Source: Oscillospiraceae bacterium
GTDB lineage: Bacteria > Bacillota > Clostridia > Oscillospirales > Ruminococcaceae
Direction: 5' to 3'
DNA: 64,000 bases
NCBI GenBank assembly: GCA_017521325.1
Contig: JAFXCV010000075.1
Span: forward strand, 62,001-126,000
The stretch's first letter is position 1. Each line of letters starts with the position of its first letter. A program made the translations under genes and the position numbers. A model generated the notes under the pieces. The model ran no database searches, was not told where the DNA came from, and was given only the letters and a program-made list of their open reading frames with translations. Shown here in pieces: positions 1 through 64,000 of this stretch.

Positions 1-1562
1 TGATGCGGATGGCATGCGCCGTTTTCAAGGTCATAGCCGACAATGTAGGCACGTCCCATGGGATTGTTGCCCATGATGTATTCCATCTGTCCCTTTGACC
101 AGTCCGCAAAGGTCATATCACCCGTTTCCTTTGCATACACCAGTGCGCACAGCTGCGCTGCGGTGTCATATCGTGCGGAACCGTATTCATTCAGCATTGA
201 AAATCCCGCAGGCGTCTTTGCAAGCCATGCACCGTCCGTTGTCGGGAGATCCGCAATTTCCTCCGCAGTGATCGTCGTGTTCCAGAGTGTGTCGTCGGGT
301 CCGAAATACTTGTGCTCCGTCACCGGAACCTCAAATACCTGATTTTCCGCATCCTCTGCCTTCATGCCCGACCAGTATTCCAGATTCCAGCGGAAAATAT
401 ACCAGTCACGACTGGTATTGGTAATGGGCGCAAGCTTTGCAAATACGCCGCCCCAGACCGTATCCCAGCAGTGCACCCAGATGTTCTGCCAGCAGTTGCC
501 TGTGTCCGAAATGATTCTCTTGAAATAGCCCGTGTAGGGATGTGCGCCCATGTCGCCCGTTACTGTTTCATCCACGGCAATGATATCCTCGATGTAATCC
601 CAGTTTTCCGTGCATTCGTACAGCCATACCGCAGCCCATGCCAGCTCGTCATAGTCATAGTTGGAGGTGTAGAAGCCGCCGTCATAGCCAAGGCTTGTGA
701 CCTTGTTGCCCTCCGTTTCGGAGTGCGTCTTTACCGCAAATTCATACAGCTTGATCGCAGCATTGAGCGATTCCTCCGCATACTCAGGCTCGGTATCCTT
801 GAAGTTGAGATAGTTCACCGCAAGGGATGCCGCAACGCCTGCGCACATGTCGGATGCAGGGGTGTCCACTGTTGCAAAATAGGCAGGTCTTGCAAAATCC
901 AGAAGCTGCTCGCCCTGCAGCTCCGGAGCGATCCAGTAGTTGTGGTCGATGTTGCCCTCGCCTACCTGATAGCAGAATGCCAGAACATCGCCGTTTTCAT
1001 CGAAGTACAGGCACTTGAGGTAGTAGTCGTTCATCCAGTGCAGGATGTCCTCGATGTGCCACTGCAGCCCTGCGTCAATGTAGGCGTCACGGAATTCATA
1101 ATACCCCCAGCCCACGGTGGATGCCGCATAGCTGCCCGGCAGACAGAATTTCACATGGTCGCCTGCGTCATGCATGCCGCCTGCAACGTCGATCGTTCCG
1201 TCACCGTCGGGGTCGAGGATGTCCCGATGCTCGTCAATGAATTCCTCCGAAAGATTGGTACCCTTGTAGTCCTCTCCCATTGGAATCAGCGGCACCGCCG
1301 CATCCTCCACATGGCAGTCGCCACGCCAGTCGAGATTTCCGCCCGTAATGCCCGGACCGCATTTGTTGGCGTCGTAGAAATACATCGACAGCTGCAGGGC
1401 CTTTGCAAAGTTGATCTCCGCATCCGTCTTTGACGGACCCAGAACGATCGGCTCCTTTTCTGTTTCCGTTTCGTCCGCTGCTGTAACGGACCCCGTCGCC
1501 GTCACAAGCATTGCCGCACATGTCAGTGCGGACAGCATGCGCCTGAGAAATTTTTTCTTCAT
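1..1562 (-). CDS. GH9 cellulase, N-terminal part (gene runs off the window)
   Basis: Secreted glycoside hydrolase of family 9, an inverting endo-acting beta-1,4-glucanase on cellulose. The reverse-strand frame from the ATG at 1562 stays open to base 1. It begins with a signal peptide (MKKKFLRRMLSALTCAAMLV, then an Ala-rich cleavage zone). The mature protein starts with the family's 'FAKALQLSMYFYDANKCG' region, then 'DWRGDCH' and 'GGMHDAGDHVKF', which holds the nucleophile-activating Asp pair at about residues 130-134. The end of the visible part shows 'KGQMEYIMGNNP' and 'CHPHH', the start of the conserved His/Arg substrate-binding motif. About 520 residues are seen; the catalytic Glu and any CBM or dockerin lie outside. 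It is divergent from a second GH9 gene across a 548-base gap. Family certain; module layout and dockerin unknown. Confidence 0.93.
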   Translation of the reverse strand, partial: MKKKFLRRMLSALTCAAMLVTATGSVTAADETETEKEPIVLGPSKTDAEINFAKALQLSMYFYDANKCGPGITGGNLDWRGDCHVEDAAVPLIPMGEDYKGTNLSEEFIDEHRDILDPDGDGTIDVAGGMHDAGDHVKFCLPGSYAASTVGWGYYEFRDAYIDAGLQWHIEDILHWMNDYYLKCLYFDENGDVLAFCYQVGEGNIDHNYWIAPELQGEQLLDFARPAYFATVDTPASDMCAGVAASLAVNYLNFKDTEPEYAEESLNAAIKLYEFAVKTHSETEGNKVTSLGYDGGFYTSNYDYDELAWAAVWLYECTENWDYIEDIIAVDETVTGDMGAHPYTGYFKRIISDTGNCWQNIWVHCWDTVWGGVFAKLAPITNTSRDWYIFRWNLEYWSGMKAEDAENQVFEVPVTEHKYFGPDDTLWNTTITAEEIADLPTTDGAWLAKTPAGFSMLNEYGSARYDTAAQLCALVYAKETGDMTFADWSKGQMEYIMGNNPMGRAYIVGYDLENGACHPH

Positions 1563-2110
1563 TTTACAACCTCTTTTCTATAATTTTTCCCCCGTTTATT
1601 ACTACCAGTTATAGGTATATTCTATGCGAAAACTCGAAAAAAGTCAAGCATTTTTGGCGATATTTTCCCCATTATGGTAAATTTACACAATTATACGCCC
1701 CTGCGACCTTTAAAACTTGCCGTAAATGAATGAATAAATTGAAAACCGCAGCTGCAAAACGATCAATTCACAGAAAGTTCACCGAAAAAAGATAGATTGA
1801 TAAAAAAATACTGTACAAATCTGCAAAAACGTTTCTAATTTTCTGCGTATTTGTGCAATACCTCCAAAAAGTAAGTGGTACTTTGTGACGGTTTGCACCC
1901 TATCCACAAAATTTCTCTGTTCATAATTCTGAAATCTGGAGTTCATTATTTAGTAATCATTTTTTGTGAAAATACTGTATAATTAAGATATGAAGCTTTA
2001 ATTTCTTTGTGAAAAACATCGAAACCGCTTCTGTTGCACGGTGATTACCGCATCCGGAAAGAGAGGGGAATGCGGTAAATTATGAATTTTTTTAGAAAGG
2101 CGTGTTACTT
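1563..2110. other. 548-base intergenic region between divergent GH9 genes
   Basis: AT-rich, with no convincing coding frame. It holds the start-side signals of both GH9 genes. On the plus strand a TATAAT at 1978-1983 is the best -10 box, but nothing close to TTGACA lies 17 bases upstream, so the promoter may need an activator. On the reverse strand there are only weak candidates near 1590-1615. No repeat element or RNA gene was recognised. Confidence 0.6.
2045..2078 (+). promoter_or_regulatory. Leader hairpin upstream of the GH9-dockerin gene
   Basis: Perfect 9-base inverted repeat TTACCGCAT (2045-2053) / ATGCGGTAA (2070-2078) in the probable 5' leader, 32 bases before the start codon. There is no T-run after it, so it is not a terminator. 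It could stabilise the mRNA or act as a protein-binding or processing site. Confidence 0.45.
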
Positions 2111-4339
2111 ATGGTAAAGAGGAAAGCAAACAGAATCAAAGCTGCGATTGCTGCCGGCGTATTTGCCGTATCCGCATTTGCAGTACCGGCTCCGGTCAAC
2201 TTCGCTCCGAAGGAGGTACCGATCACAGCATCCGCAGCATCTGACGATTACGCAAAGCTTCTGCAGTACTCCCTGTACTTCTATGATGCAAACATGTGCG
2301 GTACTCAGGTGGATGAAAAGTGCGCACTCGACTGGAGAGGCGACTGCCACACGGGTGACGAGGCAATAGGCGGCTTCCATGACGCAGGTGACCATGCAAT
2401 GTTCGGTCAGCCGCAGGGCTACACAGCAGCTACTCTTGGTTGGAGCTACTATGAATTCAAGGATTCCTTCAACAAGACCGGTCAGGGTGGACATCTGAAG
2501 GTGATTACCGATTATTTCTGCGACTTCTTCAGGGCATCTACAAAGCTTGACGGCAGCGGCAACGTTACAAACTTCTGCTACCAGAAGGGTGACGGTGACG
2601 AGGATCATGCTTACTGGGGTCCGCCTGAGAAGCAGAGCAACAACCGCAGACAGTTCTGGACCAGCAACAGTGCAAGTGACATTGCAGCTGACTATGCAGC
2701 AGCTCTGGCAATCAACTACATTAACTTCGGCAATACAGAGGACCTGAAGTACGCAAAGGCTCTCTATAATTTCTCCACAAAGTACAATTCTATCGCAACT
2801 GACGGCCCGAACGGCTTCTACAAGAGCAGCAGCTGTCAGGATGAGCAGGCTTGGGCAGCAGGCTGGCTGTATCTGGCTACAAAGGAAGACAGATATAAGA
2901 ACGACTGTGCAAGCAAGCAGCAGCAGTACATCGGCTGGGTTCACGGCTGGGAAAACAAGGGCCTGGGCGCAGCAATCGTTAACGCATACATCACCAATGA
3001 CTGGGGCAAGGTAAACAGCTACATCGGTGGTCAGTGTACAAATCCGAATGCTTATTTCTGCATGGACAAGTGGGGCAGTGCAAGACTGAACACCACAATG
3101 CAGCTCTGTGCTCTGGTAGCTTCCAAGCACTCCAACGCTGACTACACCAACTGGTGCAAGGGTCAGATGAACTACATCCTCGGCGACAACCCCGCAAGAA
3201 CCTGCTTCGTAGTAGGCTTTGCAAATAACTCCGCAAAGAATCCTCACCACAGAGCAGCTTCCGGCTACAACAGCTATGGCGAGCTGGGCAATAATACCAC
3301 AGTTGGTCCGAACGCCAAGGTTCTGGTCGGCGCACTGGTAGGTGGTCCCTCCGATGCAGGCGGCACATATCAGGACAACATCAATGACTACGTTTGCAAC
3401 GAGGTTGCAATCGACTACAACGCAGGTTTCGTAGGCGCAGCAGCAGGTCTGTACGCTCTCACAGGCACTGGTTCCACTGTAACCAGCATTCCCGGCGTTA
3501 AGAAGATCTACAGCGGCAGCACACCCGGTGAGCCCCAGCAGACAGAGCCCCAGCAGACAACCCCCCCGCAGCAGACTGAGCCGCAGCATACTCCTGGGCC
3601 TCAGCAGACAACCAAGCCCCAGGATACACCTTCCACAGGCGGCTACAAGCTGGATGTCAACACAAGCTACACCTATAACAGACTGACCGAGAAGATGATC
3701 GGCTTCCCGTGGGAAGACTTCGGTATTCCGACTGGCGAAAAGCCTGTTAAGGTTGAGGTAAATATTTCCACATCCGCTGACAAGATCGGTACATGGCAGG
3801 GTGCGTTCGGCTCCTCCACAAGCGTGGATCCCGATTACTGGACGCAGAGCGAGGATATGGAAGAATTCATCTCCGGCACATCCGGCAAGATCACATGGGA
3901 ACTCGATTCCGCTACTTCCGAGATCATCCAGACACAGTACGGCGGTCAGCTGAAGGTTGGCTTCTGGTGGATAGACTGCAACAAGTTCAACATCGACTCC
4001 ATCGTGGTTTATACAAACGGTTCCGGCAGCGGCCAGACCACAACAAAGCCCACAACACAGACAACTAAGGCAACTACCAAGGAAACCACAACTACCACAA
4101 AGACCACCACAAAGCCGCAGGATACACCTTCCGGCAATGTGAAGTACGGCGATGCAAATGAGGACAGCAAGGTGGACATCCTCGACGTTATCGTAGTAAA
4201 CAAGTCCCTGCTCGGCGCAATGTCCCTGAGCAACCAGGGCAAGCTCAATGCTGACGTCAACAAGAACAACAAGCCCGACAGCGACGACGCTCTTCAGATC
4301 CTCAAGCATGTTGTTGGTCTGATCAAGTCCCTCGGCTAA
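2111..4339 (+). CDS. GH9 endoglucanase with carbohydrate-binding-like module and dockerin
   Basis: Cellulosomal cellulase of 742 residues. Signal peptide to about residue 43 (cleavage near 'ITASA'). GH9 catalytic domain at about 44-455, with 'HDAGDH' (Asp91, Asp94), 'NPHHRAASG' (about 378-386) and 'NEVAIDYNAGF' with the catalytic acid Glu431. A Pro/Gln/Thr linker (about 470-510) leads to a beta-rich module of about 125 residues (511-636) that resembles a carbohydrate-binding module but that I cannot place in a family. A Thr-rich linker and a two-repeat dockerin (about 676-740; 'GDANEDSKVDILDV' and 'ADVNKNNKPDSDDA') complete it. An in-frame GTG at 2102 exists, but AGAAAGG at 2094-2100 spaces correctly for the ATG at 2111. 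Monocistronic: a strong terminator follows. Codon use is biased to AAC/GGC, like the GH5 gene, which suggests high expression. Confidence 0.96.
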   Translation: MVKRKANRIKAAIAAGVFAVSAFAVPAPVNFAPKEVPITASAASDDYAKLLQYSLYFYDANMCGTQVDEKCALDWRGDCHTGDEAIGGFHDAGDHAMFGQPQGYTAATLGWSYYEFKDSFNKTGQGGHLKVITDYFCDFFRASTKLDGSGNVTNFCYQKGDGDEDHAYWGPPEKQSNNRRQFWTSNSASDIAADYAAALAINYINFGNTEDLKYAKALYNFSTKYNSIATDGPNGFYKSSSCQDEQAWAAGWLYLATKEDRYKNDCASKQQQYIGWVHGWENKGLGAAIVNAYITNDWGKVNSYIGGQCTNPNAYFCMDKWGSARLNTTMQLCALVASKHSNADYTNWCKGQMNYILGDNPARTCFVVGFANNSAKNPHHRAASGYNSYGELGNNTTVGPNAKVLVGALVGGPSDAGGTYQDNINDYVCNEVAIDYNAGFVGAAAGLYALTGTGSTVTSIPGVKKIYSGSTPGEPQQTEPQQTTPPQQTEPQHTPGPQQTTKPQDTPSTGGYKLDVNTSYTYNRLTEKMIGFPWEDFGIPTGEKPVKVEVNISTSADKIGTWQGAFGSSTSVDPDYWTQSEDMEEFISGTSGKITWELDSATSEIIQTQYGGQLKVGFWWIDCNKFNIDSIVVYTNGSGSGQTTTKPTTQTTKATTKETTTTTKTTTKPQDTPSGNVKYGDANEDSKVDILDVIVVNKSLLGAMSLSNQGKLNADVNKNNKPDSDDALQILKHVVGLIKSLG

Positions 4340-4361
4340 GCGATTTACAAGAATTTTCAGA

Positions 4362-4391
4362 AGCCCCGCAGCGAAAGCTGCGGGGCTTTTT
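4362..4391 (+). terminator. Rho-independent terminator after GH9-dockerin gene
   Basis: Perfect 11-base stem AGCCCCGCAGC / GCTGCGGGGCT with a GAAA tetraloop, followed by TTTTT. Confidence 0.95.
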
Positions 4392-4432
4392 GCGTCACTT
4401 GCGAAAAGAGGGGAGAAGTCGGAGAAAACCGC

Positions 4433-4461
4433 TTGCAATTACGGAGAAAATATGCTATACT
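4433..4461 (+). promoter_or_regulatory. Sigma-A promoter of fhs
   Basis: TTGCAA (4433-4438), 17-base spacer, TATACT (4456-4461). A GGAACTG/CAGTTCC hairpin lies in the leader at about 4471-4493. I looked for a tetrahydrofolate riboswitch here and found none of its conserved blocks. Confidence 0.75.
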
Positions 4462-4530
4462 GAAATAGATAGGAACTGTCCGTTGGCAGTTCCGCAAATC
4501 GTGACAAAATGACAAACGGAGGTATGAAAC

Positions 4531-6210
4531 ATGTTATCCGATATCGAGATCGCACAGGCTGCGCAAATGAAACCCATCGTTGAAATCGCCGAGGGACTCG
4601 GCATTTCCCCCGAGGATATCGAACCCTATGGTCACTACAAGGCAAAGGTGACCGAAAAGCTTTATGCAAAGACTGCATGCCGTCCCGACGGCAAGCTCAT
4701 TCTTGTAACTGCCATCAACCCTACACCCGCAGGTGAGGGCAAAACCACCGTCAGCGTGGGACTTGCACAGGCAATGGCAAAAATCGGCAAAAAAGCAATG
4801 CTTGCCCTGCGTGAGCCTTCCCTCGGCCCCGTGTTCGGCATCAAGGGCGGTGCCGCAGGCGGCGGCTATTCACAGGTAGTCCCGATGGAGGACATCAACC
4901 TGCATTTCACCGGCGACATCCATGCGATGACCGCTGCAAATAACCTCCTCTGCGCACTTCTGGACAATCATCTCCAGCAGGGCAACGAGCTGCAGATCGA
5001 CACACGCCGCATCATGTTCAAGAGATGCATGGATATGAACGACAGAGCACTGCGCAATGTCGTTGTCGGCATGGGCGGAAAGCTCAACGGCGTGCCGAGA
5101 GAGGATGGCTTCCAGATTACAGTTGCATCCGAAGTTATGGCAATTCTCTGCCTTGCAACTGATCTTGCCGACCTTAAGAAGCGTCTGGGCAATATTCTGG
5201 TTGCCTACAATACCAAGGGCGAGCCTGTGTATGCAAAGGATCTGCAGGCGCACGGTGCGATGACAGCGCTGCTGAAGGATGCGCTCAAGCCCAATCTCGT
5301 GCAGACACTTGAGCATACCCCCGTTCTGATTCACGGCGGTCCGTTTGCGAATATCGCACACGGCTGCAACTCCATCCGTGCAACCAAGCTTGCGCTGAAG
5401 CTTGGCGATTACTGCATTACCGAGGCAGGCTTTGGCTCGGATCTGGGTGCGGAGAAATTCTTTGATATCAAGTGCCGTTACGGCGGACTCAAGCCCTCCT
5501 GCGTTGTTATGGTAGCCACCATCCGTGCGCTTAAGTACAACGGGGGCGTTGAGAGAGCAGACCTGACAACACCCGATGTGGATGCCCTCAAGCGTGGTAT
5601 CGTGAACCTAAGAACCCACATTGAGAACATGTTTAAGTACCATGTCCCGGTAGTTGTGGCAATCAACCGCTTCCATACCGACAGCGACGAGGAACTGGCA
5701 TTTGTTGCAGAATACTGCAAGAAGCTGGGCGTGGAAACCTCCATGTGCGAAATCTTCGCCAAGGGCGGCGAGGGCGGCACTGACCTTGCGACCAAGGTTT
5801 GCGAAACCATCGAAATGTGCGAGGGCAGCGAGGAAGGCTTCCGTGTGCTGTATAAAAACGAGCTTTCCATCTCCAAGAAGGTGGAAACCATCGCAAAGGA
5901 AATTTACCGTGCAAACGGCGTGAAGTTCCTGCCGGCTGCTGCAAAGGCACTCAAGGAAATCGAGGATATGGGCTACGGCGAGCTGCCCGTTTGTATTGCT
6001 AAGACGCAGTATTCGCTGTCCGATGATCCCAAGCTCCTGGGCTGTCCGGAGGATTTCACCATTACCGTGCGTGATGTGCGTCTGTCCGCAGGTGCAGGCT
6101 TTGTCGTGGTTCTGACAGGCGACATCATGACCATGCCCGGACTTCCCAAGGCACCTGCCGCATTCAAGATCGACTGCGACAATGACGGCAACATCAGCGG
6201 TCTGTTCTGA
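4531..6210 (+). CDS. fhs: Formate-tetrahydrofolate ligase
   Basis: Cytoplasmic ATP-dependent ligase making 10-formyl-tetrahydrofolate from formate, feeding one-carbon metabolism (purines, formyl-Met-tRNA, and the methyl branch of acetogenesis where present). It has 559 residues, the full family length. The P-loop 'TPAGEGKTT' is at about 65-73. The glycine-rich '[14 protein letters not shown]' and '[12 protein letters not shown]'-type segment (here '[12 protein letters not shown]') are family signatures. The start ATG is preceded by ACGGAGG. Its stop overlaps the tsaE start by one base (TGATG), so the two are translationally coupled. No neighbouring folD is seen, so its redox partner is elsewhere. 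Confidence 0.97.
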
Positions 6211-6659
6211 TGACGAAACTCACATACATCACCCATTCCCCCGAAGAAACCATCGCACTTGCCGAGAAGATCGGCGCAAAGCTGAAGGCAGGCGATGTGA
6301 TCGCTTATCTTGGGGATCTGGGCGCAGGAAAAACCACATTTACAAGAGGACTTGCCAAGGGCATGGGACTTTCCGACCTTGTCACCTCCCCGACCTTTGC
6401 GCTGGTGCATACCTACGGCAGTGAGGAAAGAATGCTCTGCCATTTCGATATGTACCGCATTTCGGGCGAGGAGGAGCTGGAAACCACGGGCTTTTACGAC
6501 TACCCGATGGAGGAATGCGTCTTTGCCATTGAATGGTCGGAGAATATTATTTCCGCATTGCCCGAGAAGCACATCCGCATTTCGATGGAGCATCTGGGCG
6601 ATGAGGAGAGAAGAATTACGATAGAAGGAGATGAACGCTTTGCGGATATTGGGACTTGA
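6210..6659 (+). CDS. tsaE: tRNA t6A synthesis ATPase TsaE
   Basis: ATPase subunit of the TsaBDE complex that makes N6-threonylcarbamoyl-adenosine at position 37 of ANN-decoding tRNAs. It has 149 residues, the usual length. Walker A is 'GDLGAGKTTFTRGL' at about 34-47, followed by the 'VTSPTFALVHTY' segment and 'HFDMYRI', all typical. It is coupled to fhs upstream and overlaps tsaB downstream. The partner tsaD lies 37 kb away on the other strand with rimI, so the t6A genes are split over two loci. Confidence 0.95.
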   Translation: MTKLTYITHSPEETIALAEKIGAKLKAGDVIAYLGDLGAGKTTFTRGLAKGMGLSDLVTSPTFALVHTYGSEERMLCHFDMYRISGEEELETTGFYDYPMEECVFAIEWSENIISALPEKHIRISMEHLGDEERRITIEGDERFADIGT

Positions 6660-7353
6660 TACCTCGGGAAAAACTGCATCCGTGGCAATTCTGGACACGG
6701 AATCGGGAATCCTGTTCGGTGAGCATACCATCTACACAAGCCGCACGCATTCGCAGGTGATCCTTCCCCTTTGCAAGAAGCTGCTCGAAGAATGCCGCAT
6801 GACCCCACAGGATGTGGACTGCTATGCAGTTGCAGTCGGCCCCGGTTCCTATACGGGACTGCGCATCGGCATTGCGGCGGTGCAGGGCATGGCGATGGTG
6901 CATGACACCCCCTGTGTGGGCGTTTCCACACTGGAAGCTATGGCAAGCCGTATCTATGGCGCACCGCAGATTCTGTCACTGATGCACGCAAGGGCGGATC
7001 TGTTCTACTGTGCATGGTTCTCCTATATTTATTCCATGAGCGATGCCCCCCGTGGCGTGGAACGCATGATTCCCGATGAGTTACAGACAGCTGCGGAAAT
7101 CGCCGAGGTCGTTCACCGCATGGAGGAACCAGTTATCCTCGTCGGTGACGGTGCGGAAGAATTTCTGAAGCAGTATACTGCGATCAGTAATCACCCCACG
7201 GATAAGCTGCACATTGCACCGCCCATGCTAAGACTTCAGTCAGCAGCGGGTGTCTGCCATTGTGCGGCATTCAAGGAAAAACTAACGCCGCAGGAACTGA
7301 CTGCATCGTATTTGCAGGCAGTTCAGGTGCAGAAGGCAGCGGGTTGCCGCTGA
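6640..7353 (+). CDS. tsaB: tRNA t6A synthesis protein TsaB
   Basis: Catalytically inactive paralogue of TsaD that scaffolds the t6A complex. N-terminal ASKHA-fold signature 'RILGLDTSGKTASVAI', then 'THSQVILP' and 'VAVGPGSYTGLRIG', all diagnostic. Start choice: an ATG at 6631 is in frame, but the AAGGAG (6625-6630) abuts it. The same site lies 9 bases before the TTG at 6640, which also gives the usual 'MRILGLDTS' N-terminus, so I prefer TTG. It overlaps the end of tsaE by about 20 bases. The C-terminal third is less conserved, as is normal for the family. Confidence 0.93.
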   Translation: MRILGLDTSGKTASVAILDTESGILFGEHTIYTSRTHSQVILPLCKKLLEECRMTPQDVDCYAVAVGPGSYTGLRIGIAAVQGMAMVHDTPCVGVSTLEAMASRIYGAPQILSLMHARADLFYCAWFSYIYSMSDAPRGVERMIPDELQTAAEIAEVVHRMEEPVILVGDGAEEFLKQYTAISNHPTDKLHIAPPMLRLQSAAGVCHCAAFKEKLTPQELTASYLQAVQVQKAAGCR

Positions 7354-7410
7354 AGAGCGGCAGCAAAGGGGCACAGCCCCCATAAAAACAACAAGAAAGG
7401 TTGTAGAATT

Positions 7411-7848
7411 ATGATCGCAATCGGATGCGACCACGCAGCATGTGGTCTGAAAAACGCTGTCAAGGCGTATCTTGACGAAAAGAATATCCCCTATATCGAC
7501 TGCGGAACGGAAGCAGGCGTTCCCTGCGATTATCCCGATATGGCGGCAAAGGTTTGTGCCAAGGTAACAGGGGGCGAAGCGGAAAAGGCAATTCTGCTGT
7601 GCGGCACCGGCATCGGCATGAGCATGGCTGCCAATAAGATCAAGGGCATCCGTGCAGCCTGCGCAAGCGACTGCTTCTCGGTAAAGTTCACCCGACTCCA
7701 CAACGACGCAAACGTCCTGTGCATGGGCGAGCGTGTGGTAGGTCAGGGACTTGCACTTGAGCTTGTGGAGCTGTTCCTGAATACCGGCTTTGAGGGCGGC
7801 AGACACCAGCGCAGAGTGGATCTGATCACTGCACTGGAGCAGAACTGA
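7411..7848 (+). CDS. rpiB: Ribose 5-phosphate isomerase B (RpiB/LacAB family)
   Basis: Interconverts ribose 5-phosphate and ribulose 5-phosphate in the pentose phosphate pathway. It has 145 residues. '[18 protein letters not shown]' matches the family's 'SDHAG' phosphate-binding start. '[14 protein letters not shown]' holds the active-site Cys and the anion-binding loop, and '[14 protein letters not shown]' is the conserved His/Asn segment. The related LacA/LacB galactose 6-phosphate isomerases cannot be fully excluded, but no lac genes are near. It precedes upp, so ribose phosphate supply and pyrimidine salvage sit together. The 57-base gap from tsaB contains GC-rich hairpins (about 7340-7380) that may weaken read-through. 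Confidence 0.92.
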
Positions 7849-7894
7849 TTCTGCAAGAAATAAACACATATCTCATGAAACGGAGGAAAAGAAA

Positions 7895-8524
7895 ATGGCA
7901 AATCTGCATATTATCGACCATCCGCTGATTCAGCATAAAATCTCGCTGATGCGTGATAAGAACACAGGAACCAAGGAATTTCGTGAGCTGGTTTCGGAAA
8001 CCGCAATGCTCATCTGCTATGAGGCGACCCGTGATCTGCCGCTGAAGGAGATCGAAATGGAAACACCCCTTTGCATGGCAAGAACCAAGATCGTATCCGG
8101 CAGAAAGCTTGCTTTTGTGCCGCTGCTGCGTGCAGGACTTGGTATGATCGACGGCGTGACCTCTCTCGTGCCTGCGGCAAAGATCGGACATATCGGCATG
8201 TTCCGTGATCCCGAAACGCACGAGCCTGTGAAGTACTATGCAAAGCTGCCCGAGGATATCGCAGAGCGTGATGTCATCATCGTTGATCCCATGCTCGCAA
8301 CGGGCAATACCGCATGTGCAGCCATTGACGAGCTGAAGGCTCTGGGCGTGAAGAACATCAAGTTCATGTGCATCATCAGCTCCCCCGAGGGTGCCGACAA
8401 CATGATGCAGACGCATCCCGATGTGGATATCTACTGCGGCGTGATGGATGAACGCCTCAACGATGACAAGTACATCGTTCCGGGTCTTGGCGATGCCGGC
8501 GACAGAATTTTTGGTACAAAGTAA
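7895..8524 (+). CDS. upp: Uracil phosphoribosyltransferase
   Basis: Pyrimidine salvage enzyme converting uracil and PRPP to UMP. It has 209 residues, the standard length. Features seen: N-terminal '[24 protein letters not shown]', '[14 protein letters not shown]', the PRPP-binding loop '[18 protein letters not shown]', and the uracil-binding C-terminus '[17 protein letters not shown]'. The start ATG follows AAACGGAGG with good spacing. The stop overlaps the next ATG (TAATG), coupling it to an alpha/beta hydrolase. Confidence 0.97.
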
Positions 8525-9387
8525 TGGAGAAATATCTCAACCCCATCCATGTCAATGGTCACGACATCAACGTGTTCGGCGCAGGCAGGGGAAATAAGAC
8601 CATCGTGTTTCTCGCAGGTGCAGGCGTCACTGCTCCTGCGCTGGAATACAAGTCTCTGTGGAAAAAACTCACGGATACGTTCCGCATTGCCATTGTGGAA
8701 AAGGCTGGTTATGGCTACAGTCAGGGAAATACCGGCTCGCCCCGTGATGTGAAAACTATGGTGGATGAAAGCCGTGAAGCCCTCGCACGGGCAGGCATCC
8801 TGCCGCCCTACTGCCTTGCGGCACACTCCTATTCCGGACTCGAAGCCATCTTCTGGGCAATGAAGTACCCGACCGAGGTGGAGTGCATTCTGGGACTTGA
8901 CATGGTCACACCGGCATTTGCACTTGCACAGAATGCGGAGATTCCTGCGGAGAAGAAGGCTGCCATGATGAAGCGCCAGAACCGTCTGCTGCGTCCTGCG
9001 GAGAAATCGGAGTTCATGCAGAAGCTCTGCATGAAAATGTTCTTCGGAAAGTCCGACATCTGGAACGGCGATATTCTGGATGCTGTCGAGCGTGCGGAAT
9101 ACAGCCGTCTGTTCTTTAGGAACATCTGCAATTCCGAGCTGATCGACGAACAGGCAAAGTCCACGGAAAATGCACAGAAGGTGCAGGATGCTGATTTGCG
9201 TGGAATTCGGGGAATGCTCTTCATCAGCGACATGGACTGCAAGCTGAAAACGACCACATGGAAGGCGGAGAATACCCGCTATGCGGAAAAGATGGGCTGG
9301 GAAGTGCGCAATGCGATAAGCCACCAGCTCTATGCAGCACAGGCACAGGAAATCGCAGATGCGTGGAAGGCGTTTTGCCGTTTCTGA
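8524..9387 (+). CDS. Alpha/beta hydrolase fold protein
   Basis: Probable cytoplasmic hydrolase of 287 residues with no signal peptide. The fold is indicated by the oxyanion strand 'TIVFLAGAGVTAPALEYKSLW', 'VEKAGYGYSQG', and a nucleophile elbow 'LAAHSYSGLEAIF'. There the usual G-x-S-x-G reads A-H-S-Y-S, with Ser at about residue 103. A late Asp ('FISDMDCKLKTT') and His ('ISHQLY') can complete a triad. Substrate not predictable. It is coupled to upp by a one-base overlap. No terminator is obvious in the 90 bases after it, which carry the promoter of the ArsR-like gene. Confidence 0.8.
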   Translation: MEKYLNPIHVNGHDINVFGAGRGNKTIVFLAGAGVTAPALEYKSLWKKLTDTFRIAIVEKAGYGYSQGNTGSPRDVKTMVDESREALARAGILPPYCLAAHSYSGLEAIFWAMKYPTEVECILGLDMVTPAFALAQNAEIPAEKKAAMMKRQNRLLRPAEKSEFMQKLCMKMFFGKSDIWNGDILDAVERAEYSRLFFRNICNSELIDEQAKSTENAQKVQDADLRGIRGMLFISDMDCKLKTTTWKAENTRYAEKMGWEVRNAISHQLYAAQAQEIADAWKAFCRF

Positions 9388-9415
9388 TTTTCAGGAAAAT
9401 TTTTTCAAAAACATA

Positions 9416-9464
9416 TTGATAATTTTCGATATGTAGTGTATAATACAGATAGAATCATATCTAT
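9416..9464 (+). promoter_or_regulatory. Promoter and candidate operator of the ArsR-like gene
   Basis: TTGATA (9416-9421), 17-base spacer, TATAAT (9439-9444). Directly downstream lies ATAGA-6-TCTAT (9449-9464), an AT-rich inverted repeat in the place where ArsR-type repressors usually bind their own promoter. The operator assignment is inference. Confidence 0.6.
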
Positions 9465-9477
9465 ATGAGGTATTCGA

Positions 9478-9774
9478 ATGTATACGGACGCAAAAAAGAC
9501 TGCTGCGATTTTCAAGGCATTCTGCGATGAGAACCGCATTAAGATATTACAGCTGTTGATTGACGGCGAAAAATGCGCCTGCAAGCTGCTTGAGGAAATG
9601 AACATCACGCAGCCGACTCTTTCCCACCATATGAAAACGCTCCTTGACAGCGGAATTGTCGAGGGACGCAAAGAGGGAAAGTGGATGCACTATTCCATTT
9701 CTGCGGAAGGCTTGCAAAAAGCAAAGGAATATCTTGATTTTTTGAAAAGCAACGGGGGAGAGGAAACGCTATGA
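9478..9774 (+). CDS. ArsR/SmtB-family transcriptional regulator
   Basis: Small winged-helix repressor of 98 residues. The recognition helix region is 'CKLLEEMNITQPTLSHHMKTLLDSGIV' followed by a wing 'GRKEGKWMHYSIS'. 'EKCACKLL' (about residues 24-31) matches the Cys-x-Cys arsenite-sensing motif of ArsR proteins (ELCVCDL type), so As(III)/Sb(III) sensing is likely. The ATG overlaps the downstream gene by ATGA, forming a two-gene operon with the C_GCAxxG_C_C protein. An arsC fragment follows. No SD as strong as those elsewhere was seen (TGAGG). Confidence 0.9.
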   Translation: MYTDAKKTAAIFKAFCDENRIKILQLLIDGEKCACKLLEEMNITQPTLSHHMKTLLDSGIVEGRKEGKWMHYSISAEGLQKAKEYLDFLKSNGGEETL

Positions 9775-10214
9775 CAAAATCCGAAAAGGCTCTGGAGCTG
9801 TTTGCAAGCGGCTTCAACTGCTCACAGGCAGTGCTGACAGCATTTGCACCCGATTTCGGACTTGACGAAAAGCTTGCGTTAATGCTTGGTACGCAGTTCG
9901 GCGGCGGTGCAAGAAATGCAGAAATGTGCGGGGCGGTCTCGGGAGCACTGATGGTTCTGGGACTGAAATACGGGCATTATCAGTCAGACAATACGGAACA
10001 GAAATCCCGTGCATACGCCATTGCTGTGGAATACACAAAGCGTTTCAAGGAACAGAATGGTTCGATTGTCTGCCGTGATCTGTTGGGATACGACCTGACA
10101 AATCCCGAAGAAGCGGCTTGTATCAAGGAGAGAAACCTGTTCGGTGATATCTGCCCGAAAATGATTCAAAGCGCAGTTGAACTGCTCGAAAGCATCCTTG
10201 CTGAATATGAATGA
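9771..10214 (+). CDS. C_GCAxxG_C_C family protein
   Basis: 147-residue redox-type protein named after its cysteine pattern, often found with ars or transporter genes; its biochemical role is not established. The pattern is visible: 'FNCSQAVL' (Cys near residue 17), 'MCGAVSGALMVLG' (Cys-Gly-Ala-Val-Ser-Gly, near 48), 'SIVCRDLLGYD', 'AACIKERN' and 'DICPKMI'. Cytoplasmic, with no signal peptide. It is translationally coupled to the ArsR-like regulator, implying metal or oxyanion response. Confidence 0.88.
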   Translation: MTKSEKALELFASGFNCSQAVLTAFAPDFGLDEKLALMLGTQFGGGARNAEMCGAVSGALMVLGLKYGHYQSDNTEQKSRAYAIAVEYTKRFKEQNGSIVCRDLLGYDLTNPEEAACIKERNLFGDICPKMIQSAVELLESILAEYE

Positions 10215-10259
10215 AAACAGCCGTGTGAATGCACGGCTGCCTCTTGGTGTCACATTCTC

Positions 10260-10451
10260 ATGGGATGCAATGTGACTTGCCCTTATATGCCCGATACGGA
10301 GCAGTTCAACTGGGGACTTGACGACCCGACAGGGCAGAGTGACGAGTATTTCATCGAAACGATCAACGCCATTGAGAATAAGGTGCTTGCACTGAAGGAA
10401 TATTTGCTGAATGGCAAAGCCGCATGCCGGGAACACCCCCAAAACGCTTGA
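10260..10451 (+). pseudogene. Remnant of an arsenate reductase (LMW phosphatase type), C-terminal part only
   Basis: 63 codons matching the C-terminal half of ArsC-like low-molecular-weight phosphatase proteins. 'MGCNVTCPYMP' is the 'TMGC..CPxxP' loop, 'WGLDDPTGQSDEYFIETI' is the family's 'DWGLDDPTGKSDEEF' segment, and a C-terminal helix follows. The N-terminal P-loop half with the catalytic Cys is absent. Upstream in frame there is only about 15 codons before a stop at 10212-10214. No ribosome site precedes the ATG. Probably a dead fragment of an ars operon headed by the ArsR-like gene. It could be translated as a stand-alone peptide, which I think unlikely. Confidence 0.6.
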
Positions 10452-10466
10452 CTTCTTGCGGAATCA

Positions 10467-10510
10467 AAGCCGTGAAGGTTCTCCAACCGAGAATTTTCAC
10501 GGCTTTTTTC
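10467..10510 (+). terminator. Terminator after the arsenic-type locus
   Basis: Stem AAGCCGTGAA (10467-10476) / TTCACGGCTT (10496-10505) with a 19-base loop, then TTTTTTC. Confidence 0.85.
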
Positions 10511-10590
10511 TTTGAGAGATACTGTCTGATACCAATTCTTGCGAGAATGCCCTGTGCAGAAAAGTCCCTAAAAAACAGCGGATTTGTTTA

Positions 10591-10619
10591 TTGACAAAAT
10601 TTCGGGAATCATGTATAAT
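10591..10619 (+). promoter_or_regulatory. Consensus sigma-A promoter of the LRR/scaffoldin-like gene
   Basis: TTGACA (10591-10596), exactly 17 bases, TATAAT (10614-10619). The start codon is about 205 bases downstream, so the leader is long and contains the repeat element at 10671-10804. Confidence 0.85.
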
Positions 10620-10670
10620 AAAGAGGATTGAATCAACAAACAGTAATTTTGGAGTCAGAAAATATTACTG

Positions 10671-10804
10671 CGGCAATTAAAAAGGTTTCAGGGGTAGCAA
10701 TCCAAGAAATGCCCCCACCCCAACCCCTCCCCGAGGGGAGGGGCTATACACGGAGGGTACTGCGTACCCTCCACCCGCAAAAGGCGTTCGCCTTTTAATT
10801 GCCG
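10671..10804. repeat. MITE-like repeat element (copy A)
   Basis: 134-base element bounded by inverted ends CGGCAATTAAAA (10671-10682) and its complement (10793-10804). Inside are three hairpins: CCCCTCCCC/GGGGAGGGG (10724-10743), GGAGGGTAC/GTACCCTCC (about 10752-10772) and AAAAGGCG/CGCCTTTT (about 10778-10796). The first two hairpins and their order recur near 31.0 and 55.2 kb. It has no coding capacity. It sits in the 5' leader of the LRR gene. Confidence 0.7.
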
Positions 10805-10828
10805 GATTAATAATAAGGAGGAACAGGA

Positions 10829-13800
10829 ATGAATTTCAGAAAAATGACCGCAGCAGTCCTTGCCGTGCTGATTGCAGGCGGCGGCTGGATGCCGATGCTG
10901 CAGGACAGCATGTCCGTGCAGCACATTTCCGTGCATGCTGCCGAGCAGGAGGGCGTGACGCTGACAGTTTCCGCAGACGGCGAACTGACCACAACGCATG
11001 TCAATGACGCAGTGGCAGCACTTGGATGCGCAAAAAGCGAAATCAAAAATGTCGTGATCGAGGGAAATGTCACTTCCATCGGCGACAATGCCTTCTCGTG
11101 GTGCGTGAGCATCGCTTCCGTCACCTTCCCCGATACCGTGAAAAAAATCGGCAGCAACGCCTTTTTCTACTGCACGGGCATCAAGGAGCTTACCCTCCCC
11201 GAAGGTCTGGAGAGCATCGGCGGCGATGCCTTCAATAAATGCACGGGGCTGACTGCGATCAATATTCCCGATGGCGTGACAAGCATCGGAAAACAGGCGT
11301 TTACGGGATGCAGCGCACTTGCGGAGATCACCATCCCCGAAACTGTGACCGAAATCGGTGCATTTGCCTTCAACGCAACCCCTTGGCTCAAGGCGCAGCA
11401 GGAAGAGAATGCGCTCGTCATTGTTAACGGTCTGCTCGTTGACGGCAGAACCGCATCGGGCGATGTCACCGTTCCCGATGGCGTGACCGAAATCTGCGAC
11501 AGTGCCTTTACTTACTGTACGGCACTGACTTCCGTCAAGCTTTCCGATACGGTGATTTCCATCGGGAACAGTGCATTTTCAGGCTGTGCAGAGCTTGCGG
11601 AATTCGACGCAGCAGGCGCTTTGCAGCGCATCGGCAGCAATGCCTTTTCAAAATCCGGTCTGACCAAGCTCACCATTCCGGAAAGTGTGGTGCAGGTGGG
11701 GGAGGACGCATTTGCCGAAACTCCGCTTCTGGAAACGGAAACGAGCGAGGATGCTCCCACTGTCATCGGGCATCTTTTTGTCAAGGCACAGGCATGCACG
11801 GACGAGTACGAAATCCCCGAGAATGTGACCGTCATCTGCGACGGTGCGTTCCGTTCCATGAGTGAAATGACGGGCGTTGTGATTCCGAATGGCGTGAAAA
11901 CCATCGGTGCATCCGCATTTGAGGGCTGCTATGCGCTTTCCTCCGTCACCATCCCCGACAGCGTGTCGGAGATCGGCGAGCGTGCGTTCTACACCTGTTC
12001 GGCACTTGCGGAAATCACACTCCCCAAGGGGCTGACTGCCATGCGCAGATCGGTTTTCGACTATACACAGATTACAGAAATCAAGCTCCACAGGGGCGTG
12101 ACATCCATTGAAAGCGGCGCATTATCGGGCTGCGGCTATCTGAGGAAGGCAACCATCCCTGACAGCGTGACCTTCATTGCCGAGGATGCGTTCTCAAGCT
12201 TTGTGACCATCTGCGGCGTGGCAGGTTCAGAAGCGGAAAATTATGCCAAGAAATATGGCATGACCTTCATTCCTGTATCGGAAACGGAATTTTCTGCAAT
12301 GATCCTCGGTGATATGAACGGTGACGGAAATGTGGACGAAGCCGACGCTGTCATCATTCTCTCCGATTATGTCTGCACTTCCATCGGAAAAAGCAGCAGC
12401 TTTACCGACTACCAGAAGCAGTATGCCGATGTCAATGCCGACGGTAATGTTGATGCATATGATGCCTACCTCATCCATGCCTTTGTCAAGGCAGGGGAGA
12501 AGGACTTTGCGGAATTTGCAGCCGCTGCGAAAACTAAGACCCCCGATACGGCAAATGCAGGCTATTCCGACGAGGAGCTTGCAGATGCAAAAACTCCGAC
12601 CCTGACGCTTTCCAAGACGGAAGTCGCAGCCGAAATCGCCAAGAAAGATGGTGTTCCCGTGGAAATCCGCTTTGACGATGCCGGTATCATGTGGGAAGCA
12701 ATGGGCTTCCACCTGTATTGCGGTTCAAGCTTGAAACCCGTGATGGATGAGGATGGAAAGCCTGCTGTTTCATGCGAAGCTGACGTAGAAATGCAGACGG
12801 CATACGATGAAACAAACGGCAGCCTTTTCATCACGCTCCTCAATCCCAATGGCGTGAGCCTTGCGGATACGCCCATCATGCTCGGTTTTGTTATTCCCGA
12901 TGCAGCCCCGAACGTTGTCTACAACCTCGACCTGATCTACCGCAGCGGTGATATCTTCACGGAGGAAACGGGTGAGAACCTCAGCCACGCAGCCCTTTTC
13001 ACAAATGGCCTGAAGAATGGCAGTATTACCATCAGTGCCGTAGAACTGACAACGGGCGACCTGAACGGCGACGGCATCATCGACAGCAGTGATGCATCCC
13101 TCATTCTCCGCCACTATGCCAATATTTCCATCGGTCTTGCGGGAGTACTGACGGACGAACAGCTCTCCTTTGCCGATGTCAACGGCGACGGCATTGTGGA
13201 TGCATTTGACGCACAGCTCATCATTTCCTATTATCTGCGTATCAATGCGGGCTTTGAGGAAACACTCGGGGAATACGCCGCAGCCTTTGCAGGGGAATTC
13301 CCCACAACAGCGGACGGCGGCTTTACGGATGAAGAAATTGCCGCAGCAGAAATTCCCTACACACTGTCCATCCCCGACAGAATGATCAATACCAATGCAC
13401 TTGCATCCCAGAAAACCTACAGCATCCCCGTGACATTCACGGGAGAAGGGGCTTGGGATGTGCTGAGCTTCCATATTGCCTATGATGAAAGACTGATGCC
13501 GGTTCTCGATGGCAGCGGCAATCCGCAGTATATCGGACTTGCCGACGGTCTGCAGCTCCACACCCGTATGGATGCTGAAACGCATACCATGTTCTTCACG
13601 CTCCTCAACCCCTCCGGCAAGGAGATCTACGGTGATCTGTTCTCTCTCTCCATGACACTGCCCGATGATGTAAAAGAGGGCGATTTCTTCGAAATTACGC
13701 CCATCTACCAGAGCGGCGATATCTTCCGAACTCAGACGCAGGAGCCCCTTGCGCATGCGTATCTGTTCACCTGCGGAAGAAAGGGCGGCGTGATCACCAT

Positions 13801-15160
13801 TGAAAATCCCCCCACTGCCACCACCACGGCCACGGAAACCACAGCAGTAACCACAACTACCACGACTACCATGACCACTACAGAACCTGCCGCAACCACA
13901 ACCTCTAAGAAGACGACCACCACGGCAACCACGACTTCCGAGAAGGCGACTACTACTGCAACCACGACTTCAAAGAAGGCGACCACTACTGCAACCACGA
14001 CTTCCAAGAAGACGACCACCACGGCAACCACGACTTCCAAGAAGGCGACTACCACGGCAACCACAACTTCCAAGAAGGCGACCACCACTGCAACCACGAC
14101 TTCCAAGAAGGCGACTACCACGGCAACCACGACTTCCAAGAAGGCGACCACCACTGCAACCACGACTTCCAAGAAGGTGACTACCACGGCAACCACGACG
14201 AGTAAGCAGGGAACCACCAATTCCATGAGCGTTACAACGACCACAACGATGGTGTATGCGACCACAGTGACATACACCACCACCAATCCCGCTTCGACCA
14301 CGCTCCCTGCGACCACGACCACGGTGTATGTGAGCGATACAACGGATTCCACCACCAAGGCGACGGAAACAACGGCTTCCACGACTTTAGAAACCACTAC
14401 GAGTGAAAAAACCACCACTTCTACGGTTTCTGAAACCACAGATACAGTAAAAACCACCGCTTCCACGGCAACTGAAACCACCGGATCGAAAGAAACCACG
14501 GTTTCCACGACTACAGAAACTACAGTTTCCACGACTGCGGAAACCACTGCATCAACGGAAACCACCACCACAAGACGCAGCGTTGCAGGCTACACCTACA
14601 TGATTGAAACGAGAGAGCCGCAATATTATTTTGCGGATGATGAAAACGAGCTGCTGATTGAGGAGCTGATCAAGCGAATCACACGCTATGCGAAATACAG
14701 TGATGGCAGCGTGTCCGAAAAGGGTGAGAAATTCGGGGATTTCACGGGTATGATCCTTAACGCCGCATCCCCCCGTGAGCTGTACGAAACGGGCAAGCAT
14801 GTGTACAGCCTTTCCATCACGATCCCGAGCGGATACGGCGAAACCACGATCGAGGATGCATGCAGCATTTTCATCGGTGTAAAGGGCGATGCGAATCTTG
14901 ACGGCGTGACGGATGCCAAGGATGCAGCGTCAATTCTGGTGTATGCTGCAGCTACGGGTGCCGGAACAGCCGAGCCGCTGTATTCGGAAACCGACGCACA
15001 GCTGGAAAGCTTTGCCTATTTCTTGGCGGATGTCAATGGTGAAGAGGAGAAGAATTCTCCGCTTGACGCCACCGATGCCGCCGCAATCCTGACATATGCC
15101 GCTGCCGCAGGCACCGGCGAAAAACCCGATTGGGATAAAATTCTCGGGAAAACAGAATGA
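10829..15160 (+). CDS. Giant secreted LRR protein with dockerin-like and cohesin-like modules (candidate scaffoldin)
   Basis: 1443 residues. Signal peptide to about residue 37. About 40-480 is a BspA-type leucine-rich repeat array ('TSIGDNAF..C', 'IPDGV' units). Then come dockerin-like 1 (about 490-560, 'GDMNGDGNVDEADA'/'ADVNADGNVDAYDA'), a beta-sandwich module (about 590-730), dockerin-like 2 (about 740-810, 'GDLNGDGIIDSSDA'/'ADVNGDGIVDAFDA') and a second beta-sandwich (about 845-985). Both sandwiches share 'SGDIF', an '..L.HA.LFT.G.K.G.I.I' ending and an 'xxFHxxY/C..L.PV' strand like Ruminococcus cohesins. A Thr-rich region (992-1247) holds ten 11-residue repeats. The protein ends with an unknown module (about 1250-1345) and dockerin-like 3 (1350-1443), whose two Ca loops are widely spaced. 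No LPxTG anchor. LRR and dockerin calls are firm; the cohesin call is by pattern only. Confidence 0.85.
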   Translation: MNFRKMTAAVLAVLIAGGGWMPMLQDSMSVQHISVHAAEQEGVTLTVSADGELTTTHVNDAVAALGCAKSEIKNVVIEGNVTSIGDNAFSWCVSIASVTFPDTVKKIGSNAFFYCTGIKELTLPEGLESIGGDAFNKCTGLTAINIPDGVTSIGKQAFTGCSALAEITIPETVTEIGAFAFNATPWLKAQQEENALVIVNGLLVDGRTASGDVTVPDGVTEICDSAFTYCTALTSVKLSDTVISIGNSAFSGCAELAEFDAAGALQRIGSNAFSKSGLTKLTIPESVVQVGEDAFAETPLLETETSEDAPTVIGHLFVKAQACTDEYEIPENVTVICDGAFRSMSEMTGVVIPNGVKTIGASAFEGCYALSSVTIPDSVSEIGERAFYTCSALAEITLPKGLTAMRRSVFDYTQITEIKLHRGVTSIESGALSGCGYLRKATIPDSVTFIAEDAFSSFVTICGVAGSEAENYAKKYGMTFIPVSETEFSAMILGDMNGDGNVDEADAVIILSDYVCTSIGKSSSFTDYQKQYADVNADGNVDAYDAYLIHAFVKAGEKDFAEFAAAAKTKTPDTANAGYSDEELADAKTPTLTLSKTEVAAEIAKKDGVPVEIRFDDAGIMWEAMGFHLYCGSSLKPVMDEDGKPAVSCEADVEMQTAYDETNGSLFITLLNPNGVSLADTPIMLGFVIPDAAPNVVYNLDLIYRSGDIFTEETGENLSHAALFTNGLKNGSITISAVELTTGDLNGDGIIDSSDASLILRHYANISIGLAGVLTDEQLSFADVNGDGIVDAFDAQLIISYYLRINAGFEETLGEYAAAFAGEFPTTADGGFTDEEIAAAEIPYTLSIPDRMINTNALASQKTYSIPVTFTGEGAWDVLSFHIAYDERLMPVLDGSGNPQYIGLADGLQLHTRMDAETHTMFFTLLNPSGKEIYGDLFSLSMTLPDDVKEGDFFEITPIYQSGDIFRTQTQEPLAHAYLFTCGRKGGVITIENPPTATTTATETTAVTTTTTTTMTTTEPAATTTSKKTTTTATTTSEKATTTATTTSKKATTTATTTSKKTTTTATTTSKKATTTATTTSKKATTTATTTSKKATTTATTTSKKATTTATTTSKKVTTTATTTSKQGTTNSMSVTTTTTMVYATTVTYTTTNPASTTLPATTTTVYVSDTTDSTTKATETTASTTLETTTSEKTTTSTVSETTDTVKTTASTATETTGSKETTVSTTTETTVSTTAETTASTETTTTRRSVAGYTYMIETREPQYYFADDENELLIEELIKRITRYAKYSDGSVSEKGEKFGDFTGMILNAASPRELYETGKHVYSLSITIPSGYGETTIEDACSIFIGVKGDANLDGVTDAKDAASILVYAAATGAGTAEPLYSETDAQLESFAYFLADVNGEEEKNSPLDATDAAAILTYAAAAGTGEKPDWDKILGKTE
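13892..14222 (+). repeat. 33-base tandem repeats inside the LRR gene
   Basis: About ten in-frame 33-base units encoding ATTTSKKATTT variants (SKK, SEK and SKQ versions), nearly identical at the DNA level, within a longer Thr codon tract. They form a Thr-rich spacer with regularly spaced Lys pairs. Such repeats change length easily by slippage or recombination. Confidence 0.9.
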
Positions 15161-15165
15161 TACAC

Positions 15166-15203
15166 AAACGGCGCATCCATTTCGGATGCGCCGTTTCTCT
15201 TTT
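15166..15203. terminator. Bidirectional terminator between LRR gene and pectate lyase gene
   Basis: Perfect stem AAACGGCGCATCC / GGATGCGCCGTTT (15166-15178 / 15184-15196) with T-rich tail CTCTTTTT on the plus strand. It lies between two convergent genes and can serve both. Confidence 0.9.
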
Positions 15204-15208
15204 TATAC

Positions 15209-17521
15209 TTACGCAAGCTTCAGCGTAATTTCCATTCCGAGAATGTACTTCGTCAATGCGATCACATCCGTTACCGTCACCGTGCCGTCACCATCAGTAT
15301 CTGCACATATTTCGGCATGATCGGACGGAAAACCGCCCAGCAGTCCCTTCTTCTGTGCTGCAAGGTCGAATGCATTGACAACATTGTCAAGCGTCACATC
15401 TCCCGGAATCAGAATTACAGGATCCGCAGGCTCTGCCGCAAATACCGTGTAGTTCACGCAGTAGCCCGACATGCCGTTTGCGCCGAGCGTCAGTGTTTCA
15501 CCGGCAGCAAGGGGCTTGCGGTAAAGATCATAGGTCACGCCGTTTGTATCATCCGCCGTGTCCGTCATCTTCTCCCAGTCCGTAATCCATGCAGGCAGTG
15601 GTGTGACTCTCTGGTCAAAGCCAACATAGACCTCCATATCCGCACCGGCGGTGAAGGTGACAATATCCCCCGTCGAGAATTTCGCATCGCATGCAGTGAT
15701 GAGTGCCTCAGCTCCTACAAGGTAGGAGGGGAGCGTCGTGTAGGTGAATTCACGGTCGCCGAACATCGGATCGCCCACCTGAATATCCGTATCCACACGC
15801 CAGCTTGCATGCGTCTTGTAGTCGAGAATGTTGACTTCGGTGAAGAGTTTGCCGCCCTCAATGACAATGTTTTCAAGCATGCCGACTGTGGGTGTTTCCA
15901 CATAGCCTGCCGAGGGCATGCCGGGCGTTTCAAAGGTCGCATAATGATAAGCGGAAGGCTGATTCTTTGCGCCGCTGTAGGTGCCGCAGTAATTCTTCGC
16001 AGCATCGGCACTCAGCGCCTTGTAGGTGTAATTGCCCGACGGACGCCATGTGCAGTTCTGTGCAAGACCTTCGATCTTTGTGCGCTTGCAGTTAATAAAA
16101 ATGGAACCTGTTTCCGCATAGGCGCCGGGACGTGAGGTCTGATCCCAGTCGCAGATGACATTGCCGCCATTTTCATAGTAGCAGCCCTCTGCGAAGACCT
16201 TGGATGCGGTGAATACGGTGTATGCCATGTTGAAATTGCCCACATAGTTGTTGAGCGAATGGAAGTATCCGTAGCGCATCAGACCCGGCGCTCTTGTGTA
16301 GGTGCGGTTGAAGCTGTTGCGGATGATGGACATGCGTGGGAAATTATTGTATTTGTTGAAGGAAGCATCATCATCGGACGGATAACCGAGGATCAGTCCG
16401 TACTGGTGCAGTCCGAAGCTGCTGTCGGAAACGGTGCAGTAATCCGCATCATAGCAGCAGGCAAAGAATTTGTCATAGTCCTCAAGCCCCGTGGATGCGG
16501 TGTTATAATTTGCATGTCCTGCAAAGGTGCAGTGATCGACCCACAGGTTCTTGCCGGACCCAAAATACACGACGATCGAGTCATTGCCGTTCGATTCGGA
16601 ATCATGCTGCAGCTCAAAATTGCGGATGATCACGTTGTTGCCCACACCTTTATTGGATGCAGTGCAGAACTGCACATTGTACAGCGTGTGCGCCGAGTAG
16701 CTGCCGATGATGGTCTTGTTGCTGTGCACATAGATTCTGCCGTCGGGACAGTAGAATCTTCCGCTGGAATCCTTGGCAAGGTTGCTGACTTTGAGGTTCT
16801 GCGTCACAACGATGGTGTAGGGTTCGTCCGCTGTAGCATATTTCTTCAGGTCGTCAAATGTGGAAACCTCCACCGTCTGACCGAGCAGACCGCCGATGTT
16901 GCCTGCCTTGACATTGCCCGTGTTGTCGTTCTGACAGTAGCCTGCAAAGCCCTCAAGTCCTGTGGAATTAAGCAGCCACTTCTGGTTGTCCGCACCGCTG
17001 AAGCTTGCAAGGCTGATGGAATCTGCCGCTGCATTGTAGGTCAGGGCAAGGTTTGGATTTTCATAATTGGTAATCTTGTAGTGCAGGTCGTTTCCATGCA
17101 CGTCCTTGGAAACGGCACTGACATACCAGTGCTGGGATTTGGCACTTTCGCTGCCGTAGATCACAACATCCGAGCCCTCGGAAACCGCATAGCCCATCGG
17201 GGTGATCAGTCTGCCGCTGCCCATGTTTGTGATCTTGAAGAAGCTGCCCACGGAGTCAGTTCCGACATAATCAAAACGCCAGTTTTCGTTCTGGTTTCCA
17301 TTTGTCGTCCAGGTGTTCAGTGCGGATTTGTCGGCAGTACCTGTGATGTTGAGGTTTCGTCCGTTGTCCGCTGTGGAAATGCGGACAAGCTGTACGGGGT
17401 AGTCTGTGGAGATCGCTGACACTTCCATGACAGGCTCCGCCGCAGGCAGAACCCCCGTCAGGCAGGCTGCGCCCAGGACGAATGCGGTTGCAAGACGCAG
17501 CAGTTTTTCTTTGAGTTTCAT
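15209..17521 (-). CDS. Pectate lyase (PL1) with ricin-type lectin domain and dockerin
   Basis: Secreted pectin-degrading enzyme of 770 residues, cleaving polygalacturonate by beta-elimination with Ca2+. Signal peptide to about residue 36. A ricin-B-like/CBM13 domain (about 38-190) has QxW-type repeats ('NQNENWRF', 'AKSQHWYV', 'DNQKWLL'). PL1 beta-helix domain at about 215-600: 'NVIIRNFELQHD', 'SGKNLWVDHCTF', 'DYDKFFACCYDADYCTVSDSSF' and the 'RNSFNRTYTRAPGLMRYGYFHSLNN' segment, which holds the catalytic Arg (about 405). The dockerin is C-terminal (about 705-770), with its repeat types in the opposite order to the GH95/CotH dockerins. The ATG at 17521 follows AGGAGG; an upstream in-frame start at 17560 has none. 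Convergent with the LRR gene; the large regulator lies directly upstream in the same direction. Confidence 0.93.
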   Translation of the reverse strand: MKLKEKLLRLATAFVLGAACLTGVLPAAEPVMEVSAISTDYPVQLVRISTADNGRNLNITGTADKSALNTWTTNGNQNENWRFDYVGTDSVGSFFKITNMGSGRLITPMGYAVSEGSDVVIYGSESAKSQHWYVSAVSKDVHGNDLHYKITNYENPNLALTYNAAADSISLASFSGADNQKWLLNSTGLEGFAGYCQNDNTGNVKAGNIGGLLGQTVEVSTFDDLKKYATADEPYTIVVTQNLKVSNLAKDSSGRFYCPDGRIYVHSNKTIIGSYSAHTLYNVQFCTASNKGVGNNVIIRNFELQHDSESNGNDSIVVYFGSGKNLWVDHCTFAGHANYNTASTGLEDYDKFFACCYDADYCTVSDSSFGLHQYGLILGYPSDDDASFNKYNNFPRMSIIRNSFNRTYTRAPGLMRYGYFHSLNNYVGNFNMAYTVFTASKVFAEGCYYENGGNVICDWDQTSRPGAYAETGSIFINCKRTKIEGLAQNCTWRPSGNYTYKALSADAAKNYCGTYSGAKNQPSAYHYATFETPGMPSAGYVETPTVGMLENIVIEGGKLFTEVNILDYKTHASWRVDTDIQVGDPMFGDREFTYTTLPSYLVGAEALITACDAKFSTGDIVTFTAGADMEVYVGFDQRVTPLPAWITDWEKMTDTADDTNGVTYDLYRKPLAAGETLTLGANGMSGYCVNYTVFAAEPADPVILIPGDVTLDNVVNAFDLAAQKKGLLGGFPSDHAEICADTDGDGTVTVTDVIALTKYILGMEITLKLA

Positions 17522-17615
17522 CTGATATCCTCCTTTTTGCGTTTGGGTATGAATACACATTCTACCATATTTCTATCGTAGCACAGATTTTGAAAGATGT
17601 CAATAAATAAATCAA

Positions 17616-17646
17616 GCACTTCCGAAAGGACAACTTTCGGAAGTGC
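17616..17646. terminator. Hairpin terminator after the LacI/AraC-type regulator gene
   Basis: 13-base perfect stem GCACTTCCGAAAG / CTTTCGGAAGTGC (17616-17628 / 17634-17646) just past the stop of the reverse-strand regulator. The reverse-strand tail is T-rich but not a clean T-run; the plus-strand side has GTTTTTC. Confidence 0.65.
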
Positions 17647-17664
17647 GTTTTTCTGTTATTTGTG

Positions 17665-19875
17665 TCATCCCGATTTCTTCTTGTACTCCAGTGCCGTCAT
17701 GCCGTTTTTCTTTTTGAACAGCTTCATGAAATACGAAACATCCGTGTAACCGCATTTCTCTGCAATTTCGCTCACGCTCAGATGCGTGTTCTGCAGCAGA
17801 CGCTCGGCAAGGGAAATGCGTGCAAGTATCACATCCGCATTGAAGCTGATGCCGAGATTTTTCTTGTAGATATGCTGAAAATACGAGGTACTGATGCCCA
17901 TTTCCTGCGCCGAAGCCGATGCCTGCCATGCAAGCTGCGGCTCCTCGTAGATGCGGTACTGCAGCTCACGCAGCATCGCCCAGTAAGCGTCATTGCTCTC
18001 GCTGTGGCTGCTCCTGTAATCCTCCAGCTTCTTTTCCAGCTCCGAAAACATTCCCTCAATGGAGGTCTGCTCATCCGTCACAGCCGTGAAATGCGCAGAC
18101 GTCAGAGGAATGGAGAGTTCACGGTGCATTTCCAGCATTTTCAGGTTCGATCGTATCACATTGATCAGCTGCTGACCGGCAGCATCCGTTCCATCGCATT
18201 CTCCGATGATGACGAAGCTGTATTTTCCGATGTGCGCAGCAAGCTCCCTGCGCATGCAGGAAAGGTTGATTGCCTGTGAAAAGGAAATCATGATCTGTTT
18301 GACGGATTCCTCCCCGTGCTGCTCACGGAAACGCTGCATGCCGTCAATATAATACAGCACCGCATAATGCCGCTTGTTTTTGTCAAGCGTGGGAATCATC
18401 GCAGACAAGCCCTTTCTGCTGTAAAGGCCCGTGAGGATGTCACGTTCCGAGAGCTGCTGGATCTTCTGCTGCAAATAGGCTTCATAGGTCAGTGTTCGAA
18501 TCTTTTCAATGGAATTTGCCGCAATCTGGCAGAATTCTCCATAGTGCTTTTCAAATTCCAGACTGTCATCCAGAAAGCTTCGCACGCAGTAGCCAAAGCT
18601 CCTGTCAAGGTAGTGCAGCGGCGTGCAGATACAGGTCATCGGCTGCCCATAGGTATCGGGAATCAGCTCTGCAAGCGTAAAATCACGCTTTGTGCCGAGC
18701 GTAACGCCGTCCATCCTTGACAGCACGCAGCGCATCGTATCTGTGTAGCCCTCCCTGCGGAAACGCTCGGGATGCGCATAATCGCCCTCCCAGTCCGTAC
18801 ACAGACAGACGTGGAAATTACTCGTTTCGTCCAGAAGATAGAGGTTTTGCGCAATAATGCCGATGCATTCGTCAAGGGATGTGACCTGATTCATCGTGGA
18901 GGAATAGCTGCTCTGCAGGTAGAGGGCATTTGTCAGCGATTCGTCCAGACGCTTCTGGTTCTGCATTGCATTTTCCGAAAGAAACGTCCTGCAGCCGCAG
19001 GTCGTGCCGATGCGCAGCGCAGGCTCTGCCATGCAGCTGATGGGAACCGGTTCATCGCCCATCAGCATGCCGAGCATGCAGACCGCATCCACGGCATTTT
19101 CAAGGGAAGTGCCGCCGAAGGTTGTCAGAAGCGGCTGGAACATTTCAATATCGGGATTTCCGTCATAGCCGCCTACGGCAATGTCCTCGGGAACTCTGAT
19201 GCCGTGAATGGACAGGGAAAGACTGAGCTGCAGTGCCATGTAATCGTTGCCGCAGAGGATTGCCTGCGGACGTCTGAGCGTGCCGTCTGCGATTTTCTTT
19301 GCAAATTCCTTTGCGTAGATGATCCAGTAATCGCCGAAAAAGACATGCTCGGGACGGAAGGGGATGCCGTGCTTTTCAAGTGCTGCGGCAAAGCCACGGA
19401 TTCTTCGTTTTGTGTGGATATCCTCCTGCGGACCGACCAGACAATACAGCTCACGCATGCCGTGGACTTCAATAAAATGCTCGGTCAATGCCATGAAATT
19501 CGCTTCATCGTTCTGCATGCAGGATACAAAACGGCTGCTGTCATAGTCAAGGGCAACCACGGGGATGCCCCTGCACTGCAGGCGAGCTTCAATTTCATCG
19601 GCAAGCGTTCTGTTGAAAAACGAGCCGTAATCCATGATGGCACCGTCCATATGGAGGGAATCGAGCAGGGAATAGATGTTTTCTTCGCCCGCAATGTGAC
19701 TGCTGACGTTGTTGTAGTTGACAAAATGTGTGAGAATGATCAGGTCGTACCCGAGCTGCGCTGCCTGTCGGGACATGATGCGGATCATGTCGATGTGGAA
19801 CTGCCGTGCAAGCTCCGTTGTGATCAGTACAATTCGTTTTTTAATGGATGCCACCTCCTTTTTGGTAATGTGCAT
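17665..19875 (-). CDS. Multidomain regulator: LacI-type sensor, GAF-like, degenerate GGDEF, AraC DNA-binding
   Basis: Cytoplasmic one-component transcription regulator, up to 736 residues. About 1-310 is a periplasmic-binding-like sugar-sensing domain of LacI/GalR type ('AILCGNDYMALQL', 'VGGYDGNPDIEMFQPLLTT'). About 330-470 is GAF-like. About 480-620 has a GGDEF fold start ('ERDILTGLYSRKGL'), but the signature is replaced by 'IGKYSF', so it is not a cyclase. About 630-736 is an AraC HTH pair ('AQEMGISTSYFQHIYKK', 'VSEIAEKCGYTDVSYFMKLFKKKNGMT'). It probably senses a sugar and controls nearby fibre genes (GH5 divergent, PL1 downstream). Start: the ATG at 19875 lies only about 11 bases after the -10 box. 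An AAAGGAGG sits 8 bases before an in-frame ATT at 19845, which may be the real start. Confidence 0.9.
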   Translation of the reverse strand: MHITKKEVASIKKRIVLITTELARQFHIDMIRIMSRQAAQLGYDLIILTHFVNYNNVSSHIAGEENIYSLLDSLHMDGAIMDYGSFFNRTLADEIEARLQCRGIPVVALDYDSSRFVSCMQNDEANFMALTEHFIEVHGMRELYCLVGPQEDIHTKRRIRGFAAALEKHGIPFRPEHVFFGDYWIIYAKEFAKKIADGTLRRPQAILCGNDYMALQLSLSLSIHGIRVPEDIAVGGYDGNPDIEMFQPLLTTFGGTSLENAVDAVCMLGMLMGDEPVPISCMAEPALRIGTTCGCRTFLSENAMQNQKRLDESLTNALYLQSSYSSTMNQVTSLDECIGIIAQNLYLLDETSNFHVCLCTDWEGDYAHPERFRREGYTDTMRCVLSRMDGVTLGTKRDFTLAELIPDTYGQPMTCICTPLHYLDRSFGYCVRSFLDDSLEFEKHYGEFCQIAANSIEKIRTLTYEAYLQQKIQQLSERDILTGLYSRKGLSAMIPTLDKNKRHYAVLYYIDGMQRFREQHGEESVKQIMISFSQAINLSCMRRELAAHIGKYSFVIIGECDGTDAAGQQLINVIRSNLKMLEMHRELSIPLTSAHFTAVTDEQTSIEGMFSELEKKLEDYRSSHSESNDAYWAMLRELQYRIYEEPQLAWQASASAQEMGISTSYFQHIYKKNLGISFNADVILARISLAERLLQNTHLSVSEIAEKCGYTDVSYFMKLFKKKNGMTALEYKKKSG

Positions 19876-19886
19876 TTTCTTCTTAT

Positions 19887-19915
19887 ATTATACCACAGAT
19901 TCACGAAAAGTGCAA
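19887..19915 (-). promoter_or_regulatory. Promoter of the LacI/AraC-type regulator gene
   Basis: Reading the reverse strand: TTGCAC (19915-19910), 17 bases, TATAAT (19892-19887). Transcription should start near 19880, almost on the ATG at 19875. Confidence 0.7.
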
Positions 19916-19958
19916 TCATCAAAAACAGAAAAATACATAAACGGAATTGAAATCTACA

Positions 19959-20045
19959 TTGCATCCGAGGGGAGTTTGGGCTATAATGAAATTATATGAA
20001 GGCTGCCGTTTGCGGCAGGAACGTTTCGCTCACGGTTTCGTGAGC
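19959..20045 (+). promoter_or_regulatory. Promoter and two-hairpin leader of the GH5 gene
   Basis: TTGCAT (19959-19964), 17 bases, TATAAT (19982-19987). The leader then holds two compact hairpins, CTGCCG-TTTG-CGGCAG (20003-20018) and GCTCACG-GTTT-CGTGAGC (20028-20045), and GGAAAGGAAG before the ATG. The hairpins have no T-run and may protect the transcript 5' end. Confidence 0.7.
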
Positions 20046-20076
20046 AGATTGCAATTTTTGGAAAGGAAGTTATCTT

Positions 20077-22065
20077 ATGAAAAAATTTTTCAGAAGATTC
20101 TGCTGTGCAGCAATTGCAGCCATGACGATGATCGCAGGCACAGGCTTTGACAGCAATGTGCGTACATGGGACATCAGCGCTGCCGATGACATGGTAGTCA
20201 ACGGCATCACCATTCCGTCCCTCGACATCCAGCAGAAGTACATCCCCGAAACAGAGGGCATCAAGTTCGTTGAGGACATGCGTCTTGGCTGGAACCTCGG
20301 CAACACCCTCGACTCCATTGATGACAATGGCTATATTTCTAACGAAATGGCACTTGAAACCTACTGGAACGGCGGCTTCAAGACCACACAGAGAATGATC
20401 GACACTGTAAAATCCGCAGGTTTCAACACGATCAGAATTCCGGTTTCTTGGCACAATCACGTTGACAGCAACTACACCATCAGCGAGCAGTGGATGAACC
20501 GTGTGCAGGAGGTTGTGGACTACGCTGTGAAGAATGACATGTACATCATTCTTAACGTGCATCACGACAACGACCAGAATCACATGTACCCGACAAGTGC
20601 ACATTACGAGCGTTCTTCCAAGTACATGACAACTGTCTGGAAGCAGATCGCAACACGCTTCAAGGATTATAACGAAAAGCTGATTTTCGAGACCATGAAC
20701 GAACCTCGTATGACAAACCATCCGAACGAGTGGTGGCTGAACATGGCAAGCCAGGAGTGCATCGACGCTGTGCAGACCATCAACAAGCTCAATCAGGATA
20801 TCGTCAATACCATCCGTGCAACAGGCGGCAACAACGCAGAAAGATACATCGGCATCCCCGGCTATGACTGCTCCGTAGAGGGCGCAACCAACAGCTACTT
20901 CAAGCTGCCGGAGGATACAGCAAAGGATAAGCTGATCGTTGCAGTACACGGCTACCTGCCGGTGAACTTTGCACTGACTGAAGCAAACCAGAACGGCAGC
21001 ACTGACAAGTTTGATCTGAGCAAGGACACAGGCGAGATCAACCAGGCAATGGATACCGTTTACAACAAGTACATCTCCAAGGGTATTCCCGTTTATGTCG
21101 GCGAGATGGGTGTAAGAGACAAGAATAACCTCCAGGCAAGAGTGGACTGTGCAGCATATTATGTTGCATATGCTTCCTCCAGAGGCATCACCTGCTGCTG
21201 GTGGGATGATATCAGCTTCATGCTCCTCGACAGAGGCAGCTCCACATGGAGAAGACCTGAGATCGTAACCGCACTGAACAAGTATGCAAGAGGTGAATCC
21301 ACCTCCACTCGTCCTCCTGAGGAGGATCCCGGCTTTGCTGAGGGCGAGGCACACGGTTCCGTTACATATAACGAAGAAAAGGCATTCTATGACCTTTCCG
21401 TTCCGTCCGCATCCGATACTGTTTATCTGAATGTGGAACTCCCCGAGGGCGCAACAGGCGCAAGCGGCTGCATTGCAAACGGCTTCGAGAAGAACGGTCA
21501 GTACTATTGGGCAATGGTTTCCTGGAACACGCAGCTCGGCGGCGTGGTTCCGGTAAATATCGACGACAACTTCCAGCAGCTCGTTTGCAATGACGAAGAG
21601 GTTGAGGACGAAGCTCTGATTGAAGAAGCGAAGGCATACCTCAAGACCATCACTGCCTTCCAGGCACAGATATGGTGGGTAGGCGGCGCAACGGGACTCA
21701 AGACAAGCGATGTGAAGATCACAGACGTTTATGTTTACGAGGACGGCACACAGCCTCCGACGGAAGAACCCACAGAAGAAACCACTGAAGCTCCCACAGA
21801 GGCTCCGACAACAGCTCCGACCGAAGCTACCACCGAAGCACCGACAGACGCTCCCGCAGATGTAGCCTATGGCGATGTGGACTGCGACGGCGAAATCAGC
21901 ATTCTCGACGTTATTGTCCTGAACAGAAACCTCCTCGGCAACGGTTCACTGACTGAGCAGGGTCTGGCAAACGCCGATGTTGACGGCGATAACAAGCCTA
22001 CCGCAAATGACGCACTGGCAATTCTCAAGTACGTTGTTAAGGTCATCACAAAGCTTCCCGTATAA
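20077..22065 (+). CDS. GH5 endoglucanase with carbohydrate-binding-like module and dockerin
   Basis: Cellulosomal retaining beta-glucanase of 662 residues. Signal peptide to about residue 36. GH5 TIM barrel at about 60-410, of subfamily-4 appearance: 'RLGWNLGNTLDS', 'FNTIRIPVSWHNH', 'ILNVHHD', 'FETMNEPR' with acid/base Glu209, and 'PVYVGEMGV' with nucleophile Glu343. About 420-560 is an Asp/Glu-rich beta module ending 'DVKITDVYVYEDG', probably a carbohydrate-binding module (CBM80-like by position next to GH5; not proven). A Thr/Pro/Glu linker and two-repeat dockerin follow ('GDVDCDGEISILDV', 'ADVDGDNKPTANDA'). That dockerin is of the same class as in the GH9 enzyme and unlike GH95/CotH. Substrates likely include cellulose, beta-glucan and xyloglucan. 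Single-gene transcript ending in a strong terminator. Confidence 0.95.
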   Translation: MKKFFRRFCCAAIAAMTMIAGTGFDSNVRTWDISAADDMVVNGITIPSLDIQQKYIPETEGIKFVEDMRLGWNLGNTLDSIDDNGYISNEMALETYWNGGFKTTQRMIDTVKSAGFNTIRIPVSWHNHVDSNYTISEQWMNRVQEVVDYAVKNDMYIILNVHHDNDQNHMYPTSAHYERSSKYMTTVWKQIATRFKDYNEKLIFETMNEPRMTNHPNEWWLNMASQECIDAVQTINKLNQDIVNTIRATGGNNAERYIGIPGYDCSVEGATNSYFKLPEDTAKDKLIVAVHGYLPVNFALTEANQNGSTDKFDLSKDTGEINQAMDTVYNKYISKGIPVYVGEMGVRDKNNLQARVDCAAYYVAYASSRGITCCWWDDISFMLLDRGSSTWRRPEIVTALNKYARGESTSTRPPEEDPGFAEGEAHGSVTYNEEKAFYDLSVPSASDTVYLNVELPEGATGASGCIANGFEKNGQYYWAMVSWNTQLGGVVPVNIDDNFQQLVCNDEEVEDEALIEEAKAYLKTITAFQAQIWWVGGATGLKTSDVKITDVYVYEDGTQPPTEEPTEETTEAPTEAPTTAPTEATTEAPTDAPADVAYGDVDCDGEISILDVIVLNRNLLGNGSLTEQGLANADVDGDNKPTANDALAILKYVVKVITKLPV

Positions 22066-22125
22066 TTACGGATGCAAGTTAACACGATTATTTCCTTTTT
22101 ATAACCCCCCTGTTTTCTGAGTTTC

Positions 22126-22163
22126 CCCCTTCCGGCATTTGCCTGCCGGAAGGGGATTTTTTT
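22126..22163 (+). terminator. Terminator after GH5 gene
   Basis: 12-base perfect stem CCCCTTCCGGCA (22126-22137) / TGCCGGAAGGGG (22144-22155), then ATTTTTTT. Confidence 0.95.
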
Positions 22164-22206
22164 GCGTATAATGTCATAAAAAAATACGGAAACTCGCATG
22201 AAATTA

Positions 22207-22235
22207 TTGACAAATACTGTTCACAGTGTTATAAT
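22207..22235 (+). promoter_or_regulatory. Consensus promoter of the GH95 gene with internal palindrome
   Basis: TTGACA (22207-22212), 17 bases, TATAAT (22230-22235). The spacer contains ACTGT-TC-ACAGT (22216-22227), a small perfect inverted repeat lying exactly where a repressor would block RNA polymerase. The operator role is inference. Confidence 0.8.
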
Positions 22236-22287
22236 AAAATTATCATATTTGTAGGGATTTTATGGTGCAGGATCGGAGGAGTTGGAA

Positions 22288-25200
22288 ATGAGAAAAAGCA
22301 AAAGAATCACAGCGATGCTATGTGCGGCAGCGCTGTGCGTCGGAGTCTGTCAGCTTCCGGCGCAGTCGGGAGGCTCCGTGCAGCTGGACGTGCATGCTGC
22401 ACAAACGCATGATCCCGACCTTGTGATGTGGTACACATCACAGGCAGGAACCCACAGCAAGGACAATGCATGGGATAACGCCGAATCCTTTTACCGTGCG
22501 CTGCCGCTTGGCAACGGCAGAATCGGTGCGATGGTCTACGGCAATTGCCCGACCGAGTGGATCGACCTGAACGAATGCACCGTCTGGAGTGCAGGTCCGG
22601 GTTCGAATGACCGTGAGGGTGCGGCAGGGTATCTCAAAGAAGTGCAGAGCCTGCTTTCTGCCGGAAAATACCAGGAGGCAAATGACATCATCGGTTCGAA
22701 GATGATCGGCGGCGGTCAGGCGAAATACCAGAAGGTCGGCATGCTCAAGCTTTCGATGGGACATGAGAATGTTTCGGATTATACCCGTCAGCTCGACATG
22801 AACACGGCAGTGGCAAGTACGACCTACACGCACGGCGGCAAACGTTATGTGCGTGAGAGCTTTGTGAGCTACCCTGATCAGGTCATGGTCACACGCATCA
22901 CCTGCGATCAGGCAGGCTCGGTATCGGTGGGCGTGGGCTACGACGGGCTGCTCAACGGCTCGGTTGCGGTTGACGGCGATACGGTGGTTGCAACAGGTCA
23001 CGGCGATGACGACTGCTGGACAAGGGGTGCGGTGTACTATGCCGCACGCACAAAGGTGATTCCGCAGGGCGGAAATATGACAGCAGGAAACGGCACGCTG
23101 CAGGTAAACGGTGCGGATTCCGTGATGCTGGTCACCGCCATCCGCACAAATTTTATTGACGCACAGACCTGCAACGGCGACGAAAAGGGCGATGCTGCAA
23201 AGGATATGCAGCGAGTGGCAGGGATGACCTATGATGAGCTGTATGAACGCCATGCGGCGGATTTCAGTTCCCTCATTCATCGTGTGGATCTCGATCTCGG
23301 CGGCGACAGCACCGTGAGCAACAGCAAGACGGTGGAAACCAGAATCGAGGAATTCGGCAAGTCGAATGATCCGAAAATGGTGGAGATGCTCTACCAGTAC
23401 GGACGTTATCTGATGATCAGTGCATCCCGTGATGCACAGGCAATGAACCTGCAGGGCATCTGGAACAAGTATTCCGCACCTGCATGGGGCAGTAAGGCAA
23501 CGACCAATATTAATTATGAAATGAATTACTGGCCGGCACTGACGACGAATCTTGAGGAATGCTTCGTACCGTTTGTGGAAAAGGCGAAGGCATTGACCAT
23601 CAGCGGCAGCAAGACTGCAAAAACGCAGTACGGCATTGATAAGGGCTGGGTGCTGCACCACAATACGGATCTTTGGAATCGCAGCGGCCCGATCGACGGT
23701 ACATGGGGACTGTGGCCGACGGGCGGCGCATGGATTTCCAACATGCTCTATGATGCGTACCTGTTCAATCAGGATGAGGCATATCTGGAGGAAATTTATC
23801 CTGTCATCAAGGGCAGTGCGGAATTTCTGAATGAACTGATGATCCAGCAGGAAATCAGCGGTCAGAACTACATGGTCATCAGCCCCAGTGCTTCTCCGGA
23901 GCTGGGACTTCCGGGCTATGCGTGGGATGCAAACGTCCATTGCTCCTACAGCACAACGATGGACAATGCCATTACCCGTGAGCTGTTCCAGGGTGTCACA
24001 CAGGCATCGGCACAGCTTGGAGTGGATACACAGCTGCGCAGTCAGCTTGAACAGAAGCTGTCCCTCATCAAGCCCCCCACGGTTGGCAAGCACGGACAGC
24101 TGATGGAATGGGCGTATGACTGGGATAATCCCAAGGAAACCCACCGCCATATCTCCCATATTTACGGTCTGTTCCCCGGAAACGAATACAGCGTATCCAC
24201 CAACCCCGAAATCGCACAGGCTGCCAAGACATCTCTGGAGCATCGTGGCGACATGGGTACGGGCTGGTCGGAAGCGTGGAAGCTCAACTGCTGGGCGAGA
24301 CTGGAGGACGGCGAGCATGCCTACAATCTTGTCAAGCTCCTGATCACTCCCGTCAACGGTACGGAAAGCGGCAGACTGTACGCAAACCTTTGGGATGCGC
24401 ATCCGCCCTTCCAGATCGACGGCAACTTCGGTTTCACCTCCGGTGTAACAGAAATGCTGCTGCAGAGTCAGAACAACGAAATTTCGCTCATTCCCGCACT
24501 TCCCGCCGCTTGGAGTACAGGACATGTCAATGGTCTGTGCGCAAGAGGAAACTTTGAGATCAAGGAAATGAGCTGGGAAAACGGCAGACTCACAGGTGTG
24601 ACCGTACTTTCCAAGTCCGGCAATGTCTGCAACCTCCGTTACGGCAATGCAAGAGTCAGCTTTGAAACCGAAAAGGGTACCGAATACCGTCTTGACGGCA
24701 TGCTCCGCCTGATCGACAAAACGCAGGAGCTGGGCAATACAGCAAGAAACAAGACCGCAGATGCAAGCGAAGGCACCGCAGCAGCAGCATTTGACGGCAA
24801 CAAGGCAAGCGCATGGGAAGCTGCAAAGGGCACGACGGACAACTGGATCAGCGTGGATCTCGGCAAGGAAACCGCAATTGATAAGTGGACTGTTGTATTC
24901 GGTGGCGGCAATTTCAACGCCCGTGATTTCCGGCTTCAGACCAGTAATGACGGAACCACATGGACGGATGCGGATGTGCTGTACGGCAACACCAAAACAA
25001 CTGTCACAAGACCGCTTGCGGCAAGTGCAAGGTACTTCCGTCTGGAGATCATGACGGGCACACGCAACAACGACGGCGGCGCAAAGGTATGCGAGCTGGA
25101 GCTGTGGGGCGCATCGGATGCTCCGACAGGAATGAATCCCTACGATCCTCCGATCGAGGCAGAGGACAGCCATTTCCTCTTTGGTTCGATTCAGATTGAA

Positions 25201-25701
25201 TCCTCCGCCGAAACCGGACGCAGTGATCTGGGCTTTATTCAGGACGGCTGTGCATTTGCACTTCGTGATGTGGATTTCTCCCGTGGTGCATCGTCCTTCA
25301 CCGTCAGTGCCTCCAGCGCAGGCTCGGGCGGTCAGCTGGAGATTCACAGCGGCAGCGAGGATGGTCCCATCGTTGGCACCTGCACCATTGATGTGACGGG
25401 CGACTGGCAGGATTATCAGAATTTCACCTGCAAGACGGAGGTTCCGGTCGGTGTGCAGGATCTGTATTTCGTCTGCAAGGGCGATGACGGCTATCTCTTC
25501 AACATCGACAAATTCAGCTTTGCACCTGCACTCGGCGATGTCAATGAGGACGGAAAGTTCAACATTCCCGATGTGATCATGCTCCAGAAATGGCTGCTCG
25601 GTTCCGATGAAATCGGTAACTGGAAGGCAGGCGATTTCTGCGGCGACGGAATCCTCAATGCATTTGACTTAGCACTCATGAAGCGTGAGCTGCTTTCCTA
25701 A
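22288..25701 (+). CDS. GH95 alpha-L-fucosidase/galactosidase with CBM32-like, CBM6-like and dockerin modules
   Basis: Secreted exo-enzyme of 1137 residues removing terminal fucose (or L-galactose) from xyloglucan or pectin side chains. Signal peptide to about residue 38. GH95 domain at about 45-800: N-terminal 'ALPLGNGRIGAMVYG', 'RYLMISASRDAQAMNLQGIWN', 'NYEMNYWPAL', 'HHNTDLWNRSGPIDGTWGLWPTGGAW', 'DGNFGFTSGVTEMLLQS'. A discoidin/CBM32-like domain (about 818-941) has 'WISVDLGKE' and 'FRLQTSNDGTTW'. A CBM6/35-like domain (about 955-1081) begins 'IEAEDSH'. The dockerin (about 1083-1137) has 'GDVNEDGKFNIPDV' and 'GDFCGDGILNAFDL'. The ATG at 22288 has GGAGGAG 6 bases upstream; the in-frame TTG at 22282 does not fit it. 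Confidence 0.95.
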   Translation: MRKSKRITAMLCAAALCVGVCQLPAQSGGSVQLDVHAAQTHDPDLVMWYTSQAGTHSKDNAWDNAESFYRALPLGNGRIGAMVYGNCPTEWIDLNECTVWSAGPGSNDREGAAGYLKEVQSLLSAGKYQEANDIIGSKMIGGGQAKYQKVGMLKLSMGHENVSDYTRQLDMNTAVASTTYTHGGKRYVRESFVSYPDQVMVTRITCDQAGSVSVGVGYDGLLNGSVAVDGDTVVATGHGDDDCWTRGAVYYAARTKVIPQGGNMTAGNGTLQVNGADSVMLVTAIRTNFIDAQTCNGDEKGDAAKDMQRVAGMTYDELYERHAADFSSLIHRVDLDLGGDSTVSNSKTVETRIEEFGKSNDPKMVEMLYQYGRYLMISASRDAQAMNLQGIWNKYSAPAWGSKATTNINYEMNYWPALTTNLEECFVPFVEKAKALTISGSKTAKTQYGIDKGWVLHHNTDLWNRSGPIDGTWGLWPTGGAWISNMLYDAYLFNQDEAYLEEIYPVIKGSAEFLNELMIQQEISGQNYMVISPSASPELGLPGYAWDANVHCSYSTTMDNAITRELFQGVTQASAQLGVDTQLRSQLEQKLSLIKPPTVGKHGQLMEWAYDWDNPKETHRHISHIYGLFPGNEYSVSTNPEIAQAAKTSLEHRGDMGTGWSEAWKLNCWARLEDGEHAYNLVKLLITPVNGTESGRLYANLWDAHPPFQIDGNFGFTSGVTEMLLQSQNNEISLIPALPAAWSTGHVNGLCARGNFEIKEMSWENGRLTGVTVLSKSGNVCNLRYGNARVSFETEKGTEYRLDGMLRLIDKTQELGNTARNKTADASEGTAAAAFDGNKASAWEAAKGTTDNWISVDLGKETAIDKWTVVFGGGNFNARDFRLQTSNDGTTWTDADVLYGNTKTTVTRPLAASARYFRLEIMTGTRNNDGGAKVCELELWGASDAPTGMNPYDPPIEAEDSHFLFGSIQIESSAETGRSDLGFIQDGCAFALRDVDFSRGASSFTVSASSAGSGGQLEIHSGSEDGPIVGTCTIDVTGDWQDYQNFTCKTEVPVGVQDLYFVCKGDDGYLFNIDKFSFAPALGDVNEDGKFNIPDVIMLQKWLLGSDEIGNWKAGDFCGDGILNAFDLALMKRELLS

Positions 25702-25710
25702 TGAAATCTT

Positions 25711-25739
25711 CCCCCGATGCACAGCATCGGGGGATTTTT
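25711..25739 (+). terminator. Terminator after GH95 gene
   Basis: CCCCCGATGC-ACA-GCATCGGGGG (25711-25733), then ATTTTTG. Confidence 0.95.
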
Positions 25740-25855
25740 GTATTTCTGTTATGGCTGAACAGAAAAGGTTCGGGGGTGGAAATTGAGTCCACACCCATTT
25801 GCACAAACCGCAACGTATATTGCATCTTTTGCAACATCTTATTCACCAAAAAGCC

Positions 25856-25884
25856 TTGAAAAAACCGTCGAAATTTGGTATACT
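25856..25884 (+). promoter_or_regulatory. Promoter of the CotH gene
   Basis: TTGAAA (25856-25861), 17 bases, TATACT (25879-25884); AAGGAGAGG precedes the start codon. Confidence 0.75.
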
Positions 25885-25930
25885 ATAACTATAAATCTGC
25901 GCAAAAATCATTTTCAAGGAGAGGGAAATT

Positions 25931-28564
25931 ATGAAAATGAATCCGAAATTGATGTCGGCGGCACTCGCTGTGCTGCTGACAGCGGTTTCCGTCCCGTATG
26001 ACGGAATGACAAACACCGTAAATGCAGCGGAGTCTTCCGTATGCATCAACGAAATCTGTTCTCAGAATAAGGCTTGTCTTGCCGACAGCTACGGCGTGTA
26101 TTCCGACTGGATCGAGCTTTACAATGCAGGCAGTTCCCCCGTGGATCTGTCGGGCTTTGGTCTGTCCGATGATGCGGCAGAGCCGATGAAATGGACATTC
26201 CCTGCAGGAACGACCATCGGGGCAGGGGAGTATAAAATCCTTTTTGCCTCCAAGCAGGCATCCACAGCAACAGAGCTGCATACCGGATTTTCTCTGAGCA
26301 AGAACGGCGAAACCCTGCTGCTGAGCGACGCACAGGGCGGACTTCTGCAGAAGGTGGAGCTTCCCACACTTGCTGAAGACAGCACCTACGGCAGAACACC
26401 CGACGGCAGTGCGGTCTTTGAGGTGATGCAGGCTACCCCCGGAAAATCCAATGCCGTTGTGACTTCGGCACCGACGTTTTCCGCAGGCTCAGGCTTTTAC
26501 GGAAGTGATTTCTCACTGACGCTTACCGCCCCGAATGGCGCAGCGATCTATTACACGCTTGACGGCAGCGATCCGACGGGTTCCTCCACGGCACAGATGT
26601 ATTCCGGTGCGATTACCGTACAGGATCGTACGAATCAGACGAATCTCTACAGTGCCTACAGGGAAGATGAGAATTCCGCAACGTCCATCTGCCGTGGCGT
26701 CGGCTATCAGCCGCCCCCATTCAACGTGGACAAGGCAACCGTTGTGCGTGCGGCTGCAAAAAGCAGCGACGGAAAATTCAGCGAGGTGGTCAGCCAGACC
26801 TATTTTGTGACATCGGGCAACCTTGCACAGTATAAGAATATGACGGTGGTTTCTCTTGTGACAAACCCCGATAACCTTTTTTCTCCCGATAAGGGTATTT
26901 ATGTAACGGGCAATCAGTATCTGAGCTGGAAGAACAGCGGTTCTTTCAATCCGGGCAAGAGCGTCTGGGATACGGACAATGTGACCAACTACTTCTCCAG
27001 AGGGCGTGAGTGGGAGCGTGAAGCATCCATCACCTTCTTTGAAAACGGACAGGCGGTTGTCGAGCAGAATATGGGCATCCGTATCAAGGGCGCATCCACC
27101 AGAAATCAGGCGCAGAAGAGCTTCAACCTGTACGCCAGAAGTGACTACGGCGCATCCAAAATCGAGTATCCGCTGATCGACGGCAACAAGGCGATCGACG
27201 GCACAAATATTGAAAAGTATGATTCCGTATCTCTGCGTTCCGTCAGTGACGAGGTAAGACTCCGTGACGGCTTTGCACAGAAGCTCGTTGCAGGCAGGGA
27301 AAACCTCACAACACAGGATATGGAGAAATGTGCGGTATTCCTCAACGGCGAATACTGGGGACTGTATGAAATTACGGAAAAGCTTTCGGATTATTTCATC
27401 GAAACCAATTATGGCATCGAAAAACAGGATGTTGCCATGATCAAGAATGACGAACTGGAAGAGGGCGAGCAGGCAGAGCTTGATCAGTTCGTGGCATTTG
27501 TGAAGGAATACAGCCAGAAGGATCTGACCAACGAGCAGAATTATAAGGCTGTCTGCGATTACATTGACATTGACACTATGATCGACCATTATGCGGCAGG
27601 TCTGTATCTGGGTACCTTCGACTGGCCGAACTACAACTACGGACTGTGGCGCAATACGGGGGCGCCCATTGACGGCAACCCCTACAGCGACGGAAAGTGG
27701 CGTTTCATTTCCTTCGACTATGACTACACCATGGGTGCAACCTATGCGGATTTCGGCGGTGTTGAGGGCTATGCATACGACAGCTTCCGCCATATGGATG
27801 CTGCAAAGAAGGAAATGCCGACAAACCTCTTTGTGCAGCTGCTGAAGAATCAGGACTTCCGCAATCGTTTTGTTGCTGTATACTGCGACTACGCAAACGA
27901 GGTTCTGACACCTGCAAAGGCAAATGCCATGGCAGACAAGTACCAGAATGAGTACAACGAACCGCTTGCAAATACCACCGTGCGCTGGTGGGGCTTCTTC
28001 GGCGGTTCCAAGGACAGCAACCTTGCTTACCACAGAGATCTTTACCCGAATACCACATTGAAAAATATCAAAAACTTCTTTGCACAGCGTGCAGGCTATA
28101 CGCTGGAGGATATGAAGAATTATCTCGGCGTGCAGGGAAATTTGCAGACGATCACGCTGAAAACCAACGGAAACGGACAGATCAAGATCAATTCCATCGT
28201 TCCCGACACCAAAAACGGCGGTTGGAGCGGCAAGTATTATTCCGACTGTCCTGTGACGCTGACTGCAATTCCGGGTGACGGTATGGCATTTGGCAGCTGG
28301 GAGGGCGATCTTTCCGGCAGCGAGCTGACCGTGACCACAACGCTTTCCAAGGCGATGACCGTGCAGGCGAATTTCGTGGAAAAGAAGGAAGTCAAGGGCG
28401 ATGTCAACGCCGACGGTAATTTCAGCGTCGCAGACATCATCATGCTGCAAAAGTGGCTGCTTGGCGCAGGGGATATCACCGATGCCAAGGCTGGCGACAT
28501 GAACAAGGACGGCAGACTTAATGCTTTTGATCTGGCAATGCTGAAAAGAGAGATTACAAAATAA
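25931..28564 (+). CDS. CotH-family protein with lamin-tail, chitobiase-like, repeat and dockerin modules
   Basis: Secreted cellulosome-associated protein of 877 residues. Signal peptide to about residue 33. A lamin-tail domain (about 35-160) has 'VCINEICSQNK..LADSYGVYSDWIELYN'. A chitobiase C-terminal-type sandwich (about 180-290) has 'AIYYTLDGSDPT'. CotH domain at about 310-690: 'MGIRIKGASTRNQAQKSFNLYAR', 'LRDGFAQKL', 'FLNGEYWGLYEITEK', and the metal-binding 'FISFDYDYTMG' near 595. A beta repeat domain (about 730-820, 'SWEGDLSGSELTVTTTL') and dockerin follow ('GDVNADGNFSVADI', 'GDMNKDGRLNAFDL'). CotH proteins include atypical protein kinases (spore coat CotH) and are known in Ruminococcus cellulosomes, where their role is unclear. 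Phosphorylation, glycan or scaffold attachment are possibilities only. Confidence 0.93.
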   Translation: MKMNPKLMSAALAVLLTAVSVPYDGMTNTVNAAESSVCINEICSQNKACLADSYGVYSDWIELYNAGSSPVDLSGFGLSDDAAEPMKWTFPAGTTIGAGEYKILFASKQASTATELHTGFSLSKNGETLLLSDAQGGLLQKVELPTLAEDSTYGRTPDGSAVFEVMQATPGKSNAVVTSAPTFSAGSGFYGSDFSLTLTAPNGAAIYYTLDGSDPTGSSTAQMYSGAITVQDRTNQTNLYSAYREDENSATSICRGVGYQPPPFNVDKATVVRAAAKSSDGKFSEVVSQTYFVTSGNLAQYKNMTVVSLVTNPDNLFSPDKGIYVTGNQYLSWKNSGSFNPGKSVWDTDNVTNYFSRGREWEREASITFFENGQAVVEQNMGIRIKGASTRNQAQKSFNLYARSDYGASKIEYPLIDGNKAIDGTNIEKYDSVSLRSVSDEVRLRDGFAQKLVAGRENLTTQDMEKCAVFLNGEYWGLYEITEKLSDYFIETNYGIEKQDVAMIKNDELEEGEQAELDQFVAFVKEYSQKDLTNEQNYKAVCDYIDIDTMIDHYAAGLYLGTFDWPNYNYGLWRNTGAPIDGNPYSDGKWRFISFDYDYTMGATYADFGGVEGYAYDSFRHMDAAKKEMPTNLFVQLLKNQDFRNRFVAVYCDYANEVLTPAKANAMADKYQNEYNEPLANTTVRWWGFFGGSKDSNLAYHRDLYPNTTLKNIKNFFAQRAGYTLEDMKNYLGVQGNLQTITLKTNGNGQIKINSIVPDTKNGGWSGKYYSDCPVTLTAIPGDGMAFGSWEGDLSGSELTVTTTLSKAMTVQANFVEKKEVKGDVNADGNFSVADIIMLQKWLLGAGDITDAKAGDMNKDGRLNAFDLAMLKREITK

Positions 28565-28597
28565 GATTCAAAAAAGATAACAATGGGACGGAATCGG

Positions 28598-28634
28598 AAA
28601 ATCCCCTGCAGTGTAAAACTGCAGGGGATTTTTG
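28598..28634 (+). terminator. Terminator after CotH gene
   Basis: AAAATCCCCTGCAGT / ACTGCAGGGGATTTTT (28598-28612 / 28618-28633). Confidence 0.95.
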
Positions 28635-28704
28635 CATAATTCAAGAAAACGGGGACATACTGTAGAAAACGCAGTATACGCTGCACAGAGAAAGGATGAA
28701 TGCA

Positions 28705-29139
28705 ATGATCGAACAGGATACCATCAGGTTACTCAGGGAGTGTGATGCAGGCATCAAAATGGGCATCAGCTCCATCCATGATTCCGTCGGCTATGTCAAG
28801 GATGACGAAATGAAGGGAATTCTTGAGCGCAGTCTGGAACGCCACGAAAAGATCAAGGATGAAATGCAGGGATTGCTTGCGGATTACCACGATGACGGCA
28901 AGGAGCCTGCCGCCATGGCAAAGGGCATGGAGTGGTTCAAGACGAATGTGACGCTTGCCATGGAAAATTCCGATGGCGCCGTGGCGGATTTCATCACGGA
29001 CGGCTGCAATATGGGTGTAAAATCCCTGTCCCGTTATCTGAACCAGTATAAGGCGGCAGATGAAAAGTCCAAGGATATTTCTAAACGCCTGATCAAAGAG
29101 GAAGAACAGCTTGCGGTGGATATCCGCAGATATCTGTGA
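28705..29139 (+). CDS. Four-helix, ferritin-like protein of unknown function
   Basis: 144-residue, all-helical, charged cytoplasmic protein. Two His/Glu-containing helix pairs are visible ('GISSIHDSVGYVKDDEMKGILERSLERHEKIKDEM', and later 'AVADFITDGCNMGVKSLSRYLNQY'). This resembles the DUF2383/PA2169-type ferritin-like bundles. A metal site is possible (His and Glu spaced as ExxH) but not proven. AAAGGA at 28691-28696 fits the ATG at 28705 better than the in-frame ATG at 28696, which overlaps it. Stands alone between two terminators. Confidence 0.75.
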   Translation: MIEQDTIRLLRECDAGIKMGISSIHDSVGYVKDDEMKGILERSLERHEKIKDEMQGLLADYHDDGKEPAAMAKGMEWFKTNVTLAMENSDGAVADFITDGCNMGVKSLSRYLNQYKAADEKSKDISKRLIKEEEQLAVDIRRYL

Positions 29140-29156
29140 ATTTTGAGCCTTTTCCG

Positions 29157-29194
29157 AAAAGATGCTGCTGCATTTTCATGCAGCAGCATCTTTT
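29157..29194. terminator. Bidirectional terminator between convergent genes
   Basis: 16-base perfect stem AAAAGATGCTGCTGCA / TGCAGCAGCATCTTTT (29157-29172 / 29179-29194), with T-runs readable on both strands. Confidence 0.93.
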
Positions 29195-30008
29195 ATGATT
29201 CCATATCATGTCCGGCCAGTACACACTTGGTAAATAGATCGTTGTACCGCAGATTCTTTGTCGGGATGACCACAAGCCCTGCACGCATGGATACAGGGAA
29301 GGTGTACTCACCGGATTTCACAGTTTCGCCGTTATGCGCAAGTATTTTATCAATGATCGCCTGTGCATCCTCTTTCTTGTCAAAATCCGTAATCAGCACA
29401 AATTCATCACCGCCGATACGGATCGGGAGCATGGTTTCATCCGATTCCATGTCAATTCTTCGCAGGCACTCGGCAATAGCAATATCCCCTGCCGCTGATC
29501 CGTAGGTTTCATTGACATACATCAGCCGCACCATGTCAAAGCAGATCACATATTTTCCGCTGTGTTCCTTGATAAAATCATAGAGATGTGACACGTCAAA
29601 CATTTTTTTGCTATACATAATATCATTCCCTTCTCCGTCCGTGATCGGCAGGGATTCACTGAATTTCGGGAAAATCTCCGAAAACCGCCTGCTTTTCCGA
29701 AATTCCGAAGGCGATACGCCCCACAGCCGCCGGAATGCACGGGTGAATACCTCATGCGACCGGTAGTCGTATTTCAGCGCAATATCCAGAATCGTCGCAT
29801 CTGTTTCAAGAAGCTCCTTTGCTGCTGCACTCAATTTACGGCGTGCGATATAATCCCCCACACCGATGTGAAAGACGCAGCGGAACAGCTTCTGAAGATT
29901 CGACAGAGAATAGCCGCATTTTTTCGCACAAAGCTCCGGTGAAAGCGGCTGTGTGAGATTTTCCTCTATGAATTCCAAAACCACGGACAAAATTGTAAAT
30001 TTGTTCAT
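29193..30008 (-). CDS. AraC-type regulator fused to a GGDEF domain
   Basis: 271-residue cytoplasmic protein with the DNA-binding part first. AraC HTH pair at about 8-105: 'SPELCAKKCGYSLSNLQKLFRCVFHIGVGDYI' and 'ILDIALKYDYRSHEVFTRAFRRLWGVSPSEFRK'. A short GGDEF domain at about 130-265 keeps 'RIGGDEFVLI' (around 198). The usual 'DxDxFKxxND' is altered ('FDMVRLMYVNETYG'), so diguanylate cyclase activity is uncertain; nucleotide sensing is also possible. No signal or membrane segment. The promoter region carries two adjoining palindromes, implying autoregulation. Its last bases overlap the shared terminator. Targets unknown; the CotH/GH95 cluster is nearest. Confidence 0.9.
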   Translation of the reverse strand: MNKFTILSVVLEFIEENLTQPLSPELCAKKCGYSLSNLQKLFRCVFHIGVGDYIARRKLSAAAKELLETDATILDIALKYDYRSHEVFTRAFRRLWGVSPSEFRKSRRFSEIFPKFSESLPITDGEGNDIMYSKKMFDVSHLYDFIKEHSGKYVICFDMVRLMYVNETYGSAAGDIAIAECLRRIDMESDETMLPIRIGGDEFVLITDFDKKEDAQAIIDKILAHNGETVKSGEYTFPVSMRAGLVVIPTKNLRYNDLFTKCVLAGHDMES

Positions 30009-30022
30009 AGGATCACTACTTT

Positions 30023-30061
30023 CGATAACGTTATCGTAATTCCATTATAGCATGGAATTAC
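30023..30061 (-). promoter_or_regulatory. Two adjoining palindromes over the AraC-GGDEF promoter
   Basis: CGATAACGTTATCG (30023-30036) is a perfect 14-base palindrome with the central CG typical of LacI-type operators. It is abutted, sharing one base, by GTAATTCCAT-6-ATGGAATTAC (30036-30061). The loop of the second holds the reverse-strand -10 box TATAAT (30049-30044). No good -35 is seen, which suggests activator-dependent transcription. Confidence 0.65.
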
Positions 30062-30115
30062 AAAGAATTCTTGACGTTTTGCGGAAATTTTCTTTTGGAA
30101 GATTCCGCAAATCCC

Positions 30116-30144
30116 TTGCCAAATTTGTAGGAACATAGTATAAT
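30116..30144 (+). promoter_or_regulatory. Promoter of dtd
   Basis: TTGCCA (30116-30121), 17 bases, TATAAT (30139-30144). Confidence 0.75.
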
Positions 30145-30176
30145 AGGAAAGGAAACTTTGAAAACGGAGGATGCTT

Positions 30177-30611
30177 ATGAAACTTGTGATTCAGCGTGTT
30201 ACGGAAGCTTCCGTAACAGTGGAAAACACCATCGTCGGGGAGATCGGCAGGGGCTATCTCGTGCTGCTGGGCGTTGGCGAGGAGGATACGGAGGAAACTG
30301 CAAAAAAGCTTGCGGATAAGCTCGTCAGACTGCGGATTTTTTCGGATGAAGACGGAAAAACCAATCTTTCCCTCGGCGATGTAAACGGCGAAGTCCTCGT
30401 CATTTCGCAGTTTACACTCTATGCCGACTGCAAAAAGAATCGCCCGAGCTTCTGCCATGCAGGAAAGCCCGAGCTTGCAAATCACCTGTATGAGTATTTT
30501 ATGGAATGCCTGAAACCGCAGGTCGCTCGTGTCGCACACGGTATATTCGGTGCGGAAATGCAGGTTCGCCTTTGCAATGACGGGCCGTTCACCGTGCTGC
30601 TGGAGGGATGA
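30177..30611 (+). CDS. dtd: D-aminoacyl-tRNA deacylase
   Basis: Hydrolyses D-amino acids (and glycine) mischarged on tRNA, protecting translation. It has 144 residues, the standard size. Signature segments: N-terminal 'MKLVIQRVTEASVTVE', 'LLGVGEEDTEE', 'VLVISQFTLYADCKKNRPSF' (SQFTL block), and 'NDGPFTVLLEG' with the Gly-cisPro pair. GGAGG abuts the in-frame ATG at 30171 and is 6 bases before the ATG at 30177, which also gives the normal N-terminus. Its stop overlaps the start cluster of the next small gene. Confidence 0.95.
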   Translation: MKLVIQRVTEASVTVENTIVGEIGRGYLVLLGVGEEDTEETAKKLADKLVRLRIFSDEDGKTNLSLGDVNGEVLVISQFTLYADCKKNRPSFCHAGKPELANHLYEYFMECLKPQVARVAHGIFGAEMQVRLCNDGPFTVLLEG

Positions 30612-30613
30612 TG

Positions 30614-30874
30614 ATGAAAATTGACCATCCCGAACGTTACGACCGCTTTATGGATGCCATCCGCCTTTCGCTCCTTGTCTGGCGTGACAGGGGCGGGAGG
30701 AACGCCGCACAGCTTTGCGAGAAACTGGAAATGTCGGAACGCACCGTCCACCGCCGTTTCCGCAGCCCCGAAACGCTGACGCTTGCAGAGCTGTATGCAT
30801 GGTGCGAGCTGTATGGGAAGGATCCTTGCGAACTGCTGCTGCAAGCGTTTGAGGCATCGAAGTGTGAGGATTAA
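30614..30874 (+). CDS. Small helix-turn-helix protein
   Basis: About 86 residues. One Cro/CI-like HTH at about 25-60 ('NAAQLCEKLEMSERTVHRRF') with following helices 'TLTLAELYAWCELYGKDPCELLLQAF'. No sensor domain. Three consecutive ATG codons (30608, 30611, 30614) follow GGAGGG; the third has the best spacing. Coupled to dtd. Target unknown; it could be a chromosomal repressor of xenobiotic-response-element type. Confidence 0.75.
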   Translation: MKIDHPERYDRFMDAIRLSLLVWRDRGGRNAAQLCEKLEMSERTVHRRFRSPETLTLAELYAWCELYGKDPCELLLQAFEASKCED

Positions 30875-30924
30875 ATAAATCATTATAGTTGGAAGGAAAA
30901 CGGCTATTTGTGGAGATTCCTTCC

Positions 30925-31130
30925 TACAACCACCAGTATATAGCAAAGAGCGCTCCGCAGGAGGGCGGGGTAGGGTGACTCCCCACGGGGTGGGGAGATG
31001 TCGAGCAAAGTGAGACAGAGGGGACGGGCTGTTCAGCGGCAGCACCCTACTCTTCCCCCCGCCCCTCTGGGGAGGGGGTTAGGGTGCGGGGCAAATTTAA
31101 GAGAAATAATACTTTTTTGACAAGCTGGCA
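30925..31130. repeat. Intergenic repeat (copy B), same family as copies at 10.7 and 55.2 kb
   Basis: About 200 non-coding bases rich in G/C hairpins. Its right end (31088-31127) matches the complement of 55095-55134 at 38 of 40 bases. The left part has the 'GCxCTCCGCAGGAG' block also seen at about 55223-55236 (reverse). In between are CCCCTC..GGGGAGGGGGTT and ACCCTAC/GTAGGGT-like stems. It lies between a forward gene end and a reverse gene end. Confidence 0.65.
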
Positions 31131-31157
31131 CTGATTTATGAATAAACCAGTGCTTAT

Positions 31158-32210
31158 TTAACAAAACAGCCCCTTGAGCGATGCCGTGGTCATGGAGGAC
31201 AGATCATAGGCAGCGTCAAGCATTGCATTGAGATTTTCTTCGCTGTATTCGATCTCCTTGGAGTAATTCTTGGCAATTTCCGCACAGTCCGTGAGCGTGA
31301 GTGTGCCGTGTTCCATCCAATGGTCGATGAACAGGCAGCCAATCACGGCGGTGCTGACAGCGGAGAGTTTGACACGGGAGAGGTATTCCTCGTCAAACGC
31401 CCCCTTGAGAACATACCGCCATATGAAATAAATTGCGATATTCCGCAGGTATTCCGATGCCTGCGGATTTTCCTTTGCAAAATGTTCCCGTGCAGCATCA
31501 ATTTCCCTGAAGTGGCACCATACGGCATGGAGCGTTTGGTGCCATCCGTCATTGATCGCCTCAAGCGTTTGCAGGAAGGTGAGAATTTCGGGAAGATTTC
31601 CTTTTGCAGAGGGGAGTTCCGCCACTTCCTCCGGCAGCGTAAAACAGCCGTTGTCCGTGCGCTCCTGCATGCTCTCCGCAAAATCCAGCATGCGGCAGAT
31701 GCCCTCACTCAACGCATCGCCCTGCAGCATGCGGAACATTTCCGCCCTTGCCTTCGTCAGGCATTCAAAGAGCGAAGCGTCGGGAAATTCACATTCCTCG
31801 TCGGGAATTTCCCGTTCCGTAAGAGAAAACGGCTCTGTCAGGATCATTCTTGCCGCCTCCTCGCAGCAAAGCCCCAGACCGCCCTCCTTGACCGTGCCGA
31901 ACCACGAATAGTAACGGGGATGATCGGTGCAGATTTGGCAGAGAGAATCCTCCCCCAGCTGCAGGATGATGTCGCAGAGATTGTCCGCATTGAGAAACGG
32001 ACAGCGGTTCTGCTCGTCCGTAAGAAAACAGGGCGCATCGCTCATGCCGATGCACGAGCGCAGGCGGTCGCCGAATACACCGGGGATTGCCTTGTATCTC
32101 TCGACGGTTTCCTCATCAATTTCAATTTCCCAGCCGATACAGCAGTTGTCCTTGCATTTGTCTGCAATGCAGCGGAATGTATCATAACAGGAAGGCGTTC
32201 TGAAAATCAT
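31158..32210 (-). CDS. FliB-like lysine-N-methylase family protein
   Basis: 350-residue cytoplasmic protein of the FliB family. FliB itself methylates flagellin lysines; most family members in non-flagellated Firmicutes are uncharacterised. The N-terminal cysteine cluster is clear: 'FRCIADKCKDNCCIGWEIEID', 'NRCPFLNADNLCDIILQLG', 'LCQICTDHPRYYSWFG', 'GLGLCCEEAARMIL'. This matches the YkgJ-type metal or Fe-S-binding pattern. The rest is helical and variable. No flagellar genes are nearby, so flagellin is unlikely to be the substrate here. Reverse strand, likely its own transcript downstream of the sigma/anti-sigma pair (gap 52 bases to rsi-like gene). Confidence 0.85.
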   Translation of the reverse strand: MIFRTPSCYDTFRCIADKCKDNCCIGWEIEIDEETVERYKAIPGVFGDRLRSCIGMSDAPCFLTDEQNRCPFLNADNLCDIILQLGEDSLCQICTDHPRYYSWFGTVKEGGLGLCCEEAARMILTEPFSLTEREIPDEECEFPDASLFECLTKARAEMFRMLQGDALSEGICRMLDFAESMQERTDNGCFTLPEEVAELPSAKGNLPEILTFLQTLEAINDGWHQTLHAVWCHFREIDAAREHFAKENPQASEYLRNIAIYFIWRYVLKGAFDEEYLSRVKLSAVSTAVIGCLFIDHWMEHGTLTLTDCAEIAKNYSKEIEYSEENLNAMLDAAYDLSSMTTASLKGLFC

Positions 32211-32261
32211 AGTGTTCCTCCAAAATAGAAAGGGCGGATCCGCAGAATCCGCCCGATTTGT

Positions 32262-32609
32262 TTACCGCTTCATCAGCGATTCCGCATTGAACCTGCATGT
32301 CAGCAGAATGCCCACAGCCAGCATGATCGAGCCTGCACCAATGGCAGCACTTGTGCCGACAATGCGCAGATAACGTCTGCGGCGCAGCTTTCTGGAAAGC
32401 TCCTCATACATTTTTGCCTGTGTTCCGGAAAGACCGGCAGTACCCAGTGCCCTTTCCGTTTTCTTCAGTTCCAGATATGCACTGTAATAGCTTCTGCATT
32501 CGGGACATTCGTTCAGATGCGTGCGGATTGCCTGCGCACCTTCCCTGCTTACGATTTTCTCATGATAAAGATCCGCAAGATTTCTGACAGACTCACATGT
32601 CATATTCAT
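32262..32609 (-). CDS. Anti-sigma factor with zinc-binding domain and one membrane segment
   Basis: 115 residues. The N-terminal cytoplasmic ZAS domain has the motif H-x3-C-x2-C ('HLNECPEC', about residues 30-37), which clamps ECF sigma factors. Then come a basic helix ('KLRRRRYLRIVG') and one transmembrane segment (about 85-107, 'SAAIGAGSIMLAVGILLTC'), with almost no extracytoplasmic tail. The start ATG at 32609 has GGAGG 9 bases upstream; the 5' end overlaps the sigma gene by 17 bases, so the two are made in fixed ratio. With so little outside the membrane, signal sensing may be via lipids, membrane state or a partner. Confidence 0.88.
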   Translation of the reverse strand: MNMTCESVRNLADLYHEKIVSREGAQAIRTHLNECPECRSYYSAYLELKKTERALGTAGLSGTQAKMYEELSRKLRRRRYLRIVGTSAAIGAGSIMLAVGILLTCRFNAESLMKR

Positions 32610-33105
32610 TTTCAATCGCCTCCAACATCAATTTCTTAGCCCTGTGATAGATCACCCTTGCGGAGTTTTCGCTGATATGCAGCGCTTTTCCGATCTCCGC
32701 ATAGCTCATGTCCGCATAGATTCGCAGAATGGTAACATCACGGTATTTGTCCGGGAGCGCACGCAGCGCCTTCCGGGTACTTTCCAATTGCAGCTGCCTT
32801 TCTACTGCGTCTTCCAGGTGTTCTGCATGTTCGCCGAAATAAATATCTGCAATCTGATCGGTGCTGATCGAATCAACCTTATATTTATTCTTGCGCAGAT
32901 ACCGATAATAGGTATGCTTTGCAATGGACGCAAGCCAGGTGAATACATCGCTGTCGCCTCGGAAGCGATGAAAGGATACAAACGCCTGGTAAAAGGTTTC
33001 CTGCGTCAGCTCCTCAGCAAGATCTCTCTGACCTGTCAGCTTGTAGAGAAATGCAAAAATACGGGGAAAGTATTCTTTATATAAGGCTTCAAATTCACGG
33101 TTCAT
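32593..33105 (-). CDS. ECF RNA polymerase sigma factor
   Basis: 170 residues. Region 2: 'FEALYKEYFPRIFAFLYKLTGQRDLAEELTQETFYQAFVSFHRFRG' and 'FTWLASIAKHTYYRYLRKNK'. Region 4: 'ALRALPDKYRDVTILRIYADMSYAEIGKALHISENSARVIYHRAKKLM'. No region 3, no extra C-terminal domain. The ATG at 33105 follows GAGAGGTG; an in-frame start at 33141 would lie inside the promoter. Divergent from the fabH operon, with matching promoters on both sides, which suggests that it drives itself and fatty-acid synthesis. Confidence 0.95.
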   Translation of the reverse strand: MNREFEALYKEYFPRIFAFLYKLTGQRDLAEELTQETFYQAFVSFHRFRGDSDVFTWLASIAKHTYYRYLRKNKYKVDSISTDQIADIYFGEHAEHLEDAVERQLQLESTRKALRALPDKYRDVTILRIYADMSYAEIGKALHISENSARVIYHRAKKLMLEAIENEYDM

Positions 33106-33131
33106 GAATACACCTCTCCCTCTGTTAATAG

Positions 33132-33160
33132 TAAGTAGCATTTTTTTAGAAAATGTTACA
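33132..33160 (-). promoter_or_regulatory. Putative ECF-type autoregulatory promoter of the sigma gene
   Basis: Reverse strand: TGTAAC (33160-33155), 15 bases, GCTACTTA (33139-33132). The layout is identical to that in front of fabH. It ends 27 bases before the sigma start codon. Confidence 0.7.
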
Positions 33161-33215
33161 ATATTCGTTTCGTGAAATTGGACAAATTCAAAATGGAATA
33201 TTTGTGCAATATTTT

Positions 33216-33244
33216 TGTAACAAAAATGTTTGAAGTGCTACTAA
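33216..33244 (+). promoter_or_regulatory. Putative ECF-type promoter of the fatty-acid operon
   Basis: TGTAAC (33216-33221), 15 bases, GCTACTAA (33237-33244). The leader then carries AACGCC-CGAA-GGCGTT (33276-33291) and AGGAGG before fabH. No clear TTGACA/TATAAT pair was found in the same gap, and no FapR- or FabT-type palindrome was recognised. Confidence 0.7.
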
Positions 33245-33314
33245 TTATCGTAACACTTGCGCAAGGAATTATCGGAACGCCCGAAGGCGTTGCAAACCAT
33301 CAGGAGGAAACAGC

Positions 33315-34268
33315 ATGAGTTTCAGAATTATCGGCACAGGTATGTATGTGCCTTCCAGAGTCGTAACAAACGATGATCTGGCACAGATTGTAGAAACAAA
33401 CGATGAATGGATCACCAAAAGAGTCGGCATCAAAGAGCGCCGTATTTCCGAAACGGAGTTCACATCCGACATGGGATACGAAGCAGCAAAGGCTGCACTG
33501 GACAGCTGCGGCTGCGGCGTGGAGGACATTGATCTGATCCTTTCGGCGACCGTCAGCGGAGAGACCGTTTCTCCGTCCACGGCATGTATGATCCAGAACA
33601 AGCTCGGCGCAGTCTGCCCTGCACTGGAGATCAATGCGGCATGCTCGGCATTTATTTTTCTGCTCGAAACTGCGGCAGCATACTTTGCACTGAGAAACTA
33701 CAAGAAAATTCTGGTGGTTGGCTGTGAACGCATCAGCGGCATCCTTGACTGGACGGACAGAGGCACCTGCGTGATCTTCGGCGATGGTGCCGGTGCTGCA
33801 GTCCTCGAACGTGGCGATGGTTATCTGGATGCTGTTTACAATGTCAAGGGCGGCGATGATGTGATCAAGATTCCGCATGGCATCGGCTGCTCGCCGTTCT
33901 TCAAGCGTGAGCAGGATTCCCCCTACATTCACATGCAGGGACAGGAAACCTTCCAGTATGCGGTGACTGCGCTTTGTGATGACGTCAACACGCTGCTCGA
34001 ACGCAACAATCTGACAATGGAGGATATTGCCTATATCATCCCCCATCAGGCAAACAAGCGCATCGTGGATTTCGCACGCAAGAGATTACACATGCCGGAG
34101 GAGAAAATGGCTGTCAACATCGAAAAATACGGCAACACCTCCAGCGCATCCATTCCGATCGCACTCGATGAGCTTGTCAAGGACGGAAAGCTCAAGAGAG
34201 GTGACAAGATCATTCTCTGTGCATTCGGCGGCGGACTTGCAGACGCTGCATGCCTGATCGAATGGTAA
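33315..34268 (+). CDS. fabH: Beta-ketoacyl-ACP synthase III
   Basis: Starts type II fatty-acid synthesis by condensing an acyl-CoA primer with malonyl-ACP. It has 317 residues. The Cys-His-Asn triad is visible: Cys in 'INAACSAFIF' (about 112), His in 'IIPHQANKRI' (about 242), Asn in 'YGNTSSASIP' (about 274). 'NDEWITKRVGIKERR' is the family N-terminal block. First gene of a nine-gene collinear operon; directly downstream of the putative ECF promoter, so primer selection and flux could be set by that sigma factor. Confidence 0.97.
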   Translation: MSFRIIGTGMYVPSRVVTNDDLAQIVETNDEWITKRVGIKERRISETEFTSDMGYEAAKAALDSCGCGVEDIDLILSATVSGETVSPSTACMIQNKLGAVCPALEINAACSAFIFLLETAAAYFALRNYKKILVVGCERISGILDWTDRGTCVIFGDGAGAAVLERGDGYLDAVYNVKGGDDVIKIPHGIGCSPFFKREQDSPYIHMQGQETFQYAVTALCDDVNTLLERNNLTMEDIAYIIPHQANKRIVDFARKRLHMPEEKMAVNIEKYGNTSSASIPIALDELVKDGKLKRGDKIILCAFGGGLADAACLIEW

Positions 34269-34376
34269 TTTGATTTCGGTGAAAACCGGAGGGATCCGGT
34301 TCACATACACTGGCATTCTGCGCCGTGCAAACGGCGGAGTCTGACTACATTATATCATAAAAAAGGAGTAAAAACA
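34269..34376 (+). promoter_or_regulatory. fabH-acpP spacer with two hairpins
   Basis: Contains ACCGGA-ggga-TCCGGT (about 34285-34301) and CGCCGT-gcaa-ACGGCG (about 34322-34337), neither with a T-run. They may protect or process the transcript so that acpP, needed in large molar excess, is expressed more than fabH. Confidence 0.45.
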
Positions 34377-34601
34377 ATGGTACAGGAAAAAATTATCGCA
34401 ATGCTGGCAGAAGCAACAGACACAGACGCAGCTGAGATCACTGCAGACACCAAGTTTGCAGATCTGGGCATTGATTCTCTGGATATGACAGAGATGGCAA
34501 TGGACCTGGAAGACGAATTCGGTATCACACTGGAAATGTCTCCTGAGCTGTCCACTGTAGGCAAGCTGACTGAGGCTGTTGAAAAGCTCGTAGAGGCATA
34601 A
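34377..34601 (+). CDS. acpP: Acyl carrier protein
   Basis: 74-residue acidic carrier for growing acyl chains. The phosphopantetheine attachment Ser is in 'DLGIDSLDMTEM' (about residue 36). Helical, as usual. Good AAAGGAG site. It is converted to holo form by a PPTase, for which the gene at 59304-59912 is a candidate. Confidence 0.97.
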   Translation: MVQEKIIAMLAEATDTDAAEITADTKFADLGIDSLDMTEMAMDLEDEFGITLEMSPELSTVGKLTEAVEKLVEA

Positions 34602-34602
34602 G

Positions 34603-35553
34603 ATGATGCAGTCGCCGATTTGTGAAATTCTCGGCATTCAGTACCCTGTATTTCAGGGCGGCATGGCATGGATCGCTGACGGCAAGCTTGCCGCAGCGGT
34701 TTCCAATGCCGGCGGTCTCGGTATCATTTCCGCTATGAATGCAAACGCAGAATATTTGAGAGAACAGATTAAAATCGCAAAGGGACTTACCGATAAGCCC
34801 TTTGGTGTAAATATAATGCTCATGAGTCCCTTTGCGGACGAATGTGCGCAGGTTTGCGCTGAGGAAAAGCCCGCAGTCGTTACAACGGGTGCAGGCAGCG
34901 CAGTAAAGTACATGCCCATGTGGAATGAGGCAGGCATCAAGGTCATCCCCGTTGTCGCATCCTGCACCATGGCAAAGCAGGCAGAGCGTGCAGGCGCATT
35001 TGCTGTCATTGCCGAGGGTCAGGAATCCGGCGGCCACATCGGTGAGCTGACCACCATGGCACTTGTGCCGCAGGTGGTGGATGCGGTGAGCATTCCGGTG
35101 CTTGCAGCAGGCGGTATTGCTGACGGCAGAGGCATCGCAGCGGCAATCATGCTGGGTGCATGCGGTGTGCAGATGGGTACACGCTTCCTTGTCGCAAAGG
35201 AATGCGGCGTGCATCAGAATTACAAGGATCTGGTGCTTGGCGCAAAGGATATTTCCACACAGGTGACCGGCAGACGCTTCGGCGGCAATACCTGCCGTGG
35301 CATCAAGAATAATTTCACCCGTAACTTCGTCAAGGAAGAATATGCTCCCGAGGCAACCGCAGAGAGCGTTGCAATGCTCGGCGCAGGCGCACTGCGCATG
35401 GCAGCGGTGGAGGGTGATGTAAAGCAGGGATCCGTCCTTGCAGGACAGATTTCCGGCATGGTCACAAAGGAACAGACCTGCGAGGAGATCATCACCGAGA
35501 TCATGCAGGAGGCAGACAGCTGCCTGAAAGGAGCCGCAGCATGGGTAAAGTAG
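34603..35553 (+). CDS. fabK: Enoyl-ACP reductase II (FMN-dependent)
   Basis: Last reduction step of each elongation cycle, using FMN and NAD(P)H. 316 residues, TIM barrel. Key blocks: 'YPVFQGGMAWIADGKLAAAVSNAGGLGIIS', 'GVNIMLMSP', 'EGQESGGHIGELTTM', 'VLAAGGIADGRGIAAA', 'GVQMGTRFLVAKE'. This is the FabK type rather than FabI; FabK enzymes are naturally insensitive to triclosan. It is the only enoyl reductase in the cluster. It overlaps fabD by 13 bases. Confidence 0.96.
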   Translation: MMQSPICEILGIQYPVFQGGMAWIADGKLAAAVSNAGGLGIISAMNANAEYLREQIKIAKGLTDKPFGVNIMLMSPFADECAQVCAEEKPAVVTTGAGSAVKYMPMWNEAGIKVIPVVASCTMAKQAERAGAFAVIAEGQESGGHIGELTTMALVPQVVDAVSIPVLAAGGIADGRGIAAAIMLGACGVQMGTRFLVAKECGVHQNYKDLVLGAKDISTQVTGRRFGGNTCRGIKNNFTRNFVKEEYAPEATAESVAMLGAGALRMAAVEGDVKQGSVLAGQISGMVTKEQTCEEIITEIMQEADSCLKGAAAWVK

Positions 35554-36455
35554 CATTTGTATTTTCCGGACAGGGCGCACAGCATGTGGGCATGGGTCAG
35601 GATTTTTACGAGTCTGTTGCATCTGTTAAGGCACTTTATGAGGCTGCCGAGCAGATGAGAAACGGCACACTGGAGCAGTGCTTCACAGGTGACGGTACTG
35701 CACTCAAGCAGACTGAAAATACACAGCCCTGCCTGTATCTTGCAGACATTGCAGCAGCAATGGCACTGCGTGAGAACGGCATCGTTCCCGATGCTGTGGC
35801 AGGTTTCTCTCTGGGTGAAATTCCGGCACTTGCTTTTGCAGGTGCTTACAGCGCAGAGGAGGGCTTTGCAATTGCCGCAAAGCGTGGCGCATGCATGGCA
35901 GCCGCATCCGATGCAGAAATCGCATCCATGGCAGCGATCGTCAGAATTCCCAGCGAACAGGCGGAAGAGCTGGCGGCAAAGTACGATAAGGTGTATCCGG
36001 TTAATTACAATTCTCCGATGCAGCTGGTGGTTTCCGGCGATAAGGAGCAGCTTGCAGCGCTCAGCGCCGATGTCAAGGCAGTAAAGGGAAGAGCAGTTCC
36101 GCTGGCAGTCAGCGGCGCATTCCATTCTCCGTATATGACACCTGCTGTTGCACCGTTTGCACAGGCACTGGAAGGTTTTGAAGTCAAGCTCCCCGAAATT
36201 CCGGTGTATTCCAATTACACTTCAAAGCCCTACGAGGGCGATCCGAAGGCACTGATGTGCAGTCAGATCAACAATCCCGTAAAGTGGACGCAGCTCATCC
36301 GCAATATGGCGGCAGAGGGCTTTGATACATTCATTGAGTGCGGCGCAGGCAATACCCTGCAGAAACTCGTTTCCCAGATTCTCCCCGAGGCGAAATGCTA
36401 CTGTGTGGAAAACGCACAGGGACTTGCGGAAACACTTGCAGCACTCGGCAAGTAA
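35541..36455 (+). CDS. fabD: Malonyl-CoA:ACP transacylase
   Basis: Loads malonyl groups on ACP. It has 304 residues. 'FVFSGQGAQHVGMGQDFYE' at the N-terminus, nucleophile Ser in 'VAGFSLGEIPAL' (about 92), and the substrate His in 'AVSGAFHSPYM' (about 195). Translationally coupled to fabK through overlap. Confidence 0.96.
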   Translation: MGKVAFVFSGQGAQHVGMGQDFYESVASVKALYEAAEQMRNGTLEQCFTGDGTALKQTENTQPCLYLADIAAAMALRENGIVPDAVAGFSLGEIPALAFAGAYSAEEGFAIAAKRGACMAAASDAEIASMAAIVRIPSEQAEELAAKYDKVYPVNYNSPMQLVVSGDKEQLAALSADVKAVKGRAVPLAVSGAFHSPYMTPAVAPFAQALEGFEVKLPEIPVYSNYTSKPYEGDPKALMCSQINNPVKWTQLIRNMAAEGFDTFIECGAGNTLQKLVSQILPEAKCYCVENAQGLAETLAALGK

Positions 36456-36487
36456 TAATAGATTGATCAAGAGAGGAATGAACAGTT

Positions 36488-37222
36488 ATGCTGAAAGGTA
36501 AAGTCGCCGTTGTAACCGGCGGTTCACAGGGAATCGGCAAGGAAATTTGCAGAAAATTTGCGGAAAACGGTGCGGATATTGCAATTGTTGACGTATGTGC
36601 GCCGGAAAAAGCACAGGCTGCTGCGGATGAGATCGCAGCACTGGGTGTGACCGTCAGAACCTATCAGTGCAATGTAGCTGACAGCGCATCGGTTGCAGAG
36701 GCTTGTCAGGCAATTCTGAAGGATTTCGGCGGCGTGGACATTCTCGTCAACAACGCCGGCATTACAAGAGATAATCTGATTCTGCGCATGTCCGAGGCTG
36801 ATTTCGACGCAGTTGTGGATGTCAACCTCAAGGGCGCATTCTATATGACAAAGAATTTTTACCGTCAGATGATGAAGAAGAAGTACGGAAAGATCATCAA
36901 CATCAGCTCCGTTTCGGGTCTGTTCGGCAATGCGGGACAGGCGAATTATTCCGCATCCAAGGCAGGCATCATCGGTCTGACAAAGTCCACCGCAAAGGAG
37001 CTGGCAGCAAGAGGTATCTGCTGCAATGCCATTGCACCGGGCTTCATTATGACAAGTATGACAACAAGTTTCCAGGAAAATGAGGAGCTGCGCAAGGCAA
37101 TTCCTGCCAACCGCTTCGGCAAGCCCGAGGAGGTTGCGGCGCTCGCACTGTTCCTGGCATCCCCTGCGTCCGATTATATCACGGGCGAAGTAATCCGCAT
37201 TGACGGCGGAATGGCAATGTAG
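36488..37222 (+). CDS. fabG: 3-oxoacyl-ACP reductase
   Basis: NADPH-dependent reductase of the SDR family, 244 residues. Nucleotide motif 'VTGGSQGIGKEIC' (about 8-20), structural 'LVNNAGITRDN', catalytic Ser in 'NISSVSGLFGN', and Tyr/Lys in 'ANYSASKAG' (about 151-159). 'ITGEVIRIDGGMAM' is the classic C-terminus. Confidence 0.97.
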   Translation: MLKGKVAVVTGGSQGIGKEICRKFAENGADIAIVDVCAPEKAQAAADEIAALGVTVRTYQCNVADSASVAEACQAILKDFGGVDILVNNAGITRDNLILRMSEADFDAVVDVNLKGAFYMTKNFYRQMMKKKYGKIINISSVSGLFGNAGQANYSASKAGIIGLTKSTAKELAARGICCNAIAPGFIMTSMTTSFQENEELRKAIPANRFGKPEEVAALALFLASPASDYITGEVIRIDGGMAM

Positions 37223-37235
37223 GAGGAATAAACCA

Positions 37236-38459
37236 ATGAGAAGAGTAGTAATCACCGGCATGGGTGCGGTGACTCCCATCGGCAACAATGTTGCGGAATT
37301 TAAGGAAGCACTGTTCGCCGGTAAGAACGGCATCGACACGGTGACGCATTTTGATGTGTCCGATTCCAAATGGACACTCGCAGGCGAAGTAAAAAATTTC
37401 GACGCAGCAGCCATCTTCGGCAAGCCCGCTGCCAAGAATACCGATATGTTCACGCTGTTCGCAATGGCGGCAGCGGATGAAGCAATGGAGCAGAGCGGTC
37501 TGCAGGGCAAGATCGAAAGCGACCGCATCGGCGTATGCTTCGGCTCCGGTATCGGCGGCATCGAAACCCTCTGCACAGAACACCGGAACCTGCTGGAAAA
37601 AGGCTCAAGAAAGGTTTCTCCCCGTTTTGTACCGAAGATGATCTATAATATCGCAGCCGGAAACCTTGCCATCCGTTACAATGCAAACGGTCCGTGTACT
37701 GCGGTTTCTACTGCATGTGCTACCGGTGCAACTGCAATCGGTGAGGGCTACCGCACCATCCTGCACGGTTATGCAGACGCAATGATCTGCGGCGGCTCTG
37801 AAGCTGCAATCAATGCACTGTGCATGGCAGGCTTCGGCAACTGTCAGGCTCTATCCACCGCAACAGACAAGGATAATGCATGCATGCCGTTTGACAAGCG
37901 CAGAAACGGCTTCATCATGGCAGAGGGCGCAGGCGTTATGATCCTTGAGGATTACGACCACGCTGTCGCAAGAGGTGCAAACATCATTGCAGAGGTATGC
38001 GGCTATGGTTCTACCTGTGACGCTCACCATGTAACTGCTCCCGATCCGGAGGCAAAGTACACGGCAAAGGCATTCCTCGACGCTTATGCAGACTGCGGCG
38101 TTCCGGCTGAAAAGATCTATGTCAATGCACACGGCACAAGCACGCCCCTGAACGATGCAACCGAAACCGCTGCACTCAAGCGTGCATTCGGTGAGGACGC
38201 AAAGAAGCTGCACATCAGCTCCACAAAGTCCATGACCGGTCACATGCTCGGTGCAACCGGTGCAGTCGAGGCAATCGCCGCAGTTCTGGCACTGACAGAA
38301 GGAATTGTTCCGCCGACCATCAACTACAAGGAACCGGATCCGGAGCTGGATCTTGACTATACACCGAATACTGCTGTCAAGGCAGATCTGGAGCTGGCGC
38401 TGTCCTCCAATCTGGGCTTCGGCGGTCACAATGCTGTTGTTGCTTTCAAAAAGGTATAA
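37236..38459 (+). CDS. fabF: Beta-ketoacyl-ACP synthase II
   Basis: Elongation condensing enzyme, 407 residues. Catalytic Cys in 'AVSTACATGATAIGEG' (about 160) and the two His in 'VNAHGTSTPLNDATE' and 'SMTGHMLGATGAVE'. The ATG at 37236 follows AGGAGG; the open frame extends upstream into fabG without a ribosome site. Normally accB follows fabF in Firmicute operons; here fabZ follows after 14 bases. Confidence 0.97.
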   Translation: MRRVVITGMGAVTPIGNNVAEFKEALFAGKNGIDTVTHFDVSDSKWTLAGEVKNFDAAAIFGKPAAKNTDMFTLFAMAAADEAMEQSGLQGKIESDRIGVCFGSGIGGIETLCTEHRNLLEKGSRKVSPRFVPKMIYNIAAGNLAIRYNANGPCTAVSTACATGATAIGEGYRTILHGYADAMICGGSEAAINALCMAGFGNCQALSTATDKDNACMPFDKRRNGFIMAEGAGVMILEDYDHAVARGANIIAEVCGYGSTCDAHHVTAPDPEAKYTAKAFLDAYADCGVPAEKIYVNAHGTSTPLNDATETAALKRAFGEDAKKLHISSTKSMTGHMLGATGAVEAIAAVLALTEGIVPPTINYKEPDPELDLDYTPNTAVKADLELALSSNLGFGGHNAVVAFKKV

Positions 38460-38473
38460 GGAGGAACAGCCGG

Positions 38474-38899
38474 ATGAACAGAGAAGAAATTATGCAGATT
38501 CTGCCCCATCGTGACAACATGCTCCTGCTGGATGAAGCAGAGGCTGTGGACGGCAAGGCACATGGCAAACTCCATATCACGGGAGAGGAATTCTTCCTCA
38601 AGGGACACTTCCCCGGAAATCCCGTTGTCCCCGGCGTGATCCTGTGCGAGATCCTCGCACAGTCCGCCTGTGTGCTGCTTGCAGACCAGTGCAAGGGCTG
38701 CACACCGTATTTCACAGGTCTTGACAAGGTGAAGTTCAGAAATCCCGTCAAGCCCGGAGATACCTTTGAAACCGAATGTGAAATCACAAGATCCAAGGGC
38801 GCATTTTACTTCTGCACAGGAAAGGGCTATGTCAACGGCAAGCTTGCTGTTTCTGCCGATTTTTCCTTTGCAATTGTCGCACCCGCAGCGGAGGCGTAA
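38474..38899 (+). CDS. fabZ: 3-hydroxyacyl-ACP dehydratase
   Basis: Hot-dog-fold dehydratase, 141 residues. Catalytic His in '[23 protein letters not shown]' (about 49) and Glu (about 63) in the same block. Start '[21 protein letters not shown]' is typical. The usual accC neighbour is absent. Confidence 0.96.
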
Positions 38900-38900
38900 T

Positions 38901-39716
38901 ATGAGTTTTATTCAGGAATTTCTGCAAGGAAAGCTCGGTCAGACCGAGGTGCAGAAGGTGACATGCAAAAAATGCGGCCATGAGGAAACTGCCTATGACC
39001 TGCAGAAGAACAGCTATATCTGCTCTGCCTGCCACGGTCACTACCGCATCGGCGCAAGAGATCGTGTAAATCTTCTGTTTGATAAGAACAGTTTCCATGA
39101 GTTGTTCACAGGGCTGAAAAGCGTGGATTTCCTGCATTTTCCGAGTTACCAGCAGAAGCTTGACAAGGCAATGGAATCCACGGGCGAGGAGGATGCGGTC
39201 ATCTGCGGTATCGCAACGATCGCAGGCATCCGCTTTGCAGCCTTCGTGATGGAACCGAAATTCATCATGGCAAGCATGGGTTCAGTCGTGGGCGAGAAGA
39301 TCACTCGACTGTTTGAATATGCAGCAGAGCACAAGCTCCCCGTGATCGGCTTTACGGCCTCCGGCGGCGCAAGAATGCAGGAGGGCGTGATCTCCCTGAT
39401 GCAGATGGCAAAGGTGAGTGCTGCTGTAAAAGTACACAGCAATGCAGGTCTTCTGTATGTGACGGTACTGACCGATCCCACAACGGGCGGCGTTACCGCA
39501 AGCTTTGCAATGCAGGGTGACATCATCCTTGCAGAACCGGGCGCACTGGTGGGCTTTGCAGGCAGACGTGTTGTGGAACAGACCACCAAGAGCAAGCTGC
39601 CGGATAATTTCCAGAGTGCGGAGTTCCTTATGGAGCATGGCTTTGTCGATGCGATCATCCCCAGAAACGAACTGCGTGATACCCTTGCAGAGATCCTGCA
39701 CATCCATAAAAGATAA
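38901..39716 (+). CDS. accD: Acetyl-CoA carboxylase carboxyltransferase subunit beta
   Basis: Forms the malonyl-CoA-producing carboxyltransferase with AccA. It has 271 residues. N-terminal zinc ribbon with four Cys ('[10 protein letters not shown]' and '[10 protein letters not shown]'), then the crotonase-type body '[22 protein letters not shown]' and '[14 protein letters not shown]'. The start at 38901 is one base after the fabZ stop region. Biotin carrier (accB) and carboxylase (accC) are not in the window. Confidence 0.96.
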
Positions 39717-39730
39717 GGAGGCGTGCCGTT

Positions 39731-40522
39731 ATGGATTCTTATGAAAAGCTGAAAACTGCCAGACAGAACGGCAGACCGACGGGCGGAGCCTATGTCAAGG
39801 AGATTTTTGAATTTCCGCTGGAATTTCACGGCGACCGCCGCTTTGGGGAAGACCTTGCCATTATGGCAGGCATTGCCTACATCGGCAAGCGCCCCGTAAC
39901 CTTTATTGCAATGGAAAAGGGTACTGACCTGCAGAGCCGTATTGCACGCAATTTCGGCTGTCCCAAGCCCGAAGGCTACCGCAAGGCACTGCGCCTGATG
40001 AAGCAGGCGGAGAAGTTCCATCGTCCTGTTATATGCTTTGTGGATACGCTCGGTGCGTACTGCGGCGCAGATGCGGAGGAACGTGGTCAGGGTCAGGCGA
40101 TTGCAGAAAACATCATGGAAATGCTCGGCCTTAGAACTCCCGTTATCTCCGTTGTCATCGGCGAGGGCGGCAGCGGCGGTGCGCTGGCACTGGCATCCGC
40201 CGACAGGGTTCTGATCCTTGAAAATGCCGTGTATTCCGTGATTTCTCCCGAGGGCTGTGCAAGCATCCTCTGGAAGGATTCCGGCAGAGTTGCAGATGCT
40301 GCGGACTGCCTGCACATTACTGCGGACGATATGAAGGAATTCGGCGTTGCAGAGGAGATCATCCCCGAGGATTTCGAACACTTCCCGAAAATGTGCAAAA
40401 ATCTCAAGAATGCACTTATCCGTGAGCTGGACACCCTCTGCGCCCTCTCCGAGGAGGAGCTTCTGGAGCAGAGATACAACCGATTCCGCAAATTCGGCAT
40501 TTTTGAAGAAAAAGATGTATAA
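39731..40522 (+). CDS. accA: Acetyl-CoA carboxylase carboxyltransferase subunit alpha
   Basis: 263 residues, the compact form lacking long extensions. Blocks: 'GRPTGGAYVKEIFEFPLEFHGDRRFGEDLAI', 'MKQAEKFHRPVICFVDTLGAYCGADAEERGQGQAIAENI', 'VVIGEGGSGGALALA' and 'SVISPEGCASILWKD'. Last gene of the fatty-acid operon. A GATACG..CGTATC hairpin with CTCCC/GGGAG stem (40531-40567) follows without a T-run. Confidence 0.96.
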   Translation: MDSYEKLKTARQNGRPTGGAYVKEIFEFPLEFHGDRRFGEDLAIMAGIAYIGKRPVTFIAMEKGTDLQSRIARNFGCPKPEGYRKALRLMKQAEKFHRPVICFVDTLGAYCGADAEERGQGQAIAENIMEMLGLRTPVISVVIGEGGSGGALALASADRVLILENAVYSVISPEGCASILWKDSGRVADAADCLHITADDMKEFGVAEEIIPEDFEHFPKMCKNLKNALIRELDTLCALSEEELLEQRYNRFRKFGIFEEKDV

Positions 40523-40598
40523 TCAATCACGATACGGTTCTCCCAGCCATTGGCGGGAGAACGTATCTGTATTATCAGATAATTCAGGAGTTTAAACT

Positions 40599-42248
40599 AT
40601 GGAAGCGTTATATCATAGATTCAGCCGTGCCGAATTTGACGAGAACGGACAGATCACAAAATTTGAGCTTGATTATCCCGAGAATTTTAATTTCGGCTAT
40701 GATGTAGTAGACGCAATTGCCGCACAGGAGCCGGAAAAGCGTGCGGTCGTCTGGTGTGACGACGAGGGAAACAAGCGTATTCTGAGCTTTGGCGAAATCA
40801 GCAGACTTTCCTCGCAGACGGCGAATTTTCTGATTCGTCAGGGAATCCGCAGGGGCGATCGGGTGATGCTCATGCTGAAAAGACGCTATGAATACTGGTA
40901 TGTGATCACGGCACTGCACAAGATCGGTGCAGTTGCAATTCCTGCAAGCCATATGCTGACGACGGGCGATATCGTCTATCGTGCGAATGTTGCGGATATC
41001 CGCACGATCGTCTGTGCGGATGATGAGGCACTGTGCAACAAGGTGCTTGACGCATCCAAGCAGGTACCCTGCCTTGACAACCTGTTCACGGTACGAAAGG
41101 ATCACGGAGGCTTCCGGCGGCTTGACAAGCTCATTAAGCAGGAAAGTACGGAGCTTACGAGAGTGCAGACCAGAGTGGGAGATTCGCTCCTGCTGTATTT
41201 CACATCCGGCACGACGGGCTATCCGAAGGCAGTCATTCACAACCATGCCTATCCGCTTGCGCATATCGTGACGGGCGTTTACTGGCACTGCGTACAGAAT
41301 GACGGACTGCATCTGACCGTTGCGGACACAGGCTGGGCAAAATCCTCGTGGGGCAAGATCTACGGTCAGTGGCTCGGCGGAAGTGCGGTCATGGCGTATG
41401 ATTATGACCGTTTTGACGCTGCAAAAATGATGGATGTGCTTGAAAAATACAAGGTGACGACCTTCTGCGCACCGCCCACACTCTACCGCCTGATGGCGAA
41501 ATCCGGCATTCGTCCCGAAGCGTTTGCAAGCATCAAGCACGTTGCAACTGCAGGTGAGGCACTGCAGGAGGAGATCATCCGTCTGTTCCACGAAAAGACG
41601 GGTCTTGAAATTATGGAGGGCTTCGGACAGTCGGAAACAACGCTGATCATCGGCAATTTTGCAGGCGGCAAGCCAAAGCGTGGTTCCATGGGCAAGCCCT
41701 CACCTCTCTACAGGGTGCGCCTTGTGGATGCCGACGGCAACGATGTGCCTGTTGGTGAAACGGGCGAGATCGTGATTGATGCAAGGGAGCGTGTGCCGGA
41801 GGGACTTTGTCTGGGTTATGAAAACAATGATGACGCCAATGCACGCTGTTGGAAGGATGGCATTTTCCATACAGGCGACACGGCATATGCGGATGAGGAC
41901 GGCTACTATTACTATGTCAGCCGTCTGGATGATGTGATCAAATCCAGCGGCTACAGAATCGGGCCGTTCGAGGTGGAAAGTACCCTCATTCAGCATCCTG
42001 CGGTTGTGGAATGCGCCGTAACGGGCGTTCCCGATGCCGAGCGTGGCAATCTGATCAAGGCAACGGTCGTCCTGCAGGCAGGTGTGGAGCCGAGCGACGC
42101 ACTCAAGACGGAGCTGCAGGAATTTGTCAAGGAACGCACTGCTCCCTACAAGCGTCCGAGGATCATCGAATTTGTGGACGAGCTTCCCAAGACCATCAGC
42201 GGCAAGATCCGCTACAATGTCATCCGCCAGAAGGATGCAAAACAGTAA
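40599..42248 (+). CDS. AMP-forming acyl-CoA synthetase
   Basis: Activates a carboxylic acid with ATP and CoA. It has 549 residues. AMP-binding motif 'LYFTSGTTGYPKAVIHNH' (about 200-217), 'GFGQSETTLIIGNFAG', 'FHTGDTAYADEDGYYYYVSRLDDVIKSSGYRIGPFEVES' and the C-terminal catalytic Lys in 'LPKTISGKIRYNVI'. The sequence pattern is closest to medium-chain acyl-CoA or acetyl/propionyl synthetases (ACSM/AcsA type); the acid is not predictable. 76 bases after accA and possibly co-transcribed, which would link free fatty-acid activation to synthesis. Confidence 0.9.
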   Translation: MEALYHRFSRAEFDENGQITKFELDYPENFNFGYDVVDAIAAQEPEKRAVVWCDDEGNKRILSFGEISRLSSQTANFLIRQGIRRGDRVMLMLKRRYEYWYVITALHKIGAVAIPASHMLTTGDIVYRANVADIRTIVCADDEALCNKVLDASKQVPCLDNLFTVRKDHGGFRRLDKLIKQESTELTRVQTRVGDSLLLYFTSGTTGYPKAVIHNHAYPLAHIVTGVYWHCVQNDGLHLTVADTGWAKSSWGKIYGQWLGGSAVMAYDYDRFDAAKMMDVLEKYKVTTFCAPPTLYRLMAKSGIRPEAFASIKHVATAGEALQEEIIRLFHEKTGLEIMEGFGQSETTLIIGNFAGGKPKRGSMGKPSPLYRVRLVDADGNDVPVGETGEIVIDARERVPEGLCLGYENNDDANARCWKDGIFHTGDTAYADEDGYYYYVSRLDDVIKSSGYRIGPFEVESTLIQHPAVVECAVTGVPDAERGNLIKATVVLQAGVEPSDALKTELQEFVKERTAPYKRPRIIEFVDELPKTISGKIRYNVIRQKDAKQ

Positions 42249-42253
42249 AAATT

Positions 42254-42290
42254 GCTCCCCCTCGGGCTGTGAGGGGGAGCTTGCATTTTC
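42254..42290 (+). terminator. Terminator after the acyl-CoA synthetase gene
   Basis: GCTCCCCCTC / GAGGGGGAGC (42254-42263 / 42271-42280), then TTGCATTTTC, a weak T-run. The TTGCAT is also the maf -35 box. Confidence 0.75.
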
Positions 42291-42309
42291 CTCCAAAATA
42301 TGCTATGAT
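42281..42309 (+). promoter_or_regulatory. Promoter of maf
   Basis: TTGCAT (42281-42286), 17 bases, TATGAT (42304-42309). Confidence 0.7.
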
Positions 42310-42339
42310 AGAACTATATCACGGAAAGGATGATTCAGC

Positions 42340-42930
42340 ATGGGACTGATATTGGCATCTGCCTCTCCGAGAAGGCAGGAACTTTTAAAAAGAATTACAG
42401 AGGATTTCACCGTAAATCCCGTCGATGCGGATGAAACACTGCCCGTCGGCATTCCGGTTGAAATTGCAGCGGTCTATCTTGCGGATGTCAAGGCAAAGGC
42501 GGCAGCGGAGCAGTTTCCGGAGGATATCGTCATCGGATGCGACACGATCGTCGTGCTGGAGGATGAAATCATGGGCAAGCCCTCCGACCGTGCGCAAGCA
42601 AAGCAGATGCTGCAAAAGCTCTCCGGTCAGACCCACAAGGTCATGACGGGAACGGCACTGTACAGCGGCAAAAAAAGCACGGTATTCACAAGCGAAACAC
42701 GGGTGACCTTCTATGAGCTGACGGATGCGGAAATTGAACGCTATCTCGATACGGGCGAGCCGTTTGATAAGGCAGGCGCCTATGGAATTCAGGGCTTCGG
42801 CTGTCTGCTGGTACGCAGCATTGAGGGGGATTACAACAATGTGGTCGGACTTCCCGTTGCGGCGCTGGCAAGGGCACTTGCGCAGTTTGAGCGTGCAGTG
42901 GCACATCCGAAAATTCAATTCAAGAAATAA
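42340..42930 (+). CDS. maf: Maf-type nucleoside triphosphate pyrophosphatase
   Basis: House-cleaning enzyme that hydrolyses non-canonical or excess nucleotides (dTTP/UTP or modified bases) to the monophosphates. It has 196 residues. 'LILASASPRRQELLKRI' N-terminal motif, 'IGCDTIVVLEDEIMGKPSDRAQAKQMLQKLSG' with the catalytic Asp, and 'PFDKAGAYGIQGFG', all diagnostic. Single gene; convergent with the tsaD end. Confidence 0.95.
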   Translation: MGLILASASPRRQELLKRITEDFTVNPVDADETLPVGIPVEIAAVYLADVKAKAAAEQFPEDIVIGCDTIVVLEDEIMGKPSDRAQAKQMLQKLSGQTHKVMTGTALYSGKKSTVFTSETRVTFYELTDAEIERYLDTGEPFDKAGAYGIQGFGCLLVRSIEGDYNNVVGLPVAALARALAQFERAVAHPKIQFKK

Positions 42931-42933
42931 CGC

Positions 42934-42969
42934 AAAGCACCTGAGAAGTATTCTTCCTCAGGTGCTTTT
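42934..42969. terminator. Bidirectional terminator between maf and tsaD
   Basis: AAAGCACCTGAG (42934-42945) / CTCAGGTGCTTTT (42957-42969), usable on both strands. Confidence 0.9.
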
Positions 42970-42972
42970 CTG

Positions 42973-43997
42973 TCAATTTATCTGAATCATTTCCCCGATC
43001 GCCGTCCCCGATGCATAGGCATTGAGGCTTTCATCCGCACGGATCCCCGCAAGGAAATTATACGAACCCTGACAAGCGATCATCGCCGCATTGTCGCCGC
43101 AAAGGGAAAGCGGCGGCATGTAGAGCGTGTAGCCATGCTTTTTGCACATTGCCTCCATGGAACTGCGAAGCCCCGAATTTGCCGAAACACCGCCCGCCAT
43201 TGCAATTGTCTTGTAGCCTGTCTGCTTTGCCGCAAGGAGTGTTTTCTCCGTGAGAATCTCCGCAACCGTCCGCTGCAGGCTTGCCGCCATGGAAGGAGCG
43301 TCGATTTCCTCATGCTTCTGCTCTGCGTGATGCACCATGTTGATGACCGCCGTTTTCAGCCCCGAAAAGCTGCAGTCGAGTTCGCTTCCGGCAACCCTCG
43401 GACGGGGAAGCGCATATTTCGTACTGTCGCCCTGCTTTGCCGCCTTGTCGATCTGCACGCCGCCCGGATACGGATAGCCCAGCACTCTTGCGCATTTGTC
43501 AAAGCATTCTCCTGCTGCGTCATCCCTCGTCGTGCCGAGGATGGCGAATTCCGTGTAGGACTTCACCTCGCACAGCATCGTATGTCCGCCGCTGACCACA
43601 AGGCAGAGATAGGGGGGCTTGAGATCCGGATGCGCTAAGTAATTCGCCGCAATATGCCCGTGATGTGATGCACGGGAATCAGGGGCTTTCCAGCTGCAAA
43701 AGCAAGTCCTTTTGCAAAATTCACGCCCACAAGAAGTGCGCCGATCAGTCCCGGTGTGTGCGTCACCGCAATGCCGTCGAGCTGCTCGATCGTGACGCCT
43801 GCTTCGTCCAGTGCCTGCTGCACCACTGCGTAGATATTTTCACAGTGCCGTCTGGAGGCAAGCTCCGGCACGACGCCGCCGTATTGCATATGCTCCATCG
43901 CCTGCGAGGCAATGACGGATGACCGCAGCTTTGTGCAGTCCTCCACAACGCTCGCTGCGGTTTCGTCACAGGAGCTTTCAATTCCGAGTATTAACAT
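42973..43997 (-). pseudogene. tsaD: tRNA t6A transferase TsaD, reading frame broken by a one-base deletion
   Basis: Catalytic subunit for threonylcarbamoyl transfer to A37 of tRNA, nearly universally essential. Start '[20 protein letters not shown]' at 43997 follows GGAGG. The metal-binding 'HCENIYAV' and '[12 protein letters not shown]' segments are intact, and then 'PVHHITG' runs to a stop at about 43635. The sequence resumes in the next frame with '[18 protein letters not shown]', 'VVSGGHTMLCEV', and 'GGVSANSGLR' to the stop at 42973. Adding one G/C near 43656 restores a full protein of about 340 residues. Everything else looks functional, so sequencing or assembly error is the first explanation. 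Overlaps rimI by 7 bases. Confidence 0.93.
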
Positions 43998-44446
43998 GTT
44001 GTTCCTCCGTATTGCATAATCACTGCGTCCTCCGCAGGATTTGTATAGTAGCCTTTTCTGATTCCGATGCGGCAAAATCCGTGCTTTTCATAAAGTCCTA
44101 TGGCAGGTGCATTCGATGCACGCACCTCCAGAAAGATCTGTTCGGCATCCTGCAGCTGTGACAGAAATTCCTGCAACAGCAGACTGCCGATGCCCTGCCG
44201 CCTGCAGTCGGGATGCACTGCCACATTGTTGATGTCGGCTGTGTCCAGAATCTGCTGTGCCGTCAGAAATCCCGAAACGATGTCATTTTCGTCAACTGCC
44301 GCAAGGACGACGCCCCCACGGCGGGAAGCCTCCAGTTCGAACATCTCATAGCTCCATGGGTTCGGGATGCACAGGCTTTCAAGCTGTGTGATCTGTTCAA
44401 GAAGGGCGGTGTCCTCACCCCCCACACGCTTAACCCTTTGCATCAT
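43991..44446 (-). CDS. rimI: Ribosomal-protein-S18-alanine N-acetyltransferase
   Basis: GNAT enzyme, 151 residues, acetylating the N-terminus of ribosomal protein S18 in the family prototype. '[23 protein letters not shown]' is the acetyl-CoA loop, and '[30 protein letters not shown]' is the RimI-type C-terminus. The ATG at 44446 has GGAGG 8 bases upstream; a GTG at 44461 does not. Overlaps polA and tsaD at either end; the polA-rimI-tsaD order indicates a single operon. Confidence 0.92.
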
Positions 44447-46970
44447 ACCAAGTACCTCCACGGTTGACCTCTGCGATCAGCGGCACCGAAAGCTCGCAGA
44501 CCTGCTGCATTTCCTCATGCAGAATCTGCGCTGCCCTGTCCGCATCTGCAAGCGGCACTTCCACGATCAGTTCGTCATGCACCTGCAGAAGCAGCTTTGC
44601 AGACGGTACTTCCGCTTCCAGACGGTCATGCACATGCACCATTGCAAGCTTGATGATATCCGCTGCCGTACCTTGTACGGGAGTATTCATCGCAATGCGC
44701 TTGCCTGCTGCCTGCATCATCTTGTTTTTGGATTTCAGCTCCGGAATATAGCGTCTTCTGCCGTGCATCGTGCAGACATAGCCCTTTTCCGTGCCATCCT
44801 CCACGACCTTATCCAGAAATTCGGACACCCTCGGGTAGGAGCCGAGATAATCGTCAATATATTTCTTTGCCTGCGCAACGGTAACGTGAATATCCTTCGA
44901 CAGGGAGAAGGCGCCCATGCCGTAGAGAATGCCGAAATTGACAGCCTTTGCAGAGCTTCGCATTTCGGAAGTGACAAACACCTCGGGCATGTCAAAGATT
45001 TTTGCCGCCGTTGCCGTGTGGATGTCCGTGCCGCTTGTGAATGCCTCCTGCATCGCCTTGTCACCGCTTAAATGCGCCATCAGCCGCAGTTCGATCTGGC
45101 TGTAGTCGGCGTCAAGCAGGATGCAGCCCTCGGATGCACGGAAGAATTTCCGCATGTTGCGCCCAAGCTCCGTGCGCACGGGGATATTCTGCAGATTCGG
45201 CTCAATGGATGAAATGCGCCCCGTTCTCGTTTCTGTCTGCTTGTATTTTGTGTGGATTCTCCCGTCCTCTGCGATGGTTTTCAGCAGTCCGTCCACATAG
45301 GTCGAGAGCAGCTTTGTGTACTGGCGGTATTCCAGAATCAGCCCGATGATCGGATGCTTCGGGAGCAGTTCTTCGAGAACCTCCGCATTCGTAGAATAGC
45401 CGCTTTTGGTTTTCTTCTTTGCAGGAAGCCCCAGTGTTTCAAACAGCACCACGCCAAGCTGCTTGGGGGAGGAGATGTTGAATTCACCGCCTGCGTAGTC
45501 GTAGATCTGCGTTTGCAGCTCTGCGATCTTTTCGGAAAGCCCCACGCCGAACGCCTTGATACCGTCACTGTCCACTTCCACGCCCTCGTGTTCCATGTGG
45601 GCAAGTACCCTCGTCAGCGGAAGTTCGATCTCCGTCCAGAGTGTGAGCATGCCGTCCTCGGTAAGCTTGGCGATGCCTGTTTCGGAAAGCTGCTGCAATG
45701 CCTGCACGTCCGCAAATTCCGAAAGCTCCGAAAAATAGGGGACATTCAGCTGTGCGCAGAGCGCCGCCACGCTGTAATCGGATGCGGACGGATTGAGCAG
45801 ATAACCGCACACCGCCGCATCAAATGCGATGCCGCAAAGCTTTGTATTGTGATCATATGCAAAATGATAATGCGCCTTGGCATCATCCGTTGCCTTTGTC
45901 TGATCGGATGAAAGGAATGCCAGAATTTCGGACAAATCCTCCGTTCTGAATATTTCCGTGCCGCCACAGACGGTCAGGATACCGTCACGCAGCAGATAGG
46001 GGACAGGTTCTGCGATGGAAGCGATCTTTTCCGCAGAATAGGGAACTTCTGAAAGCTTCGGTGCTTCCTGCGGCTCCTGCAAAAGCACTGCGGACGGCTC
46101 ACCGCTTCCAAGCGGCTGCAAGCCGAAACGCTCGAGAAGCTTGTACATTTCCAGTTCTGTGAGAATCCTGCGCAGCTCGTCCGTCTGCTGTTCTTTGGGA
46201 ATATAATCGGAAAATTCCGTGGAAACGGGCGCATCCGTGCGGATGGTCGCAAGCCACTTGCTTTCCTCCGCATCCGTCCTGCCGTCAAGCAGTTTCTGGC
46301 GGATTCTCGGCGTTGCCTGCACTTCCTCAATATGGTCGTACATGTTTTCAATGCTGTTCCACGCCTGAATCAGCGCCATTGCCGTTTTTTCGCCGATACC
46401 CTTGATGCCTGCGATATTGTCCGAGGTATCGCCCATCAGCGCCTTAAGGTCGATCAGATGGATCGGAGCAAAGCCGTAATCCTCACGGAAACGCTCGGGC
46501 GTGTAGGGGATATGCTCACGATTTGTCACCAGACGCACGGTGATGCGTTCGTCAATCAGCTGCAGGCTGTCACGGTCACCCGTCATGACAATGCATTCAT
46601 GCCCCTGCGCACTGCACGCATGTGCAAGCGTGCCGAGGATGTCGTCCGCTTCAAAGCCCTCGCAGCTGATGCAGGCAATGCCCATTGCCGTGAGGATCTG
46701 CTTGAGATAGGGCATCTGCATGGCAAGCTCTTCGGGCATTCCCTTGCGGTTTGCCTTGTAGGAGGCAACCGCCTTGTGACGGAAGGTGGGGCTTTTCAGG
46801 TCAAATGCCACCGCAACGGCATCGGGCGCAGCCTCGCCGATTTCCTTGAGGTAGATATTCAGAAACCCGAACAGGGCGTTGGTAAATACGCCCTGACGGT
46901 TGGAAAGCGCACGAACGCCGTAATAGGCACGGTTGACGATGCTGTTGCCGTCGATCGCAAGTAATCGCAT
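44430..46970 (-). CDS. polA: DNA polymerase I
   Basis: Repair and Okazaki-fragment polymerase, 846 residues. 5'-3' exonuclease domain at about 1-290 ('LAIDGNSIVNRAYYGV', 'MTGDRDSLQLIDE', 'GDTSDNIAGIKGIGEKTA'). The middle 3'-5' exonuclease-like domain (about 300-460) lacks the usual Asp-x-Glu metal motif and is probably inactive, as in many Firmicute PolA proteins. Polymerase domain at about 460-846: motif A 'LLDADYSQIELRLMAHLS', O-helix 'RSSAKAVNFGILYGMG', and motif C 'LLLQVHDELIVEVP'. First gene of the reverse operon. Confidence 0.97.
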   Translation of the reverse strand: MRLLAIDGNSIVNRAYYGVRALSNRQGVFTNALFGFLNIYLKEIGEAAPDAVAVAFDLKSPTFRHKAVASYKANRKGMPEELAMQMPYLKQILTAMGIACISCEGFEADDILGTLAHACSAQGHECIVMTGDRDSLQLIDERITVRLVTNREHIPYTPERFREDYGFAPIHLIDLKALMGDTSDNIAGIKGIGEKTAMALIQAWNSIENMYDHIEEVQATPRIRQKLLDGRTDAEESKWLATIRTDAPVSTEFSDYIPKEQQTDELRRILTELEMYKLLERFGLQPLGSGEPSAVLLQEPQEAPKLSEVPYSAEKIASIAEPVPYLLRDGILTVCGGTEIFRTEDLSEILAFLSSDQTKATDDAKAHYHFAYDHNTKLCGIAFDAAVCGYLLNPSASDYSVAALCAQLNVPYFSELSEFADVQALQQLSETGIAKLTEDGMLTLWTEIELPLTRVLAHMEHEGVEVDSDGIKAFGVGLSEKIAELQTQIYDYAGGEFNISSPKQLGVVLFETLGLPAKKKTKSGYSTNAEVLEELLPKHPIIGLILEYRQYTKLLSTYVDGLLKTIAEDGRIHTKYKQTETRTGRISSIEPNLQNIPVRTELGRNMRKFFRASEGCILLDADYSQIELRLMAHLSGDKAMQEAFTSGTDIHTATAAKIFDMPEVFVTSEMRSSAKAVNFGILYGMGAFSLSKDIHVTVAQAKKYIDDYLGSYPRVSEFLDKVVEDGTEKGYVCTMHGRRRYIPELKSKNKMMQAAGKRIAMNTPVQGTAADIIKLAMVHVHDRLEAEVPSAKLLLQVHDELIVEVPLADADRAAQILHEEMQQVCELSVPLIAEVNRGGTWYDAKG

Positions 46971-47007
46971 GGGGATACCTCCGTTTTCTCATAATCTCTC
47001 ATATTAC

Positions 47008-47036
47008 ATTATACCACATCCGCAGAAGGATTTCCA
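47008..47036 (-). promoter_or_regulatory. Candidate promoter of the polA operon
   Basis: Reverse strand: TGGAAA (47036-47031), 17 bases, TATAAT (47013-47008). The -35 is poor. Confidence 0.5.
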
Positions 47037-47092
47037 GTCTTTTGCAAAAAAACTTGGACAAATCCGCAGGGGTGTAAATTTCTACCAAAACA

Positions 47093-47121
47093 TTGACATT
47101 TTTCTGATTTTGTAGTATGAT
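47093..47121 (+). promoter_or_regulatory. Promoter of the C39-like peptidase gene
   Basis: TTGACA (47093-47098), 17 bases, TATGAT (47116-47121). The leader holds CTGAAAAC-gat-GTTTTCAG (about 47138-47157). Confidence 0.8.
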
Positions 47122-47218
47122 AACAATACATGCGGCAACTGAAAACGATGTTTTCAGATGTCGAAGTGCGGGGCGAGAAGCCCACATGCTATCAGAGCAA
47201 GAAAAGGAGCGAACTACA

Positions 47219-48106
47219 ATGCAATCCCATAGACATATCCACTACGGCAGAGTCGGCGGCGCACTTGCAATACTGGTTCTGGTTGGAATTCTGGTGTTTG
47301 CCGTGGTGAAAATCGTAAAGCCCGATGATTCCCAACAGGTATCCCTTGAAAATCCGCTGCCCTCGGAAACACAGAGCATGACGCTTGCCGCAACGCAGGC
47401 AGCGACGGAGCCGACCACGCAGGCAACCACGCAAGCTCCCACGGAGCTGATTACAGAACCGCCGACGACGGAGCCTGTGGAAATTCCGGAATCCATCAAG
47501 CTGAAGGTGCCATATATTTCGCAGAAGGGGCTTCTGCCCACGGGCTGTGAGCTTGTCAGTGCCAAGATGGTGCTGGAATACTACGGTAAGAAGGTCGATG
47601 TGAACGATATTGTGGAGAATACGATCAGCATGTATCCGAAAACCGAAAACGGCAGAACCTATGCACCGCATCCGTCGCAGGCATTCATCGGCAGTCCGTG
47701 GGACGAAACAAGCTTCGGCTGTTTTCCGCCCGTTATTGTCAACATGATGAACAAGCTGCTTCCCGAAGGGAAGATCGCCAAGGATGTGTCGGGAACGGAT
47801 CTGCAGACGCTTGCGGAAACCTACCTGCCCAGAAACATGCCCGTGCTTGTCTGGGCGACCATCAGCATGCTGGAGCATCAATCCACGATCGGCTGGTATC
47901 TGTATGATGAGGAGGGGGAGCCTACCGATGAATGGTACGGCTGGCAGGCAAACGAGCATTGTCTGGTGCTTGTGGGCTACGACAGCAAGTATTATTACCT
48001 CAATGACCCCTACGGAGGCAGGGGACTGGTTTCTTACAAACGAGAGCTTGTGGAAAAACGTTTCAACTCCATGGGGCAGTATGCCGCTGTGGTGGTGGAT
48101 GAATAA
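47219..48106 (+). CDS. Membrane-anchored C39-like cysteine peptidase domain protein
   Basis: 295 residues. Short basic N-terminus, one transmembrane segment (about 12-34, 'GGALAILVLVGILVFAVVKIV'), a Thr/Pro-rich spacer (about 50-90), then an extracellular papain-fold domain of the C39_2 type. The catalytic Cys sits in 'LLPTGCELVSAKMVLEYYG' (about 112), His in 'NEHCLVLVGYD' and the Asp/Asn in 'YYLNDPYGG'. Such proteins are surface peptidases or transglutaminase-like enzymes of unknown substrate. The spacer composition resembles that of the cellulosomal linkers. The ATG at 47219 has AAGGAG upstream. Monocistronic. Confidence 0.88.
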   Translation: MQSHRHIHYGRVGGALAILVLVGILVFAVVKIVKPDDSQQVSLENPLPSETQSMTLAATQAATEPTTQATTQAPTELITEPPTTEPVEIPESIKLKVPYISQKGLLPTGCELVSAKMVLEYYGKKVDVNDIVENTISMYPKTENGRTYAPHPSQAFIGSPWDETSFGCFPPVIVNMMNKLLPEGKIAKDVSGTDLQTLAETYLPRNMPVLVWATISMLEHQSTIGWYLYDEEGEPTDEWYGWQANEHCLVLVGYDSKYYYLNDPYGGRGLVSYKRELVEKRFNSMGQYAAVVVDE

Positions 48107-48113
48107 TTTTCGG

Positions 48114-48146
48114 AATCCTGCTCCGAAAGGAGCAGGATTGTTTTTT
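48114..48146 (+). terminator. Terminator after the C39-like gene
   Basis: AATCCTGCTCC-GAAA-GGAGCAGGATT (48114-48139), then GTTTTTT. Confidence 0.95.
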
Positions 48147-48151
48147 ATGTC

Positions 48152-48180
48152 TTGCAGTACATCTAAATATATGCTATAAT
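48152..48180 (+). promoter_or_regulatory. Promoter of azlCD
   Basis: TTGCAG (48152-48157), 17 bases, TATAAT (48175-48180); AAAGGA before the start. Confidence 0.75.
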
Positions 48181-48212
48181 ATAGAAGTACAAAAACGAAA
48201 GGAATCTGAATT

Positions 48213-48914
48213 ATGTCCGCATTTCTCAAGGGGATGCGGCACGGTATCCCGATCGCACTGGGGTATCTGTCCGTGTCTTTCGGCTTCGGCATTCTTGCCG
48301 CAAAGCATTTCGGCGCACTTGTCGCCACCATTATTTCCATGACAAACCTCACCTCCGCAGGACAGCTTGCAGGCGTGAATATCATGGCGGAGGGAAACAC
48401 CGCCATAAGCGGCTATCTGGAAATGGCACTGACCCAGCTGATTATCAATATGCGCTACGGGCTGATGGGAATTTCCCTTTCCCAGAAGCTTGACAGCACA
48501 TTCAATACGCCACGCCGTCTTGTTGCATCCTTCGGTATCACCGACGAGATTTTTGCAGTGGCATCCTCCCAGCCCGGAAAAATCACCGCAAACTATATGT
48601 ACGGCATGATTCTCATTGCGTTCCTCGGCTGGACAAGCGGCACTTTTCTGGGGGCAGTGGCAGGGGAGATCCTGCCGCCTTCCGTGACCGATGCCATGGG
48701 ACTTGCCCTTTACGGCATGTTCCTTGCCATTATCATTCCTCCGGCAAGAAAGAGCAGGGGCGTGCTTGTGGTGGTTGCCGCCGCCGCAGGATGCAGCCTG
48801 ATTTTCAAATTCCTGCTGCCCTTTGTCACAAGCGGCTTTGCGGTAATCATCTGTGCGATTGCAGCCGCAGCACTCGGCGCATGGCTTTTCCCGGTAAAGG
48901 AGGAGAACGCATGA
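48213..48914 (+). CDS. azlC: AzlC-type branched-chain amino acid exporter, large subunit
   Basis: Integral membrane protein of 233 residues with about seven hydrophobic segments. 'GIPIALGYLSVSFGFGILA' start and 'LINMRYGLMGISLSQKL' block match the AzlC/YgaZ family. The family exports branched-chain amino acids or analogues together with AzlD. The stop overlaps azlD (ATGA). Confidence 0.92.
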   Translation: MSAFLKGMRHGIPIALGYLSVSFGFGILAAKHFGALVATIISMTNLTSAGQLAGVNIMAEGNTAISGYLEMALTQLIINMRYGLMGISLSQKLDSTFNTPRRLVASFGITDEIFAVASSQPGKITANYMYGMILIAFLGWTSGTFLGAVAGEILPPSVTDAMGLALYGMFLAIIIPPARKSRGVLVVVAAAAGCSLIFKFLLPFVTSGFAVIICAIAAAALGAWLFPVKEENA

Positions 48915-49228
48915 ATACCATGAGTATCGTCATCTATATTGCCGTGATGGCAGGCGTGACCTATCTGATCCGTATGCTGCCGTTCACACTGTTCCGCAAG
49001 GAAATCAAGTCGCAGTTTTTCAGGAGCTTCCTCTACTACGTTCCCTATGCCGTGCTCAGTGCCATGACAATTCCGTCAATTTTTTACGCAACGGGAAACA
49101 TGGTCACCGCAGTCATCGGCACGGCAGTTGCCGTGGCACTGGCATTTTTCCGACAGCCCCTCATCGTCGTGGCACTTGCCGCATCCGCTGCGGCACTGCT
49201 TGCGGATGTTGTGATGGGGTATCTGTAA
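48911..49228 (+). CDS. azlD: AzlD-type small exporter subunit
   Basis: 105 residues, three to four membrane segments; 'GVTYLIRMLPFTLFRKEIKSQFFRSFLYYVPYAVLSAMTIPSIF' is typical of AzlD. Translationally coupled to azlC by a 4-base overlap; together they form the transporter. Confidence 0.9.
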   Translation: MNTMSIVIYIAVMAGVTYLIRMLPFTLFRKEIKSQFFRSFLYYVPYAVLSAMTIPSIFYATGNMVTAVIGTAVAVALAFFRQPLIVVALAASAAALLADVVMGYL

Positions 49229-49249
49229 TCTGTTTTTCGGAGGTGTACT

Positions 49250-49912
49250 ATGAAAAAATCCACACTCTGCATCATCCTCGCAGCCATTGTCTGCTGTGGC
49301 ATCATGGCATGGGTGGACGGCGTTCTTATGCCGGGCTATGTGCTCAAATCCGTCATGAAACTCGCATTGTTTCTGGCATGTCCCTTTGTGCTGTCCCGCA
49401 TGGACAAGCAGATTGCATTCGCAGAGCTGTTCCGTGTGCAGAAAAACGCCATTGTCCGACCGCTTCTGCTGGGCGTGGGGCTGTATGCCGTGATTCTCTG
49501 CGCCTATTTTCTGGTGAGAAACGTGTTTGATTTTTCCAATATTGCAGGTTCTCTGACAGAGAATGCAGGCGTAACAAAGGAAAATTTCCTGTTTGTGGCA
49601 ATCTACATATCCTTTGTCAATTCCCTCTTGGAGGAATTTTTCTTCCGTGGATTTGTCTTTACGAACCTGAAAACGCTGTATTCCCGCAAATTTGCCCACC
49701 TGTTCAGTGCAGTTGTATTTGCGCTCTACCATGTGGCAATGATGATCGGATGGTTCGGTCTGCCCATGTTCCTTCTTTGCATGGCAGGTCTGACGGCAGG
49801 GGGACTGATCTTTAATTACCTTAACGAAAAACAGGGGAATATCTACGCTTCGTGGTTTGTCCATATGTTTGCGAATTTCGCAATCAATACCATTGGCTTT
49901 ATGCTGCTGTAA
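49250..49912 (+). CDS. CPBP-family intramembrane metalloprotease
   Basis: 220 residues with about six membrane segments. The Abi/CAAX protease signature is present: 'SLLEEFFFRGFVF' (Glu-Glu-x3-Arg, about 128-134), 'FALYHVAMM' (second metal His) and a third block 'ASWFVHMFANF'. Homologues process prenylated proteins in eukaryotes and serve in bacteriocin self-immunity or processing in bacteria; no bacteriocin gene was seen here. 21 bases after azlD, so probably co-transcribed. Confidence 0.88.
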   Translation: MKKSTLCIILAAIVCCGIMAWVDGVLMPGYVLKSVMKLALFLACPFVLSRMDKQIAFAELFRVQKNAIVRPLLLGVGLYAVILCAYFLVRNVFDFSNIAGSLTENAGVTKENFLFVAIYISFVNSLLEEFFFRGFVFTNLKTLYSRKFAHLFSAVVFALYHVAMMIGWFGLPMFLLCMAGLTAGGLIFNYLNEKQGNIYASWFVHMFANFAINTIGFMLL

Positions 49913-49936
49913 TCATACGCAAAAAGGAGAGTTATT

Positions 49937-51100
49937 ATGGGAATTTTTGATGCATTCAGAAAAAAAGAACAACCGAAACCGCAGTCCGAGCGTGAGGGAA
50001 CGCACGAGGTCATTCTCAAAAGCCGTTCGCTTGTGTGCGATGTGGAGGCTTTTGTAGAAAAATCCGACACCTGCTACTATTTTTATCTCTGGTTCAAGCC
50101 CATGCATCCCGAGGCGAAGATGAGAACCTGCTGGATCTGCAACCGAAAGCCTGCCCCGAAGAAAATCGACGTGGACAACATGACCGGCGGCAGAGCGCCG
50201 ATGATGCCGGCGGAATTTGTGGCGCATCCCATCGGCGGCATGGAGCTTGACGAAACATCCCTGTCCGTTGTGTGGTTTGAGGAGGGAACGGGTGCGGCAC
50301 TCCTCAGCGGCGAGGAGATCCTCTGTGTGATTCCCGAATGGAGCGGCTACAAGGATTTCCACGGCTATGCAAAATATGCCAAGGGCACAGGCCCCTTTGC
50401 GTGGGAAATCGTACAGGCACTGCCGCATCTGAACGATCGTGTGGAAATGGGCAGGAAACTCTGGAATTTCTTCCAAGGAGAAGGCAGGGAACGTGTCTGG
50501 ATGATGGCACAGCGTGAGGAAATTCTGAAATTCATCGGTACGCATGAGAATGATTTTGACATTACCCTCAGACAGAATCAGGGACCGAACGATCCGACAT
50601 TCCCCCCGAAGGTCGTAGTGTCGGGTTCAAGGGACGGCGTGATCTACGGCGTGACGGCAGGCGTAAGCACGGCGGCAATGCCGATGGTGGATTTCCATGT
50701 GGATGGCGATCCGAGGGAGGTAAAGCGCATGGAACTGGGCTTTGCAACGATCGAAAGACATCGCCCCCTATGCCGTCCGATGTACGGTACACTTTGTTCC
50801 TTTGCAAATTTCCCGTGGGATCAGCTGACCTTCCTTGCTCACGGACATACCATTCCGTTCCGCAATATCGGCGGCTTTGCGGCAATGCTCTTTGTCAATC
50901 CCCGTTTTGTCGAGGGACTCGAATCCCCCTCCTGCACCCGATTCCTTGACGGCAGCGCAGTCAATGTACTGTGGGCAGTGCCGATCACGCAGGATGAATA
51001 TGATTTTGCTGTGCAAAACAGTTCCGCAGAGCTTCTGAAGAAGGCGGCGGATGCTTCACACATTCACATTTTTGACGGAAAACCGAAGTTTGTACTTTGA
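49937..51100 (+). CDS. SUFU-like (suppressor of fused) domain protein
   Basis: 387-residue soluble protein without signal peptide. The C-terminal half (about 200-385) resembles bacterial SUFU domains: 'FANFPWDQLTFLAHGHTIPF', 'FVNPRFVEGL', 'VNVLWAVPITQDEYDFAV'. The N-terminal part has a 'CWICNRKPAP' Cys pair and 'FVAHPIGGMELDE'. In bacteria SUFU proteins are often immunity proteins of toxin systems or have no known role. No toxin gene is adjacent. GGAGAG precedes the start. Function unassigned. Confidence 0.65.
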   Translation: MGIFDAFRKKEQPKPQSEREGTHEVILKSRSLVCDVEAFVEKSDTCYYFYLWFKPMHPEAKMRTCWICNRKPAPKKIDVDNMTGGRAPMMPAEFVAHPIGGMELDETSLSVVWFEEGTGAALLSGEEILCVIPEWSGYKDFHGYAKYAKGTGPFAWEIVQALPHLNDRVEMGRKLWNFFQGEGRERVWMMAQREEILKFIGTHENDFDITLRQNQGPNDPTFPPKVVVSGSRDGVIYGVTAGVSTAAMPMVDFHVDGDPREVKRMELGFATIERHRPLCRPMYGTLCSFANFPWDQLTFLAHGHTIPFRNIGGFAAMLFVNPRFVEGLESPSCTRFLDGSAVNVLWAVPITQDEYDFAVQNSSAELLKKAADASHIHIFDGKPKFVL

Positions 51101-51119
51101 TCAGCGTAAGGAGAAGCCT

Positions 51120-53485
51120 ATGACTGAACATGAATTTCTCACAATGAAAAAAGCCGCCCTGCGGCGGTGTTTCCGACGGATGAACCCCCAGCAGTTCGAG
51201 GCTGTCATAACGGTCGGCGGCCCCGTGCTGGTGCTTGCAGGTGCAGGCAGCGGCAAAACCACGGTGATCGTTAACCGCATTGCCAATATGGTGCTGTTCG
51301 GTGATACCGCAGAAACTCCCACACCCGTCCCGACAGCGCAGGAGCTTGCAAGGCTGCAAAATTACATCGACGGCGGTGAGCTTTCCATGGGCGAATTGCA
51401 GGATATGATCGCAAGCCGCCCCATTCAGCCGTGGCAGATTCTTGCCATTACCTTCACGAATAAGGCGGCAGGCGAGCTGAAAGCCCGTCTTGCCGACACC
51501 CTTGGGGATGCCGCAATGGATATCCATGCATCCACCTTCCATTCCGCATGTGTGCGGATCCTGCGCACCTGCATCGACCGCATCGGCTACGAAAAGAGTT
51601 TTACCATCTATGACAGCGACGACAGCCTGCGTGTGATGAAACAGTGCATGAAGGAGCTGGATGTTTCCGAGAAGAAATTCCCACCGAAAAGCATGCTGGC
51701 TTCGATCAGCCACGCCAAGGACAGGATGATTTCCCCTGCGGAATTTGCACTGGATGCAGGCAATGACTACTGGAAGATGGTAACGGCAAAGCTTTACAAG
51801 GCGTACCAGAGCCGCTTGCAGGATGCGCAGGCAGTCGATTTTGACGATCTGATCTGCCTGACCGTGCGTGTATTTGAGGAATGCCCCGATGTGCTGGAAA
51901 AATACCGCCGCAAGTTCCGCTATCTCATGGTGGATGAATATCAGGACACGAACTACGCCCAGTACCGCCTTGTGAGTCTGCTTGCAGGCGAACACCACAA
52001 CCTGTGCGTTGTGGGTGACGATGACCAGAGCATTTACCGTTTCCGTGGGGCGACGATTGAGAATATTCTGCAGTTTGAGGAGCAGTTCCCCGGCTGCAGA
52101 ACCATTCGTCTGGAGGAAAATTACCGCAGCACGCAGCATATTCTGGATGCTGCCAATGCCGTGATCCGGAACAACAAGAGCCGCAAGGAGAAGAAACTCT
52201 GGACTGCCGCCGGCGAGGGCGACAAGGTAACGCTTTTGAAAGTCAGCCAGGAAAAGGACGAGGGACAGTTCATTGCGGATACTGTGGAGGAACGTGTGAA
52301 AAACGGCGCATCCTACACGGATTTTGCAGTGCTCTACCGCATGAATGCGCTTTCGAACAGCATTGAACGTGCGCTGATGCGCAATAAAATCCCCTACCGT
52401 GTGTACGGCGGCGTGCGCTTTCAGGACAGAAAGGAAATCAAGGATGTGACGTCCTACCTCTGCGTTTTGCAAAATCCCAACGATACCGTGCGATTTGAGC
52501 GCATTGTCAACACCCCCAAGCGTGGCATCGGCGATTCCACCATTGCAACCATTCTCAATATTGCAAGGGATCTGCACATGACGCCGCTGGAGGTGATGAA
52601 GAATTGTCAGGATTTCCCAGCACTTTCCAGACGTACAGCCCCCCTTCTGAGCTTTGCGAGGATGATGGAGGAGCTGTCGGAGCTTGCAGAAACAGCAACC
52701 CTTGAGGCGCTGTTCGATGCCGTTCTGGAGAAATCCGGCTACAAGCTCATGCTCATCGGGCTTGGCGACGAGGGCGAAATGCGCCTTGAAAACGTCGAGG
52801 AGCTGCGCTCCAACATTGTCGAATACATGAAGGAGAGCGCAGAACCGACACTGGAAGGATTTCTGGAGGAAAATGCCCTTTATACGGATGCCGACCGTGC
52901 GGATACGGAGGAATGCGTGTCGCTCATGACGATGCATTCGGCAAAGGGACTGGAATTTGACACGGTGTTTGCCATCGGCATGGAACAGGGAATTTTCCCG
53001 TCCCAGCGCAGTTTTGAAAGTCAGGAGGATATGGAGGAGGAACGCCGCCTTGCCTATGTGACATCACAAGAGCCAAGCGCCATCTCTATCTCATGCAGTG
53101 TCAGAACCGTCTGCTGTTCGGCAGCTACAAGCAGAATCCCCTGTCACGCTTTGTCAGAGAGATCCCCGAAGTGCAGCTCAAGGTGGAGGATCATACCGTG
53201 CGCAGCATGCGTGAAATGCCTGCGGAAATTTCCGCAGCGTCGGGGCTTACCTATCTGAAGAAAGCACAGGCGGATGCGGCAAGGGCAAGGCAGCTCTCAC
53301 AGACAAGTGCCGCTTCTTCTGTGATGCAGTTCACCGTCGGTGAGCGCATTCTCAGTTCCGTGTTCGGGGAGGGTACGGTTCTTGCCGTAACCCCCATGGG
53401 AAATGACGCTATGCTGGAGGTTGCCTTTGACAGGGTGGGAACGAAGAAGATCATGGCGAAATATCAGAAACTCAAGAAGATCTGA
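51120..53485 (+). pseudogene. pcrA: UvrD/PcrA-type DNA helicase, reading frame broken by a one-base deletion
   Basis: Superfamily 1A 3'-5' helicase of DNA repair and replication-conflict clearance. Start 'MTEHEFLTMKKAALRRCF' at 51120 after AAGGAG. Walker A 'LAGAGSGKTTVIVNRI', 'LAITFTNKAAGELKARL', Walker B 'LMVDEYQDTNYAQY', 'VGDDDQSIYRFRGA', 'LEENYRST', 'VSLMTMHSAKGLEFDTVF'. After 'RRLAYVT' the frame shifts at about 53063. The expected 'ITRAKRHLYLM' and the C-terminal 'NRLLFGSYKQNPLSRFVREI' to the Tudor-like end are in the next frame, stopping at 53485. Adding one base near 53063 restores about 789 residues. The truncated frame alone ends at 53258. Sequencing error is likely. Confidence 0.93.
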
Positions 53486-53495
53486 GGAGGATGGA

Positions 53496-53978
53496 ATGAA
53501 ACAACACTCTGAAAATCTTTTGCAGGAGTTTCGTTTGGAATTTCTGCTTGCAGGTGGAAATTCCGATCTCGATTCCATGCTTGCACAGTCTTTTGCCAAG
53601 GTGTTCAATGACGAGCCATGGAACGACAGCTGGACGCATCAGCAGGCATTGGAACGTATCCGCGATATCGAGAATACCCCTCGTTTTGACGGTGCTGCGG
53701 TCATCCGTGAAGGAAAAGTCATTGCGGCAATTCTTGGCAGAGGCGAGCAGTACTATGACGGCGAGGTGTTCCAGATCATTGAATTCTGGGTGGCAAAGAA
53801 ATTACAGTGTCAGGGCATCGGCAGCAGGCTCCTTGCAGATTTTACAGCGCATCTCAAGGCTAAGGGCATCCAAAGGGTGTTCCTTTTGACGATGCGTGGC
53901 GAACGCACGGAGGGATTCTACCAAAAACAGGGCTTTGAAACAAGTTCGGGCATGTGCCTGATGGAACGCAATCTTTGA
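53496..53978 (+). CDS. GNAT-family N-acetyltransferase
   Basis: 160 residues. Acetyl-CoA-binding block 'EFWVAKKLQCQGIGSRLLADFTAHLKAKG' (Q-x-x-G-x-G type) and C-terminal 'FLLTMRGERTEGFYQKQGFE'. N-terminal 'AKVFNDEPWNDSW' is seen in related aminoglycoside- and small-molecule-type acetyltransferases of unknown substrate. The ATG at 53496 has GAGGAGG upstream and is 8 bases after the pcrA stop, so likely the same operon. Confidence 0.88.
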   Translation: MKQHSENLLQEFRLEFLLAGGNSDLDSMLAQSFAKVFNDEPWNDSWTHQQALERIRDIENTPRFDGAAVIREGKVIAAILGRGEQYYDGEVFQIIEFWVAKKLQCQGIGSRLLADFTAHLKAKGIQRVFLLTMRGERTEGFYQKQGFETSSGMCLMERNL

Positions 53979-53996
53979 TAAAAGGGGGATAATCGC

Positions 53997-55055
53997 ATGC
54001 AGCGAATCGGAATCACGGCATTTTTGACGGCAGCGCTGATGCTCTGCGCAGGTGCAGTTTCGGCATCCGCCGAAATGCCGCAGCAGGGGAAGCTTCTCTT
54101 TCACCATTATTCCTCCTATTCCGCCATGGACAGCGAGCTTTTGCTCCATGATTTCGGCACGGGAAAAACGCAAAGCATTGCGGATGATGCCTTCATCCAC
54201 GCAATGAATGCGGATTTTGGCAGCCACTGCTATGACATTGTGTTTATGGCGATTGACCCTGCTTTGGATGAATGGGATATTTTCCGATACAATACTGTCA
54301 GCAGAAAGCTTGTGAATCTGACGGAACGAAGCGGTTTCCGCAACGAAGATCCGAAATTCTCCCCCGACGGCAACTGCATCGTGTTCAAGCGTGGGCATTG
54401 GGATACACAGGCGGACGGCTTTGTCTATGATCTTGCGGAAATGAACCTGCAAACGTGCAGCATCACCATGCTCACCGAAAGCGCCGCCGAGGAGTCGATG
54501 CCGTACTATGCCCCCGACGGGAAAAGCATTTACTATTCGGAGATTCTGAATGGTGAAACTTCCATTTGCCGCCTTGATCTGAAGTCCGGCGAAAAAACTA
54601 CGGTGTATGCAGAAAAGGGCGTGCAGTCCTATTATCCCATGCTTTCGGACGCAGGGCTGTACTTCACAAAATGGCATTCCGCCGAGCTTCACAATGACTG
54701 CATCGTGAAAATGGAGGGGAACGCACCTGCATTGCTGCCGCTGCATGCGGCGGAATACAACTGTTCCGATCCCTTTCCCCTGCGTGACGGCAGCCTGTTT
54801 TTCAGCAGCACAAAGGAGGGCGGCTATGACCTGTATTTCTACGACGGACAGACGGAGTATGCACTCACGGCACTATCCACGCCGCAGGAAGATTTAGGTA
54901 CAGCGTATTACGGAAGATCGGATGCGGAGAAGATCATTGCGGAAACGACGGATTTTCTTCTGTGTCGGGAAAGCAGCGGCAGGAATATGGACGCCGACGG
55001 CAACGGTGTTGTCAATGCCTTCGACCTTGCGCTGCTCAAACGCATGGCGAAGTGA
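53997..55055 (+). CDS. Secreted TolB-like beta-propeller protein with a single-repeat dockerin
   Basis: 352 residues. Signal peptide to about residue 25 ('SASAE'). WD40-like/PD40 propeller repeats ('DPKFSPDGNCIVFKRG', 'MPYYAPDGKSIYYSEI', 'YPMLSDAGLYFTKW', 'PLRDGSLFFSSTKEGGYDLYFYDG'). The C-terminus is one calcium loop and helix, 'MDADGNGVVNAFDLALLKRMAK' type. This is the second repeat of the GH95/CotH dockerin class with no first repeat. The propeller may bind glycans or protein; no catalytic residues were recognised. AAAGGGGGA precedes the start. Follows the GNAT gene by 18 bases. Confidence 0.85.
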   Translation: MQRIGITAFLTAALMLCAGAVSASAEMPQQGKLLFHHYSSYSAMDSELLLHDFGTGKTQSIADDAFIHAMNADFGSHCYDIVFMAIDPALDEWDIFRYNTVSRKLVNLTERSGFRNEDPKFSPDGNCIVFKRGHWDTQADGFVYDLAEMNLQTCSITMLTESAAEESMPYYAPDGKSIYYSEILNGETSICRLDLKSGEKTTVYAEKGVQSYYPMLSDAGLYFTKWHSAELHNDCIVKMEGNAPALLPLHAAEYNCSDPFPLRDGSLFFSSTKEGGYDLYFYDGQTEYALTALSTPQEDLGTAYYGRSDAEKIIAETTDFLLCRESSGRNMDADGNGVVNAFDLALLKRMAK

Positions 55056-55068
55056 ATAGTAGAACAAA

Positions 55069-55279
55069 AAGGGCGATGCATCTGCATCGCCCCTCAGTTT
55101 GTCAAAAAAGTATTATTTCGCTTAAATTTGCCCCACAGCTAAAGCACGCCCTTCGGGTGCCCCCAACCCCCTCCCCAAAGGGGAGGGGGAAAGAGGGAGG
55201 GTGCTACCGCACCCTCAACCCGCTCTCCTGCGGAGTGCATTTTGACAGTCTGAAGGGCGATGCATCTGCATCGCCCCTC
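55069..55279. repeat. Intergenic repeat (copy C) flanked by 27-base direct repeats
   Basis: Two identical 27-base hairpin units (AA + GGGCGATGCA-TC-TGCATCGCCC + CTC; 55069-55095 and 55253-55279) bracket 157 bases. Those bases begin TGTCAAAA (55100-55107) and end TTTTGACA (55240-55247). Inside are CCCCTCCCC..GGGGAGGGGG-like and AGGGTGC..GCACCCT stems shared with the copies at 10.7 and 31.0 kb. Each hairpin could also help terminate the convergent transcripts. Confidence 0.75.
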
Positions 55280-55286
55280 TTCATAT

Positions 55287-56582
55287 TCAGTTCTTTTCCT
55301 TCTTTTTTCCGATCCTCGGCATACCGATAAAGAGAATATCTGATTGATAGAGCTTCAGTGCAAGGAATGTCATCACAGCCAGAAATATCGCCTGATAGAT
55401 CAATCCGCCCCAGAACATCGGGAGATCATGGAACCGCAGGCAGCTTGTTGCCGTAAAGGTGTGTGTGAATGGAATTATCCGCATCACGATACCTGCAATG
55501 CCCTCCATCTGACGGATGTCGGAGATCATGGAGAGGATATATGGGAACATCGTCAGCACCAGAATCGGCAGACTTGCCATCTGAGAGCCTTTTGCATCCT
55601 GTACCAGTGCGCCGAGGATGATCGACGCCATCAGTGCAATGCCGAGCGTCAGCGCAAGCTGTACGAGCGTCATTGCCCAGCCCCACATCGGGATCTGCAG
55701 TCCCAGCTCCTGTGTTGCCTTTGTCGCAGTCGCCATGGATTTGAAAGCCTCGGCAACATCCAGTGAACCATCCTTGCCCGACATTGTCATGAGTATCGCC
55801 ACAAGGAAGCCTGCACCGTAGGTCAGCGCATAAATCAGTGCAACGATCAGGGCTGCGAGCATTTTCGAACCGATGATGCGTCCTCTCGGAACGGGGGAAG
55901 CAAGCAGGGTTTCCAGTGTTTTATCCGCCTTTTCCGCACCGATGGCGGTGATGATCGTCTGTGAAGTCAGTACGATCAGCATGAACAGCACCAGCGGCAT
56001 GAGCTTGTCGAACACGGAAAGAGAATTGATGAGGGTGTAGGTGTCCGTCTGCGAAATTTTGCCGTTTGCTACGGTATAGGGCGTTGTCTTGATGGGATCT
56101 GCAAGGAATTTCATATCCTCCCCGATGACCTGCGCCATCAGCAGTTCCTTGATTTTGGCACGCACGGGAGAAAGCGAATCATTTCCTCCTGCGAGCATTT
56201 CCATCGAGGTCGTGGATGTGAGCAGTGAGATGCTCTGCATCTTGCCCGCTGTACGTTCCTCCAGAATTGCCTTGGAAAAGCCTTCCTCAATGACAACCGC
56301 ATCCTTCCAGCCGTTTTCTTCGAGAAGGGCGGGGAGATCCTGCGCAGTATCTGCCGTATGCACTGTGTAGCCGTCCTCTTCAAGTGCGGCAATGACGCTT
56401 CGGGTAAATTCCGTATCATCGCAGTCCACAATATGCAGGTCGCCGCTGACTGTCATGGACTCGGTCACGGTATTCGTCATGATTCCTCCGAACAGGATAA
56501 TGAGAAGAAGTGTGCCGAGAAGTCCCAGAATCATCTGTTTGTTGATCAGCTCCGAAAGCTCTTTCTTCAGAAGATGCATCAT
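55287..56582 (-). CDS. ABC-2 type exporter permease (NatB-like)
   Basis: 431 residues. The N-terminal membrane helix ('MILGLLGTLLLIILFGGIM') is followed by a large extracytoplasmic domain (about 45-190). Five more membrane helices follow, including 'LMPLVLFMLIVLTSQTIITAIGAEKADKTLETLLASPVPRGRIIGSKMLAALIVALIYAL', the ABC-2 permease signature. NatAB proteins export Na+; relatives export drugs or peptides. Paired with the ATPase through an ATGA overlap at 56579-56582. Confidence 0.88.
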   Translation of the reverse strand: MMHLLKKELSELINKQMILGLLGTLLLIILFGGIMTNTVTESMTVSGDLHIVDCDDTEFTRSVIAALEEDGYTVHTADTAQDLPALLEENGWKDAVVIEEGFSKAILEERTAGKMQSISLLTSTTSMEMLAGGNDSLSPVRAKIKELLMAQVIGEDMKFLADPIKTTPYTVANGKISQTDTYTLINSLSVFDKLMPLVLFMLIVLTSQTIITAIGAEKADKTLETLLASPVPRGRIIGSKMLAALIVALIYALTYGAGFLVAILMTMSGKDGSLDVAEAFKSMATATKATQELGLQIPMWGWAMTLVQLALTLGIALMASIILGALVQDAKGSQMASLPILVLTMFPYILSMISDIRQMEGIAGIVMRIIPFTHTFTATSCLRFHDLPMFWGGLIYQAIFLAVMTFLALKLYQSDILFIGMPRIGKKKEKN

Positions 56583-57310
56583 ACACCGTTCACCGCCCTT
56601 TCAAAAACTTCTTCGAGTGTCTGTGCATTGTAACGTTCCAGCAGTTCCTGCGGCGTGCCTTCTGCCAGAAATACGCCGTCCTTCATAATTGCGCAGCGGT
56701 CGGCAGTGGTTGCAAGCTCCTGCATGTGGTGGGAGGAGAGGAGGAATGCCGTGCCGTATTCCTTGGCACAGCGGCGGATGGTTTTGCGGATGTCAAGGGA
56801 ATTGAGCACATCCAGACCGCTTGTCGGTTCGTCAAGAATGGCAAGACGGGGCTTGGGCATGACCGTTCTTGCAAGCACAAGCTTGCGGATCATACCACGG
56901 CTGTAGGTGTTGATCTTGCGGTCGAGGGCATCGCCGAGTCCGCAGATCTGCTCGCCAAGCTCCACGCATGTTTTCTGTTCCTTTTCTTCATCGAAATACA
57001 GTCCTGCGATGAAAGCAAGGTATTTTCTTCCCGTCATACTGCGGTAGGCGCTTGCCTCATCGGGCAGATAGCAGATGCTGGCACGGACAAGATCGGGCTG
57101 CGTTTTGATGCTGTGTCCTACGATCAGCGCATCGCCGCTGTCGGGCTTGAGAAGTGTTGCAAGCATACGCAGAATGGTGGTTTTGCCTGCGCCGTTCATG
57201 CCCATCAGACCGTAGATTTCGCCCTCCTGTATCTGAAAGGATACGTCGTTTACGGCTTGTTTTTTTCCATAGGCTTTGGAAATGTGCTGTACGTCGAGTG
57301 CGGGGTTCAT
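56579..57310 (-). CDS. ABC transporter ATP-binding protein (NatA-like)
   Basis: 243 residues. Walker A 'GMNGAGKTTILRML' (about 37-50), signature 'YSRGMIRKLVLART' (variant of LSGGQ), Walker B 'RLAILDEPTSGLD', and switch His in 'FLLSSHHMQEL'. Supplies energy to the ABC-2 permease downstream. 19 bases after the radical SAM gene in the same direction, so one operon of three genes is likely. Confidence 0.93.
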   Translation of the reverse strand: MNPALDVQHISKAYGKKQAVNDVSFQIQEGEIYGLMGMNGAGKTTILRMLATLLKPDSGDALIVGHSIKTQPDLVRASICYLPDEASAYRSMTGRKYLAFIAGLYFDEEKEQKTCVELGEQICGLGDALDRKINTYSRGMIRKLVLARTVMPKPRLAILDEPTSGLDVLNSLDIRKTIRRCAKEYGTAFLLSSHHMQELATTADRCAIMKDGVFLAEGTPQELLERYNAQTLEEVFERAVNGV

Positions 57311-57329
57311 TCAGATTCCTCCTTTGGAA

Positions 57330-58670
57330 TTACAGATAACGTGATAGTTTTTCGCCCCAGATGCCGATGCGCTTGTAGGAAATGCATTTGCACAGAAAAT
57401 CGGAGAATTTCCCGAATTTTCGATACAAAAGATTAAAGGCAAGATATGCCGCCCTCTGATCCTTGCGCTCGGGCATGCGGCGGATGATATTTTTAAAGCT
57501 GTAGATCTGCTTGTAAATGCGGATGTAGCCGTCATACAGCTCCTGTGCTGTCATGTTGGCGGGTTTGAACACGACATTTGCCGTGTTGTACAGGGAAAGA
57601 TCGTCCGTAACGATGCGCCCCTGCGCCTTCATGCGCTCATAAAGTGCAGTGCCGGGGTAGGGGGTAAGGATGTGCGAGGTGACGGTTTCAATTTTGTGTC
57701 TGACGATCCAGTCAAGGGTTGCGTCAAAGGTATCCACCGTGTCGCCGTCCAGTCCGAACACGAGGCTTGCGTTGATCATGATGCCACGATCATGAATCGC
57801 CTTGATTGCCCGTTCGTAGCCGTCAGTACGGTTCTGTACCTTATGTACATCGCTGATGGAGGAGGGGTTGATGCTCTCAAAGCCGATGAACAAACCCTGA
57901 CAGCCGCTTTCCTTCATCAGATCGAGAAGCTCCTCATCGTAGGCGGCATTGATGGAAATCGCCGCATTCCACTTGATCTTCAGCGGTGTGATCGCTCTGA
58001 GGAATTCCTTTGTCCACTTTACATTGCCTGCGAAATTATCATCAATGAACATGATGTGCTTTGATCTGACTGCACGGATATCCGCAATGACCGCTTCGAT
58101 CTCACGGTTGATATATTTCTGTTCGCTGCCGCTGTTGTAGCAGAAATCGCAGCGGAACGGACAGCCACGGCTGGTATGTACGACGTTGCAGTAGAGATAT
58201 TCCTCCGGCTTTACCGCATCATAGGCAGGCGGTACGATATCCGTGCCGCACAGGGGCTTTTCACAGCGATACAGAGGTTTCAGACATCCGTCATGGAAAT
58301 CCTTCACGATCTGCGGCCATGTTCCCTCCGCCGCACCGACGCACAGTACATCGAAGCTGTCGGGCGGAATCATATGCGTCGCAGTGGTGATGTGGATGCC
58401 GCCTGCCACCACGGGAATACCCTGTCTGCGGAACTTCTCTGCAATGGCGATTGCCCTTGGCAGTGCGTCCACCGTGACGGAAATGCCCACAAGATCGGGC
58501 TTGTCATCGTAACAGATGTTCTGAATGTTTTCGTTTTCAAGTACCACTTTATGCTCGCCACGCATCAGATTCATGATGGTCAGAAGTCCAAGGGGCGGTG
58601 CCATGTGAAGTTTAATGTCCGTATCCATCGGCCGCTTGAGCATTTTAGGCTGTATGAGCTTGATATACAT
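57330..58670 (-). CDS. B12-binding-domain radical SAM protein
   Basis: 446 residues. N-terminal cobalamin-binding-like domain (about 1-140, 'DDKPDLVGISVTVDALPRA', 'GGIHITTATHM'). Radical SAM core with 'RGCPFRCDFCYNSGSE' (Cys-x3-Cys-x2-Cys, about 170-177), 'IMFIDDNFAGN' and 'GLFIGFESINPSSI'. Helical C-terminus rich in Arg/Tyr. The family includes methyltransferases and hopanoid/BChl-type enzymes (BchE, HpnJ). The reaction here is unknown. Operon with the ABC exporter suggests modification and export of a product, or resistance to one. Confidence 0.88.
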   Translation of the reverse strand: MYIKLIQPKMLKRPMDTDIKLHMAPPLGLLTIMNLMRGEHKVVLENENIQNICYDDKPDLVGISVTVDALPRAIAIAEKFRRQGIPVVAGGIHITTATHMIPPDSFDVLCVGAAEGTWPQIVKDFHDGCLKPLYRCEKPLCGTDIVPPAYDAVKPEEYLYCNVVHTSRGCPFRCDFCYNSGSEQKYINREIEAVIADIRAVRSKHIMFIDDNFAGNVKWTKEFLRAITPLKIKWNAAISINAAYDEELLDLMKESGCQGLFIGFESINPSSISDVHKVQNRTDGYERAIKAIHDRGIMINASLVFGLDGDTVDTFDATLDWIVRHKIETVTSHILTPYPGTALYERMKAQGRIVTDDLSLYNTANVVFKPANMTAQELYDGYIRIYKQIYSFKNIIRRMPERKDQRAAYLAFNLLYRKFGKFSDFLCKCISYKRIGIWGEKLSRYL

Positions 58671-58710
58671 ATACTTCCACCTCCGTCAATTATTGTCTTA
58701 CGGTAGTTTC

Positions 58711-58739
58711 AGTATAGCATATATATTATCATTTGTCAA
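58711..58739 (-). promoter_or_regulatory. Promoter of the radical SAM-ABC exporter operon
   Basis: Reverse strand: TTGACA (58739-58734), 17 bases, TATACT (58716-58711). Confidence 0.8.
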
Positions 58740-58829
58740 GTACTTTTTATTGAAAAACAATAAAATTTTTCTTTTATTCATAAATGGCGAATAAGACGGT
58801 GAGAGAGTGAAAATATTTCCGGCAAACGG

Positions 58830-58891
58830 TTGCATTTTTTCGGAAAGTATGTTAGAATAAACATAATATGTTGACTGCGGTACTGTACCGC
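58830..58891 (+). promoter_or_regulatory. Promoter and palindrome before the DtxR-like gene
   Basis: TTGCAT (58830-58835), 17 bases, TAGAAT (58853-58858). Around the expected leader start, GCGGTAC-T-GTACCGC (58877-58891) is a perfect palindrome whose one-base centre is too short for an RNA loop. It is therefore better read as a protein-binding site. Confidence 0.6.
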
Positions 58892-58911
58892 AAGCGGAAA
58901 GGAGCGAATCC

Positions 58912-59307
58912 ATGTCCTTACATGAATCCGGCGAGGATTACCTCGAAACCATATATCTGCTGCTGCAGAAGAACGACCATGTCCGTTCGGTGGATGTTGC
59001 CAACGAACTGGGATATACAAAAGCGAGCATCAGCCGTGCAATGCGCATTCTCCGTGAGGAGGGGCTGATCAGCGTTGCGCAGGACGGTGCGATCCGCCTG
59101 ACGAAGCTGGGTGCAAAGAAGGCGGTCGAGGTTTACGAGCGCCACACACTCATCACAGACTTTTTTGAGCAGTTTCTCGGCGTGAATGAGGTCACAGCAG
59201 AAAAGGATGCCTGCAAGATCGAGCATGTCATCAGCGAGGAAACCTACCTGCGGCTGCGTTCCTATATGACAAAACAGGGGTATGCCCCGAAAAAGGAACA
59301 GGCATGA
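58912..59307 (+). CDS. DtxR/MntR-family metal-dependent regulator
   Basis: 131 residues. N-terminal winged helix ('HESGEDYLETIYLLLQKNDHVRSVDVANELGYTKASISRAMRILREEGLI'). Dimerisation/metal domain 'AVEVYERHTLITDFFEQFLGV...AEKDACKIEHVISEETYLRL' carries the Glu, His, Cys and His ligands at their family positions ('ERH', 'DACKIEH'). No SH3 domain, so MntR/IdeR-short type. Senses Mn2+ or Fe2+. Its stop overlaps the PPTase start by 4 bases. Confidence 0.93.
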   Translation: MSLHESGEDYLETIYLLLQKNDHVRSVDVANELGYTKASISRAMRILREEGLISVAQDGAIRLTKLGAKKAVEVYERHTLITDFFEQFLGVNEVTAEKDACKIEHVISEETYLRLRSYMTKQGYAPKKEQA

Positions 59308-59912
59308 TTCGTCGTCTGCCGCTGCCGCCGCAATGGGGAAGGCTGTATGCCGCCGCCATTTCCGAGGATAAAAAGCAGGGACAGCACGAAGCAGCGCATC
59401 GTCTTTTGCAGGAATGCCTGCTGCAATATGGTGCTGAAGAGGGCGCAGACATTTCCCTTCCTCCCGCATTGGATTTCGGAGAAATGGGAAAGCCCGTTCT
59501 TCGGGATCATCCGCAGCTGCATTTCAATCTCAGCCACTGCAGCGGACTTGCCGTCTGCCTTTTGTCGGATACCGAATGCGGTGTGGATTGCGAAAGCATC
59601 CGCCGCTGTAAGCCACGCATCGTGGAACGTGTCTGCAATGCGCAGGAGATCGCCGCACTGGAAAGCGCATCGGATGCAGATTTCCTGTTCACCCGACTCT
59701 GGACGCTCAAGGAAGCGTATGTCAAGGCGATCGGCGTTGGCATTTCCTATCCTCTGCGAGAGGTTGGATTCGCCTTTGAGGGAGAACGTATTCTGACAAA
59801 CCGCAGTGATGCGTCGTTTATGCAGTTTCTGCTGCCGAATCATATCGTCAGCGTCTGCACGCTGCAAAAACTTGAGCCGCAGAGTGTCATTACAATAGAA
59901 GATCGTGATTGA
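59304..59912 (+). CDS. Sfp-type 4'-phosphopantetheinyl transferase
   Basis: 202 residues. Transfers phosphopantetheine from CoA to a carrier-protein Ser. 'HFNLSHCSGLAVCLLS', metal-binding 'CGVDCESIRRCK' and 'FTRLWTLKEAYVKAIGVG' (W-x2-KEA-x3-K) are all present. Sfp-type rather than AcpS-type. The acpP of the fatty-acid operon is one likely substrate; no NRPS/PKS was seen in the window. Coupled to the metal regulator. Confidence 0.93.
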   Translation: MIRRLPLPPQWGRLYAAAISEDKKQGQHEAAHRLLQECLLQYGAEEGADISLPPALDFGEMGKPVLRDHPQLHFNLSHCSGLAVCLLSDTECGVDCESIRRCKPRIVERVCNAQEIAALESASDADFLFTRLWTLKEAYVKAIGVGISYPLREVGFAFEGERILTNRSDASFMQFLLPNHIVSVCTLQKLEPQSVITIEDRD

Positions 59913-59914
59913 AT

Positions 59915-59938
59915 CCCCACCAAAAGGTGGGGATTTTT
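59915..59938 (+). terminator. Terminator after the PPTase gene
   Basis: CCCCACC-AAAA-GGTGGGG (59915-59932), then ATTTTT; ends just before the convergent esterase gene. Confidence 0.93.
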
Positions 59939-59940
59939 CA

Positions 59941-61446
59941 TTAATATCGCTTGTCCGTGCGCAGGGGTGCCAGCGGCAGACCGTTTCTTGCGAATACCGT
60001 GACTTCCGTGTAATTGCGCCAGCAGTACCTTGCCGCAGCGGGAGCATCGACTGCCTTGCTGTGGACAAAGATCGTGTCCTCGTTGATCTGCGCCTGCGCT
60101 TCATGCCAGATGCCGTCGGTGCCGCAGAGTTCAAAGCCGCTGCTGCCCCTTGCCTCCAGACCGCACTGTGCATGGCGGAAAAACAGCCGCATACCGCCAT
60201 TTTCCGGCAGCGCATAGTCAAACATCGGCGCACAGGTATTTTCATGCTGCAGATCATACACATGATGCAGTGCCTGCAGATACAGGCGATGCGCCGGAAT
60301 TTCCTTCTCCTTGGGGTGGATCTCATTCCACTCGCCGCATTCGAGAATTACCGCAAGACCGGTATTGCGCACGCTGCGGTATACCTCCTCCTGTGCCTCA
60401 CGGATGCGGCACCAGTGCATGTAATCGGGGGTATCCTCCACACCGTAAATCGGCAGCTGTACCATCAGGAACGGCAGCTGTTCATCACGGAAATCCCTGC
60501 GCCACTGACGGATCAGTGATGTCAGCAGCAGGGCGTAGCCATCCGGACGGTGGTCGTCCGATTCTCCCTGATAATACAGCACACCTCTGAGGGTATACGG
60601 AATGATGCGGCGCACCATCGTGTCGTAGAGTCCGTGCGGCCGCAGGGGGTTTTTCGGTGCATGCGGGCCGGGATAGAGGTTCTCACCGCAGATCTCCAGC
60701 ACCTTTGCCCACTTCATGGCCGGATCCTGCGCATAGCACTGGGCAACCTTTTCATTCCAGCGGACGTGGTAGTCCATGTAGGCATCATAGGCACGGTCAG
60801 CTTCTTCGTCGGTCAGTCCCTCGGTGCCTTTTGCGTAATCCTCCAGATACAGCCTGCCGACCGCAGTTTCGGCGAGCATTTCACGGCTCATCCATGCGCT
60901 TGCGGATGTGCCGCCGTAGTTGCAGTTGACAAGTCCCACGGTCACGCCGAGCTTTTCGGCAAGCTCACGGGCGAAGTAATATCCTACCGCCGACCAGTAG
61001 GGGCAGGTGTGAACGGAAGGAAGATTCCAGCAGGAATCGGCTTCCTCACGATAGAATTGTTCATCAAAGAACCCACGCTTGCAGACGTGATAAAGACGCA
61101 CATTGGAATTTTCACAGGAATTGAGTGCATCTTGTGCGCCCTTTGCGTCCTTGAGGTTCAGTTCCATATTGGACTGACCGCCGCACAGCCATACCTCTCC
61201 GAGCATGATGTCGGAAATGGTCAGTGACTCCTGCCCGTCCGTTACCGAAAGCGTGTAAGGCCCTCCTGCAGGAAGGGGCGGCAGGATGATCTCCCATCTG
61301 CCGTCGGCTGCGGGATTGCTTTCGCATGCAATATCGCCCATGGTAAGGGTAATGACCGCACCGTCCGTGCATGTTCCGAAGATGCAAACGGGCTTTTCAC
61401 GCTGCAGTACAGCGTGATCGGTAAAAATCGGAGCCAGCGTCATCAT
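59941..61446 (-). CDS. Sialate O-acetylesterase-like SGNH hydrolase
   Basis: 501 residues, without signal peptide, so cytoplasmic or non-classically placed. N-terminal beta-sandwich ('LAPIFTDHAVLQREKPVCIFG', 'SLTISDIMLGEVWLCGGQSNMELNL') leads to the SGNH nucleophile Ser in 'GGQSNMEL' (about 95). Then 'GLVNCNYGGTSASAWMS', 'GVLYYQGESD' and a late Asp/His region ('EIHPKEK'). Related enzymes remove acetyl groups from sialic acid or from plant polysaccharides after import of oligosaccharides. Its start overlaps the rex stop (ATGA), an unusual coupling. Confidence 0.9.
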   Translation of the reverse strand: MMTLAPIFTDHAVLQREKPVCIFGTCTDGAVITLTMGDIACESNPAADGRWEIILPPLPAGGPYTLSVTDGQESLTISDIMLGEVWLCGGQSNMELNLKDAKGAQDALNSCENSNVRLYHVCKRGFFDEQFYREEADSCWNLPSVHTCPYWSAVGYYFARELAEKLGVTVGLVNCNYGGTSASAWMSREMLAETAVGRLYLEDYAKGTEGLTDEEADRAYDAYMDYHVRWNEKVAQCYAQDPAMKWAKVLEICGENLYPGPHAPKNPLRPHGLYDTMVRRIIPYTLRGVLYYQGESDDHRPDGYALLLTSLIRQWRRDFRDEQLPFLMVQLPIYGVEDTPDYMHWCRIREAQEEVYRSVRNTGLAVILECGEWNEIHPKEKEIPAHRLYLQALHHVYDLQHENTCAPMFDYALPENGGMRLFFRHAQCGLEARGSSGFELCGTDGIWHEAQAQINEDTIFVHSKAVDAPAAARYCWRNYTEVTVFARNGLPLAPLRTDKRY

Positions 61447-62126
61447 TGTGTATCGTCCTTTCCTTCCTCCTGCTGCAGCATCGCTTCCAGATCGTGGGAG
61501 ATCATGGCAAGAGAAACCGCAAGATTTTCGTTATGTACAATGACGTTTTCAGGGGTTTCGAGGTGTGCGGTGGAGAAATTCCAGATCGCACGGATGCCGC
61601 CGTCAAGCATGGTGTTGCAGACATTCTGCGCCTGATCGGGCTTTGTGGTGATGATGCCGATATGTACATGGATCAGCTTGCAGATATAGGGAAGATCCTG
61701 AATATTGTAGATGCGGATGCCGGAAATTTCCGTTCCGATCTTGTTCGGATCGTTGTCAAAGGCTGCCGCAATGCGCATTCCGCATGCCTCAAAGCCGCTG
61801 AAGGACAAAAGGGAACTGCCAAGCTGTCCGACGCCCACGAGAATTGCTTCCTTGGTGCTGCGGTAGCCCAGAAAATCCTCCAGATCCGCCATCAGCCGTA
61901 CAATGTTATAGCCTGTTTTGGGACGGCCGCCGCTTTTGCTGGCTGCGGAAAGATCCTTGCGCACCTGCACTTCGTTGAGTCCCAGTGCTGCCGCAACAGC
62001 CGTTGCGGAGATCGTTTTCTTTCCGAGTGCCGCCTGTGTTTTCAGATAATTAAGATAGACCGGCAGCCTGCGCAGTGTGGGCTTGGATACCTCACGATTT
62101 GCCGGATCGTTCTGCTTTGTGTTCAT
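61443..62126 (-). CDS. rex: Redox-sensing transcriptional repressor Rex
   Basis: 227 residues. Senses NADH/NAD+ and represses fermentative and hydrogenase genes. N-terminal winged helix ('SKPTLRRLPVYLNYLKTQ', 'ISATAVAAALGLNEVQVRKDLSAAS'), then Rossmann motif 'AILVGVGQLGSSLLSF' and 'AAAFDNDPNKIG'. The ATG at 62126 follows GGGGGAG; an in-frame start at 62156 lacks one. Coupled to the esterase gene downstream. Confidence 0.95.
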   Translation of the reverse strand: MNTKQNDPANREVSKPTLRRLPVYLNYLKTQAALGKKTISATAVAAALGLNEVQVRKDLSAASKSGGRPKTGYNIVRLMADLEDFLGYRSTKEAILVGVGQLGSSLLSFSGFEACGMRIAAAFDNDPNKIGTEISGIRIYNIQDLPYICKLIHVHIGIITTKPDQAQNVCNTMLDGGIRAIWNFSTAHLETPENVIVHNENLAVSLAMISHDLEAMLQQEEGKDDTQ

Positions 62127-62211
62127 AAAAAACTCCCCCTCAGGATGCATTTTCATGGAGTGATTCCATTCGAAGCCTTTGAAGAAATTGCTTCATAAAT
62201 CTACTATTTTT

Positions 62212-62241
62212 ATTATACTACATTTTCCTGCGCTTTGTCAA
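62212..62241 (-). promoter_or_regulatory. Promoter of rex
   Basis: Reverse strand: TTGACA (62241-62236), 18 bases, TATAAT (62217-62212). No clear Rex operator (TTGTTAA-type palindrome) was found near it. Confidence 0.75.
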
Positions 62242-62273
62242 TGCAAATCATAAAAGTGTTTGGATATTGCCGC

Positions 62274-62810
62274 CTATAATTCGTACACTCTCAATTCGCA
62301 GTTGCCCATAAAGAAATGCATGAACCTGTCCACGGTCATGTCATGGAAATAGCTGTCGATGACACGGCAGATGCCGCCGTGACACACAAGAAGTACATTT
62401 TCGTCGGGATACAGGCGTTTTACGTCGTCGATCACGTTGTATGTACGCTGCACCACCTGAAAGACAGATTCGCCCCCATCGGGCATTTTGCAGCCGAATT
62501 CCGCCTTGGTTTCGGCAAAGCCCGGAATAAAGCGGCTCTGCCCCTCAAAGCTGCCGTAGTCCCATTCCGTCAGGCGATCGTCCGTCTGCACGGGGAGTCC
62601 GAGGGTTTCACCCACGATCTGCGCCGTCATCTGCGCACGTCTGAGGGGGGATGCGATAATGCGCTGAATGTCGCCGTATTCTTTGGCTTTCTGTGCCATT
62701 TCCCTTGCCTGTTCCATACCCTCCTGCGTCAGCAGGATGTCCGTGACGCCGCTGATGCGGTCAAGGGCATTCCATTCGGTCTGCCCGTGTCTTGTGACAT
62801 ATAGTTTCAT
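62274..62810 (-). CDS. Histidine phosphatase family protein (phosphoglycerate mutase-like)
   Basis: 178 residues. 'LYVTRHGQTEWNALDRISGVTDILLT' carries the phospho-accepting RHG His. 'IIASPLRRAQMTAQIV', the acid 'EWDYGSFEGQ' and second His 'VLLVCHGGICRVI' complete the set. Too short for the glycolytic dPGM; candidates are broad-specificity sugar-phosphate phosphatase or alpha-ribazole phosphatase (CobC). The ATG at 62810 follows AGGAGG. Reverse strand, 46 bases after spoVAC. Confidence 0.9.
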   Translation of the reverse strand: MKLYVTRHGQTEWNALDRISGVTDILLTQEGMEQAREMAQKAKEYGDIQRIIASPLRRAQMTAQIVGETLGLPVQTDDRLTEWDYGSFEGQSRFIPGFAETKAEFGCKMPDGGESVFQVVQRTYNVIDDVKRLYPDENVLLVCHGGICRVIDSYFHDMTVDRFMHFFMGNCELRVYEL

Positions 62811-62856
62811 GATGAGCCTCCTATGTACCGCACACCGAAGGAGCGTGCGGTGAAAT

Positions 62857-63297
62857 TCACTGCAAAAAGAAATAATACACGATGCCGTACACCACGGATG
62901 CAGCACAGCCATACAGGATCACAGGGCCTGCGATGGTAAAGATCTTCGCACCGACACCCAGAATGAAGCCCTCCGTTTTTGCCTCGATGGCACTCGAGGA
63001 AATGGCGTTGGCAAAGCCCGTGATCGGGACGAGCGTTCCTGCGCCCGCATGCTTTGCAAGCCGTTCGTAGACGCCGAAGCCCGTCAGCAGCGCACTGAGG
63101 GATACGAGTGTGACCGATGTCCATGCTGCAGCTGCATCCTTCTCCAGTCCCAAAGTCCCGTAGCCTTCCAGCAGAAGCTGTCCGATCACGCAGATCAGAC
63201 CGCCCACGAGAAATGCCATGGGAATGTTGAGATAGCTCTTGGAATGCGGTGCTGCTTCTTTTTGCATTTGTCTGTATTCTTCGGGTTTGATTTTCAT
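62857..63297 (-). CDS. spoVAC: Stage V sporulation protein AC
   Basis: 146-residue membrane protein with about four helices ('IPMAFLVGGLICVIGQLLL', 'TSVTLVSLSALLTGFGVY', 'GFANAISSSAIEAKTEGFILGVGAKIFTIAGPVILYG'). Matches SpoVAC, part of the SpoVA channel moving dipicolinate in forespores. Only spoVAC is seen; spoVAD/AE are not adjacent, where the phosphatase gene sits instead. ATG at 63297 preferred to GTG at 63306. Supports a spore-forming ancestry. Confidence 0.88.
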   Translation of the reverse strand: MKIKPEEYRQMQKEAAPHSKSYLNIPMAFLVGGLICVIGQLLLEGYGTLGLEKDAAAAWTSVTLVSLSALLTGFGVYERLAKHAGAGTLVPITGFANAISSSAIEAKTEGFILGVGAKIFTIAGPVILYGCAASVVYGIVYYFFLQ

Positions 63298-63347
63298 ACC
63301 CTTCACCTGCCTTTCGTGAAAAGTATGCCCTTTTTCTGTAAAATTAC

Positions 63348-63376
63348 TTGCACAAGCGCAAGAAATATGCTATGAT
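63348..63376 (+). promoter_or_regulatory. Promoter of the response-regulator gene
   Basis: TTGCAC (63348-63353), 17 bases, TATGAT (63371-63376). Confidence 0.65.
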
Positions 63377-63497
63377 GATAGTATAACATATTTCTGCATT
63401 TTCTGCAATGCTTTTCACAATTTCAAGCTTATTTCAAGCTGTCCCTGTTATATTGAAAATGGGGAATTCTATTCTCCCACATGAGGAGGGAACTATT

Positions 63498-64000
63498 ATG
63501 AAAATTCTGATCGTTGAGGATGAGATCGCCCTTGCCGAGGCACTCAGCGAAATCCTGAAACGCAACAAATATGCGGTCGATGCCGTGCATGACGGTGAGG
63601 ATGGTCTGGAATACGCCATGACGGGCATTTATGACTGCATCATACTGGATATCATGCTGCCGAAGATGAACGGACTGGACGTACTGCGGATCCTGCGCAG
63701 CAAGCACATATCCACGCCCGTTCTGCTGCTGACGGCAAAGTCCGAGGTCGAGGATAAGATCAACGGACTTGACAGCGGTGCGGATGATTTCCTGACAAAG
63801 CCCTTTGTGACGGGCGAGCTGCTTGCCCGTGTGCGTGCGCTGCTGCGCAGAAAGGGCGAGGTCGTGACTGATCAGTTCACATTCGGGGACATTGCCCTGA
63901 ATAAAAGCACCTTCAGCCTGAGCCGCAACGGACAGTTTGTCAAGCTCAGCCTGAAGGAATACCAGATTATGGAAATGATGATGGCAAACCCACGCCAGCT
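63498..64000 (+). CDS. OmpR-family response regulator, 5' part (gene runs off the window)
   Basis: About 167 residues are visible from the ATG at 63498, which follows GAGGAGGGA. Receiver domain 'KILIVEDEIALAEAL' with the acidic pocket, phospho-acceptor Asp in 'CIILDIMLPKMNGLDVL' (about 51), Thr in 'LLLTAKSEV', and Lys in 'FLTKPFVTGELLARVRALLRR' (about 101). The start of the winged-helix output domain ('GDIALNKSTFSLSRNG..VKLSLKEYQIMEMM') is seen before the edge. The partner histidine kinase is presumably just outside. Confidence 0.94.
   Translation, partial: MKILIVEDEIALAEALSEILKRNKYAVDAVHDGEDGLEYAMTGIYDCIILDIMLPKMNGLDVLRILRSKHISTPVLLLTAKSEVEDKINGLDSGADDFLTKPFVTGELLARVRALLRRKGEVVTDQFTFGDIALNKSTFSLSRNGQFVKLSLKEYQIMEMMMANPRQ

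Follow-up and report, generated by a model that had tools for sequence, protein, structure and literature searches.

The window, the whole stretch of 64,000 nucleotides analyzed here, contains at positions 10829..15160 an open reading frame for a protein of 1443 amino acids, and all features mapped below within the window are on the forward (+) strand. A sigma-70-type promoter match of the form TTGACA-17-TATAAT (10591..10619) agreed with the consensus at 12 of 12 positions; the region 10200-15300 contained 5 promoter-like sites, compared to a mean of 3.5 in shuffled sequences. An RBS-like AAGGAGG (10815..10821) was located 7 nt 5' of the ATG codon, and an intrinsic-terminator-like site, consisting of a 13-pair stem followed by a T-rich tail, was identified at 15166..15196.

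The N-terminus (residues about 1-37; 10829..10939) resembled a signal peptide by eye. It is followed by a BspA-type LRR array (residues about 70-460; 11036..12208), in which the repeat pattern [IVLM][GCARE]..AF occurred 13 times, and a Pfam scan identified LRR_5 (PF13306) in 3 stretches with an E-value of 5.9e-89, the domain array expected of a BspA-like LRR adhesin. The same scan yielded Dockerin_1 (E 9.5e-23) and no catalytic family in the 1443-residue protein. Downstream of the array are 2 dockerin-cohesin units: Doc1 (residues 492-558; 12302..12502), CohA (residues 573-737; 12545..13039), Doc2 (residues 741-805; 13049..13243) and CohB (residues 827-993; 13307..13807). The remainder comprises a Thr-rich linker (residues about 994-1247; 13808..14569), defined by its composition of 136 Thr in 258 residues (993-1250) with 8 TTTSKK units, an X-module (residues about 1252-1349; 14582..14875) and the C-terminal dockerin, Doc3 (residues 1351-1443; 14879..15157). 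The module order given in the initial annotation was thus retained, except that its "unknown module" is the X-module and the C-terminus an X-dockerin dyad.

The 2 segments previously described as cohesin-like sandwiches belong to the ScaE/ScaG-like (type III) cohesins, as indicated by sequence and predicted fold for CohA and by sequence for CohB. Both have kept the motif SGDIF and an ending of the form L.HA.LFT.G.K.G.I.I. They were 35% identical over 135 amino acids (78.6 bits, E 4e-24), with 51 identical columns, whereas the best score of 1,000 shuffled CohB sequences against CohA was 21.9 bits. In sequence searches against solved structures, CohA matched the ScaE structure 2zf9 (E 2.3e-7), and CohB matched 2zf9 (E 2.4e-6), 8ajy_A (E 1.5e-5), and 4iu2_A (E 1.7e-5). 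The model of CohA adopted a cohesin fold, with full-length top structural matches to the ScaE and ScaG cohesins of Ruminococcus flavefaciens, so that the non-cohesin fold named beforehand as evidence against the cohesin reading was not predicted for this module. The profile proposed for the same check, PF00963, recognized neither sandwich, and neither the protein nor the locus gave a hit to it at E≤1; as CohA matched the fold despite this silence, PF00963 is no measure of the cohesin fold. In the phylogeny, CohA and CohB were sisters (98/93) but were flagged as long branches that meet, and their deep order among ScaE, ScaG, and other cohesins was weakly supported.

Doc1 and Doc2 matched PF00404, and each contained the 2 calcium-loop-helix repeats that characterize dockerins, with both calcium loops intact; Doc3 contained a single canonical loop. 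The best solved match to Doc1 was the ScaH dockerin 8ajy_B (E 2.1e-6). For Doc2, 8ajy_B (E 2.9e-9) was listed in the third row, below 2 constructs of a double-dockerin serine protease (8x39, 8x3a; 4.6e-10). The genome contained 126 dockerin matches at E≤0.1, and 43 matches to the ScaH/ScaI-type dockerin profile, including Doc1 (ranked 19th), Doc2 (3rd), and Doc3. The parent proteins of 19 of these 43 dockerins were scanned for the list of Doc1/Doc2-like dockerins; LRR_5 was identified in 10 and peptidase C1 in 2, while none of these 19 parents contained a family of glycoside hydrolases or polysaccharide lyases. The Gly-Arg recognition dyads listed for group-4a dockerins of R. flavefaciens (PMC5301203) were absent from the sequences of Doc1, Doc2, and Doc3, in which the corresponding residues were Glu-Ala/Ala-Tyr, Ser-Ser/Ala-Phe, and Ala-Lys/Ala-Thr, respectively.

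Profile comparisons identified the C-terminus of the protein as an X-dockerin of the CttA/ScaB kind. A profile built from 9 X-dockerins of the same genome matched the CttA X-dockerin 4iu2_B with an E-value of 6.4e-12 over profile positions 8-178 of 189, and the C-terminus of the window protein alone matched it over part of the length (E 2.5e-5). The second repeat of Doc3 carries an insertion, like that of the CttA X-dockerin, and Doc3 was among 10 X-dockerin matches in the genome at E≤1e-15; the assembly also contains X-dockerin genes truncated by contig ends. In 2 other proteins (P0125, P0128), the region homologous to the X-module corresponds to Pfam CttA_N, which the Pfam scan did not detect in the X-module of the window protein itself. 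The structure model of the X-dockerin was poor (pLDDT 57.6). According to the interactions reported in PMC5301203 and the structures 4IU3 and 4WKZ, the CttA X-dockerin of R. flavefaciens binds the ScaE and ScaG cohesins. Several cohesin proteins are encoded in the genome, one of which is ScaE-like, ends in SPATG-hydrophobic-KKKED and is encoded by a gene adjoining another X-dockerin gene; its cohesin lies at L024:3588-4478 on the minus strand. This cohesin part matched PDB 10uy (E 2.8e-5), had no Pfam cohesin match, and was divergent: with all filters off, profile A2 gave 9 bits and profile A4 12 bits. The tail of the protein scored 12.7 bits against the sortase-signal profile PF00746, below the cut-off. 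Anchoring by the known pairing is therefore not assured.

An adaptor scaffoldin is a chain with at least one cohesin and at least one dockerin (PMC11557425), a combination that the window protein contains. Since cohesins and dockerins share one chain, the scaffold or adaptor role suggested earlier follows, and the protein is probably a cell-surface adaptor scaffoldin of a bacterium that is likely to be fibre-degrading. It would be exported by means of its signal-peptide-like start, and its X-dockerin would plug into a wall-anchored cohesin, presumably that of the ScaE-like protein, by analogy with the binding of ScaE by CttA and ScaB in R. flavefaciens. Owing to the Thr-rich linker, the remainder of the protein would be able to reach out. 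CohA and CohB are predicted to collect proteins with dockerins of the class found in LRR proteins, peptidases, and Doc1/Doc2, given that group-4 dockerins are bound by ScaE and ScaG, the solved cohesins closest to them. Doc1 and Doc2 may cross-link to further cohesins, and the LRRs may contact a fibre, a host surface, or a partner cell. The resemblance of Doc1 and Doc2 to the ScaH dockerin crystallized with the ScaE cohesin (8ajy) was counted in favor of an adaptor.

The gene is located among genes for dockerin-bearing enzymes (GH9, PL1, GH5, and GH95), which CohA and CohB might carry, and the GH9, GH95, and PL1 dockerins had been proposed as binding partners. These partners are unlikely, and an enzyme-bearing scaffoldin is very improbable: the dockerins on the GH9, PL1, GH5, GH95, and CotH proteins in the window belong to another class, with 0 of 5 among the 43 ScaH/ScaI-type matches, and among the results given in PMC5301203 for R. 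flavefaciens FD-1, dockerins of groups 2 and 4 were bound by the ScaE cohesin, but none of groups 1, 3, and 6. We also consider it improbable that the protein is a CttA-like substrate adhesin whose function resides in the LRRs, the cohesin-like modules having lost dockerin binding and serving as spacers. The long branches of CohA and CohB are consistent with such a role, as is the occurrence in the genus of LRR-X-Doc proteins (L161, L166, L165), where searches revealed no ScaE-type cohesin, together with P0128, which reads as LRR-Thr-X-Doc. However, CohA and CohB have both retained the cohesin core, the predicted fold of CohA matches over its full length, and LRRs are paired with a cohesin in ScaI and L097.

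A self-assembling adhesin, in which Doc1 and Doc2 bind CohA and CohB of the next copy to form a fibre or sheet coated with LRRs and attached through the X-module and Doc3, is likewise doubtful. The chain has two counterparts of each partner in the solved complex of ScaE cohesin and ScaH dockerin, and the ScaH dockerin is listed as recognizing its own cohesin in FD-1 (PMC5301203), but the ranks of Doc1 and Doc2 show that they are no orphans and have many alternative partners, and modules of the same chain could pair intramolecularly. Slightly less unlikely is that a cell of the cellulosome type has a second scaffold without enzymes, organized around this protein as its hub: a self-propagating lattice of LRR adhesins that shares its anchors with the fibre-degrading complex. 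Such a hub would receive LRR and peptidase dockerins on its 2 ScaE-type cohesins, plus its own neighbors through Doc1 and Doc2.

The adaptor scaffoldin bears on the partners of LRR-protein dockerins. In the FD-1 microarray, as far as reported in PMC5301203, most of these dockerins bound none of the cohesins tested, and those with partners belonged to groups 1a, 1b, 2, and ScaI. The tabulated pairings include 3 LRR dockerins of groups 1a/1b with ScaA/ScaB cohesins, an LRR-peptidase dockerin with ScaC, a group-2 LRR dockerin with the ScaE and ScaH cohesins, and ScaI with ScaE; going by this table, LRR proteins are thus not by rule users of ScaE-type cohesins. The partners of the remaining FD-1 LRR dockerins are the question on which the window protein bears: its genome encodes at least 10 LRR proteins whose dockerins fall into a single related class, and a single chain unites LRRs, this class, and 2 cohesins of a kind known elsewhere to bind such dockerins, which reduces a vague question to a binding matrix of small size. 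Should LRR or peptidase proteins be what the cohesins hold, 2 assemblies would exist in parallel on shared cell-wall anchors, the cellulosome being one of them. The alternating order is also a potential ready-made part for designer scaffolds.

The protein cluster of the window protein contained 9 member sequences. The alternating architecture was identified in one genome only (CohA/CohB profile, 1 of 38 genomes in the genus), and conservation is therefore no argument for function. The module order, previously noted as unrecognized, was not met elsewhere in our searches, although it has kin. ScaI of FD-1, tabulated in PMC5301203 as LRR-Coh-Doc with a group-4a dockerin, likewise combines the 3 module types, and its dockerin binds the ScaE cohesin; it has one cohesin, one C-terminal dockerin, and no X-module listed, whereas the window protein has 2 units in which the dockerins precede the cohesins, plus the X-dockerin. 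Genome G338 encodes a ScaI-like LRR-Thr-Coh-Doc protein (L097), the cohesin of which did not group with CohA/CohB in a tree with weakly supported deep nodes. L161, L166, L165, and P0128 share the BspA LRR array and X-dockerin, and all of these except L165 the Thr-rich linker, but no internal Doc-Coh units were seen in them. The ScaE anchoring and ScaG standalone cohesins (2zf9, 4iu2, 4n2o, 4wkz) have the same fold at 20% to 26% identity over the module, whereas the cohesins here are internal, duplicated, and on a dockerin-bearing chain without a sortase-like tail. CttA (CBM-CBM-X-Doc) has the same C-terminal dyad, the known role of which is anchoring through ScaE (PMC5301203), but in the window protein the CBMs are replaced by LRRs and Doc-Coh units, and the Gly-Arg recognition dyad is replaced. 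Finally, the ScaH adaptor (Coh-Doc; 8ajy) has a dockerin resembling Doc1 and Doc2 and the same adaptor logic of cohesin and dockerin together, but as a single pair without LRRs or X-module.

The gene at 10829-15160 on the forward strand is a single frame of 1443 amino acids, and the motif AAGGAGG, resembling a Shine-Dalgarno site, precedes its start on the same strand. With a promoter match of its own (12 of 12 positions, 10591-10619) and a terminator-like stem of 13 pairs (15166-15196), the gene looks like a transcription unit by itself. It is flanked by a C_GCAxxG_C_C gene on one side and a convergent pectate lyase-dockerin gene on the other, and GH9-, GH5-, GH95- and CotH-dockerin genes lie close by. 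Near dockerin-enzyme genes, regulators with AraC-type HTH and GGDEF domains were encoded at 17665-19875, also with a periplasmic-binding-protein domain, and at 29193-30008.

The initial annotation, which described a possible new scaffoldin with an LRR array and alternating dockerin-like and cohesin-like modules, concerned a real protein and read its outline correctly. In Pfam the protein matched an LRR profile over the repeat array (E 5.9e-89) and, in two stretches, a dockerin profile (E 9.5e-23), with no cohesin match; NCBIfam gave LRR-type matches only, all far below the cut-offs. The order is LRR, Doc1, CohA, Doc2, CohB, a Thr-rich linker, an X-module and Doc3, CohA being a ScaE/ScaG-like cohesin by sequence and predicted fold and CohB by sequence. 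The protein is composed of known modules in a new arrangement, for which no description was found in the accessible parts of the literature searched (partial journal coverage). The third dockerin and the module before it, called unknown in the initial annotation, together form an X-dockerin. A single-sequence search matched the CttA X-dockerin in part only (E 2.5e-5), and a profile of nine X-dockerins from the same genome matched 4iu2_B with E 6.4e-12, covering positions 8-178 of 189. AlphaFold modelled the region poorly, and the fold comparison of that model was left out of the evidence.

With a five-row cohesin profile, A2, matches at E<=1e-4 were obtained in 29 of the 396 genomes of the family, the strongest in genus g20; among the proteins of that genus are ScaE-like ones with a sortase tail, Coh-Doc proteins and standalone cohesins. 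Within the genus of the window, A2 matched cohesins of seven other genomes (3.5e-8 to 7.0e-5), in most cases without reaching the last third of the module, and also a further protein of the own genome (C6, 7.6e-8). The two-row CohA/CohB profile found CohA/CohB in the own genome only, with weak matches in 5 others of the 38 genomes (1.4e-4 to 0.009). CohA and CohB were sisters on long branches in a tree of 30 cohesins that did not settle the deeper order. In the own genome, PF00963 matched two stretches of a lipoprotein-like frame that ends in a stop (L030:5658-6038, G000:C9), a standalone cohesin with a broken or mis-assembled look.

LRR, cohesin and dockerin were combined in L097 (LRR-Thr-Coh-Doc) and in L082 (Coh-LRR-Doc, with LRR and dockerin under the Pfam cut-offs). 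No second case of the complete order LRR-(Doc-Coh)2-Thr-X-Doc was seen among the ORFs read, a subset of the A2 and X-Doc matches. Among 20 X-Doc parents of the genus, picked mostly for long frames, repeat motifs and then Pfam identified LRR arrays in three, L161 (G030, 1671 aa), L166 (G025, 1714 aa) and L165 (G010, 1016 aa), the other 17 being checked by repeat motif only. No A2-type cohesin was found in these three, and no ScaE-type cohesin was seen in them or in P0128 (900 aa), a protein-search hit that reads as LRR-Thr-X-Doc; all four may be LRR adhesins anchored in the CttA manner. Another X-Doc protein, P0125 (885 aa, X-Doc 54% identical), showed by eye three tandem cohesin-like sandwiches in its N-terminal half, which Pfam did not recognize.

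Doc1 and Doc2 each contained two intact calcium loops. The best solved match of Doc1 was the ScaH dockerin of 8ajy (E 2.1e-6), solved together with a ScaE cohesin; for Doc2 the same dockerin ranked third (E 2.9e-9), below two constructs of one double-dockerin protease (E 4.6e-10). A ScaH/ScaI-type dockerin profile of five sequences gave 43 matches in the own genome at E<=0.001, among which Doc2 ranked 3rd, Doc1 19th and Doc3 36th; the five dockerins that GH9, PL1, GH5, GH95 and CotH proteins carry in the window were all absent from this list. Pfam was run on 19 parent proteins, with 21 others, including truncated frames, one protein of the Coh-Doc type and the greater part of the weakest matches, outside the scan. 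LRR_5 was present in 10 of the 19 and papain-like peptidase in two; transglutaminase, CAP, cell-wall hydrolase, GDSL lipase (which could be an esterase) and NPCBM occurred once each, and two of the parents had no other Pfam family. Families of glycoside hydrolases or polysaccharide lyases were not detected in the 19. Two LRR_5 proteins with a C-terminal dockerin (L137:557-2092 and L140:218-1714) had a middle region that is cysteine-peptidase-like by eye and unnamed by Pfam.

According to the available text on R. flavefaciens FD-1 (PMC5301203), ScaI is an LRR-Coh-Doc protein that binds ScaE, ScaE is bound by group-4 and group-2 dockerins, and the ScaH dockerin recognizes its own cohesin. The majority of LRR dockerins on the microarray had no partner among the cohesins tested, though binding was seen for three of groups 1a/1b (to ScaA/ScaB cohesins) and for one of group 2 (to ScaE and ScaH) (further background, from the accessible parts: PMC2930009, PMC12484212, PMC5590126, PMC11557425, PMC4300822).

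The window protein is most likely an anchored adaptor. After export, X-Doc3 would dock in ScaE, followed by the long Thr linker; the Coh/Doc units would collect and cross-link proteins bearing ScaH-class dockerins, and the LRRs, with a putative ligand, would be outermost. The value of the finding lies in offering a candidate socket to those LRR and peptidase dockerins that are without one.

The own genome contained 10 X-Doc modules at E<=1e-15, the highest count among the 38 genomes of the genus; the others had 1 to 6 each, many of those assemblies being incomplete. The own-genome X-dockerins (L011-L020) were of two kinds, having at position 11 in their first repeat either Lys (window protein, C48, C18, C72:9036) or a hydrophobic residue (C22, C72:29270, C74, C2, C50, C58), which may represent two anchor specificities; an X-dockerin tree did not separate them. 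In R. champanellensis, by contrast, a single dockerin is said to bear an X-module in the available part of the source (PMC7456326).

An X-Doc gene of the own genome, L024:4499-6397 (G000:C2; PF18244 CttA_N under the cut-off), adjoins a gene for a 297-aa protein with a signal-peptide-like start, a Thr-rich stretch and an SPATG-hydrophobic-KKKED tail, on which PF00746 scored only 12.7 bits, below the cut-off. A divergent cohesin makes up the middle of this protein; it matches PDB 10uy (E 2.8e-5) and is 46% identical to L079 from another genome of the genus. In this region (L024:3588-6397), Pfam did not recognize the cohesin or place the X-module above the cut-off. Since the pair, an X-Doc gene beside a cohesin gene with a sortase-like tail, is arranged like cttA and scaE in the sca cluster of R. 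flavefaciens, as given in the accessible part of PMC4081043, the own genome likely holds an anchor for X-dockerins.
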